IMG/VR virus record: IMGVR_UViG_3300037090_000056
Coordinates: 1-34,753 of that record
Length of the DNA: 34,753 bases
Source of the DNA: a virus
Strand: one strand, 5' to 3'
The notes beneath the pieces were generated by a model that saw nothing but the letters and a program-made list of their open reading frames with translations, was not told the origin of the DNA and did not search any database. Both the position numbers and the translations under genes were made by a program. This document shows, in pieces, positions 1 to 34,753 of the stretch. Each line of letters opens with the position of its first letter. Position 1 is the first letter of the stretch.

Positions 1-1403
1 CTTCAGAAACCCTTAATGTTCCTGCATTAGATGCAAATGTTCCAACTGAAATTGAAATTATTTTATCAAATGCTTCTCTTGATACAAATATTTCATCAAT
101 AAGTCTTAAAGTTGCAACAAACAAAGGTATATTCGATGTTTGGTTGGATGATATTCGCACTATTAAATGCTTTACTGGAGATATTAATAACAGATTCAGT
201 TGTGAAACAGTATATGACAATGATTCAAATGAGGTAAAATTTATAATAACAAATGGATTTGATGTTCCAAAGTGTTGGAATGGAACATTGCATCTTATAG
301 ACCTGCCTGGCAATCCACATAAAGCTAAGTTTGTTAAGCAGTTTTATACTTGGACTTTATTGTTAAATTGTAATGTTCTTGGTAATGATACTCCTCAACG
401 TGTTGATTGGTGTGTTCCAGGTAATCCAAAAGATTGGTCAGGTGTTGAATCTGGAACTAACACGTTGGCGGCAACAACTGGGCCAATTGTTGGTTGTGAA
501 ATATTAAGAGGACAACTTGCCATATTATTGGAACGTTCAATAACTATGATGTACGCAACAGGAAGTTCACCACCCTTTACCTTTGATGAAAACAAAATCC
601 TTGATGTAGGATGTATGTCAGCAGGAAGTATTCAATCTCTTGGTGAAACATTGATGTTCTTGGGATGGGATAATTTCTACACTTTTGATGGATTCTCTTG
701 CAATCCTATTGGAGACAAAGTTATTAATTATTTTCTTGATAACTTAAATCCAAATGGAATTGACCAGATGTTTTCTCATATGTTGGAAGATTATAATTTG
801 TATTTGTTGTTTTTCCCATCACCGCAATCGGATGCACCAGACCAAGTTATAGTTTATGATTATTCTAAAAATGCTTTTATTGGAATTTGGAAATTTGCTT
901 CTGATATGACAGCTGATGGATATTACAGATCAGAGAGTGCAACAACTATTGGTGCTTTAACAATGATTATTGGTGATATGGACTTTAAAATTGGTTCAAG
1001 AGTATTTCAAAGTGTTGCACCATACGATATGTTGGGCGATTATGATGGGTATATTTATAGAAATACAGAAATGATTAAAAATGATGATGGTGTTCCAATA
1101 GAATCCTATATGGATACTAAAAGTTTTATGCCAAATCTTGGAAAATACAGTAGATTTGTAAGGAATGAATTTTATGCAGTTGGTGATTTGTTAGAAACAT
1201 ATGTTAGCAATGATAATGGCAAAGTTTTTTCCCTGCTTACATCAACTCTACTTGGTACAGATGAAACAGAACCAATATTGACAGACCCATTTGATGTAAC
1301 AAATGAGAAAGCAATATTCAGATTAAGAAACGCTGAGATGGAAGGATTTTTTAATTTGGATGGATTCAGATATTATTCAATTGATAAAGATGAGGAAGTG
1401 TAA
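1..1403 (+). CDS. Tail hub/nozzle beta-propeller-like protein (5' truncated)
   Basis: The reading frame is open from base 3 with no stop before the stop codon at 1401-1403, so about 466 C-terminal residues are present and the start lies outside the window. The TTG at 144 is not a credible start because the frame continues upstream. The protein is beta-rich, with repeated aromatic/glycine blades such as LGWDNFYTFDG and QVIVYDYSKNAFIGIWKF. This is the pattern of P22 gp10/T7 gp12-type tail hub or nozzle proteins, which plug the portal and carry the fibres; the family call is inference. It lies directly upstream of the tail fibre and ejection genes, as expected for a short-tailed phage. It overlaps the next gene at TAATG, which suggests translational coupling. 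Confidence 0.6.
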   Translation, partial: SETLNVPALDANVPTEIEIILSNASLDTNISSISLKVATNKGIFDVWLDDIRTIKCFTGDINNRFSCETVYDNDSNEVKFIITNGFDVPKCWNGTLHLIDLPGNPHKAKFVKQFYTWTLLLNCNVLGNDTPQRVDWCVPGNPKDWSGVESGTNTLAATTGPIVGCEILRGQLAILLERSITMMYATGSSPPFTFDENKILDVGCMSAGSIQSLGETLMFLGWDNFYTFDGFSCNPIGDKVINYFLDNLNPNGIDQMFSHMLEDYNLYLLFFPSPQSDAPDQVIVYDYSKNAFIGIWKFASDMTADGYYRSESATTIGALTMIIGDMDFKIGSRVFQSVAPYDMLGDYDGYIYRNTEMIKNDDGVPIESYMDTKSFMPNLGKYSRFVRNEFYAVGDLLETYVSNDNGKVFSLLTSTLLGTDETEPILTDPFDVTNEKAIFRLRNAEMEGFFNLDGFRYYSIDKDEEV

Positions 1404-1621
1404 TGAATTATATATTAAACAAAGGTACATTTATGATTCCAGTTGTGCCTACTAAATTTGAAAATTTATCAGATGTTCAGAAAGTTTTGACCCAATTTCA
1501 ACAACATCTTAGCGATATTGGAAATTCAGTTAATTTGTATGACCCAAGTAATTATCTTGATGGTGGATTTCCAAGTTCTGTGTATGGTGGAACTGACACG
1601 GTTGATGGTGGTGGAGTGTAA
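1403..1621 (+). CDS. Small tail-region protein, unknown function
   Basis: A 72-residue protein whose ATG overlaps the preceding stop (TAATG) and whose TAA overlaps the ATG of the tail fibre gene. A second in-frame ATG at 1433 (MIPVVPTKFENL) has its own AAAGG ten bases upstream and may be the real start, giving 62 residues. The C-terminus is glycine-rich (YGGTDTVDGGGV), like a flexible tether. No domain is recognised. Being squeezed between the tail hub and the receptor-binding fibre suggests a structural or adaptor role, but that is context only. Confidence 0.7.
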   Translation: MNYILNKGTFMIPVVPTKFENLSDVQKVLTQFQQHLSDIGNSVNLYDPSNYLDGGFPSSVYGGTDTVDGGGV

Positions 1622-3192
1622 TGGCACAAAAGATTCAATTAAGAAGGGGTACTGCTGCTCAGTGGACAGCCGCTAATCCAATTCTTGGCCAAGGTGAACT
1701 CGCTATGGAGATTGACACCTTGAAGTTTAAGATTGGTGATGGCACTACTACGTGGACTTCCCTTTCTTATTTCACGCAAGGAGTTGCTGGGCCAACTGGG
1801 CCTGCAGGTGCAGCAGGTGCGACTTGGTATCAAGGAGCGACAATACCTTCGTCTGGACTTGGAGTTAATGGAGACTTCTATTTCAGAACAGTCACTTGTG
1901 ATATTTACAACAAGTCATCTGGAACGTGGTCAATCATAGCAAATACAATAGGTGCAACTGGCCCACAAGGAATACAAGGTGCAAGCGGTAGTATCCCAAC
2001 AGCAGCAGCAGGTGGTAGTGCTGATGCAATCACAGTAACTTACAATCCACCTATTACACTTGCAGACCAACAAAACATAAGATTTGTTGCTGCTTATGCA
2101 AATGCTACGACAACACCAACCATAAACCCTAATGGTCTTGGTGCAGAAGTTATTACTAAACAAGGTGGACAAGCTCTTTCTCCTGCCGACATTCCAAGAG
2201 CAGGTGCTGTTTGTGACTTACAATATAATCTTGCAAACACAAGATGGGAGCTTCTGAATCCTGCCTCTCCGTCTGTATCAAGCGAACTGATTATCAATCT
2301 TAAGCTCGTTGTCAATGGTTCTGTTAATAAGTTGGACATCTTTACAAAGTCTGGCGGTGCGGTTCCCGACGGCACAAATTTTCCCACGATTTCCATTCCT
2401 GATGGGACAGGTCTTGTTCAGAGAACCCGCAAGGCAACCTACCTTTCCGGCACTTCTCAATTCATTATGGCAGATGCAGCAAATTACTGGTCGAAAGGTT
2501 CACTGGATGCGGAGATTAAAACCGCATACGTCTATGCTATTTGGGATGCAGCAGGGGGAATTGTATGGGCATTGGGCGGCTATTCAGGGTTCACAAGATG
2601 TCCTGCATCCACTACGGCAACAGACGATGATTTTTTCCTACTCGAAGCCAGTTCAACCTACACGAAAGTTATCACCGATTACTGTGTCTGTGTAGGTAAA
2701 ATCCGCTATCAGTATGACACCGCCGACACGCCGGATCACACCATTCAGGCAACCGTGTTGGATGCCCCGCAGGTGATGTGGAATCCAAAGTCCACCTATG
2801 GTAAAACGGTTTCTCTCGCAACCTCGATAACATCTGGTGCAGATATCACCGCGTCGTCCATTATTTCTGCTGTGATAAAGCAAAGCGGGGCCTATAATAT
2901 AGGATTCTATGTTTCTGGCGGGTCTGACGGGGCTGGGTTTTGTTTCTTATATCCGTTAATCAAAACAGGGTCAGCGACCTTTGGGTCAGCAGTAACGCAG
3001 GCAGCGAGCACATTCCAAATAGCTACGGGTTATTACTTTGGGGGGTGTGTATCCATAGTAGGGCTATATCTAAACGCAGGAGATACTATACATTTTGGTT
3101 GTGCCGTGGCAGCCGCTTCGGGGCTACGACAAATATTAGGAGATAACCAATATCTTAAAGCAACAAATATAAGTTTCACGAGAACAGATTAA
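1621..3192 (+). CDS. Tail fibre / receptor-binding protein with mosaic C-terminus
   Basis: A 523-residue fibre. Residues 1-50 (KIQLRRGTAAQW, then ELAMEIDTLKFKIGDG) match the N-terminal attachment domain of phage tropism-determinant (Mtd-like) fibres. Collagen-like Gly-X-Y runs at about 58-69 and 111-123 flank a small GDFYFRT/DIYNKSSGTW module. Residues about 130-220 form a beta-rich fibre module. The last 120 residues (GAYNIGFYV, then LNAGDTIHFG, ending ISFTRTD) look like a C1q/TNF-type jelly-roll; this is inference. From about residue 225 the DNA becomes GC-rich (33 of 60 bases are G+C at 2521-2580), unlike the AT-rich late operon, so the receptor-binding half was probably acquired separately. 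It probably binds the host surface. Confidence 0.85.
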   Translation: MAQKIQLRRGTAAQWTAANPILGQGELAMEIDTLKFKIGDGTTTWTSLSYFTQGVAGPTGPAGAAGATWYQGATIPSSGLGVNGDFYFRTVTCDIYNKSSGTWSIIANTIGATGPQGIQGASGSIPTAAAGGSADAITVTYNPPITLADQQNIRFVAAYANATTTPTINPNGLGAEVITKQGGQALSPADIPRAGAVCDLQYNLANTRWELLNPASPSVSSELIINLKLVVNGSVNKLDIFTKSGGAVPDGTNFPTISIPDGTGLVQRTRKATYLSGTSQFIMADAANYWSKGSLDAEIKTAYVYAIWDAAGGIVWALGGYSGFTRCPASTTATDDDFFLLEASSTYTKVITDYCVCVGKIRYQYDTADTPDHTIQATVLDAPQVMWNPKSTYGKTVSLATSITSGADITASSIISAVIKQSGAYNIGFYVSGGSDGAGFCFLYPLIKTGSATFGSAVTQAASTFQIATGYYFGGCVSIVGLYLNAGDTIHFGCAVAAASGLRQILGDNQYLKATNISFTRTD

Positions 3193-3204
3193 GGAGACAA
3201 ACAT

Positions 3205-3588
3205 ATGGATGCCTACACTTTATGCACACTTTTAGCACAGAGGATTCCACCGGAACAGTTCCAAATAAGGGGCGAGGAAGTCTATTTCATCGACTCTGAT
3301 GCAAACAACAAGCCCGTAGATGCACCTCACACCTCACCCTATGACACCCCCGAAAACAGGGCAATCGTTGAGGATGTAATCAGTAACTATGACACTCTTG
3401 AGACTGCGTATCTAGCAGAAGAACTCAAAGCAAAGACCAACGCCGAAACCATTGCCAAACTTGAACTGATAGACAAACAGTCTATCCGAGGAATCAGAGA
3501 ATGGATTGCAGTTCAACCAACGGCATCGAAATTTGTGATTGACCTTGAAGCTGAAGCGGCAACGGAGAGGGTTAAAATACTGAAGTAA
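3205..3588 (+). CDS. Tail-fibre-associated protein (possible chaperone), unknown
   Basis: A 127-residue protein with a strong AAGGAG Shine-Dalgarno before ATG. It has an acidic N-terminal half, a helical middle (YLAEELKAKTNAETIAKLE) and a conserved-looking tail (SIRGIREWIAVQPTASKFVIDLE). Base composition is high in G+C (33 of 60 at 3301-3360) and matches the C-terminal half of the upstream fibre rather than the rest of the operon. The two therefore probably moved together, as a fibre tip and its dedicated chaperone or adaptor often do. No catalytic motif is visible. The chaperone role is inference from position and composition. Confidence 0.75.
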   Translation: MDAYTLCTLLAQRIPPEQFQIRGEEVYFIDSDANNKPVDAPHTSPYDTPENRAIVEDVISNYDTLETAYLAEELKAKTNAETIAKLELIDKQSIRGIREWIAVQPTASKFVIDLEAEAATERVKILK

Positions 3589-3605
3589 CGGAGGAAAGGG
3601 AAGCC

Positions 3606-4013
3606 ATGAAAATCATTAAGACCAAAGATCAATCAGTTATCATTTACATCAATGAAAAGATCAAACAGTACATTGAACGTGAGGAAATTAAAGAGTACGA
3701 TTCGCAATTATTTATTAAATGGCTAAGGCCATCCTTAACAGCATTTAACATTGCTGTATGGGTCGCATTGGAAGAAGATAAATGTTTGGGCTATCTCATT
3801 GTACAGGTGAACCCTACATTTACATACGAGAAACTAAACATAATATCACTCTTTGGTGATACGCCCGAAATCGAAGCAAAACTGTTAGAAGGTGCTGAGG
3901 TTTGGGCAAAAAGTAATGGCATTAAAATATGCCAAACTTCTACTTTTCATCCTAAAAAATGGAAAGATAGGGGATTCCAAGTCGTGGAACACCTTTTAAC
4001 AAAGGAGATTTAA
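3606..4013 (+). CDS. GNAT-like acetyltransferase-fold protein
   Basis: A 135-residue protein preceded by GGAGGAAAGG. The order of elements (IAVWVALEEDKCLGYLIVQV, then NIISLFGDTPEIEAKLLEGAEVWAKSNG, then ICQTSTFHPKKWKDRGFQVVEHLLTKEI) fits a small GNAT fold: central strands, a helix where acetyl-CoA would bind, and a C-terminal GF-x-V strand. The canonical Q/RxxGxG/A pyrophosphate loop is not clear, so it may be a non-catalytic relative. Similar GNAT-like proteins occur in virion-gene clusters of short-tailed phages. It ends one base before the next gene. Fold assignment is moderate; the substrate is unknown. Confidence 0.55.
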   Translation: MKIIKTKDQSVIIYINEKIKQYIEREEIKEYDSQLFIKWLRPSLTAFNIAVWVALEEDKCLGYLIVQVNPTFTYEKLNIISLFGDTPEIEAKLLEGAEVWAKSNGIKICQTSTFHPKKWKDRGFQVVEHLLTKEI

Positions 4014-4014
4014 A

Positions 4015-4842
4015 ATGGCAGACTGGTTTAGTGGAAGTCCATCGAGTGTAAATACAACTTCATTATCTAATCTTACACCAGAAATGTCGTCAATGCTTCA
4101 AAGTTTGATGCAGTATATGCAGCCATATACTGCAAACCCATCTGCCATACCTTCATATACAGGACAATTTACTGCTCCGTTGACAGATGCTCAAACTGGT
4201 GCAATGAGTAATGTTTCGGGATTATCAAATCTTCCTGCATCTGGTGATACACTATCTCAGATTATGAATATGATTAGTGGTAAAGCATTCGACCCTACTT
4301 CTGAGACAAAGGCATATACGGAAGGTGTTGAAAAGCCTATGATAGAGAATTTCAACAGAGATATAATGCCCAAACTTGATTCTTCATATTCAAAAGCAGG
4401 TTTATTTTATAGTGGTGGTGGTGCTGGAAGTGGTAGTAGGGGAGATGCAACACAAGTGCAATCTGAAACATTAATGGATGCTATTACAATGGGAAGGTCA
4501 AATTTACAAGCTAAAGAAGATAGTGAAAAATTGGCAACTCAGCAATCTGGTATTACTGATTTTAGCAATTTTTTGACTAATCAAAATAATTTGAGTTCAT
4601 CTTTATTTAATATGGGTACGCAAGAACAAACTACAAATCAAAATGATTTAAATGCTTTACTGCAACAATGGCAACAACAGAATATTCCAGGTGATCAACC
4701 TATGGATCAACTATTAACGTCTTTGCTTGGATTAAAACCAACTGACAATCAAACGGCTGTAACTCCTGCATCAACTGGTGCTGGAACAACAATAGTAAGT
4801 AGTGTTGCTACAGCAGCAGGAGCAGCAGCTGCGGCAGCCTGA
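4015..4842 (+). CDS. Internal virion / DNA-ejection-type protein
   Basis: A 275-residue protein, rich in Ser, Gln, Asn, Met and Gly, of low complexity. It contains a glycine run (FYSGGGAGSGSRGD) around residues 136-149, helical amphipathic stretches, and an alanine-rich C-terminus (AAGAAAAAA). This composition and its place upstream of two more large ejection-type genes are typical of the small internal virion proteins of P22-like and T7-like phages. Those proteins leave the capsid with the DNA and line a channel across the host envelope. The Shine-Dalgarno AAGGAG sits in the end of the preceding gene. The ejection role is inference from composition and order. Confidence 0.6.
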   Translation: MADWFSGSPSSVNTTSLSNLTPEMSSMLQSLMQYMQPYTANPSAIPSYTGQFTAPLTDAQTGAMSNVSGLSNLPASGDTLSQIMNMISGKAFDPTSETKAYTEGVEKPMIENFNRDIMPKLDSSYSKAGLFYSGGGAGSGSRGDATQVQSETLMDAITMGRSNLQAKEDSEKLATQQSGITDFSNFLTNQNNLSSSLFNMGTQEQTTNQNDLNALLQQWQQQNIPGDQPMDQLLTSLLGLKPTDNQTAVTPASTGAGTTIVSSVATAAGAAAAAA

Positions 4843-4851
4843 AAGGAAAAT

Positions 4852-5688
4852 ATGTTACAAAATAAATTAAATGAAACTAAAAAAATAATTGAAAGTATTG
4901 ATAAGAATTATTTGAAACCAATTATATATTGGGGTGGTGGTAAAGATTCAAATACACTATTACATATAACAAGAGAAATGGGTTTCAAGTGGCCTATTAT
5001 GTTTCATAGAGATCCATACTTTCCTAAAAAATATATATACGCAAATTGGCTTATAACAGAATGGGATTTGATTTGTTATGATTATCCTGCAAGTAAATGT
5101 AGTATTTTTCATCAAAATGATACTTTTGAGGTTGTTAGGCATTTTGCATGTGGTTCATCATATATGATTCTTTGTGCTATGTTATATAAACCAGATGAAT
5201 TTATAGATGGAGAATATCTCTGTGCTTATAAAGATATTTATTTACAACCAAAAGGTAGCTATAATTATTGTTGGGATATTGGCATACAAGCACATAGGAT
5301 GCATGAATCAAAACCCCATAGTGGTCATAAACCAAATGGTTTAAGATGGGTATTTAAAAAACTTCCAGGTTCACCAGACTTTGTCCAACCTTTGAGAGAA
5401 TGGACTAATCAAGATGTTTTTGAATATAGCAACGTTAATGATCTTCCATTTAATGATAAGGTTTATTATAGGGAAAATGGAGAATTCTTACCATTACCAA
5501 ATCCCACATACAATCCAGATAGACGACCTGCTTGTTGGGAATGTATGCTTCCAAGTAATGATATGTCTGTATTTTGTCCAAAACTTCAATCATTAACTAA
5601 CAATGTAAGTGAATATTTGGAAAAAACAATTATGCCTACAGATTATAAAAACTATCAAGTATTGCCTTGTTTACAGGAGGACAAATAG
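4852..5688 (+). CDS. PAPS-reductase-like PP-loop (N-type ATP pyrophosphatase) protein
   Basis: A 278-residue protein. The PP-loop WGGGKDS at residues 27-33 corresponds to the SGGxDS ATP-pyrophosphate site of the adenine nucleotide alpha-hydrolase / PAPS reductase family. A downstream DPYFPKKYIYAN region and QPLREWTNQDVFEYSN are typical of PAPS-reductase-like proteins, where the W-T-x-x-D-V-F segment follows the core. The C-terminal Cys pattern PACWECML plus FCP (about residues 227-244) could hold Zn or an Fe-S cluster. Family members reduce PAPS, adenylate sulfate, or activate substrates for nucleic-acid thiolation. Which reaction applies here is unknown. It is a metabolic gene inserted between ejection-protein genes, and its DNA is very AT-rich (9 of 60 G+C at 4861-4920). 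Confidence 0.8.
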   Translation: MLQNKLNETKKIIESIDKNYLKPIIYWGGGKDSNTLLHITREMGFKWPIMFHRDPYFPKKYIYANWLITEWDLICYDYPASKCSIFHQNDTFEVVRHFACGSSYMILCAMLYKPDEFIDGEYLCAYKDIYLQPKGSYNYCWDIGIQAHRMHESKPHSGHKPNGLRWVFKKLPGSPDFVQPLREWTNQDVFEYSNVNDLPFNDKVYYRENGEFLPLPNPTYNPDRRPACWECMLPSNDMSVFCPKLQSLTNNVSEYLEKTIMPTDYKNYQVLPCLQEDK

Positions 5689-5689
5689 T

Positions 5690-6934
5690 ATGTCAAATCA
5701 AGTAATATATGTACCTGAAGATACCAGATTTAAAGATATGGGTCAAGGTATTCAACAAGGTATTTTACAGGGTATCCAATTGGGAATGAAGAAGAAAGAA
5801 CAAGAAAGAAAAGAAGCTCAATTTCAAATACAAACCTTAATGGAAACTGGTGGTACTCTTGATGATGCTACTATGACAAAACTTTCCAAAGCTGCAGGAA
5901 TGTCAGAAGGATGGTTAAAGTCGTTATCCTCAAAAGAACTTACACCAAAACTTGATGAACAAGGACAACCTACCAAGGTAGATGCAGGTGAATTTGATAA
6001 AATGTTCAATGAAGGTGGTACAAACATGAAAAGCACTGGAACATTTCAAAGTGCTTCTGAAAAAGCAATAGGTGCTATTAAACCAAAAATGATGGCAGAG
6101 GCAGAGGCATCTTCTGCAACTGCACCAGTTTACAGAGATATTAAGGTGGAAGATGAAGCAGCTATGACACCTGGTATGGCTAAAAGAGCTAAATTAATGG
6201 AGAAAGCCAAAACAGAAGCTGATATTGAAACCGCACCACAAACAACCAAAGCAGAAGCAGCCAGAGTCAAAGCTGTTAAGAAGGCAGGTGTTGAAGCTGA
6301 CATTGAAATGGCACCAGAAGTAAGAAAGAAGAAAGCTGCGGATATGTTAGACGAAGCTAAAACAACTGAAGAAATTGGTGCTATGTATTTTAAACCTCAA
6401 CTTGCAAGAAAACTTGAGGAACATAGAGCAACTAAAGGAATAGATTTTCAATTTGAATCAGCACTCAAACGTATTCCTGCAGGTGAAACAGCGGCACATG
6501 AGGAATTAACAAGAGCACATGCAGAATACTTCCGTAAAAATTCTGAATTTATTGCTAATGGTGGTAAAGACAAGACAAACTCTTCTCAAAAATACAACGA
6601 TGTTATTAAAATGGCTGCAGCAGCAGGTCTTGTAGATACCGATAAAAAGACAAAAATGCAGGTTATTAAAGATGTTAAACCTGGCAGTAAAGAAGAAGAA
6701 GCATTGAAGAATATGTTTGATGATGCAGGATTGGAATATGAGGAAATAACAGTTCCTCATTGGTATGGACTTGGTAAAGCTGGTGTCCGTATAGTTCCAA
6801 TTGTTAAAGCAGGTAAATCCAGTTCCAGTTCAACATCAAGTTCAAGCGGTGGAACATCAGGAGCAATTCTTGAAAGAAAGGTAGTGAATGGTAAAAAATT
6901 AGTCAGAAAAGCTGACGGATGGTATGAAGAATGA
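5690..6934 (+). CDS. Internal virion / ejection-type coiled-coil protein
   Basis: A 414-residue protein starting at ATG 5690. It is preceded by a perfect AGGAGG nine bases upstream, which is why this start is chosen over an upstream in-frame ATG at 5609 lying inside the previous gene. The protein is mostly helical and charged: a basic N-terminal helix (QLGMKKKEQERKEAQFQIQ), long Ala/Glu/Lys stretches over residues 130-260, and a Ser/Gly linker (about residues 380-395) before a compact end with LVRKADGWYEE. No enzymatic motif is seen. Length, composition and position between the smaller and very large ejection genes suggest the middle member of a three-protein ejection set. It ends in an ATGA overlap with the next gene. 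Confidence 0.6.
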   Translation: MSNQVIYVPEDTRFKDMGQGIQQGILQGIQLGMKKKEQERKEAQFQIQTLMETGGTLDDATMTKLSKAAGMSEGWLKSLSSKELTPKLDEQGQPTKVDAGEFDKMFNEGGTNMKSTGTFQSASEKAIGAIKPKMMAEAEASSATAPVYRDIKVEDEAAMTPGMAKRAKLMEKAKTEADIETAPQTTKAEAARVKAVKKAGVEADIEMAPEVRKKKAADMLDEAKTTEEIGAMYFKPQLARKLEEHRATKGIDFQFESALKRIPAGETAAHEELTRAHAEYFRKNSEFIANGGKDKTNSSQKYNDVIKMAAAAGLVDTDKKTKMQVIKDVKPGSKEEEALKNMFDDAGLEYEEITVPHWYGLGKAGVRIVPIVKAGKSSSSSTSSSSGGTSGAILERKVVNGKKLVRKADGWYEE

Positions 6935-9900
6935 GAAAATTAACAGACGATGAAGTTTCTGGTTTGGGTCTTGAGGAAAGCTCTCCAAGGAAATTGGATG
7001 ATTCTGAGGCTAAATCCCTTGGATTGATACCAACAAGACCAAAGCCCAAACCCAATCTTGCACAACCACTACTCAAAGCTTCTCATGAGTATGGTGTTGC
7101 CAATACACCTGCTGCAGCATTATCTTTGGTTAAGAATATGGTTGTTGATTTCCCTGCCCAAGTGGGGGCATTTGTAGGTGGTGCTTCATTAGATGCAAGT
7201 GAAGGTTTTTCTAAGGGGAATTGGTCATTAAACCAAGCCAGAAACTCATACCAAAAAGCAGGTGAAATGCTCCATGTTGGTGGTGATTGGATGGAGGGTG
7301 GGGAACAGATGTTGTCGGACGTTTTCCAACCTTTGGAGAGTGCAGCCACATGGGTTGGCGAAGGTGTTACAGATTTAACTGGTTCACCGACAGCAGGTGC
7401 TACTGCATATGCAGCCACACAAGTGTTACCATTCTTACTTGCAGGTGGTGCAGTTCGTGGTCGTGTGTTAAAACGTCAGAAAGCCATCAATGATGTTAAG
7501 GTTCTATCTGAAAAAATAACAAATAAAGAACACACACAAGAATTAGTCAAAAATGCAGAAGCAAGAAGAATTGATGCTGAAGAAATTGATAGGGTTGTAG
7601 ATGTATTCGGCCCACAAGAAGATCCAAAAGCAGATGCATTTGCACTTAAATCTGATATAGTTGGACTTGTTAAAGATGGTATAAAAGACCCATCACCACA
7701 AGGTAAAAAGAACCTGCAAACTCTTGTAGAGGCAAACAAAACTATTGGCAAAGTAAGTGCAGCAGAAATACCAGATGGTTCTGTTCTTGAACTTGCCAAA
7801 GGAATACTTGGAAGTGAACGTGGGTCAATACCTGTGGGTGGTAAAAAGAAAGGTGGAAAACCTGATACATTTAAAGACTGGGCATTCAGTAAAGGTATCG
7901 GCACTGTCACTATTGGTAGCCCAGAACATATTAAACTATTGGAACAATTTGGTGATTATCGTGAAAAGGCAGGTGCACCATTACAAACTTCAGTAGAACA
8001 AATAAACACTTTCAAAGCAAATTATGAAGCAGGGCAACGTATAGAGATTCAAACTGCATCTGCTGGGAAACCTGTTTTTACAGCTACCAACAATATCAAA
8101 GAACATCAAAAGGATATCGCTGCTACCAAGGATACAATTAAAGCAGAAGCAATTGCAGATGAAAAGAACTTAAAGAAAGGTGAGAAAGTTGATAGGAAAG
8201 CAATAGCAGCAAAAAGAGATGAAGCAATACAAGATAAACAATTTTACGAAGATACTGAAGATATACTTGATGTTAAGGAAAAAGAGCAAGCTGCAGAAGC
8301 ATTAAATGAGGTCAAAACAAAATCGGGTAAACCAATATCTCTTGGTGACATTAACAAGGTAGGTAAAGCAAAAGAACTTAAAGTTGAAGCTACTCAACGT
8401 GCAGATGGCACAATGATAGCCAAAATAACAGATAAGTTTGGCACACCATATGAGTTTTCTTTGGCGAAGGGTGGTGCTACTCTTGAAGAAGTACATAATT
8501 TTGTTAAAAACTATACAAAATCATTTGGTCAAACTATGGCCAAAAGTAGGGAAATTAAAACAGATATTGTTGATAATTCTAAGGAACTTGTTGATACCAA
8601 AGCACAAGTTGCTGAGAAAGCAGTTCAAACAAAAACAGCAACAGAACCAGTTAAAACCATTATCAAAGAAAAGGTTGTTGATGAAACTGGTGTAGAAAAG
8701 ACAGTTACTGCGTCTGCTAAAGAGCCTGTCAAACGTACCAGAAGAAAGAAACCAATCACTGAGGAAGAAACTGAAAAACTGACACCTGTATCAGAGAAGT
8801 CCATACCACAGCCTATAATGGGTGAAGAAGATGCTCTGGCAAGTATGATGTTAAGTGGTAAGGATTTTAAACCTAAAGCAGCAACGGAATCTAAGAAACT
8901 TGGAACAATTAAAGGTGAAATTGTTGCTCCAAAGACTGGTGATACTGGACTTGGTCTATCATCTTGGATTGCTCCATTTAAACCAATAGCCCAGTCAATC
9001 CAGGAACGTACTGGCTTTCCCATGTATAAGTATTATGAACTTACACAAGCAGGACTTGAACAAGAAGGATTGTCATTAAGGTCTTATGAAAAGAGAATCC
9101 GTGCATCAGCAAAGGGAATGAACAACGAGAGTGCTATGCGTATTTATGGATTGCTTGAAAGAAAAGCATTCAGAGAGGCAGGTGGTGATTTTGGTAAGTT
9201 AATGAAGTCAGTTAATTCAGATGCAGATTTAAAAGCATTACTTGGTGATACTACCAGAAAAGAATTTGACGCTGCCAAGCAATTAAGAAGTATATTCAAT
9301 GATGCAGGTACTGAGTTTAATATCCCACTTGACAAGATGATTCTTGATTATGCCCCACGTATGCTTCCAGAAGGTGTAAGTGGTTGGGAGGATGCTATCA
9401 AAAAGTGGAAACTTCCAGAAGAATATAAATGGGCTGCTGAACAAGAACGTAGTGGTTATCTAAGACCACATGAACGCAACATATTTAAGGTTGCTCAATC
9501 TTATATTCAACGTGGTGCAAGAAAGAGATATGTTGGAGATCATATTGAAGAACTTGGTAAATTGATTAATGAAGGCAAACTTCAATCAAGTGCTGACAAA
9601 GACCAGGTTACACGGTATTTAAATGATTTACGTGGAACTCCCACAGCAATAGAAGAAACTGTTAGAAAGTCTGGTCAACGTGTAGCAACATTTATGAATG
9701 ATTGGATTAATAAATCACTTGAAACTATGGGGCTTGACGCTTCCGAGAGACATCCAAATACTACATATGAAAAGCGTGTAAGTGAAAATGGGCATACTTT
9801 CTTTGTAGAGACTGGTTCTGCACCAGGGGTGTTTGATGTTCATAATTTTGCACATGACTTTATAAATATGCACCTTAAATTGTCATATGCAGGTGGACTT

Positions 9901-10854
9901 GCTATAAGGCCATTAGTCTTTGTAAGGTCGGCATATCAATCACTTCTTGCAGCACCCATAACTGGCCCAACATGGTTTATGAAGGGTGCTCAAAAAGCCA
10001 TGACAAGAGAAGGATGGAATGAAGCAAGGGGAGTTGGTGCATTGTTAGATGAAGCTCCTGTTGCATCGGGTGAATTGAGTAAAGGTTGGTCAATACTTGA
10101 TGATGTTACTCAAAAGTCAACATTAAATCTAACAGTAGGACATAACTTGGGTAGAGGTATTGCCTACCATGCTATGAAAGAAAAAGCTACATTCTTTGGA
10201 GACAGATATATTAACAGAGTTATGCATGGTGATGACATAACAGAGGCTGCCCAAAAATTTGTAAAAGAAACTGGTGCTGATTTCTTCCACCCTGAGCTAA
10301 TAAAACAAGAAATATTGCCACTACTTGAAGCAGGAGACATGACATCTTTGGCGGAACGAATGGGTGTTCAAATGACCAGAGAAACCCAATGGCTATATCG
10401 TAAAGCAAACGCTCCGTATTGGGCAAGAAGTTCAGTTGGTAGAGTGTTTGGACAGTTTGGTGTCTGGCCAAGTTGGTACTTGCAGTATGCCAGAAACTTA
10501 GCTTCCAGAGGAAGTGCAATGACAAGAACTAAGCGTATTGCAGGACTTGCTGCAGTTAATGCGGGTTTCTACGAATTGGGAAAGGAAGTGTTCGGAGTGG
10601 ATATTTCCAGTTGGATGCTAACACACCCCCTTATGTGGTTCCCATTACCTGCAGCAACTGGTCATGCAATGCAAGCAATTGTAGGTAGTAAATCTGACTA
10701 TGAGAAACAAAAGGCAGAAGAACAATTAAAGAACTCTGTCGGTATCCATATGCCAGGTTATATTGCAGCAAAGGATATAATCAATAGTATGGATGAATCA
10801 CGTGATGAAGATAAGGTTAAAGTTGCAATGGGTTTCAGACCTGCGGAGGAATAA
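6931..10854 (+). CDS. Large internal virion / DNA-ejection protein
   Basis: At 1307 residues this is the largest protein in the window, coupled to the previous gene by ATGA. The N-terminal 170 residues mix Gly/Ala-rich and weakly hydrophobic stretches (TAYAATQVLPFLLAGGAV). Residues about 200-650 are charged and helical with many Lys/Glu. A more globular, aromatic C-terminal third follows (QERTGFPMYKYYELTQAG, WARSSVGRVFGQFGVWPS), with hydrophobic helices near 1180-1250 (MLTHPLMWFPLPAATGHA) that could insert in a membrane. I see no lysozyme or transglycosylase active-site motif. Such single giant proteins at the end of the ejection cluster resemble T7 gp16 in size and place. The function is inferred. 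Confidence 0.65.
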   Translation: MRKLTDDEVSGLGLEESSPRKLDDSEAKSLGLIPTRPKPKPNLAQPLLKASHEYGVANTPAAALSLVKNMVVDFPAQVGAFVGGASLDASEGFSKGNWSLNQARNSYQKAGEMLHVGGDWMEGGEQMLSDVFQPLESAATWVGEGVTDLTGSPTAGATAYAATQVLPFLLAGGAVRGRVLKRQKAINDVKVLSEKITNKEHTQELVKNAEARRIDAEEIDRVVDVFGPQEDPKADAFALKSDIVGLVKDGIKDPSPQGKKNLQTLVEANKTIGKVSAAEIPDGSVLELAKGILGSERGSIPVGGKKKGGKPDTFKDWAFSKGIGTVTIGSPEHIKLLEQFGDYREKAGAPLQTSVEQINTFKANYEAGQRIEIQTASAGKPVFTATNNIKEHQKDIAATKDTIKAEAIADEKNLKKGEKVDRKAIAAKRDEAIQDKQFYEDTEDILDVKEKEQAAEALNEVKTKSGKPISLGDINKVGKAKELKVEATQRADGTMIAKITDKFGTPYEFSLAKGGATLEEVHNFVKNYTKSFGQTMAKSREIKTDIVDNSKELVDTKAQVAEKAVQTKTATEPVKTIIKEKVVDETGVEKTVTASAKEPVKRTRRKKPITEEETEKLTPVSEKSIPQPIMGEEDALASMMLSGKDFKPKAATESKKLGTIKGEIVAPKTGDTGLGLSSWIAPFKPIAQSIQERTGFPMYKYYELTQAGLEQEGLSLRSYEKRIRASAKGMNNESAMRIYGLLERKAFREAGGDFGKLMKSVNSDADLKALLGDTTRKEFDAAKQLRSIFNDAGTEFNIPLDKMILDYAPRMLPEGVSGWEDAIKKWKLPEEYKWAAEQERSGYLRPHERNIFKVAQSYIQRGARKRYVGDHIEELGKLINEGKLQSSADKDQVTRYLNDLRGTPTAIEETVRKSGQRVATFMNDWINKSLETMGLDASERHPNTTYEKRVSENGHTFFVETGSAPGVFDVHNFAHDFINMHLKLSYAGGLAIRPLVFVRSAYQSLLAAPITGPTWFMKGAQKAMTREGWNEARGVGALLDEAPVASGELSKGWSILDDVTQKSTLNLTVGHNLGRGIAYHAMKEKATFFGDRYINRVMHGDDITEAAQKFVKETGADFFHPELIKQEILPLLEAGDMTSLAERMGVQMTRETQWLYRKANAPYWARSSVGRVFGQFGVWPSWYLQYARNLASRGSAMTRTKRIAGLAAVNAGFYELGKEVFGVDISSWMLTHPLMWFPLPAATGHAMQAIVGSKSDYEKQKAEEQLKNSVGIHMPGYIAAKDIINSMDESRDEDKVKVAMGFRPAEE

Positions 10855-10970
10855 TGGAAAAAGAACCAAGAATTTGTCAAGTCTGAGGATTAACATTCAT
10901 TCCTGGTGGGGATGATGATCCAGAAGATGTTTGTTTAGATTGTTGGTTGGGGGAGATTAAATTCATATGA
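10854..10970 (+). pseudogene. 39-codon zinc-knuckle gene interrupted by in-frame UGA at a CxxC position
   Basis: The frame starts at ATG 10854, overlapping the previous stop (TAATG) just after GCGGAGGA, and ends at TGA 10968-10970, overlapping the ATG of the next gene (ATGA). Both junction types are the norm in this operon. Codon 11 (10884-10886) is TGA. The product reads MEKEPRICQV, stop, then GLTFIPGGDDDPEDVCLDCW and GEIKFI (a Leu joins the last two parts). With Cys at codon 11 it would be a C-x2-C plus C-x2-C zinc knuckle. The gene is therefore either a one-base nonsense mutant or sequencing error (TGT/TGC to TGA), or a CxxU selenocysteine-type recoding case; see findings. UGA is a normal stop elsewhere here (6932, 4840). 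Confidence 0.6.
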
Positions 10971-12232
10971 AATTTCTATTTCTATCATGCGAAGGTAACA
11001 CCTGTGAAATGGCAAGACGAGTTGCTTTAGAAGGCAACGATGTTAAGGTTTGGATCAAGGTGGAAGGTTGCAAAAAGACTCTTGATGGTATGGTCAACAA
11101 GGTAGAGAATTGGGAAAAGTATGCTGATAAAGATACTGTTATTATAATTGACCATGTTAAGATGAGTAATATTGGTCAGGAACTTATTGATGGTGGTTAT
11201 CAAGTAATCAATGGTTCTAAATATCAAGACAAAATTGAACTTGATAGAGAACTTGGTCACACATTAATGCAAGAAAATGGAGTCAAGACACCTGAATTCC
11301 AAGAGTTTAACAATTGGCCAACAGCAATATCTTTCCTTATCAAGAATAAAAAGAAGCGATATGTTTTCAAACCTTCTGGTAATATGGAACTTGATTGGAG
11401 TTATATTGGGAAGGATACAGAGGATTTAATTGAACGTATCGAACATAAATTTAAACCTGAGTGGCCATCAGGCAAGCCCATCAAATTCATTTTTGAGGAA
11501 TTTATTAAAGGCATTGAGGTGAGTTCCGAAATCTGGATAAGCAGGGGCAACATTCTTAACATGAACTCCACAATGGAGGAGAAGAAACTTCTTACTGGAA
11601 ATCTCGGCCCAAGTATAGGGTGTGCTGGAAATATAGTGTGGAATTACCAACAAGCACCGCCCTTGATAGAAAAAACATTGATTAAACTTAAAGACGCCCT
11701 CACCAAGGAAAACTACTGCGGTGTTCTCGACATAAACACAATAGTGTCTGAGGAAGATGATGAGCCATATGGCATAGAATTTACCTCTCGGTTTGGTTAC
11801 GATGCCTTGCAAGCATGGGTTGAAACTATAAAAGGTGACATCGGAGAAATGCTTTATAACGTTGTACAGGGAAAGCCGATTCATACTGACAACTCCTTTG
11901 CTTGTGCTGTGCGTGTTAATATTCCACCATTTCCTTTTGACAAGGCTGAGAAGCGAGCAGGTGACTTGATACGTTTTGATATGGATTTGCTTAATTCTGG
12001 TCATTATTGGTTCTTTGATTGTGAGAAGAAAGATAAAAACCTACAAGTCATAGGTGTAGATGGAATCATGTGTGTTGTCTCCAGTAAAGCCAATACGATT
12101 GAACGTGCAATTGAAAAGTGTTATAAAAATATTGAAGCGATTGAATCTCCACGTGACATTATGTATAGAACCGACATCGGTGAACGTGTTATTAAAGAGT
12201 ACAAGACATTACAGCGTGTTGGGTTGTTATAA
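10967..12232 (+). CDS. PurD-like ATP-grasp ligase
   Basis: A 421-residue protein, about the length of bacterial phosphoribosylamine-glycine ligase. Matching landmarks include an N-terminal Rossmann-like half (VIIIDHVKMSNIGQELIDGG), the ATP-grasp strand YVFKPSG (about residue 133), the acidic strand EEFIKGIEVSSE (about 183), KLLTGNLGPSIGCAGN (about 208, cf. the PurD DxGPNTGGMG loop), GVLDINTIV (metal-site region) and EFTSRFGYDALQAW (cf. E-x-NxRFGDPE). The family couples ATP to amide-bond formation through an acyl-phosphate. Several PurD positions are altered (NLGP for DxGP, CAGN for GMGA), so the substrate need not be glycine and phosphoribosylamine. It is the last gene of the late operon and is coupled to the UGA-containing frame by ATGA. 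Confidence 0.75.
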   Translation: MKFLFLSCEGNTCEMARRVALEGNDVKVWIKVEGCKKTLDGMVNKVENWEKYADKDTVIIIDHVKMSNIGQELIDGGYQVINGSKYQDKIELDRELGHTLMQENGVKTPEFQEFNNWPTAISFLIKNKKKRYVFKPSGNMELDWSYIGKDTEDLIERIEHKFKPEWPSGKPIKFIFEEFIKGIEVSSEIWISRGNILNMNSTMEEKKLLTGNLGPSIGCAGNIVWNYQQAPPLIEKTLIKLKDALTKENYCGVLDINTIVSEEDDEPYGIEFTSRFGYDALQAWVETIKGDIGEMLYNVVQGKPIHTDNSFACAVRVNIPPFPFDKAEKRAGDLIRFDMDLLNSGHYWFFDCEKKDKNLQVIGVDGIMCVVSSKANTIERAIEKCYKNIEAIESPRDIMYRTDIGERVIKEYKTLQRVGLL

Positions 12233-12248
12233 GTAACTTTTTTACCTT

Positions 12249-12264
12249 ACGTCTTTTTAGACGT
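12249..12264. other. Small hairpin downstream of the late operon
   Basis: ACGTCT, loop TTTT, AGACGT is a perfect 6-bp stem 17 bases after the last late-operon stop codon. No T-tract follows on either strand, so it is not a classic intrinsic terminator. It may protect the 3' end of the transcript or be incidental. Confidence 0.35.
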
Positions 12265-12304
12265 CCCGAAAACGCCGGCTCGAAATAACCTTATAATATA
12301 TTAC

Positions 12305-12370
12305 CGACTCTCTACAATCGCCACCAGCGATACTTTAAGAGATATTCGCTCGGATAGTCGTTCCTTTTTT
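12305..12370 (+). terminator. Three-way-junction RNA followed by T-tract (late-operon 3' end)
   Basis: The segment folds without unpaired bases at the junction. The closing stem is CGAC 12305-12308 with GTCG 12357-12360. Arm 1 is TCTCT 12309-12313 with AGAGA 12338-12342, topped by ATCGC/GCGAT (12317-12321, 12327-12331). Arm 2 is TATTC 12343-12347, loop GCTC, GGATA 12352-12356. The one wobble (U46-G53) pairs only in plus-strand RNA. TTCCTTTTTT follows at 12361-12370. It lies between convergent operons, so it probably ends or stabilises the late transcript. The terminator role is inference. Confidence 0.5.
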
Positions 12371-12405
12371 AGCCTCTATCCTACCCCTTTTTACCCTAAA
12401 AAGTA

Positions 12406-12777
12406 TCATAGTATATTTTTATTTTTTAAAAGATTTACCCTTAACAATAGGGCTAATTTTTCATAATACTTTTCATCTTGTTCATCCAGATAAAATCCCC
12501 ATAAATTTAATTCTTGATAACTTTTCCAAAAAAATAACTTGGTACAATTTTCTTCCCATTGTGAGTGAAGTTTAAATGACCTATGGCATTTACTACATAA
12601 GCATATGAAATTCCAATAGTCATTTTTACCACCAATTTTAATAGGAAATATGTGGTGTGTCTCTGCTTCAAATCCAGACATACAATCTGGATTAGCACAT
12701 TTCATACCTATAAATTCTTTGTAAAGATTTGGCTTTTCACTGTTAATTGACCTTGCTCTTGGTTTATTATATTTCAT
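12406..12777 (-). CDS. HNH endonuclease
   Basis: A 123-residue protein with a complete HNH beta-beta-alpha-metal site: zinc cysteines C27/C32 and C61/C64, the catalytic HH pair at 41-42, N56 (YWNFICL) and H65 (KCHRSF). The order C-x4-C, ETHHIFPIKIGG, NFICLCSKCH is textbook. It is the last gene of the minus-strand replication operon, overlapping the VRR-NUC gene by 4 bases, so it is operon-borne rather than obviously intronic. Phage HNH proteins nick DNA in packaging, homing or recombination. A free-standing homing nuclease is an alternative, but there is no split host gene beside it. Cleavage target unknown. Confidence 0.9.
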   Translation of the reverse strand: MKYNKPRARSINSEKPNLYKEFIGMKCANPDCMSGFEAETHHIFPIKIGGKNDYWNFICLCSKCHRSFKLHSQWEENCTKLFFWKSYQELNLWGFYLDEQDEKYYEKLALLLRVNLLKNKNIL

Positions 12778-13196
12778 TTTTTAAATCCCGCCCTGTCAAC
12801 ACACGATACGCAAATCGCGCTTTCCAGACCGTCAACAAGCCAATCCACGGCTTCTGATATAGTTGGAAAACGTATCACACCTATACCACATTCCCCATTA
12901 TCCTCATCATACCATACAACAAGGTGGAGTGCATTGGCCTTTTGGAGCAACTCACCAGTATATTCTTGGTATGGGGTAAGCAATAACTTACCTTTTCTCA
13001 TTACCTTAAACTCTATGGATAGCCATATACCATAATATACTCCGAGAACATCAGGTACACCCCTGACCTGCATTGGTTCACCATGAGTTTTAAAGTACCA
13101 CATATCATGTCTCGCACAGACCTTTAATCTCTCCATAAACTTCAGGAGAAATGCTTTTTCCTTTATTGGAAAAAGTCTTTTCTTTTCGTATGCCAT
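12774..13196 (-). CDS. VRR-NUC domain nuclease
   Basis: A 140-residue protein with a PD-(D/E)xK core of the VRR-NUC type: RGVPDVLG (P48, D49), then SIEFKV (E62, K64), then LTPYQEYTGELL with Q76, and a C-terminal strand LHLVVWYDE. VRR-NUC proteins cleave branched DNA, and stand-alone phage members probably resolve recombination or replication junctions. The neighbouring primase-helicase, Sak4 and SSB genes fit this. The start is preceded by AGGAGGTCAAAAAATA. Function in branch resolution is family-based inference. Confidence 0.9.
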   Translation of the reverse strand: MAYEKKRLFPIKEKAFLLKFMERLKVCARHDMWYFKTHGEPMQVRGVPDVLGVYYGIWLSIEFKVMRKGKLLLTPYQEYTGELLQKANALHLVVWYDEDNGECGIGVIRFPTISEAVDWLVDGLESAICVSCVDRAGFKK

Positions 13197-13417
13197 TATT
13201 TTTTGACCTCCTTTATCAATTTAATCGGTATGGTTGGGTCAGTAACAAACTGAACATCAAAAAGATATGTTTGTATCTGTGTTTCCCATTCCATATGTGA
13301 TTCTCTATTCATAAATGCATCACGTTGAATTTCAACCAATCTACCATTATATCCTACTGTAACAATTTCTTCTTCCTTATCCTTTTTTGCTAATGCCACA
13401 AATACATTTACTTTCAT
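13196..13417 (-). CDS. Small protein in replication operon, unknown
   Basis: A 73-residue protein between the primase-helicase and the VRR-NUC gene, sharing a 4-base overlap upstream and a one-base overlap downstream. An AAGGAGAGG Shine-Dalgarno precedes the ATG. It is predicted to be mostly beta (VNVFVALAKK, EEIVTVGYNGRLVEIQRD, TQIQTYLFDVQFVTD) with a basic end (KLIKEVKK). There is no recognisable domain. The tight packing suggests co-expression with, and possibly an accessory role for, the replication proteins. Confidence 0.7.
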   Translation of the reverse strand: MKVNVFVALAKKDKEEEIVTVGYNGRLVEIQRDAFMNRESHMEWETQIQTYLFDVQFVTDPTIPIKLIKEVKK

Positions 13418-16179
13418 TTTTTCCTCTCCTTTTTGCTCATTTCTTTGAGCATTTTAATAAATTCTGGTGATTTAACAAAGAACGTCTTTTTCCTTGTTAT
13501 ACAATTATTCGATACGAGCAATGTCTTAAACTGTTTGCTCTTATCACCTGTCAATCCACTGAAATCTCCTAAGTCATCAAACATAATAGCATTGGTGCTC
13601 AACATCTTGGTTACAAATCTACTTGGGTCAACTAATCCTTCGATTTCATTTCGGACTTTATCAATCCCAACAATCTGGCTCTCCTCTTTTCTGCTAACGC
13701 TGTAGTCCTTATATCCAAAATAGGTGGAGTCGTATATTTCATATAAGAACTGTACGACAAATTCCACGTGCTGCTCTTTGACAATAACGTTGATGCCATC
13801 TTCAGTAGAAAATAACCTGCATGCCAGAGCAGTAGAAAGCTTTGCAATCTTAATTCGCTGCACAGAACCTTGCACCAATGGTATCGCATCTGAGTATTTC
13901 TCCGACATTTCGATAGCATATTTCAAGATACTCCTTTCTGCCTCTTTGGTGAATTTAACTTGATTTTCTTTTCTGCTCCACGCCCACATGACCACTTTGT
14001 TGCACAATTCTGACGTGTATATATGGGAAGGTTTCGTGTGCGTAGCTTGGTTCATTCGTAGGACATCTACATCCTCCTTTGCAACTATCACTGCAAAGTC
14101 CAACCTCGATATATCTTCTGCTCTGCCCATCAATTCTCGTATTGCTTCCACACCAGACGAATAATAAGACATTCTCACGTTGGATGACCGTGGGTTGCTT
14201 ATCCAGATTAATCTCACTCTGGAAGATGTCTTTCTTGTACTCCCTACAACCGTCCTCTCCGCCACACCAGAATCTCGTATAGAACTCAAGTTTGATATTT
14301 CCTTCGTCTCCAGACCATTCACTTCGTCGAGGACAACAATACGGCCATCGTTGATGGGTAATATTCCCCACGAAAAAGTAACATCCCTTCCTACTTGTGC
14401 CAATCCACCCACCAAACCTGGTAAAGTTGCACTTTCCAACGTTATGTATTCGCCCACCCTGTAATGTTTGCATAATTTCACCACCGTTTTTGTCTTGCCT
14501 GTTCGTGTATCACCTAAGACAAGAAGCTCTGTCCATCCCTTCTCAACTGTTGAGTCCAAAAACTTGAATTTCAATACACTGTGAAATACCAAGTCGTATG
14601 CTATAATGAGGTTATCCCTACCTATGATAATTTCTGGTAAGTTATATTGTAAATCACGGGCGATTTCATACACCTTGACCATAACGCCACGTAAATCTTC
14701 TGTTTCAGGTTGGAATATCTTTAAGTTTTTCTTGTCATCTTCGTTAAGTTCAAACCTATCAAGGTCTGTAAGTTCTGGCACTTGCTTTTTAAAGAAATGT
14801 GTTGCTTCTTGAGTCTTGGCATCAGCTATTGTCTTACCATAGAATGAATAGGTTTTGTTTAATTGTAAATTATGGCTTAATGTATATGCTTTGCGGATTA
14901 AGAATTGTCTGTTTATTCGTTCTGAATCTATTATTGGCGAAAGGAAAATTTCTTCTATCGCTTGCATATCACTATCAATTTCAAATTGGTCACACCCCAC
15001 TATACCTGCAGCATTTCTCAACTTGAATCTTTGTTCACTATTTGAACACTTAATTAAATCAAGTGCCAACCTATCGGGAACATCAACCGTCATACTACCA
15101 CCAGTAAAGAACATCTTACAGTTCTTACAGGACTCACCTTTGGTAAAATTGCATTTGAATCTGATAGTTTTGGGTGATAAATATGGAGAGAAGTTTTTGC
15201 CGATAGCTATTGCTTGGTAGGTAACATTCTTATTATATAGTTCTTGTTTAACACTTTCATAAAAGTCCACTTTTTCATAATCTTCATCTTGTTCAACAAT
15301 CTTTGTAACAAGGATTGCTTTCTCCACCAAAGGATTCCATACCGCGTGGAAATCTAATTTATTATCATTGCAATAGTGAAAGAGGTCAGTAAAATCACCC
15401 TTTGGTGGGAGTTTGTCTGCGGGAAGGTTTATGACGTATGTTTCGGCAGCATAGTTCATCATCTTTTCAGATAACAACCGTGCTGCCATTTTGCCTTTGT
15501 CATCTACATCATAACATATATAAACTATCTTGTCTTTGAAAAATGTTAATAATGATTCACGGAAAGCACCTTCACCACTTGTAAATGTTATTGCAGGGAA
15601 ACCGAACTGTTCAGCCAAAAGAGTATCAGGCTCGCCAGCAAATACAATAATACGAGTGTGTTGTAAAGTATCAACTGGATAAAGCCTTGTAGTATTGTAT
15701 CCTTGTACACCTTTGAATTTCTCCTTAGATTTATGCAACACATCATATTTACGAATGTTAACGAGAATATCGTCGTTATCGTATATAGGTATATAAACCC
15801 TTTCATCATACCACCCCAACTTTCTTTTCTTGATAGTATCTAAAGTCCAAACACGCTTGACAAACAACATATCTTGTAAGGTTTTGGAGTTTAGAAGATT
15901 ATGATGTGCTACATTGACTTCTGTCTCGGTGAGCAGAGGTGTCTTATCATTACCAGTAATTGCTTTCTTCGCCATAGTGAACGAGCAATTATGGTACTTC
16001 ATGTAAAACTTAAAGACATCGCCACCCTCTTGACAAGAGTGACAAAAATATAAACCTGTCTCTAAATCAAGACTACAGGATGGTTCTGTGTCTTGATGAA
16101 AGAGACAGGTTACATTTTGTTTTCTTTGACTGTCATTAAGTTTTGGATAGTATTTTTGATAAAATGATAGCCATTGCAT
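13414..16179 (-). CDS. Primase-helicase: CHC2 zinc finger + Toprim + MCM-like AAA+
   Basis: A 921-residue replicative protein. Residues 20-60 are a DnaG-type zinc finger (C25, H28, C46, C49). Residues 176-235 are Toprim, with catalytic Glu in FAGEPDTLLAE and DxD in YDVDDKGKMAA. A second Cys cluster (C343, C351, C354) follows. The C-terminal motor has Walker A GDTRTGKT (556-563), Walker B RIVVLDEV (613-620), sensor-1 Asn in WISNPR (658-664) and SRLDFAVIV (691-699). This order and spacing are those of MCM helicases (compare IDEF, AAANP, LSRFDL), not DnaB/T7 gp4 RecA-type helicases. A C-terminal segment could be a winged helix. It should prime and unwind at the fork. The start overlaps the end of the SSB gene. 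Confidence 0.85.
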   Translation of the reverse strand: MQWLSFYQKYYPKLNDSQRKQNVTCLFHQDTEPSCSLDLETGLYFCHSCQEGGDVFKFYMKYHNCSFTMAKKAITGNDKTPLLTETEVNVAHHNLLNSKTLQDMLFVKRVWTLDTIKKRKLGWYDERVYIPIYDNDDILVNIRKYDVLHKSKEKFKGVQGYNTTRLYPVDTLQHTRIIVFAGEPDTLLAEQFGFPAITFTSGEGAFRESLLTFFKDKIVYICYDVDDKGKMAARLLSEKMMNYAAETYVINLPADKLPPKGDFTDLFHYCNDNKLDFHAVWNPLVEKAILVTKIVEQDEDYEKVDFYESVKQELYNKNVTYQAIAIGKNFSPYLSPKTIRFKCNFTKGESCKNCKMFFTGGSMTVDVPDRLALDLIKCSNSEQRFKLRNAAGIVGCDQFEIDSDMQAIEEIFLSPIIDSERINRQFLIRKAYTLSHNLQLNKTYSFYGKTIADAKTQEATHFFKKQVPELTDLDRFELNEDDKKNLKIFQPETEDLRGVMVKVYEIARDLQYNLPEIIIGRDNLIIAYDLVFHSVLKFKFLDSTVEKGWTELLVLGDTRTGKTKTVVKLCKHYRVGEYITLESATLPGLVGGLAQVGRDVTFSWGILPINDGRIVVLDEVNGLETKEISNLSSIRDSGVAERTVVGSTRKTSSRVRLIWISNPRSSNVRMSYYSSGVEAIRELMGRAEDISRLDFAVIVAKEDVDVLRMNQATHTKPSHIYTSELCNKVVMWAWSRKENQVKFTKEAERSILKYAIEMSEKYSDAIPLVQGSVQRIKIAKLSTALACRLFSTEDGINVIVKEQHVEFVVQFLYEIYDSTYFGYKDYSVSRKEESQIVGIDKVRNEIEGLVDPSRFVTKMLSTNAIMFDDLGDFSGLTGDKSKQFKTLLVSNNCITRKKTFFVKSPEFIKMLKEMSKKERKK

Positions 16180-16643
16180 CAGAACGGCACATCTTCTTTC
16201 AAGGCCGAACTAACCATCAAATCGTCTGGTTTGACAATCTTTTGGATATATATGCTCTGATAGACATTGCCATCCTTTGCTTTACTTTTCAATTCAATTT
16301 GAACAAGTTTGTCAAGAACTTTATCAAACTGATTGTGTACATCACTCCATTTGAAATTGTCAATACCAACTGTTCTAAAATCTCTTGTCAGGAAGTCCAG
16401 TTTTTGTGCAGAGTCCATTCCAGAAAATTTCATTAACTTTCTGGCTGCATAATCACCCTGAATAATCTCTAAATCCCAAACACATTGTAGATTACCTGCT
16501 TTGGATTTATCAACATACAGTTTGTCAATTCTTGCAACGTATGTACCATCTGGATACCTACCAAAACCAGAATCTGGAACACTACTGGGGTTATGTTCCC
16601 CATCTAATGCGTTCAACTTGTCTTGAATCTCGTCTGCACTCAT
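16179..16643 (-). CDS. Single-stranded DNA-binding protein, DUF669-like
   Basis: A 154-residue protein. PDGTYVARIDKLYV (about 31-44) and LEIIQGDYAARKLMKFSGM (about 58-76) match phage DUF669-type proteins, which have an OB-like core and are often annotated as phage SSB. The last residues are EDVPF, the acidic-Pro-Phe tip by which bacterial SSBs recruit partner proteins. That independent feature strongly favours an SSB role. The gene is followed within a base by the primase-helicase and preceded by the Sak4-like recombinase, a common phage module. AAAGGGG precedes the ATG. Confidence 0.85.
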   Translation of the reverse strand: MSADEIQDKLNALDGEHNPSSVPDSGFGRYPDGTYVARIDKLYVDKSKAGNLQCVWDLEIIQGDYAARKLMKFSGMDSAQKLDFLTRDFRTVGIDNFKWSDVHNQFDKVLDKLVQIELKSKAKDGNVYQSIYIQKIVKPDDLMVSSALKEDVPF

Positions 16644-16644
16644 G

Positions 16645-17367
16645 TTATTCCCCTTTCTTTATTTGTCCTGCAAATATTTTCTGAACTTTATCCCAATTGT
16701 TAGCAGGAGGTGGAGCCATGATAATGTCACCATATGCTTCCAACTTACCTGTCCTGTCGCCCGCAATCCACTTCTCTGAAAGTCTTGTTCTGAGAACACG
16801 CCTCTCCCCATTTTCTGTTTCCACCGTATCATAGAACAATGTAATACCACAAATGGGTGCTATGATGTTATACATGTAATCCTGAATAGATGGAAGGAAC
16901 TTTGTAATCTTGGAGGTTCTTGTTGTAATTTCAACGTCTTTTGCATGAGAAACAAGAATCAATCCATATTTGCTTAAAGCCAATTTCATCAAAGGTCGGA
17001 GAAGTTCATCCTTGACAAGGTCGTACCCTTTCCCGTAACCAAGGTCTTGAGGATGAACTATCTCCAACTTTGTCATGATGTGATTGATGCACAATTTGGC
17101 CAATCTGTCAACCGTATCAATAGCTATCACATCAAACTTATGACCGTTACCAACAATTTCTTTACCTGCATCAAGAAATTGTTCCCATGAAGTAATGGGT
17201 TGTTCAAAACATTCAAGAGCATCAAGCCCACCACCTGTATTAAGGAACAATACGTTTGGAATTTGGGAAATGAGCGTACTCTTTCCCACCTTTGATTCAC
17301 CATAAAGAAATATGGTGTAATCCCACAAATTTACTGATGGTTTCTTTTTTTCAATTGGTAATGACAT
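16645..17367 (-). CDS. Sak4-like RecA-fold recombinase/ATPase
   Basis: A 240-residue P-loop ATPase with Walker A GESKVGKS at about residues 23-30 and Walker B DVIAIDTVDRL at about 80-90. A sensor-like strand LILVSHAKD follows at about 136-144, then a C-terminal basic beta region. This is the compact RecA/Rad51-core layout of phage AAA_24/Sak4 proteins, which anneal single strands together with the phage SSB. The SSB gene begins immediately downstream, as in other phages. The ribosome site is AAAGGGGGTCAAA. Annealing activity is known for characterised Sak4 members and inferred here. Confidence 0.85.
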   Translation of the reverse strand: MSLPIEKKKPSVNLWDYTIFLYGESKVGKSTLISQIPNVLFLNTGGGLDALECFEQPITSWEQFLDAGKEIVGNGHKFDVIAIDTVDRLAKLCINHIMTKLEIVHPQDLGYGKGYDLVKDELLRPLMKLALSKYGLILVSHAKDVEITTRTSKITKFLPSIQDYMYNIIAPICGITLFYDTVETENGERRVLRTRLSEKWIAGDRTGKLEAYGDIIMAPPPANNWDKVQKIFAGQIKKGE

Positions 17368-17575
17368 TTTGACCCCCTTTCTTACATTCTATTGTAAAAC
17401 CATGTTGATCTGCGTTGATAACTAATCTTGGATCGTTTTCAAAAACTTTCTTAACAGTTTCCATGGGAATAAAGATCCTACCCCCATGATGGACGTTGGT
17501 CATAACTCCCAACATCTGTTTAAGAATAACAATCTCCCTTTCCAAACTACGCTTTGATGCTTGTGTTGCTTTCAT
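17351..17575 (-). CDS. Small protein in recombination cluster, unknown
   Basis: A 74-residue protein overlapping the Sak4-like gene by 17 bases and the SprT-like gene upstream by 29 bases. The N-terminal half is a basic helix (KRSLEREIVILKQMLGVM). The C-terminal half (GGRIFIPMETVKKVFENDP, then GFTIECKKGG) looks like a small alpha/beta fold. The Shine-Dalgarno is AAAGGGGGTCTTA. No family is recognised; its position suggests a role beside the recombinase. Confidence 0.7.
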   Translation of the reverse strand: MKATQASKRSLEREIVILKQMLGVMTNVHHGGRIFIPMETVKKVFENDPRLVINADQHGFTIECKKGGQNVITN

Positions 17576-17855
17576 TAAGACCCCCTTTCTGTAGTCTGTT
17601 CCAGACCCTTTTAAATAATCTATTGTTTATATCATAGAACACGTCACTATGACCTAACTCCCAATAATTAACATGAATAACTTCATGGACTATTGTCTCT
17701 ACAAAAAGAAGATTATCACAATGAAAATTACCATAAAGCTCATATCTTTCCAGAAATTCAAACATGTATATTGGTGGTACTTTCAAATGTGGTGCTGTTT
17801 CCCTAATAGCATCAAGCACCTTGTGCAACTCAATCTCATGCGGTAATGGCTTCAT
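17547..17855 (-). CDS. SprT-like minimal zinc metalloprotease
   Basis: A 102-residue protein with the zincin motif HEVIH at residues 57-61, followed by NYWELGHSDVF, supplying the third ligand H69. HExxH-x7-H with a Gly-His-x-x-Phe turn is the SprT/WLM-type arrangement. SprT-family proteases (for example SPRTN in eukaryotes) degrade DNA-protein crosslinks at forks. Sitting in a replication operon between the nuclease and recombinase genes makes a DNA-associated substrate plausible but unproven. It is much shorter than cellular SprT (about 160 residues) and lacks the C-terminal zinc ribbon. Confidence 0.7.
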   Translation of the reverse strand: MKPLPHEIELHKVLDAIRETAPHLKVPPIYMFEFLERYELYGNFHCDNLLFVETIVHEVIHVNYWELGHSDVFYDINNRLFKRVWNRLQKGGLNESNTSIKA

Positions 17856-18807
17856 AGTAGGTCTCCAGTGTTTCTTCTGTCGGATTTGAACAATACTTTA
17901 AATAATCACACAAACCAAAGTTACTATCACAAGCCGTTCCTTTTCTAACCCATGTATTCATGCAGTAACATCTTGTTAGTTCTTCAAAATAATGTTTGAA
18001 GTCTCTCATAAACTCCATAAGTTTGTTTTCGTCAAAGTAAAGACACTCTTCAAAGAAGTAAAAGTCTGGCCTGTCCTTGTAATCTTTGGCAAGACGAATC
18101 CAATACTGCTGAGCATTTTCTTTCTGTGTCTGTTTAATTGAAGGTTTGCGTATATAACGATAGAGAATACCTTGTATTGATTGATGTTCTTTCATAAACA
18201 TTGCGAACCAATATGAATTGATTTGGAAGTTGGTGGCGAGTTTAATCAGCAAGTCCCTGTCTATCATACTTGTTGATTTCAATTCCAATATCCAAGGATT
18301 GCCACCAGTTATAACCTTACCATCCAGCCGGTTGATGTAATTATAATGATAATTTCCAATTTCGTATGGTACGCTGATGTGGTATTCTGGAATGATTTGC
18401 TCAATTTTTATCTCATTGAATCCCTCAATACCACCATGGTCATTGAATTGGGTAACTTTCAATTCTTTCTTGTCAAGAAAATATTTCTCATAACCAAACA
18501 ACATGCATTGTACAACAACAACCGATGTTTCAAGTTCATCTGATTGTTCCTGAGACATTGATTTATCAAGCAATGGCTGTTGTAGTTTCCTGACCTCATT
18601 CATACACTCAGCGATAGTCTTGCCTTGATGTAGATGAAAAACACATTGGGCAAACAAGTCACCAATGTTCAATGCCTTCTTGATTCCACGCACCCGATAC
18701 TTTGCCACGTTTGCCATGTAATACTTGAATGGACAACGTAGAAAGTTATCAAGGTGGTGCTGATGTAAGTCAATATCAATAACTTTTACTACTGGTCTCT
18801 TTGCCAT
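17836..18807 (-). CDS. Cas4/RecB-like Fe-S PD-(D/E)xK nuclease
   Basis: A 323-residue protein of the Cas4/AddB-RecB nuclease type. C25 (FLRCPFKYY) and a C-terminal trio C293, C300, C306 would bind a 4Fe-4S cluster. The catalytic motifs are RLDGKV (D162), WILELKST (E175, K177) and NFQINSYWF (Q195, Y199). Such enzymes resect DNA ends in the 5'-3' direction and would supply single strands for the Sak4-like annealing protein and the SSB. No cas1 or cas2 gene is nearby, so a CRISPR role is unlikely. AGGGGGTCAAA precedes the start. Confidence 0.9.
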   Translation of the reverse strand: MAKRPVVKVIDIDLHQHHLDNFLRCPFKYYMANVAKYRVRGIKKALNIGDLFAQCVFHLHQGKTIAECMNEVRKLQQPLLDKSMSQEQSDELETSVVVVQCMLFGYEKYFLDKKELKVTQFNDHGGIEGFNEIKIEQIIPEYHISVPYEIGNYHYNYINRLDGKVITGGNPWILELKSTSMIDRDLLIKLATNFQINSYWFAMFMKEHQSIQGILYRYIRKPSIKQTQKENAQQYWIRLAKDYKDRPDFYFFEECLYFDENKLMEFMRDFKHYFEELTRCYCMNTWVRKGTACDSNFGLCDYLKYCSNPTEETLETYYEAITA

Positions 18808-18816
18808 TTTGACCCC

Positions 18817-19731
18817 CTATTCGAACAACGGTAAATTTTGTTCATACTTCTCTTGTTCTTTCTTGGATGCTTTTGATTTCTCGTGATCTACTCCTTGTAA
18901 ATAGCTCTGAAATCCACTTGTGATATTATCACGATAGTGCCACCAATCCAACGAGTTGATATAATTCTTGACTTGCGATACCATTCCCAAGTCTTTGTAT
19001 GGCATAATGTAAGGGACTTGATCATAATTAATAAGTATTTGGCAACGGTACAAATCCTGTTCCCACGTAGTGTCATAACCTGCAAGAACGTAGCATCTTG
19101 ATGCAATTTTATATGGTTTGATAAATTCCAATCCTTTAACAATAAGTTTCTCATCTCGCATTCTGTCCCATGCAAAGTGTAATCTACCATCCCATTTTGT
19201 TTTCTTGATTGCATCTGCTTTCTCCTCACTCATTAATCGCAAATCAAGTCCATGTTCCTTAACTGTCAATTTCTCAGCCCAAATTTCCTCAAATGTATGT
19301 TTCCATTGTGGATCAAGAAGCCAGTTGTTGTTCATTATGCAGATGGTTTTGAATCGCTTATCGTGGAACTCGTGAATGGAGTGGTGTCTGGTGTCGGGGT
19401 ACTTGAGTGTCTTAACCAAGCAGAAATCGCATCTTCTGTAGCAGGGTCTGTAAGTGTAACCAAGACTGTAGTCAAGTTCAAAAAGGTCATAATCAGGTTT
19501 AAGATATTCGACCTCTCGTGGCAAAATTTCGTTAGGGAATTGAATGCCTCCATAGACATCTGCCACGTAGGTGGATTTGTTCCACGCATATAAGATACTT
19601 GCATATGTTTTATCCGCCTTCCATAATGGTTGGTTTAACATCACTTCATCACCACGTTTCTTGTGGTATGCCGACAGTTTCATCAAAGCAAGGTTATGAT
19701 CTGGTGCATCCGTTAGTAATGAGATTTTCAT
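18817..19731 (-). CDS. Radical SAM protein
   Basis: A 304-residue protein with CYRRCDFC at residues 97-104 (C97, C101, C104), the CxxxCxxC signature that binds the SAM-cleaving 4Fe-4S cluster. The N-terminal 90 residues (KISLLTDAPDHNLALMKLSAY, KRGDEV) resemble the Rossmann domain that precedes the radical SAM barrel in B12-dependent and Elp3-like members. The C-terminus ends EQNLPLFE, resembling a beta-clamp-binding peptide (Q-x-L-x-L-F). Substrate unknown. Placement among DNA replication genes suggests a nucleic-acid modification role, which is inference. It overlaps the next upstream gene by 4 bases. Confidence 0.85.
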   Translation of the reverse strand: MKISLLTDAPDHNLALMKLSAYHKKRGDEVMLNQPLWKADKTYASILYAWNKSTYVADVYGGIQFPNEILPREVEYLKPDYDLFELDYSLGYTYRPCYRRCDFCLVKTLKYPDTRHHSIHEFHDKRFKTICIMNNNWLLDPQWKHTFEEIWAEKLTVKEHGLDLRLMSEEKADAIKKTKWDGRLHFAWDRMRDEKLIVKGLEFIKPYKIASRCYVLAGYDTTWEQDLYRCQILINYDQVPYIMPYKDLGMVSQVKNYINSLDWWHYRDNITSGFQSYLQGVDHEKSKASKKEQEKYEQNLPLFE

Positions 19732-20153
19732 TCCTCATCCTTTCTAAAATAGAATGTATCCTCACCTTCGGCCAACATTTCCTCAAAAGGCTCGGATTTC
19801 CTATATCGTCTATCGGAATCGAATTTAAAATATCCTATCTTTATAAGCTCTTTAAAAATTTGGACGTTACCATCAAAGAGATTGATAATATCCTCTTTGG
19901 TGCATGCTGTTTGAACTTGTAAATACCTTCTTTGGCTTTCATTCATAATATATTTAGTAGGCAAGAATGCCAGATTAAGCAATTTTTCGGTTGGTTTGAA
20001 CCATCGGTCTGATTTCTTTGTAACATATCCATTGGCTATTAGTTTTTCATAGATGTAAGTTTTGATTGCCTTACGTTCCAATCCAAAGGCATATTGAATG
20101 TCGATAGGAGTCATTTGATTACAAATGAAATGTGAATTTTTAATTTCTATCAT
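19728..20153 (-). CDS. Probable winged-helix/HTH protein, unknown
   Basis: A 141-residue basic/aromatic protein. TPIDIQYAFGLERKAIKTYIYEKL (about 15-38), TKKSDRWFKPT and a similar second segment, CTKEDIINLFDGNVQIFKELIKIGYFKF (about 84-111), look like two helix-turn-helix units, each followed by a short beta wing (RWFKPTEKLL; SDRRYRKSEP). A DNA-binding role is therefore possible, but no named family is recognised. AGAGGAAAA precedes the ATG. It overlaps the radical SAM gene by 4 bases, so the two are coupled. Confidence 0.65.
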   Translation of the reverse strand: MIEIKNSHFICNQMTPIDIQYAFGLERKAIKTYIYEKLIANGYVTKKSDRWFKPTEKLLNLAFLPTKYIMNESQRRYLQVQTACTKEDIINLFDGNVQIFKELIKIGYFKFDSDRRYRKSEPFEEMLAEGEDTFYFRKDEE

Positions 20154-20207
20154 TATTTTTCCTCTTTCAGTGTGTGGGGAGGAGACACGTTTGCCCCCCC
20201 CTGATCA

Positions 20208-20645
20208 CTACTGAGCGGCCTTAACATTCAGCGCATTCAGTTCAGCCTTCTCGGCTGCCGTAATAGCGGGTGCATTCTTAACTTCAATAGCTTTCAGCAC
20301 TGCCATACGGTCTTTCTCAGTTTGATTGAGACCCACGTTTACCACCTCCTTTCTTATTTTCACCGCTTCCTTGGCGATGTGTAAAATGTCATACAAGCGT
20401 TTGCAGTAATATTCCCATTTTTCATGTCCGGGTCTGTTATCAGCATCTTTAACTATCTCTTCCAACGCCTCCGTCAGTTCCTGAATGCGTGCGGATGATT
20501 GATTCGCTGACTTCTGATTCTCCCCGGCTATCTTTATCCATTTCTCAATCTCGGCAAGGTGGTCGGAGTAGAGGACGTAATCACCACTTTTCTTCTCTAC
20601 TAAATTCGCACTACCGCAATAATCAACTAAATCATATCTATCCAT
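20208..20645 (-). CDS. Hypothetical protein with internal start candidate
   Basis: A 145-residue protein beginning at ATG 20645, seven bases after AGGAGG; a GTG one codon upstream is an alternative. It is helical and charged, with a coiled-coil-like middle (AEIEKWIKIAGENQKSANQS, ARIQELTEALEEIVKD). It resembles in style the small early proteins of temperate phages, but no domain is assigned. Codons are noticeably more GC-rich than in neighbours. An in-frame GTG at 20336 is preceded by GAAAGGAGGTG eight bases upstream, so a separate 42-residue product (VGLNQTEKDRMAVLKAIEV onward) may also be made. Confidence 0.65.
   Translation of the reverse strand: MDRYDLVDYCGSANLVEKKSGDYVLYSDHLAEIEKWIKIAGENQKSANQSSARIQELTEALEEIVKDADNRPGHEKWEYYCKRLYDILHIAKEAVKIRKEVVNVGLNQTEKDRMAVLKAIEVKNAPAITAAEKAELNALNVKAAQ
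20334..20353 (-). promoter_or_regulatory. Internal ribosome binding site with GTG start
   Basis: On the minus strand, AAAGGAGGTG (20353-20344) is fully complementary to the usual bacterial 16S 3' end. It lies eight bases before an in-frame GTG (20336) inside the 20208-20645 gene. It is stronger than the gene's own ribosome site. Confidence 0.5.
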
Positions 20646-20658
20646 CACTCACCCTCCT

Positions 20659-20675
20659 ATCCACTCCCCTGCGAG
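20659..20675 (-). repeat. 17-bp leader repeat, copy 1
   Basis: CTCGCAGGGGAGTGGAT on the minus strand, identical to a second copy 227 bases away (20886-20902). This copy lies immediately before the AGGAGG and start of the 20208-20645 gene. The repeated placement just upstream of two ribosome sites suggests a translational or transcript-level control element. Confidence 0.6.
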
Positions 20676-20692
20676 GGAAATGTTATGGGGTT

Positions 20693-20765
20693 GGTTGAGA
20701 TAGGCAGGACTTACTCGGTGTTGCAAAGTTACAGGCCCAGCCGATGCCCTTTGCCTACCTCAACC
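20693..20765 (-). ncRNA. 73-nt rod-like RNA hairpin
   Basis: On the minus strand, GGTTGAGGTAGGCA pairs with TGCCTATCTCAACC over 14 bp, with one G-U wobble. Inside are a second helix (GGGC/GTCC, one wobble) and a third (TCGG/CCGA). The wobbles pair only in minus-strand RNA, which argues that the transcript folds. It starts at the stop codon of the 29-residue ORF and ends just before the next leader repeat. No T-tract follows and no T-arm is recognisable, so it is neither a standard terminator nor a tRNA. It may be a processing or stability element between the two genes. Confidence 0.5.
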
Positions 20766-20849
20766 ATATTTATTTATGTCTTTTGCTAACCACTGTAAAA
20801 ACATGGTGCAAGCAACTCCGAAAAGAAAACCAAAAGTAAATATCATCAT
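20760..20849 (-). CDS. 29-residue membrane micro-protein
   Basis: ATG 20849 is preceded by GGAAGGAGGGGAG. The product begins MMIFTFGFLFGVACTMFLQW and ends LAKDINKYG: one hydrophobic helix and a short polar tail. Its stop lies in the first arm of the 73-nt hairpin. A longer in-frame GTG start upstream would add 14 charged residues. The short length lowers confidence, but the strong ribosome site and clear membrane-helix composition support it. Function unknown. Confidence 0.6.
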   Translation of the reverse strand: MMIFTFGFLFGVACTMFLQWLAKDINKYG

Positions 20850-20885
20850 CACTCCCCTCCTTCCTGTGGGGTTACCTTCCTTTTC

Positions 20886-20902
20886 ATCCACTCCCCTGCG
20901 AG
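20886..20902 (-). repeat. 17-bp leader repeat, copy 2
   Basis: Identical to the copy at 20659-20675, here upstream of the ribosome site of the 29-residue membrane ORF. Confidence 0.6.
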
Positions 20903-20916
20903 TTCGTTGAAAGTAA

Positions 20917-20956
20917 GGTGGGTGCAGGGAAGGGAGTCAGCCAACCCACACCCACC
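20917..20956 (-). other. Hairpin after the 20982 gene
   Basis: GGTGGGTG (20917-20924) and CACCCACC (20949-20956) form a perfect 8-bp GC-rich stem around a 24-base loop, a few bases beyond the end of the 20982-21188 gene. No T-tract follows on the minus strand. It may be a processing or stability element. Between 20850 and 20981 I find no other gene. Confidence 0.35.
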
Positions 20957-20981
20957 CGTGAGGCATTTTAGACCAAGAGTC

Positions 20982-21188
20982 TTATACCTCACTGATAATG
21001 TCGTCATATTTATCAAGCACCCTTGTAATGGTGGATAATGCTTTATTAAGTTTCACAACATCTTCTATATCAAAGATTACCAATTGATCTTTGTCGAGCA
21101 ATTGCTGCACAGTACTGCCTCTCAACTTTTCAAGGTTAGCTTCTGCAGTCAATTGTCTGAATGTCTTATGTAATGAAGGTTTGTACAT
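20982..21188 (-). CDS. Small protein after SNF2 helicase, unknown
   Basis: A 68-residue helical protein (HKTFRQLTAEANLEKLRG, VKLNKALSTITRVLDKYDDII) starting four bases after the helicase stop, so it is probably co-translated. The N-terminus is basic and the C-terminus acidic. No family is recognised; a small DNA-binding or helicase-accessory role is possible. Confidence 0.65.
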   Translation of the reverse strand: MYKPSLHKTFRQLTAEANLEKLRGSTVQQLLDKDQLVIFDIEDVVKLNKALSTITRVLDKYDDIISEV

Positions 21189-21191
21189 AGT

Positions 21192-22865
21192 TTATCCCAA
21201 TAATCCTCTCAGGTTGTCCTTGGTTACGACATCAGCAATACTTTTCTTGCTTCTCAAGATTTTGTATATTGCCACATCTATGGTATCTTTACAGAGCAAG
21301 TCAATGTATGTAACTTGGTTGACTTGACCAGCCCTGTGTGCCCTATCTTCAGATTGTAAACGTTGTTCCAAGCTGTAGGAGTTACTGTAATAGATGACAA
21401 CATTTGCAGCGGTAAGGTCAATCCCATGCCCCCCTGTTCCAGCAGTGCCAATAATAACTTTAACGTCAGGCTGTTCTTGGAAAGCTTTAACATTAAGGTA
21501 ACGTTGTTGTTCACTTGTTTTTCCATAGATTTCCACCGCCCTTATACCCATTTTGGTACACAGTTTTTGTATCATTTCAACATCATACTGGAATCTTGCC
21601 CATATGATTACCTTCTGTCCATTACTATCTTCCAGTATTTCCTCCAAAGCATCAATCTTGGGATTATGCTCAAACTCTGTCTCTTTGTTATCAACATCCT
21701 TCACAAACCCACTTGTTATCTGGCTCAATCGTAGTAACTGCGTAAGAATGATTGGAGCAGTAATATGAGCACTATTCTCAATCATCGTGATTGCGTATTT
21801 GACCATTTCATTATACTTTTCTTTATTGTATGGAGGTAATTCAAGCAATCTGTTATCATATACCTTCTCTGGAATGTCTATACAATCCTTCTTCATGAAT
21901 CTGGTTGACTTGTTAAACATCTTGTCTCTGATTTGCTCCAAAGCTCCACGCATTGCTATCAGTTTAAAACCAGACTTCCAGAAATACCTATCAACAAAAG
22001 CATCATAGTTAATGCCAAAGGTCTGGCCACAATCCAGAAACAAAAACTGACTAAACACATCATAAGCATTTTGTGTTACTGGAGTGCCTGTGAGTATAAC
22101 CTTATGTGTTGTCTTTAATCCAAGTTCATGAGCAGCTTTTGACCTATTTGCTCTTGGATTTTTAATCTTTGTAGTTTCGTCCAATATAACAAACCATTTC
22201 TCATTAACAATAGCAAGAACATCATCTTTATATCTTGCAAAGGTTTCATATGTAGTTACCAACCATTCCCAATCATCCTGCAAAATCTCTGCCTTTTCTT
22301 CTTTGGTACCACGAATGGGGTAGGCAATTCCCGATGACCATTGTCCAATCTGATCGCACCACTTGTTCACCATTGAAAGGGGGCATATCACCAAAGCATG
22401 ATTAACCTTTCGCTGCTTCTTCTTAATCTCATAAATTTCAATGGCCGAACGGGTTTTGCCAGTCCCCATTTCCCATAACATAGCATGGTCGGATAATGAT
22501 TTACCCCAATATTGTGCTATGTGTTGGTTACTGAATGGAGGTACATCTTTGTCTTTTTCATAAAGGATTGGAAATGTTTTTATAGTCTCATTCTTCAATT
22601 TATGGAGGAATTGAAGAGCAACGATATTTTTGTTCTGCTGTTCAAGGTATTTCACCATCGCCTCTTGAAGTATTACTTTCCAGTCATCCTTCTCTGACTT
22701 GTGGTGAAGGAACATCAATTCAATGTTCTGCTTGTTCAACGGGAACTCATATCGTTGCTCTTTTGCCTTCCATAATCCACCTTTAAGTTTTGGTGTAAAG
22801 TATTCGTTCTCATCATATGAACAAATGATATACTTTTCATTTGGATTATAGGAGAAGTGACGCAT
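21192..22865 (-). CDS. SNF2-family (SF2) DNA helicase/translocase
   Basis: A 557-residue protein starting at ATG 22865 (MRHFSYNPNEKY), eight to nine bases after AGAGGAAAG and two bases after the upstream gene ends. A longer start at 22916 would overlap that gene by 50 bases. SF2 motifs are motif I WEMGTGKT, motif Ia ICPLSMVNKW, motif II VILDETTKIKNP (DExx), motif III LTGTPVTQN, motif V GTGGHGIDLTAANVVI and motif VI QSEDRAHRAGQ. The D-R-x-H-R-x-G-Q ending is typical of SNF2-like translocases. Phage members probably remodel forks or recombination intermediates. An N-terminal beta domain precedes the motor. Confidence 0.92.
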   Translation of the reverse strand: MRHFSYNPNEKYIICSYDENEYFTPKLKGGLWKAKEQRYEFPLNKQNIELMFLHHKSEKDDWKVILQEAMVKYLEQQNKNIVALQFLHKLKNETIKTFPILYEKDKDVPPFSNQHIAQYWGKSLSDHAMLWEMGTGKTRSAIEIYEIKKKQRKVNHALVICPLSMVNKWCDQIGQWSSGIAYPIRGTKEEKAEILQDDWEWLVTTYETFARYKDDVLAIVNEKWFVILDETTKIKNPRANRSKAAHELGLKTTHKVILTGTPVTQNAYDVFSQFLFLDCGQTFGINYDAFVDRYFWKSGFKLIAMRGALEQIRDKMFNKSTRFMKKDCIDIPEKVYDNRLLELPPYNKEKYNEMVKYAITMIENSAHITAPIILTQLLRLSQITSGFVKDVDNKETEFEHNPKIDALEEILEDSNGQKVIIWARFQYDVEMIQKLCTKMGIRAVEIYGKTSEQQRYLNVKAFQEQPDVKVIIGTAGTGGHGIDLTAANVVIYYSNSYSLEQRLQSEDRAHRAGQVNQVTYIDLLCKDTIDVAIYKILRSKKSIADVVTKDNLRGLLG

Positions 22866-22866
22866 A

Positions 22867-23358
22867 TTATTCACTTTCCTCTCTTGCTTCCGCATTCTTA
22901 CAAGATTGATGTCCACACATAGAACATTCTCGCTTGTATGCTTTCAATCCTCTAATACCATAGCAACTTGACTTCTCCATCTTGGTGATCACTCTCAATT
23001 CATCTTTCAATTCCTTGGTCATACCAAACTTCATCATCTTGTTAAGAAAATCCGCTTTGATCTGCATTTGTAACCGTTGAATGGCCTCTGTCTGCATACC
23101 CCAAATTTCTTTCTGGTAAGCATTGGCCATATTATGCAATCTGTTCATCCGTTCCCGCACATCTTGATCGAGCTTGGCGATTGCGTCAAAGTAAAGTTCC
23201 TTGAGATTAAATGATGGTTCTTTGATGCCCTTGTACCATTCGACATACTCCATCATTTCCATTAGACAATTCCTTCTGTCACCATTCTGTAAAGCTCGTG
23301 GGTCATGAAAGAAATGTGTCTCCACTTGCATCTTACAACCGTTAAATTCTACTTCCAT
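22867..23358 (-). CDS. Hypothetical helical protein with C-terminal zinc knuckle
   Basis: A 163-residue protein, helical in the centre (RERMNRLHNMANAYQKEIW, EAIQRLQMQIKADFLNKMM). It ends with CSMCGHQSCKNAEAREE, a C-x2-C-x4-C cluster plus a preceding Cys, which could bind zinc. GGGAGTCAGGTATGG precedes and includes the start. It ends two bases before the helicase start, suggesting co-translation. No named family; a helicase accessory or DNA-binding role would be guesswork. Confidence 0.7.
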   Translation of the reverse strand: MEVEFNGCKMQVETHFFHDPRALQNGDRRNCLMEMMEYVEWYKGIKEPSFNLKELYFDAIAKLDQDVRERMNRLHNMANAYQKEIWGMQTEAIQRLQMQIKADFLNKMMKFGMTKELKDELRVITKMEKSSCYGIRGLKAYKRECSMCGHQSCKNAEAREESE

Positions 23359-23380
23359 ACCTGACTCCCTTCTGTTTATG

Positions 23381-23429
23381 ACAGCACAATTGCTGTATCA
23401 TATACGGGAACCGCTTGCTCCCGTATATG
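23381..23429 (-). other. Tandem perfect hairpins between operon genes
   Basis: Two adjacent inverted repeats lie between the 23435 and 23358 genes. CATATACGGGA/TCCCGTATATG (23399-23409, 23419-23429; 11 bp, 9-base loop) is followed by ACAGCA/TGCTGT (23381-23386, 23391-23396; 6 bp, 4-base loop). Neither has a T-tract. The long perfect stem in an otherwise gapless operon suggests an RNA processing or attenuation site. Confidence 0.5.
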
Positions 23430-23434
23430 GACAA

Positions 23435-23683
23435 TCATTGTACCTTGGCAATAGCAAATGTAACATTAATCTTCTGATCGTTCCATTCAACTGATGTCTT
23501 GAATGTAGTCTTGTCTTCAAAATTCATCAGGAATAAAACATCATCCTGCAGTTTCATGTCCTGCACTTCCTTCTGGATAGCCTCATACCGTGGTTTTAAC
23601 TGCTCACGTATTGAGCTGATTTGACTCTGTAACTCTGTCAACCGTACAAGGTCGGCAGGATCAATCTTGGCTATGTCATTCAT
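23435..23683 (-). CDS. Small helical/beta protein, unknown
   Basis: An 82-residue protein starting at ATG 23683 (MNDIAKIDPADLVRL), after AAGGGGTCAGTGT, overlapping the upstream gene by 8 bases. The upstream in-frame ATG at 23749 is rejected because it lies deep in that gene and has no ribosome site. A helix (ELQSQISSIREQLKPRYEAIQ) is followed by a beta half (LFLMNFEDKTTFKTSVEWND). Function unknown. Confidence 0.7.
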   Translation of the reverse strand: MNDIAKIDPADLVRLTELQSQISSIREQLKPRYEAIQKEVQDMKLQDDVLFLMNFEDKTTFKTSVEWNDQKINVTFAIAKVQ

Positions 23684-23984
23684 ACACTGACCCCTTAATC
23701 TTCTTCTGCCACATTTCTTCAATATCGCAAATAAATTCGACAAGCTCATCGTAGTCCCTTATGGAACCAAAGTCATTAACATAGAAGATTATGGACACAT
23801 CATCCTTGTCGTGTATGGCTCTCACTGTATCATCCTGAGTAAGAACATCCCACTTGATCTTGCCCTGCCCATTGAGAGCTTCAGCCACATCCTCAAAATC
23901 CGAAATACTAAAGTTCATTTCATCCGCTTCCTCAAACTTCTCATCAACCAATTCCTCTACAATTGCTCCAAATTCTTCATTCAT
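23676..23984 (-). CDS. Small acidic protein, unknown
   Basis: A 102-residue, strongly acidic protein (EEFGAIVEELVDEKFEEADE at the N-terminus) with a beta-rich middle (DVSIIFYVNDFGSIRDYDE). GGGAGGAGTTAATT precedes the ATG. Its acidic character would suit a DNA-mimic or a regulator of a basic partner, but nothing specific supports this. It overlaps the next gene by 8 bases. Confidence 0.7.
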   Translation of the reverse strand: MNEEFGAIVEELVDEKFEEADEMNFSISDFEDVAEALNGQGKIKWDVLTQDDTVRAIHDKDDVSIIFYVNDFGSIRDYDELVEFICDIEEMWQKKIKGSVYE

Positions 23985-23986
23985 AA

Positions 23987-24229
23987 TTAACTCCTCCCAT
24001 TTTGATATAGTTTTATTTGTTTTTTCAACAGGATATATATCCTGCTCCTGATAGCAAACGGTGTACGGCCATGTTTTACATATGTATCTCGAATAAAATC
24101 TTGGAATCTGTTAGCAAGTAAATCATCCTCAAACTCAGTCCATGGATGATGATGACGTGATGTATCATTTGCCTTTGGCAAGCCACACACTGAGCATACC
24201 CTTGAACCACATGTACATTGATCACTCAT
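23987..24229 (-). CDS. Zinc-knuckle plus Myb/SANT-like DNA-binding protein
   Basis: An 80-residue protein. Residues 5-15 (CTCGSRVCSVC) form a compact Cys cluster likely to bind zinc. Residues 30-68 (PWTEFEDDLLANRF, then HGRTPFAIRSRIYILL) follow the Myb/SANT pattern of W-T-x-x-E-D, a helical gap, and G-R-T-x-x-A-I-x-x-R. It probably binds DNA; as the second gene of the operon, right after the promoter-proximal ORF, it could be a regulator. GAAAGGGGGTCAACT is the ribosome site, and its ATG overlaps the stop of the upstream micro-gene (ATGA). Confidence 0.75.
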   Translation of the reverse strand: MSDQCTCGSRVCSVCGLPKANDTSRHHHPWTEFEDDLLANRFQDFIRDTYVKHGRTPFAIRSRIYILLKKQIKLYQNGRS

Positions 24230-24351
24230 AGTTGACCCCCTTTCAAATCCTTGAATAGTTTGTTAGCAAAGTAACTGACAATTGTTATAACACCTATGCA
24301 TGAGAAGAACACTATGCATCCAAACCAGTAAACATTAATAACAACGTCCAT
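24226..24351 (-). CDS. 41-residue membrane micro-protein, first gene of the minus operon
   Basis: ATG 24351 follows GAAGGGAGTCAAGACA. The product, beginning MDVVINVYWFGCIVFFSC, has a single hydrophobic helix (about residues 3-28) then a basic end (KLFKDLKGGQL). The stop overlaps the ATG of the Myb-like gene (ATGA), a coupling seen throughout this genome, which strongly supports it as real. It is the first gene after the operon promoter at 24453-24481. A small membrane effector such as an inhibitor of host functions or superinfection is possible but unproven. Confidence 0.75.
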   Translation of the reverse strand: MDVVINVYWFGCIVFFSCIGVITIVSYFANKLFKDLKGGQL

Positions 24352-24452
24352 TGTCTTGACTCCCTTCTCCAGTGCTTGACTGGCAATAATGAAATGAAAC
24401 TAATTGACTGTGTTACCTGAACTTAACTATTTAATATCTATCATCAAAAAAG

Positions 24453-24481
24453 AGTATATACCCTTTTAAATAAAAAAGCAA
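24453..24481 (-). promoter_or_regulatory. Sigma70-like promoter of the replication operon
   Basis: On the minus strand: -35 TTGCTT (24481-24476), 17-base spacer, -10 TATACT (24458-24453), with an A/T-rich stretch upstream. Expected start of transcription is near 24446, about 95 bases before the first gene. It shares an extended sequence with the promoter at 25606-25634. Confidence 0.7.
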
Positions 24482-24501
24482 GGTTTATTTTAAAGTATAT
24501 T

Positions 24502-24525
24502 CCTAAGTAATATCGCGGACTTAGG
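24502..24525. repeat. Inverted repeat CCTAAGT/ACTTAGG
   Basis: CCTAAGT (24502-24508) and ACTTAGG (24519-24525), a perfect 7-bp inverted repeat around 10 bases, just upstream of the operon promoter. It contains the CTAAGT(A) motif that recurs at 24559, 24653 and 24862. Possible regulator or initiator binding site. Confidence 0.55.
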
Positions 24526-24558
24526 TCGTTTATAGGGGTATAGTATAAAAGGGTAGGT

Positions 24559-24674
24559 CTAAGTAGCTAATATTATTAAGTTTATTTTAACAAAAGAGCA
24601 TCACGTCTTTTTTCTGTGAATTTATACACGCTCGGATAGGGGTAACTATTGCCTAAGTAGCTGATATTATTAAG
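24559..24674. repeat. Direct repeat pair (22 bp, one mismatch)
   Basis: Units at 24559-24580 and 24653-24674 begin CTAAGTAGCT and end ATATTATTAAG, differing at one base and 94 bases apart. They look like iterons in the non-coding control region. Confidence 0.6.
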
Positions 24675-24981
24675 CGAAAGTCATTGTTGTATAAACGCAC
24701 GCACAATTTGACTTTCGGAAAATAACCGACCCCCCCCTAGATTCTTAGACCCCCTAAAAAGTTTAATGTGACAATTTATATAACACTATATAAACCTTAT
24801 TGTTATACCTTTTTATAGGTCTGGGGAGGATTTCTTTTTTTTTTTTTCTTCTTTCTATTTCCTAAGTAAATAAGAATTAAAATCTTGTTGTGCGTGCATT
24901 TATACACTATCGTATATATAATAGTAATATCGTATAGTTAGGTCGATAGTTAGGGGTATAAATCCGTGTATAAATTCACAG
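24614..24981. other. Giant imperfect palindrome, candidate replication origin
   Basis: Two nested inverted-repeat pairs occur at matching distances. CTGTGAATTTATACACG (24614-24630) is perfectly inverted at 24965-24981. GTATAAACGCACGCACAA (24689-24706) is inverted at 24888-24905 with one mismatch. The 58- and 59-base stretches between them are also partly alignable. The centre contains TTTATATA/TATATAAA (24775-24782, 24787-24794), and AGACC..TAAAAAG blocks mirror each other around it. The left arm also contains its own hairpin, CGAAAGTCATTGT..ACAAT..GACTTTCG (24675-24717). No gene is present. It lies between a terminator and a promoter facing away, so it should be untranscribed. Origin function is inference. 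Confidence 0.6.
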
Positions 24982-25027
24982 GGATGAGAAGGTAAAAATG
25001 AGGTAAAGTAAAAGCGGATATAGAGTA

Positions 25028-25066
25028 AAAAAAAAGGGTAATGAGATTAATTTCTCATTACCCTTT
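25028..25066 (-). terminator. Intrinsic terminator of the isolated gene
   Basis: On the minus strand, AAAGGGTAATGAGA and TCTCATTACCCTTT form a perfect stem of about 14 bp with a 6-base loop, running into a T-tract (plus-strand A run 25026-25035). It lies 18 bases after the stop of the 25084-25512 gene. Textbook rho-independent terminator. Confidence 0.93.
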
Positions 25067-25083
25067 AAGTCAACTACAAGAAA

Positions 25084-25512
25084 TTATTCAGTTTTCGGTG
25101 CTTCTGTGGTCGTATTTGCTTTCAATGCTTTGGCCTCTGCATCACGTTTGGCCTTTTTGGCTTTGGTCACGCTGGATGATCTGATGATCACCTGATATTC
25201 ATCAGTAACATTGAAGCTGATGGAATCCTGACCACTCGTAACATCATTTGCATCTGATCTACTATTTGCAAAGAGCTTGCTGATAGTCTCTGCATTTGCT
25301 TCAAGAGTGGGCAGAAAATTGGCCACCAGCAAAACATATTCCGCACTCTTGACTTTAGGTTCTTTGTCTTCAGTTAACTTGATACCCTTTGCTTTGGCAT
25401 CCTTCTTGACCGCTTTGACTTGAGCATTCAATGACTTTGCACTTGCTAACATAATGTTTATTTCGTCCATCGTCATTGCTTTGTCGCCCACCATAATCGT
25501 AACTTGATCCAT
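25084..25512 (-). CDS. Isolated, separately promoted protein, unknown
   Basis: A 142-residue protein with its own promoter (25606-25634), ribosome site (GAAAGGGG) and strong terminator. This is a monocistronic unit in a genome of otherwise gapless operons, implying high or early expression. The N-terminus (MDEINIMLASAKSLNAQVKA) and a Lys-rich segment are helical. The centre (SGQDSISFNVTDEYQVIIRS) is beta. The C-terminus is a basic, Ala/Lys-rich tail (TKAKKAKRDAEAKALKAN). The tail could bind nucleic acid, and host take-over or genome organisation are possible roles. No family is recognised. Confidence 0.75.
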   Translation of the reverse strand: MDQVTIMVGDKAMTMDEINIMLASAKSLNAQVKAVKKDAKAKGIKLTEDKEPKVKSAEYVLLVANFLPTLEANAETISKLFANSRSDANDVTSGQDSISFNVTDEYQVIIRSSSVTKAKKAKRDAEAKALKANTTTEAPKTE

Positions 25513-25605
25513 TGTAATACCCCTTTCAATAATATAATGTGTGGCTTACCCCGTGTCATTTGCTTTATTGCAGGTCAGGTAAGTAACCTTTCTTGATTTA
25601 AGTAG

Positions 25606-25634
25606 AGTATATACTAAGGGTAGAAAAAAAGCAA
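25606..25634 (-). promoter_or_regulatory. Sigma70-like promoter of the isolated gene
   Basis: On the minus strand: -35 TTGCTT (25634-25629), 17-base spacer, -10 TATACT (25611-25606), the same boxes and spacing as the operon promoter at 24453-24481. Identity extends upstream through an A/T-rich block (AAAATAAAGCTTGC here, AAAATAAACCTTGC there). The -10 lies in the palindrome AGTATATACT. Confidence 0.75.
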
Positions 25635-25706
25635 GCTTTATTTTAAATTATTATATCGTCTAGATGCCTATGCCTAGAGGGTTTTAAACGGTAGACGTTT
25701 TACTTT

Positions 25707-25733
25707 TGATGATGAGGCCGTATCATCATGATG
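25707..25733. promoter_or_regulatory. Possible operator palindromes between divergent promoters
   Basis: TGATGAT (25707-25713) pairs with ATCATCA (25722-25728), and CATCATGATG (25724-25733) is itself a perfect palindrome. They lie between the minus promoter (25606-25634) and the plus promoter (25852-25881), in the 389-base stretch 25513-25901 that otherwise holds no gene. A binding site for a regulator of both promoters is plausible. Confidence 0.4.
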
Positions 25734-25851
25734 CTAAGGGGTACACCCCCTACCACGCCCCCCTACCCCCCTCACAACGGACAAACCCTCCTCTTCACGT
25801 GGCAACAATTTTTAAATCTAAATATATTTATTCCCACCCCTACCTTTTTCC

Positions 25852-25881
25852 TTGACAAAAACACGTAGTGTAAGTTATACT
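25852..25881 (+). promoter_or_regulatory. Consensus sigma70 promoter for the plus-strand early/late region
   Basis: TTGACA (25852-25857), 18-base spacer, TATACT (25876-25881), about 20 bases before the ATG of the first plus-strand gene. A perfect -35 and near-perfect -10 indicate recognition by host RNA polymerase. Confidence 0.85.
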
Positions 25882-25901
25882 CTCTTATAAGGAATTACTA
25901 T

Positions 25902-26204
25902 ATGGCAGATAGAAGTGTACTACGACAAGCAGCTGGTGAAGTATATGGCGCTTATGGAACTACTCTCAATAAGGTGAAAGAACTTTTAACATTCGACAAC
26001 ATAAATGATGTAGATGTTTTACATTTATTTAATGAAACCAACAGGAATACAGGTAAACGGCCAGATACAGTGAGTGATGAGAAGAAAGCCATTTACAAGA
26101 AGCACGGAGAGAATCGTATCTTCGAAGAAGTGGATCCCACTCACGATAGTTATGTTAATGAAAAGGGACAACGAGTTACATTTCAAGTGCCAAAGGACGA
26201 ATAA
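25902..26204 (+). CDS. First plus-strand gene, unknown
   Basis: A 100-residue soluble protein with AAGGAATTACTAT before the ATG, directly behind a consensus promoter. The N-terminal half is helical (RSVLRQAAGEVYGAYGTTLN, KVKELLTF, DVLHLFNETN) and the C-terminal half charged, ending GQRVTFQVPKDE. No domain recognised. Its position suggests early expression. Confidence 0.75.
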   Translation: MADRSVLRQAAGEVYGAYGTTLNKVKELLTFDNINDVDVLHLFNETNRNTGKRPDTVSDEKKAIYKKHGENRIFEEVDPTHDSYVNEKGQRVTFQVPKDE

Positions 26205-26206
26205 CA

Positions 26207-26359
26207 ATGACGAATCTATATTACTTCTTAGGTGGAGTGGGAATAGCCAGCATTATCTGGTTCTTCATTCTGTTGAACAACTCATCGGAAATTAGAAAAG
26301 ATTTGAATGATGAGATAGATAAACTGAAAAGAAAATTGCCGAAAACAAACTTTAGCTAA
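26207..26359 (+). CDS. 50-residue single-pass membrane protein
   Basis: ATG 26207 follows AAGGACGAATAAC and the previous stop by two bases. The product starts MTNLYYFLGGVGIASIIWFF, a transmembrane helix over residues 5-23, then a polar, charged coiled-coil-like tail (SSEIRKDLNDEIDKLKRKLP). It ends at TAATG with the next gene. The layout resembles small bitopic phage proteins that sit at the inner membrane. Function unknown. Confidence 0.7.
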   Translation: MTNLYYFLGGVGIASIIWFFILLNNSSEIRKDLNDEIDKLKRKLPKTNFS

Positions 26360-26532
26360 TGTTAAAGAAAGTCAATAATAGGTGGGCACTCATGAGTAAG
26401 GGTAGTCCCAATAAGGTTTTGAAATGGTTTGGTAAAACCAAGCCAAGTTCCAATGCGGTGAACCACAGGGAGAAACAAGTAGATTACTTTAAACAAACTA
26501 AATTGAGGAAAATCAAGAAGGAGAAATTATGA
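26359..26532 (+). CDS. 57-residue basic protein
   Basis: The ATG overlaps the previous stop (TAATG) and the stop overlaps the next ATG (ATGA), so this short frame fills the gap exactly. It is Lys/Arg-rich throughout (SKGSPNKVLKWFGKTKPSSN, YFKQTKLRKIKKEKL). An internal ATG at 26392 could be the real start. It probably binds nucleic acid by charge. No family recognised. Confidence 0.65.
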   Translation: MLKKVNNRWALMSKGSPNKVLKWFGKTKPSSNAVNHREKQVDYFKQTKLRKIKKEKL

Positions 26533-26729
26533 ACTCATTGATTCAGCTTTTGATTTATGTTATTATCTTTGGTATTATCGGCTATGGACTGTGGTGGGTG
26601 TGTGCTAAGTTCGCATTACCTCAACCAGTAATGTGGATAGTCGGTGCCATCCTCCTGATCTTCCTCCTTGTTTTCTTAGGCGGACAACTTGGTGTTGGCA
26701 ATAATTTCCACTTTGGAAGTTTAAAATAG
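26529..26729 (+). CDS. Two-helix membrane protein (possible small holin-like)
   Basis: A 66-residue protein with two hydrophobic helices (LIQLLIYVIIFGIIGYGLWW, then MWIVGAILLIFLLVFLGG) separated by a short loop with FALPQP, and a short polar tail. This is like the small two-helix membrane proteins (Thivi_2564-type) common in phages and prophages. AAGGAG precedes the ATG. A separate three-helix holin lies beside the endolysin (32570-33007), so this one need not be the lysis holin. Confidence 0.7.
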   Translation: MNSLIQLLIYVIIFGIIGYGLWWVCAKFALPQPVMWIVGAILLIFLLVFLGGQLGVGNNFHFGSLK

Positions 26730-26741
26730 GTAGGTGATATT

Positions 26742-26921
26742 ATGGCATTAGTAATTAGGTGTGCGGTTTGTGGGAACTTCGTTGAAGTAGCAAGTATATC
26801 CAATGATGCGGAGAGTGTCATCAGGGTATATCCATGCAAGTGCCAGTATGATGAGGGTGTTAAAGAGGGTACTTCCATTGAAGTTCGCAATGAAGGCAAG
26901 TCTCTTGGTATCGGGGGTTAA
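26742..26921 (+). CDS. 59-residue zinc-ribbon protein
   Basis: ATG 26742 after AGGTAGGTGATATT. Cys pairs C7/C10 (RCAVCGN) and C32/C34 (PCKCQY) make a small zinc ribbon, followed by a Gly-rich end. It stops two bases before the next zinc-ribbon gene. First of three consecutive genes of this kind; role unknown. Confidence 0.7.
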   Translation: MALVIRCAVCGNFVEVASISNDAESVIRVYPCKCQYDEGVKEGTSIEVRNEGKSLGIGG

Positions 26922-26923
26922 TC

Positions 26924-27127
26924 ATGGCTCAACGAATATGTTGTAGTTGTGGGAAAGAACTTACCATCACAGCCCAGTATGCAGATGCATCCAATACAGT
27001 AGTTGCTAAGTATTGTCCTATGTGTATTGTAGCAGCTTATAATATTGGTTATATAGATGGTGCTGCAACAGCTACACCTAAAACAGATGCTGATGTTATT
27101 ATGACAGGGCGTATTGATCTTGGATGA
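26924..27127 (+). CDS. 67-residue zinc-ribbon protein
   Basis: Cys pattern C6, C7, C9 (ICCSCGKEL) and C31/C34 (YCPMCIVAAY), typical of a treble-clef or zinc-ribbon micro-protein, followed by a Gly/Ala/Thr tail. A weak purine-rich stretch (GGGGG) precedes the ATG. It overlaps the next gene by up to 14 bases. Role unknown; it may be DNA- or RNA-binding. Confidence 0.7.
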   Translation: MAQRICCSCGKELTITAQYADASNTVVAKYCPMCIVAAYNIGYIDGAATATPKTDADVIMTGRIDLG

Positions 27128-27314
27128 GACCATAATTTGCTGTCCTGAATGTTGGAAAAAGGATGGGAAGTTTCCCCTATATGGGGAGATTCCTGTTGGC
27201 AACTCACAGATATGCTACTGTGAGAAGTGTCACAAGGTTTATTCGGTCAGGTTCGATTTTGAGAAGAAGGTCAGCTTAAAATATACAGGACAACTGGAGA
27301 CTTGGTTCTATTAA
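27114..27314 (+). CDS. Zinc-ribbon protein with non-ATG start
   Basis: Up to 66 residues with a clear four-Cys zinc ribbon: CCPECWKK near the N-terminus and CYCEKCHKVY about 24 residues on. No ATG is available in frame: TTG 27114 or TTG 27120 must be used, both inside the upstream gene, so it is probably translationally coupled. Its end overlaps the next ATG (TAATG). The Cys spacing resembles the zinc ribbon of transcription-related proteins. Confidence 0.65.
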   Translation: MILDETIICCPECWKKDGKFPLYGEIPVGNSQICYCEKCHKVYSVRFDFEKKVSLKYTGQLETWFY

Positions 27315-27832
27315 TGGAGACACTAGCACTAAGTTTAACAGACCAATATAATAAGGATAGGGCGATTCTATCGCAACCTATATCCTCTTTGGCGAAACTG
27401 GCAGGGTTGAAAGTTGAGGATGTGTACGATAGACTTATTCCAGAACTTGCCAAGAAAGACTTGGGGGAGGTTATTAAGTTTGCTGATGTTGGCTTGCGGT
27501 ATGCCAGTATTGTTGATAGGAATAGGTTGCGAGAAGAATGTGGTGAGAAGTTTATCACCGCCATGCATATGATTATCGGTACTGTTAAGAGTGGTCTTGA
27601 CAGCAAGGAGAATTGGATAAAGCGAAAGGCCATGGGGATGCATGGTGCTTTGATTGATGAGCAGGCAGAGAAGCAACGATTTGTCGAAGTTCTTATGACA
27701 GAGAGGAAGATTGAGATGTTGAGGGAGTCTCGTAAGAATCTTGACAAACTTGAAGAAGAAATAATTGATATAGAGCAAGTGTTTCCCAAACAGAAGGAAG
27801 TAACTTGCAGGGAGGTGGTGGTATGGAAGTAG
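27314..27832 (+). CDS. Possible small terminase subunit
   Basis: A 172-residue protein starting at ATG 27314 (METLALSL), which overlaps the previous stop; an upstream in-frame start at 27302 lies in the zinc-ribbon gene. An HTH-like unit (PISSLAKLAGLKVEDVYDRL) near the N-terminus is followed by long helices ending in a coiled coil (ESRKNLDKLEEEIIDIEQVF). DNA-binding head plus oligomerising helices just upstream of the large terminase is the small-terminase layout. The sequence itself matches no family I recognise, so the call rests on position and structure. Confidence 0.5.
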   Translation: METLALSLTDQYNKDRAILSQPISSLAKLAGLKVEDVYDRLIPELAKKDLGEVIKFADVGLRYASIVDRNRLREECGEKFITAMHMIIGTVKSGLDSKENWIKRKAMGMHGALIDEQAEKQRFVEVLMTERKIEMLRESRKNLDKLEEEIIDIEQVFPKQKEVTCREVVVWK

Positions 27833-28074
27833 TAAGTTATAGGCCAAGTGCGGGTGATTGTCCAAGTAATGGAATGTTTGGATTGCTGTGTATAGCAGAC
27901 GGTACAAACGCTGCTACGATTACTGTTAGAAATTCAAAGGGTGTAACTCTCATGACTATTGTAACCAAGCAACCTTTGTCTTTGTTCGGCCCAATTAGGG
28001 GCGGTGATACTCAATATTCATTTACAGCATCAGGAACTGGTGGAAGTGTTCTATTCTTTGAGGCAATAATTTAG
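27823..28074 (+). CDS. Small beta-rich protein before large terminase
   Basis: An 83-residue protein starting at ATG 27823 (MEVVSYRPSAGD), eight bases after GGGAGG; an earlier in-frame ATG at 27805 lacks a ribosome site. It is almost all beta, with alternating hydrophobic strands (NAATITVRNSKGVTLMTIVT, TQYSFTASGTGGSVLFFEAI). It could be a virion decoration or head-fibre protein. It ends at TAGTG, coupled to the terminase GTG start. Confidence 0.65.
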   Translation: MEVVSYRPSAGDCPSNGMFGLLCIADGTNAATITVRNSKGVTLMTIVTKQPLSLFGPIRGGDTQYSFTASGTGGSVLFFEAII

Positions 28075-29609
28075 TGAACGATGAATTGGTCGAAGCTCGT
28101 GAGAAATATAAAGCAAATATTTATTATCTCGCTAAAGATTTGCTTGAGTTTAAAGACCTCACAGCGGAGTTTCATTATAAATTTGTCTGCAAAAGATTGA
28201 GTGAACCACGGAAGAAGGACATACGATTATGGCTTCTACCACGTGGTTTCTTCAAGACCACTATACTCACGCTTACACATGCAATATCTTTACAAATTAA
28301 TACCCCTTCAATAAGAATCGCAGTAATCTCATCTGTTCTTGCCAATGCCAAGGATATGGTTACTGCGATTGGCCATCCTTACTTAGTTAATGAAAGATTC
28401 AGGATGTACTTTGAAAAATACTGTCCAAAGAAACCTCAATCTCCAGACACGATATGGACTCAGACAGAGATACATGTTCCCAATCGTGGTGGCAGACCAG
28501 TGTTGGAAGGAACGTTTGAAGCATTCGGTGCGGATAGCACACTTACTTCTAGACATTTCGATCATATTATTATTGATGACTTAGTGACAAGAGAGAACTC
28601 CACTACTCGTGATCAAATGGATAAGGTCAAACAATTCTACCGTGCCATATTCCCATTGAGAAATGACCCCCATACACCCATTGATATTATTGGAACACGG
28701 TGGGATGATTATGATTTATATGGGGATTTAGAAAAGGATGAGGATGTTGAGCTCATTAAGATAGCATCTTATACAACTGATGCTAGTGGTGAGAAGATAC
28801 CCACCTGGCCAGAGAGATACCCCATTGATGAACTCATGAAGATTAAACAGGGTAAGAAGATGGGTTCATATTTATTCTCCTGTTTATATCAGCAAGACCC
28901 TGTACCACAAGAAAACGCAGTATTCAAAGCAAGTTATTTCAAATACTTCAAATACAATCCTGCCAAGAATACAATTGTTCGTGACGATGATGTTGAAATT
29001 CCAGTAGGCAATACCTATATGGCTGTTGACGGTGCTACTGAGGAAGGGAAGAATGACTACTCTACCATAGTTATTGGTTGCCAGGATTATAAAGAGAATG
29101 TATATATTCTTGATGTGTGGTTTAAACAAATAGACCCTGCAGCATTTCTTGATGTTATGAAGGAATACTATACCAGATGGAAATGTTTAAGGTATGCTGC
29201 ACAGAAGGCAATGGTTGAGAAGATGTTGAAATCATTTCTCAAGAAGAAGCAACGTGATGAGAAGTTCTATATGTCTCTTGAGGAATTGGGAAAGAATACT
29301 GGGCTAAATAAAGAATACACCATTAAACAAATGCAGCCGTGGTATGAGGGTGGTTACGTTTGGCATAACCAAAAGTTACTTGGAACTGAACTTGAAGAAC
29401 AACTTACAAGGTTTCCCAAAGCAAGTCATGACGACATAATTGATGCTGAGCAGATGTTGTTCGAAATTATCAAACCATCTAGTAAGGTTGTCAGCATTCA
29501 GGATTATGACAGGAACTCAGTTCATTTGTGGAAGCGAAGATTGAAACGTGCACTCGGCCCCAATATGAGTGAATCAACTGGTGGTGTTGTTGACGCAAGG
29601 ACTTACTAA
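28074..29609 (+). CDS. terL: Terminase large subunit
   Basis: A 511-residue DNA-packaging motor starting at GTG 28074, overlapping the previous TAG. ATPase landmarks: Walker-A-like LPRGFFKTT (residues 55-63), Walker B HIIIDD (164-169), and a GTRWDDYDLY segment (about 204-213) characteristic of large terminases. The nuclease domain shows MAVDGATEEGKNDYSTIVIG (acidic metal ligand in DGA, about 316) and the C-terminal SHDDIIDAEQM (about 460). It docks on the portal, the next gene, hydrolyses ATP to pump DNA and cuts the concatemer. It is coupled to the portal by TAATG. Confidence 0.95.
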   Translation: MNDELVEAREKYKANIYYLAKDLLEFKDLTAEFHYKFVCKRLSEPRKKDIRLWLLPRGFFKTTILTLTHAISLQINTPSIRIAVISSVLANAKDMVTAIGHPYLVNERFRMYFEKYCPKKPQSPDTIWTQTEIHVPNRGGRPVLEGTFEAFGADSTLTSRHFDHIIIDDLVTRENSTTRDQMDKVKQFYRAIFPLRNDPHTPIDIIGTRWDDYDLYGDLEKDEDVELIKIASYTTDASGEKIPTWPERYPIDELMKIKQGKKMGSYLFSCLYQQDPVPQENAVFKASYFKYFKYNPAKNTIVRDDDVEIPVGNTYMAVDGATEEGKNDYSTIVIGCQDYKENVYILDVWFKQIDPAAFLDVMKEYYTRWKCLRYAAQKAMVEKMLKSFLKKKQRDEKFYMSLEELGKNTGLNKEYTIKQMQPWYEGGYVWHNQKLLGTELEEQLTRFPKASHDDIIDAEQMLFEIIKPSSKVVSIQDYDRNSVHLWKRRLKRALGPNMSESTGGVVDARTY

Positions 29610-31480
29610 TGGTTAAGGAAACTCAAAAAGAAAAAGACTTGCAAGAGATTAAAGTTTGGCGTGACCGTATTGAACGTGGTAAGAAACTACGCAAGCGGAA
29701 AATCAAGGAAGCCAAAAAGTATATCAAGTATTACAAGTCTGATCAATGGAGTGATTCAACTGGTTACAAAGAGAAACCAGTTACTAATCTTATATTTGCA
29801 AGCATCAAGTCACAACTACCATTCTTGTACTTCCAGAATCCTAAGTGGTATGTAACACCAAAGACTGGACATAAGCAAGATAAGAAGAAGATCATTGAAA
29901 ATGCCAAGACAGCTAGTTTGTTTCTTAACTATTATGCTAATGAGAATCTTAGAATAACATTGAAGAAACAAGCCAGGCTTGTTATTCTTGATGCCATATT
30001 TATTTTTGGTGCTATGAAGGTTGGGTACGTTCCCAATATGGTTATTAATGAGAACTATGGCAAACCTAAAGTATTGGGATATGAAGATCAAGAACCAATA
30101 TATGATATTGATGATAAAGGTAATGTCATAGTTGATGAAGATGAAGATATTATGTTGAATGAGAAGTTTGTTGCTCGCAGGGTTTCACCTGCTTCATTCA
30201 TATTTGATACTGAATGTCAAAACTATTTTGAAGATGGTCGCTATATCATTGAAGAAATCTCTCTCCCCTTGGAGGATGTGAAGAACGATAAGAAATACAA
30301 GAATACAAAGAATTTGAAACCCTCTTATATGGCCAAGAGGGGGTTGGATTTATCTGAAAATGAAATGGCTAAGTCTGACTATCGTGAACTGCAGGAGGAC
30401 TTGAAACGAGTTACCCTGTATGAAATTTGGGATATTGAGCATGACAAGTTGAAGGTCATTGCCGAAGGACATGACGATTGGTTACGCAACGTTGAGACCC
30501 CCGAAGGTGTGGAAAGCGACCCATATGTTTTCCTGCAGTTCAATGATATTCCAGATGAAGTGTATCCCTTGTCAGATATAAGGGTACAAATTTCTCCACA
30601 GGATGAATACAACAAAGCAACTGCTATGGTACTTACGCATGCCAAAAGATTCAATCGTAAGTATGGTTATGTTGAAGGAATGATTGATGAAGACCAGATG
30701 AGAATTGTTGAATCTGGTGAAGATGGTTCTTTTTTCAAAGTTAAAGATATGCCGTTGTCAAAAGTTATTGAACCGCTAACCGATTCGCAGATTAACCAAG
30801 CTGTGTTGATGGGGTTGGAAGGTTCGAGACAAAACTTTGACAAAGTTTCTGTTACTAATGAAGCAGACCGTGGAGTTATTGAAAGAAGAAAAACAGCGTT
30901 TGAAGCCAATAAAGTGTATGGTTCTTCTGATTTGAGAAAAGAAGATAGGCGTTCATTGGTTGAAGATATGATGTCTCAGGTTGGCGATAAGTTGCTTCAA
31001 AGCATGCAAGCCAATTTGACTCCGCAAGAGTCAGTTCCAATTGGTGGTGTTGAGAATGCACAGAATTGGGCAAATCTTGATAAAGATAATATTGAAGGAC
31101 AATTCAATGTAAAAACAGAAGTTGGTAGTATGACTCCTAAACTACCAGAATCTGAGAGACAAGAGTTTGTACAATTTATGCAAGTATTGACTATGTTCCC
31201 ACCAGAAATGATTAAAGTGAAAGTTAATATGGATGGCATACTTGAAGCTATGACAACTATGTTCCCTGCACTTGAGGATATTGAATTAATTAATCCTCCA
31301 GAAACACAAAAGGTTGTTGGAGAACAAATACAAAAACAAAAGCAGATGGAAATGATGTTGCAAGTTGCTAAGATGCGTGGTGGAAAGTTGCATCTTGATC
31401 CACAAGGGCAACCCAAGGGACAACCCAAGGGAAAGGGTAAGCAACCCGCAAAACAACTGATGATGGGAGGTGGCAAGTAA
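29609..31480 (+). CDS. Portal protein
   Basis: A 623-residue protein in the invariant position after the large terminase. A basic, helical N-terminus (KKLRKRKIKEAKKYIKYYKS) is followed by the portal-type SDQW and LIFASIKSQLPFLYFQNP (about 50-82) and a wing with QISPQDEYNKATAMVLTHAK (about 328-347). A helical crown-side C-terminal region ends in Gln/Gly/Lys repeats (QGQPKGQPKGKGKQ). It would form the dodecameric channel at the capsid vertex that binds terminase during packaging and the tail hub afterwards. ATG overlaps the terL stop; the end overlaps the next ATG. Confidence 0.9.
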   Translation: MVKETQKEKDLQEIKVWRDRIERGKKLRKRKIKEAKKYIKYYKSDQWSDSTGYKEKPVTNLIFASIKSQLPFLYFQNPKWYVTPKTGHKQDKKKIIENAKTASLFLNYYANENLRITLKKQARLVILDAIFIFGAMKVGYVPNMVINENYGKPKVLGYEDQEPIYDIDDKGNVIVDEDEDIMLNEKFVARRVSPASFIFDTECQNYFEDGRYIIEEISLPLEDVKNDKKYKNTKNLKPSYMAKRGLDLSENEMAKSDYRELQEDLKRVTLYEIWDIEHDKLKVIAEGHDDWLRNVETPEGVESDPYVFLQFNDIPDEVYPLSDIRVQISPQDEYNKATAMVLTHAKRFNRKYGYVEGMIDEDQMRIVESGEDGSFFKVKDMPLSKVIEPLTDSQINQAVLMGLEGSRQNFDKVSVTNEADRGVIERRKTAFEANKVYGSSDLRKEDRRSLVEDMMSQVGDKLLQSMQANLTPQESVPIGGVENAQNWANLDKDNIEGQFNVKTEVGSMTPKLPESERQEFVQFMQVLTMFPPEMIKVKVNMDGILEAMTTMFPALEDIELINPPETQKVVGEQIQKQKQMEMMLQVAKMRGGKLHLDPQGQPKGQPKGKGKQPAKQLMMGGGK

Positions 31481-31800
31481 TGCCCATCTACGAATACGAA
31501 TGCAAAAGGTGTAAAATAATATTGGGTATGTATGCCCCTGTTCGTGATTGGAATAAGAGGCAAAAGTGTGAATGCGGTAGAACCATGAAGAAGATTCTTT
31601 CGGTGCACGAAGCCCGTGCATTTGTTGAACAAAATTTGAATGTGACTATTACAGATAGGAAAACTGGCAATGAGAAGATTCTTCATGCAAATAATAGACA
31701 AGAGGTTAAGGATGCTATAAATAGATATAATGATACACCGGATGCATCAAGAACTGGTAAAATTTCACAGGTTGAGATATTGTCTCAAAGGGAGTTCTAA
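31480..31800 (+). CDS. FmdB-like zinc-ribbon protein
   Basis: A 106-residue protein beginning MPIYEYECKRCK, with CECGRTMKK further on: the CxxC...CxC(G) ribbon of the FmdB/regulatory-protein family (MPxYEYxCxxC). The rest (VHEARAFVEQNLNVTITDRK) is mixed. GGAGGTGG precedes the start. FmdB-like proteins are common in phages near structural genes. Their role is not established. Confidence 0.8.
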   Translation: MPIYEYECKRCKIILGMYAPVRDWNKRQKCECGRTMKKILSVHEARAFVEQNLNVTITDRKTGNEKILHANNRQEVKDAINRYNDTPDASRTGKISQVEILSQREF

Positions 31801-32126
31801 TGGAATTCTTATCAATAACAAATTTAAACACATTAATCATTCCTATTGTAATTAGTTTATCTACAGCATTTATTATTCAACATTCAAACAGGAAGGCCAA
31901 ACAACGTGATGAGCACGAAACAGAAGTTAAAAAATTATTGAAGCAAATTGAAGATACTAAAGAGATATCTCTTACTGAATGGCAAGCGGAAGTTCACAAG
32001 AACTTCAATGAAATTAAAGATATGACCAAAAAGATTGCTGATGATGCAAGGGATATGGTTCCATTTGAGTCTTGTGATAAGCGAATGGAAAAACTTGAAG
32101 AGAGAGTCAGAAAGATAGGTGGATGA
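31800..32126 (+). CDS. Membrane-anchored coiled-coil protein (spanin- or holin-accessory-like)
   Basis: A 108-residue protein: transmembrane helix at about residues 8-28 (LNTLIIPIVISLSTAFIIQH), then a long charged coiled coil (ETEVKKLLKQIEDTKE, HKNFNEIKDMTKKIADDARD). This one-helix plus coiled-coil layout, directly before the M15 endolysin and holin, suggests a lysis accessory such as an inner-membrane spanin. No outer-membrane partner gene is seen, so the role is inference. Coupled to the endolysin by ATGA. Confidence 0.6.
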   Translation: MEFLSITNLNTLIIPIVISLSTAFIIQHSNRKAKQRDEHETEVKKLLKQIEDTKEISLTEWQAEVHKNFNEIKDMTKKIADDARDMVPFESCDKRMEKLEERVRKIGG

Positions 32127-32557
32127 TGAAATACTTTCAGATTTATGAGTTGGTAGATGAGAAAACATGGAGAACTATTGGTGATAAGGCGTGGGAGTTA
32201 TTTAAACCGGATGCTCTTATAATGTTAGATAATTTCAGAGAGTTTATCGGTGTTCCTTGCTCAGTGAATAATTGGTATGGTGCTACTGGTGGTTATGCAA
32301 CGAGACAGTTTTCAGGATTTCGCCCAGAAGATTGTCCTATCGGTGCAAAACACAGCCAACATAAATTGGGAAATGCCTTCGATGTCCATGTAAAGGACAT
32401 GAATGCTGATGATGCAAGAAAACGTATTTTAGCAGATAAGGATAATCCCTTGTTGTTAAACATAACACGGCTTGAATCGGGTGTGGCATGGGTTCATATG
32501 GATGCTATGGTGCTTCCTGCAGGACTTAAACGTATTCATGTATTTGCGGATGTATGA
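32123..32557 (+). CDS. Endolysin: M15-type peptidase
   Basis: A 144-residue protein whose zinc site fits peptidase family M15: SQHKLGNAFDVHV gives H80 and D87, and RLESGVAWVHMDAM gives the Glu (E118) and H125 ligand. M15 phage endolysins cut peptidoglycan stem peptides. It starts with tandem ATGs (32123 and 32126) overlapping the previous stop. It has no signal peptide, so release depends on the holin just downstream. Adjacency to the three-helix holin makes the lysis role firm. Confidence 0.88.
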   Translation: MMKYFQIYELVDEKTWRTIGDKAWELFKPDALIMLDNFREFIGVPCSVNNWYGATGGYATRQFSGFRPEDCPIGAKHSQHKLGNAFDVHVKDMNADDARKRILADKDNPLLLNITRLESGVAWVHMDAMVLPAGLKRIHVFADV

Positions 32558-32569
32558 AAGGAGCATGAT

Positions 32570-33007
32570 ATGGGATTTGATATAACAGGATTAGGTTCGA
32601 TATTTGATTTTGGTTCAAAAATAATTGACAAGATTTTTCCAGATAAAACTGCTGCTGATAAGGCAAAGTTTGATTTGCTTACACAACAGCAAGCAGGACA
32701 ATTGACTGAGTTACAAAACGATTTTAATCTTGCAATTAAACAAATTGAAACAAATGCGGTAGAAGCTGAAAATCCAAGTACCTTCGTATCAGGATGGCGA
32801 CCTTTTGTGGGATGGATATGTGGAGTTGCTTTGGCATATAATTATATATTTATGCCACTTTTTGTATATATTATGCAAATGGCCTTTAAAGGAGCACCTG
32901 GCATGCCAGCTCTTGATATAGGGGAATTGATGACATTATTAATTGGTATGTTAGGGCTTGGTGCTTTAAGGTCTTATGACAAACAAAATGGCGTAGCAGC
33001 CAAATAA
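32570..33007 (+). CDS. Holin of the three-transmembrane family
   Basis: A 145-residue protein matching the 3TM holin family in its conserved core: SGWRPFVGWICGVALAYNY, helix IFMPLFVYIMQMAF, and LDIGELMTLLIGMLGLGALR followed by SYDKQNG. The N-terminal 70 residues are a soluble helical region. AAAGGAG precedes the ATG. It forms membrane lesions that set lysis timing and let the endolysin through. Confidence 0.92.
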   Translation: MGFDITGLGSIFDFGSKIIDKIFPDKTAADKAKFDLLTQQQAGQLTELQNDFNLAIKQIETNAVEAENPSTFVSGWRPFVGWICGVALAYNYIFMPLFVYIMQMAFKGAPGMPALDIGELMTLLIGMLGLGALRSYDKQNGVAAK

Positions 33008-33021
33008 GAAAGGAAAAGATT

Positions 33022-33801
33022 ATGCCGCCCAAAGACATTCATGAAGGTGTTACAGACGATGGACAGAGTTATGTTAGAATTTTGGAAGATGACGATACCT
33101 TACACGATGATGAAATTCAAGATGATGAAGGTGGTGATGAAAATCCCATAACAACAATTCTGAAAAAACTTGATATTAAATCTTTGCCTCAAGAACAGCA
33201 AGATTTGTTCAAGGAACTGGAAGACAATATTAAAAGTCGTAACAATGATAAAAGTGATGAGGAGCGACAAACAACTGTTGAAGCTCTTAAAAATATTGTT
33301 GCTCAATTACAAGATTTAAAGAAACCACCTGCTGATGACCAAACACCAGCAGGTAGGAAGAAATTAGCAGAGTCATTGAAATTTGAAGATAATGATTTTT
33401 ATGCTCCCTATTTCAAGCAAGTAGCGTCAGCACTTGATTTGGCAATTGATAAGTTAGAGGGCATTGAAAAAGCAAGGGTAGATGATAAGAGATCGTCTTT
33501 TCAAGAAAAGGCTGTCACTTTCATCAAAGAAAATAAACTATCTCCCAAAGTAATAGGTAAAATGGATGAGATTTCTAAAGCTATGGGTTCAGGCGTCTAT
33601 AATGATTTGCCGAGATTACTGAAAATAGCAAAGTCAGAACTCGGAATCAGAGACATACCCCAAGGCAGACCGAGGCCCAATGAGAATAATATCGTTGAGT
33701 TTCGTGGTAGAAAGAAATCTGATTCAACTGTTGACCAGAGACCTGCTAAAACGATGGAGGAGGCATGGAATCGGGCACAGGAACAGTTAGGTGGAGAATA
33801 A
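33022..33801 (+). CDS. Capsid scaffolding protein
   Basis: A 259-residue, very acidic protein in the N-terminal half (ILEDDDTLHDDEIQDDEGGD), with helical coiled-coil segments in the middle (DLFKELEDNIKSRNNDKSDE, ALDLAIDKLEGIEKARVDDK). The basic C-terminal end (REFRGRKKS-like segment NIVEFRGRKKSDS) is the feature that binds the capsid protein in P22-type scaffolds. It sits immediately before the capsid gene, as usual. No protease motif was noticed. AAAGGAAAAG precedes the start. Confidence 0.8.
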   Translation: MPPKDIHEGVTDDGQSYVRILEDDDTLHDDEIQDDEGGDENPITTILKKLDIKSLPQEQQDLFKELEDNIKSRNNDKSDEERQTTVEALKNIVAQLQDLKKPPADDQTPAGRKKLAESLKFEDNDFYAPYFKQVASALDLAIDKLEGIEKARVDDKRSSFQEKAVTFIKENKLSPKVIGKMDEISKAMGSGVYNDLPRLLKIAKSELGIRDIPQGRPRPNENNIVEFRGRKKSDSTVDQRPAKTMEEAWNRAQEQLGGE

Positions 33802-33824
33802 CAAGTTAATCGGAGGATTCTATT

Positions 33825-34753
33825 ATGGCAGTTAATTCATTAACTTACAACTTTGATGACCTTTTATCAACCACATGGATGAATTATAGGTCACAGTTGT
33901 ATGACAACATATTCAATGCATGTCCGTTCTTTTATTGGATTCATGCCAATGAGAGAAAGCGTGTGGAAGATGGCGGTGAAAGGATTGTTATTCCTCTGGA
34001 ATATGGTAAAAATACTACCATCAAATCCATGCAAAGTGGATATGATGTTATTGATACCACTCCTCAGGAAGTTTTCACGGCAGCTTACTACACATGGAAG
34101 GAGGTCGCAGGTTCAACATCTATTTCCAATAAAGAACTTGCAATGAACCAGGGTAAGAATAAGATTTTGGACTTGCTTACCAAGCTGGCCAATAATACAG
34201 AGATGTCATTCTCTGAAATTATTGAGGCCATGATTGTTGGTGCACTTACCAATGGAAATGGTGGTGCTGATCTTACACCTATCAATCTATTGATTAAGTC
34301 TGACCCTACTACATCTACCACGATTGGTGGTATCAACCAGAATACATACTCTTGGTGGAGAAACCAGTACAAACAATCTTCTGCAACTACATATGAAGGT
34401 TTCGTCAAAGAGGTCGTCACTATGTATAACCTTTGCTCAAGATACGGTTCAAAAAATGGCAAGAGAAAAGCTCCCGATGCAATTCTCTGCGACCAGTATT
34501 ACTATGAAACGTATCTTGGTGCTGCACGAGCCAAAGGGCAGATCATGATGCAGAATGATAAAGCAGCAGACCTTGGTTTTGGTGGAGCCAAGTATCTTGG
34601 TGCCACATTATTGTGGGATGAATATGTGCCTGATGTTTATACAGGTACAGCAAATACCAACCCTGCTGCATATACATATACATATTCAAGTGGATTGTTT
34701 ATCAATTCAGAGTTTCTTGAGTTTGTTGTGTGTAAAGGTCAGGACTTTGTTAT
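33825..34753 (+). CDS. Major capsid protein (3' truncated)
   Basis: The frame opens at ATG 33825, nine bases after CGGAGGA, and runs off the right edge without a stop; 309 codons are visible. The N-terminus (MAVNSLTYNFDDLLSTTWMN) and GGERIVIPLEYGKN are typical of HK97-fold capsid proteins of short-tailed phages. A long spine helix region follows (GKNKILDLLTKLANNTEMSF, SEIIEAMIVGAL), then a beta-rich P-domain. The missing C-terminus should be roughly 40-60 residues, judging from where the last beta strand (FLEFVVCKGQDFV) breaks off. No capsid protease gene is in the window. Confidence 0.88.
   Translation, partial: MAVNSLTYNFDDLLSTTWMNYRSQLYDNIFNACPFFYWIHANERKRVEDGGERIVIPLEYGKNTTIKSMQSGYDVIDTTPQEVFTAAYYTWKEVAGSTSISNKELAMNQGKNKILDLLTKLANNTEMSFSEIIEAMIVGALTNGNGGADLTPINLLIKSDPTTSTTIGGINQNTYSWWRNQYKQSSATTYEGFVKEVVTMYNLCSRYGSKNGKRKAPDAILCDQYYYETYLGAARAKGQIMMQNDKAADLGFGGAKYLGATLLWDEYVPDVYTGTANTNPAAYTYTYSSGLFINSEFLEFVVCKGQDFV

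Follow-up and report, generated by a model that had tools for sequence, protein, structure and literature searches.

What does an in-frame UGA mean when it stands at a zinc-ligand cysteine position of a small phage gene? The question is raised by a locus in the IMG/VR virus record IMGVR_UViG_3300037090_000056, of which positions 1 to 34,753 were analyzed (this whole stretch of 34,753 nucleotides is called the window). The initial annotation had kept three readings open, namely sequencing error, recent nonsense mutation and decoding of UGA as selenocysteine, with a low prior for the last. This framing holds. The features of the locus are as follows.

6931..10854 (+): upstream gene, 1307 aa, without a family match, with a relative in L001 (the closest relative found)
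10845..10849 (+): Shine-Dalgarno-like GGAGG ahead of the small gene
10854..10970 (+): CxxC...CxxC small-protein frame of 39 codons, interrupted by UGA at codon 11 (sequence, coding statistics)
10884..10886 (+): in-frame TGA, codon 11, where the first knuckle (C-Q-V-*-G) would have its second Cys
10887..10921 (+): predicted hairpin of 35 bases, bacterial-SECIS-like, beginning with the first base after the UGA
10932..10946 (+): second knuckle plus Trp, C-L-D-C-W, intact
10948..10954 (+): G-rich Shine-Dalgarno-like stretch, about GGGGGAG, within the small gene and 5' of the ATP-grasp ATG (sequence reading)
10967..12232 (+): downstream gene, 421 aa, ATP-grasp (GARS_A-like)

The small gene and its relatives

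The frame at 10854-10970 (+) translates as MEKEPRICQV*GLTFIPGGDDDPEDVCLDCWLGEIKFI*. At its 5' end, the ATG (10854-10856) shares a base with TAA (10852-10854), the stop of the upstream 1307-aa gene, giving TAATG. At its 3' end, the closing TGA (10968-10970) and the ATP-grasp start codon, which begins at 10967 and opens a gene of 421 aa, overlap as ATGA. The 39-codon frame and both junctions described initially were confirmed by the sequence, and so was the UGA at codon 11, at a zinc-ligand Cys position, with CLDC intact. The residues around the TGA (10884-10886) read I-C-Q-V-*-G; three of the four knuckle cysteines are present, and the fourth position is the UGA. Using codon statistics derived from conserved genes of the same phage, we found that the frame scores 12.9 bits over the whole stretch, compared with at most 7.2 bits in the other five frames. 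After the UGA, it scores 9.2 bits against 2.2 and 0.1 bits in the other two forward frames. Most of the coding signal lies 3' of the UGA, which implies that coding selection has acted on this part up to the present or the recent past. Apart from the UGA, no decay is visible in the frame.

In L001, the ATP-grasp neighbour is 77-78% identical and the upstream gene 41-46%. It turned out that the TAATG of the upstream gene leads there straight to the ATP-grasp start: the small gene is absent and the junction is closed. The 113 bases missing in L001 are exactly the small-gene stretch, and the Shine-Dalgarno-like counterpart, GAGG, sits directly 5' of the ATP-grasp gene. The small gene was not found at the more distant ATP-grasp loci examined either. 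Thus, it is accessory and dispensable. Since the closest relative lacks the gene and its junction is closed, the coupling does not make the gene needed; the two coupled ends reflect an insertion that fitted well or a loss that was clean. The earlier argument that a frame coupled in this way is a real gene is therefore supported as to gene context, but not as to need. The best explanation is that 10854-10970 is a real accessory gene for a predicted small CxxC...CxxC zinc-knuckle protein. That the stretch is not a gene at all, with coupling and cysteines arisen by chance, is hardly credible. The phage and plasmid collections gave no homologue at useful E-values, as a chance frame would have it, but the overlapping junctions at start and end, the Shine-Dalgarno-like site, a coding score above those of the other five frames and the exact correspondence to the 113 bases absent from L001 all argue against chance.

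Other loci of the phage were compared with the relative G001. A radical SAM protein (phrog_9298; window 18817-19731, -) is 77% identical in G001. Window 1403-3192 contains a frame of 72 aa, which at its start matches the N-terminus of a G001 protein of 606 aa, and after it a protein of 523 aa that carries an Mtd_N (major tropism determinant) domain; judging from this arrangement, the region is likely an exchanged receptor-binding module.

We scanned viral contigs with a pattern allowing any TGN at codon 11 and found many small phage proteins of a CxxCG ... CLDCW-like build. With Cys at the UGA, the small gene would encode a mini-protein of the CxxCG ... CLDCW type. Three of the scanned proteins (L034, L039 and L051; 37-38 residues), which have no assigned function, carry ICxxCG and DDDICLNCW. 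They are similar to the small gene in length, in the N-terminal ICxxCG, in an acidic stretch and in [IV]CL[ND]CW followed by G. Unlike the small gene, all three have a plain Cys at the UGA column and lack a SECIS-like hairpin; their homology to it is weak (identity about 32%). Such a hairpin was found in none of the 11 Cys-bearing proteins tested. The initial annotation had named the alignment of homologues at this codon as a test that might refute recoding. The alignment gave Cys without a hairpin, but it is not decisive, because even the nearest homologues are only about 32% identical.

UGA-bearing relatives did not appear in pattern scans with fixed or variable spacing, where TGA occurred only in frames that further stops interrupted or that looked random in other ways. 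In the limited collections searched, the UGA is known from a single sequence and not from two or more different ones. A degenerate search for DVCLDCW returned random frames only, a DNA pattern spanning the UGA of the gene had no match, and peptide searches against phage, plasmid, family and PDB collections gave nothing significant. No family in Pfam, PHROG or NCBIfam rose above the cut-off, even with the UGA read as Cys. The CxxCG ... CxxC layout resembles that of rubredoxin-type and zinc-ribbon metal sites. With the read-through peptide, the Pfam families double zinc ribbon and GATA, and also rubredoxin chains, matched weakly, all under curated cut-offs or at insignificant E-values, and on that evidence the small gene is not a member of these families. 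The phage has two other small CxxC...CxxC frames, adjoining each other near 26.9-27.3 kb (window 26894-27314). Their cysteines are intact and encoded by ordinary Cys codons, and both frames also occur in a second assembly of the phage.

Reliability of the base and use of UGA in the phage

This second assembly, IMGVR_UViG_3300037088_000116 (G021), is a contig of the same phage from another sample. It aligns with the window gap-free, with 99.1% identity over 11.2 kb and 99.6% over 5.3 kb. Most shared genes are identical, the differences are clustered in a few genes, and there are no premature stops among the genes compared. This near-identity points to a low error rate for such contigs, which would rarely carry a wrong base. 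The coverage of G021 ends at window 5294, short of the codon at 10884-10886, and a search for terminase relatives gave three near-identical phage contigs, none spanning codon 11. That the TGA at 10884-10886 arose by a sequencing or assembly error, or stems from a minority allele that entered the consensus, is quite improbable. Such an origin would suit a metagenome contig and a codon outside all second assemblies compared, but it fits poorly with a second assembly that is identical over most shared genes and gap-free over 16.5 kb without premature stops.

G021 also bridges the window ends (1 and 34753) through about 5.2 kb absent from the window, so that the genome is about 40 kb long. The missing 5.2 kb contains open frames resembling glycosyltransferase, methyltransferase and virion proteins, as judged by eye. 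The differences between the two assemblies are concentrated at window 23435-23749 (93) and 3606-4013 (18), which suggests recombination or diversifying exchange.

TGA terminates conserved full-length genes of the phage and also the small frame itself. Thus, UGA normally serves as a stop codon here, and we rejected its reassignment. A frameshift around the UGA was also rejected: on reading the sequence, the +1 frame reaches TAA within three codons and the remaining frame runs into a stop at 10915. Restart of translation after the UGA was rejected because an ATG is absent in frame. The window contains no tRNA genes; in the relative G001, a tRNA-Gln (ttg) lies at L055:8750-8821, beside the primase gene. 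SelA, the SelB wing domain and an above-threshold tRNA-Sec were not found in the window, G001 or G021. A search of genome contigs for the host gave one match (25%, in an alphaproteobacterial MAG), too remote for a host assignment.

The hairpin after the UGA

The predicted fold consists of a 6-bp outer stem (10887-10892/10916-10921), a 4-nt 5' bulge ACAU (10893-10896), an 8-bp inner stem (10897-10904/10908-10915) and an apical loop GGU (10905-10907). The SECIS-like hairpin proposed initially is thus real as a prediction, but its details changed: the stems of 6 and 8 bp have no bulged A, and there are three G-U pairs rather than two. Nor is the fold weak, as had been supposed. Its energy is -13.9 kcal/mol (42 nt folded), comparable to that of E. 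coli fdhF, and compared with dinucleotide-shuffled sequences the fold has a z of about -1.9.

The E. coli genes fdhF and fdnG were folded identically as positive controls. The fdhF SECIS gave -14.2 kcal/mol, with the loop GGUC beginning 18 nt after the UGA; the GGU loop of the phage hairpin begins at the same distance. In both controls, as in the phage, the hairpin lies directly 3' of the UGA, with U at +17, G at +23 and U at +24 (the U of UGA being 1). Unlike the controls, the phage hairpin has no bulged U, has a 3-nt loop and is known from the sequence prediction of one gene. E. coli SelB uses the bulged U17 and the loop G23/U24. The phage sequence has all three nucleotides, but the predicted fold places U17 in a U-G pair of the stem. 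Given the protein sequence, U17 and G23 are forced by the Ile and Gly codons, which accounts for part of the SECIS match.

The consensus model of the bacterial SECIS, as quoted in PMC13188914, has a loop of 3-9 nt, an upper stem of 4-16 bp, a G in the first two loop positions, a spacing of 16-37 nt and an MFE of at most -7.5. The hairpin at 10887-10921 agrees with all the constraints quoted there, and so do 38 of the 1522 TGA sites of the window. Three other TGA sites of the window fold at -13.9 or below with a G-bearing loop at 14-37 nt. When the 13 residues after the UGA were recoded synonymously (5000 recodings), 7% of the recodings agreed with the quoted constraints and 0.4% did so at the energy of the hairpin. 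The phage DNA examined holds 21,422 distinct TGA sites, 23 of which combine an E. coli-type loop and nucleotides with an energy of at most -7.5; at -13.85 or below there are four, codon 11 included. Twelve TGA sites of the window form CxxU or UxxC with a nearby CxxC in an open stretch. Two of these have a hairpin fitting the quoted constraints, and only that of codon 11 lies in a coupled small gene. The covariance check suggested initially was negative, as an Rfam search gave no match at the hairpin.

Weighing the readings

The likelihoods given here in words are our judgements, not computed values. The UGA at codon 11 is probably a recent nonsense mutation. The small gene would have been inserted at the junction of two neighbouring phage genes, or would have been lost from there; in this phage lineage, a Cys codon would recently have changed to TGA, and the gene would now yield only a 10-residue peptide. 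We infer an ancestral Cys at codon 11, its recent loss and a coincidental hairpin. A mutation of this kind suits a dispensable gene, since the ATP-grasp start of L001 lies in the upstream gene's own TAATG. Truncation need not silence the ATP-grasp neighbour, because a separate ribosome-binding-like stretch precedes it. Plain Cys codons in the similar small phage proteins and in the phage's own other CxxC...CxxC frames, TGA confined to random frames in the tolerant scans, the ordinary stop function of UGA, and the lack of tRNA genes in the window and of SelA, the SelB wing domain and above-threshold tRNA-Sec in the window, G001 and G021 point in the same direction. The hairpin, however, is unusually good for a coincidence, with 0.4% of recodings equally stable and fitting the quoted constraints and only three other sites among 21,422 fitting the E. 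coli-type positions at its energy. The UGA also falls exactly on a Cys position, an outcome that we would expect of only about one in five nonsense mutations arising from random changes of a single base, and the rest of the frame shows no decay. An alternative is that SelB and tRNA-Sec of the host read the UGA at 10884-10886 as selenocysteine, directed by the hairpin at 10887-10921. We consider this unlikely, and equally doubtful is its product, a 38-residue CxxU...CxxC metal-binding or redox protein with a SECIS in a phage gene. The agreement with the consensus SECIS as quoted in PMC13188914, the fdhF-like loop position, the U17, G23 and U24 shared with fdhF and fdnG, an energy near that of fdhF and rare among control sites and recodings, and the lack of such a hairpin in the 11 Cys-bearing proteins tested all speak for selenocysteine. 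Against it stand the paired U17, the codons that force U17 and G23, the lack of an Rfam match, and a phage in which SelA, SelB and tRNA-Sec were not found.

By our estimate, the hairpin and the placement of the UGA at a Cys position jointly shift the odds towards selenocysteine, relative to a random nonsense mutation, by roughly two to three orders of magnitude. The prior for a selenoprotein is very low, because the literature searched holds no example from a phage, the gene is dispensable and a structural zinc Cys is seldom replaced by selenocysteine. It is also low because the site was picked from a large scan and is one sequence, so that conservation is not shown. In a 2005 study of the Sargasso Sea, a cluster with a single TGA sequence was regarded as a mere candidate, given possible sequencing error (PMC1088965); by that standard, the phage gene is a candidate at most. 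Ordinary read-through, in which the stem would assist a near-cognate tRNA, or a leader peptide of 10 codons with a stop and hairpin that would tune ATP-grasp translation, ranks below a sequencing error and is likewise quite improbable. The order of short frame, stop, stable hairpin and ribosome-binding-like stretch 5' of the ATP-grasp gene would suit it, but the ATP-grasp gene of L001 stands without any such elements, and a leader leaves CLDCW after the stop unexplained.

If the UGA is a nonsense mutation, as we consider probable, the locus represents the ordinary loss of a dispensable small gene. If the selenoprotein were real, the phage would exploit the selenium decoding of its host, for which the literature searched gives no example, and selenocysteine would stand in a likely metal site rather than in a catalytic one.
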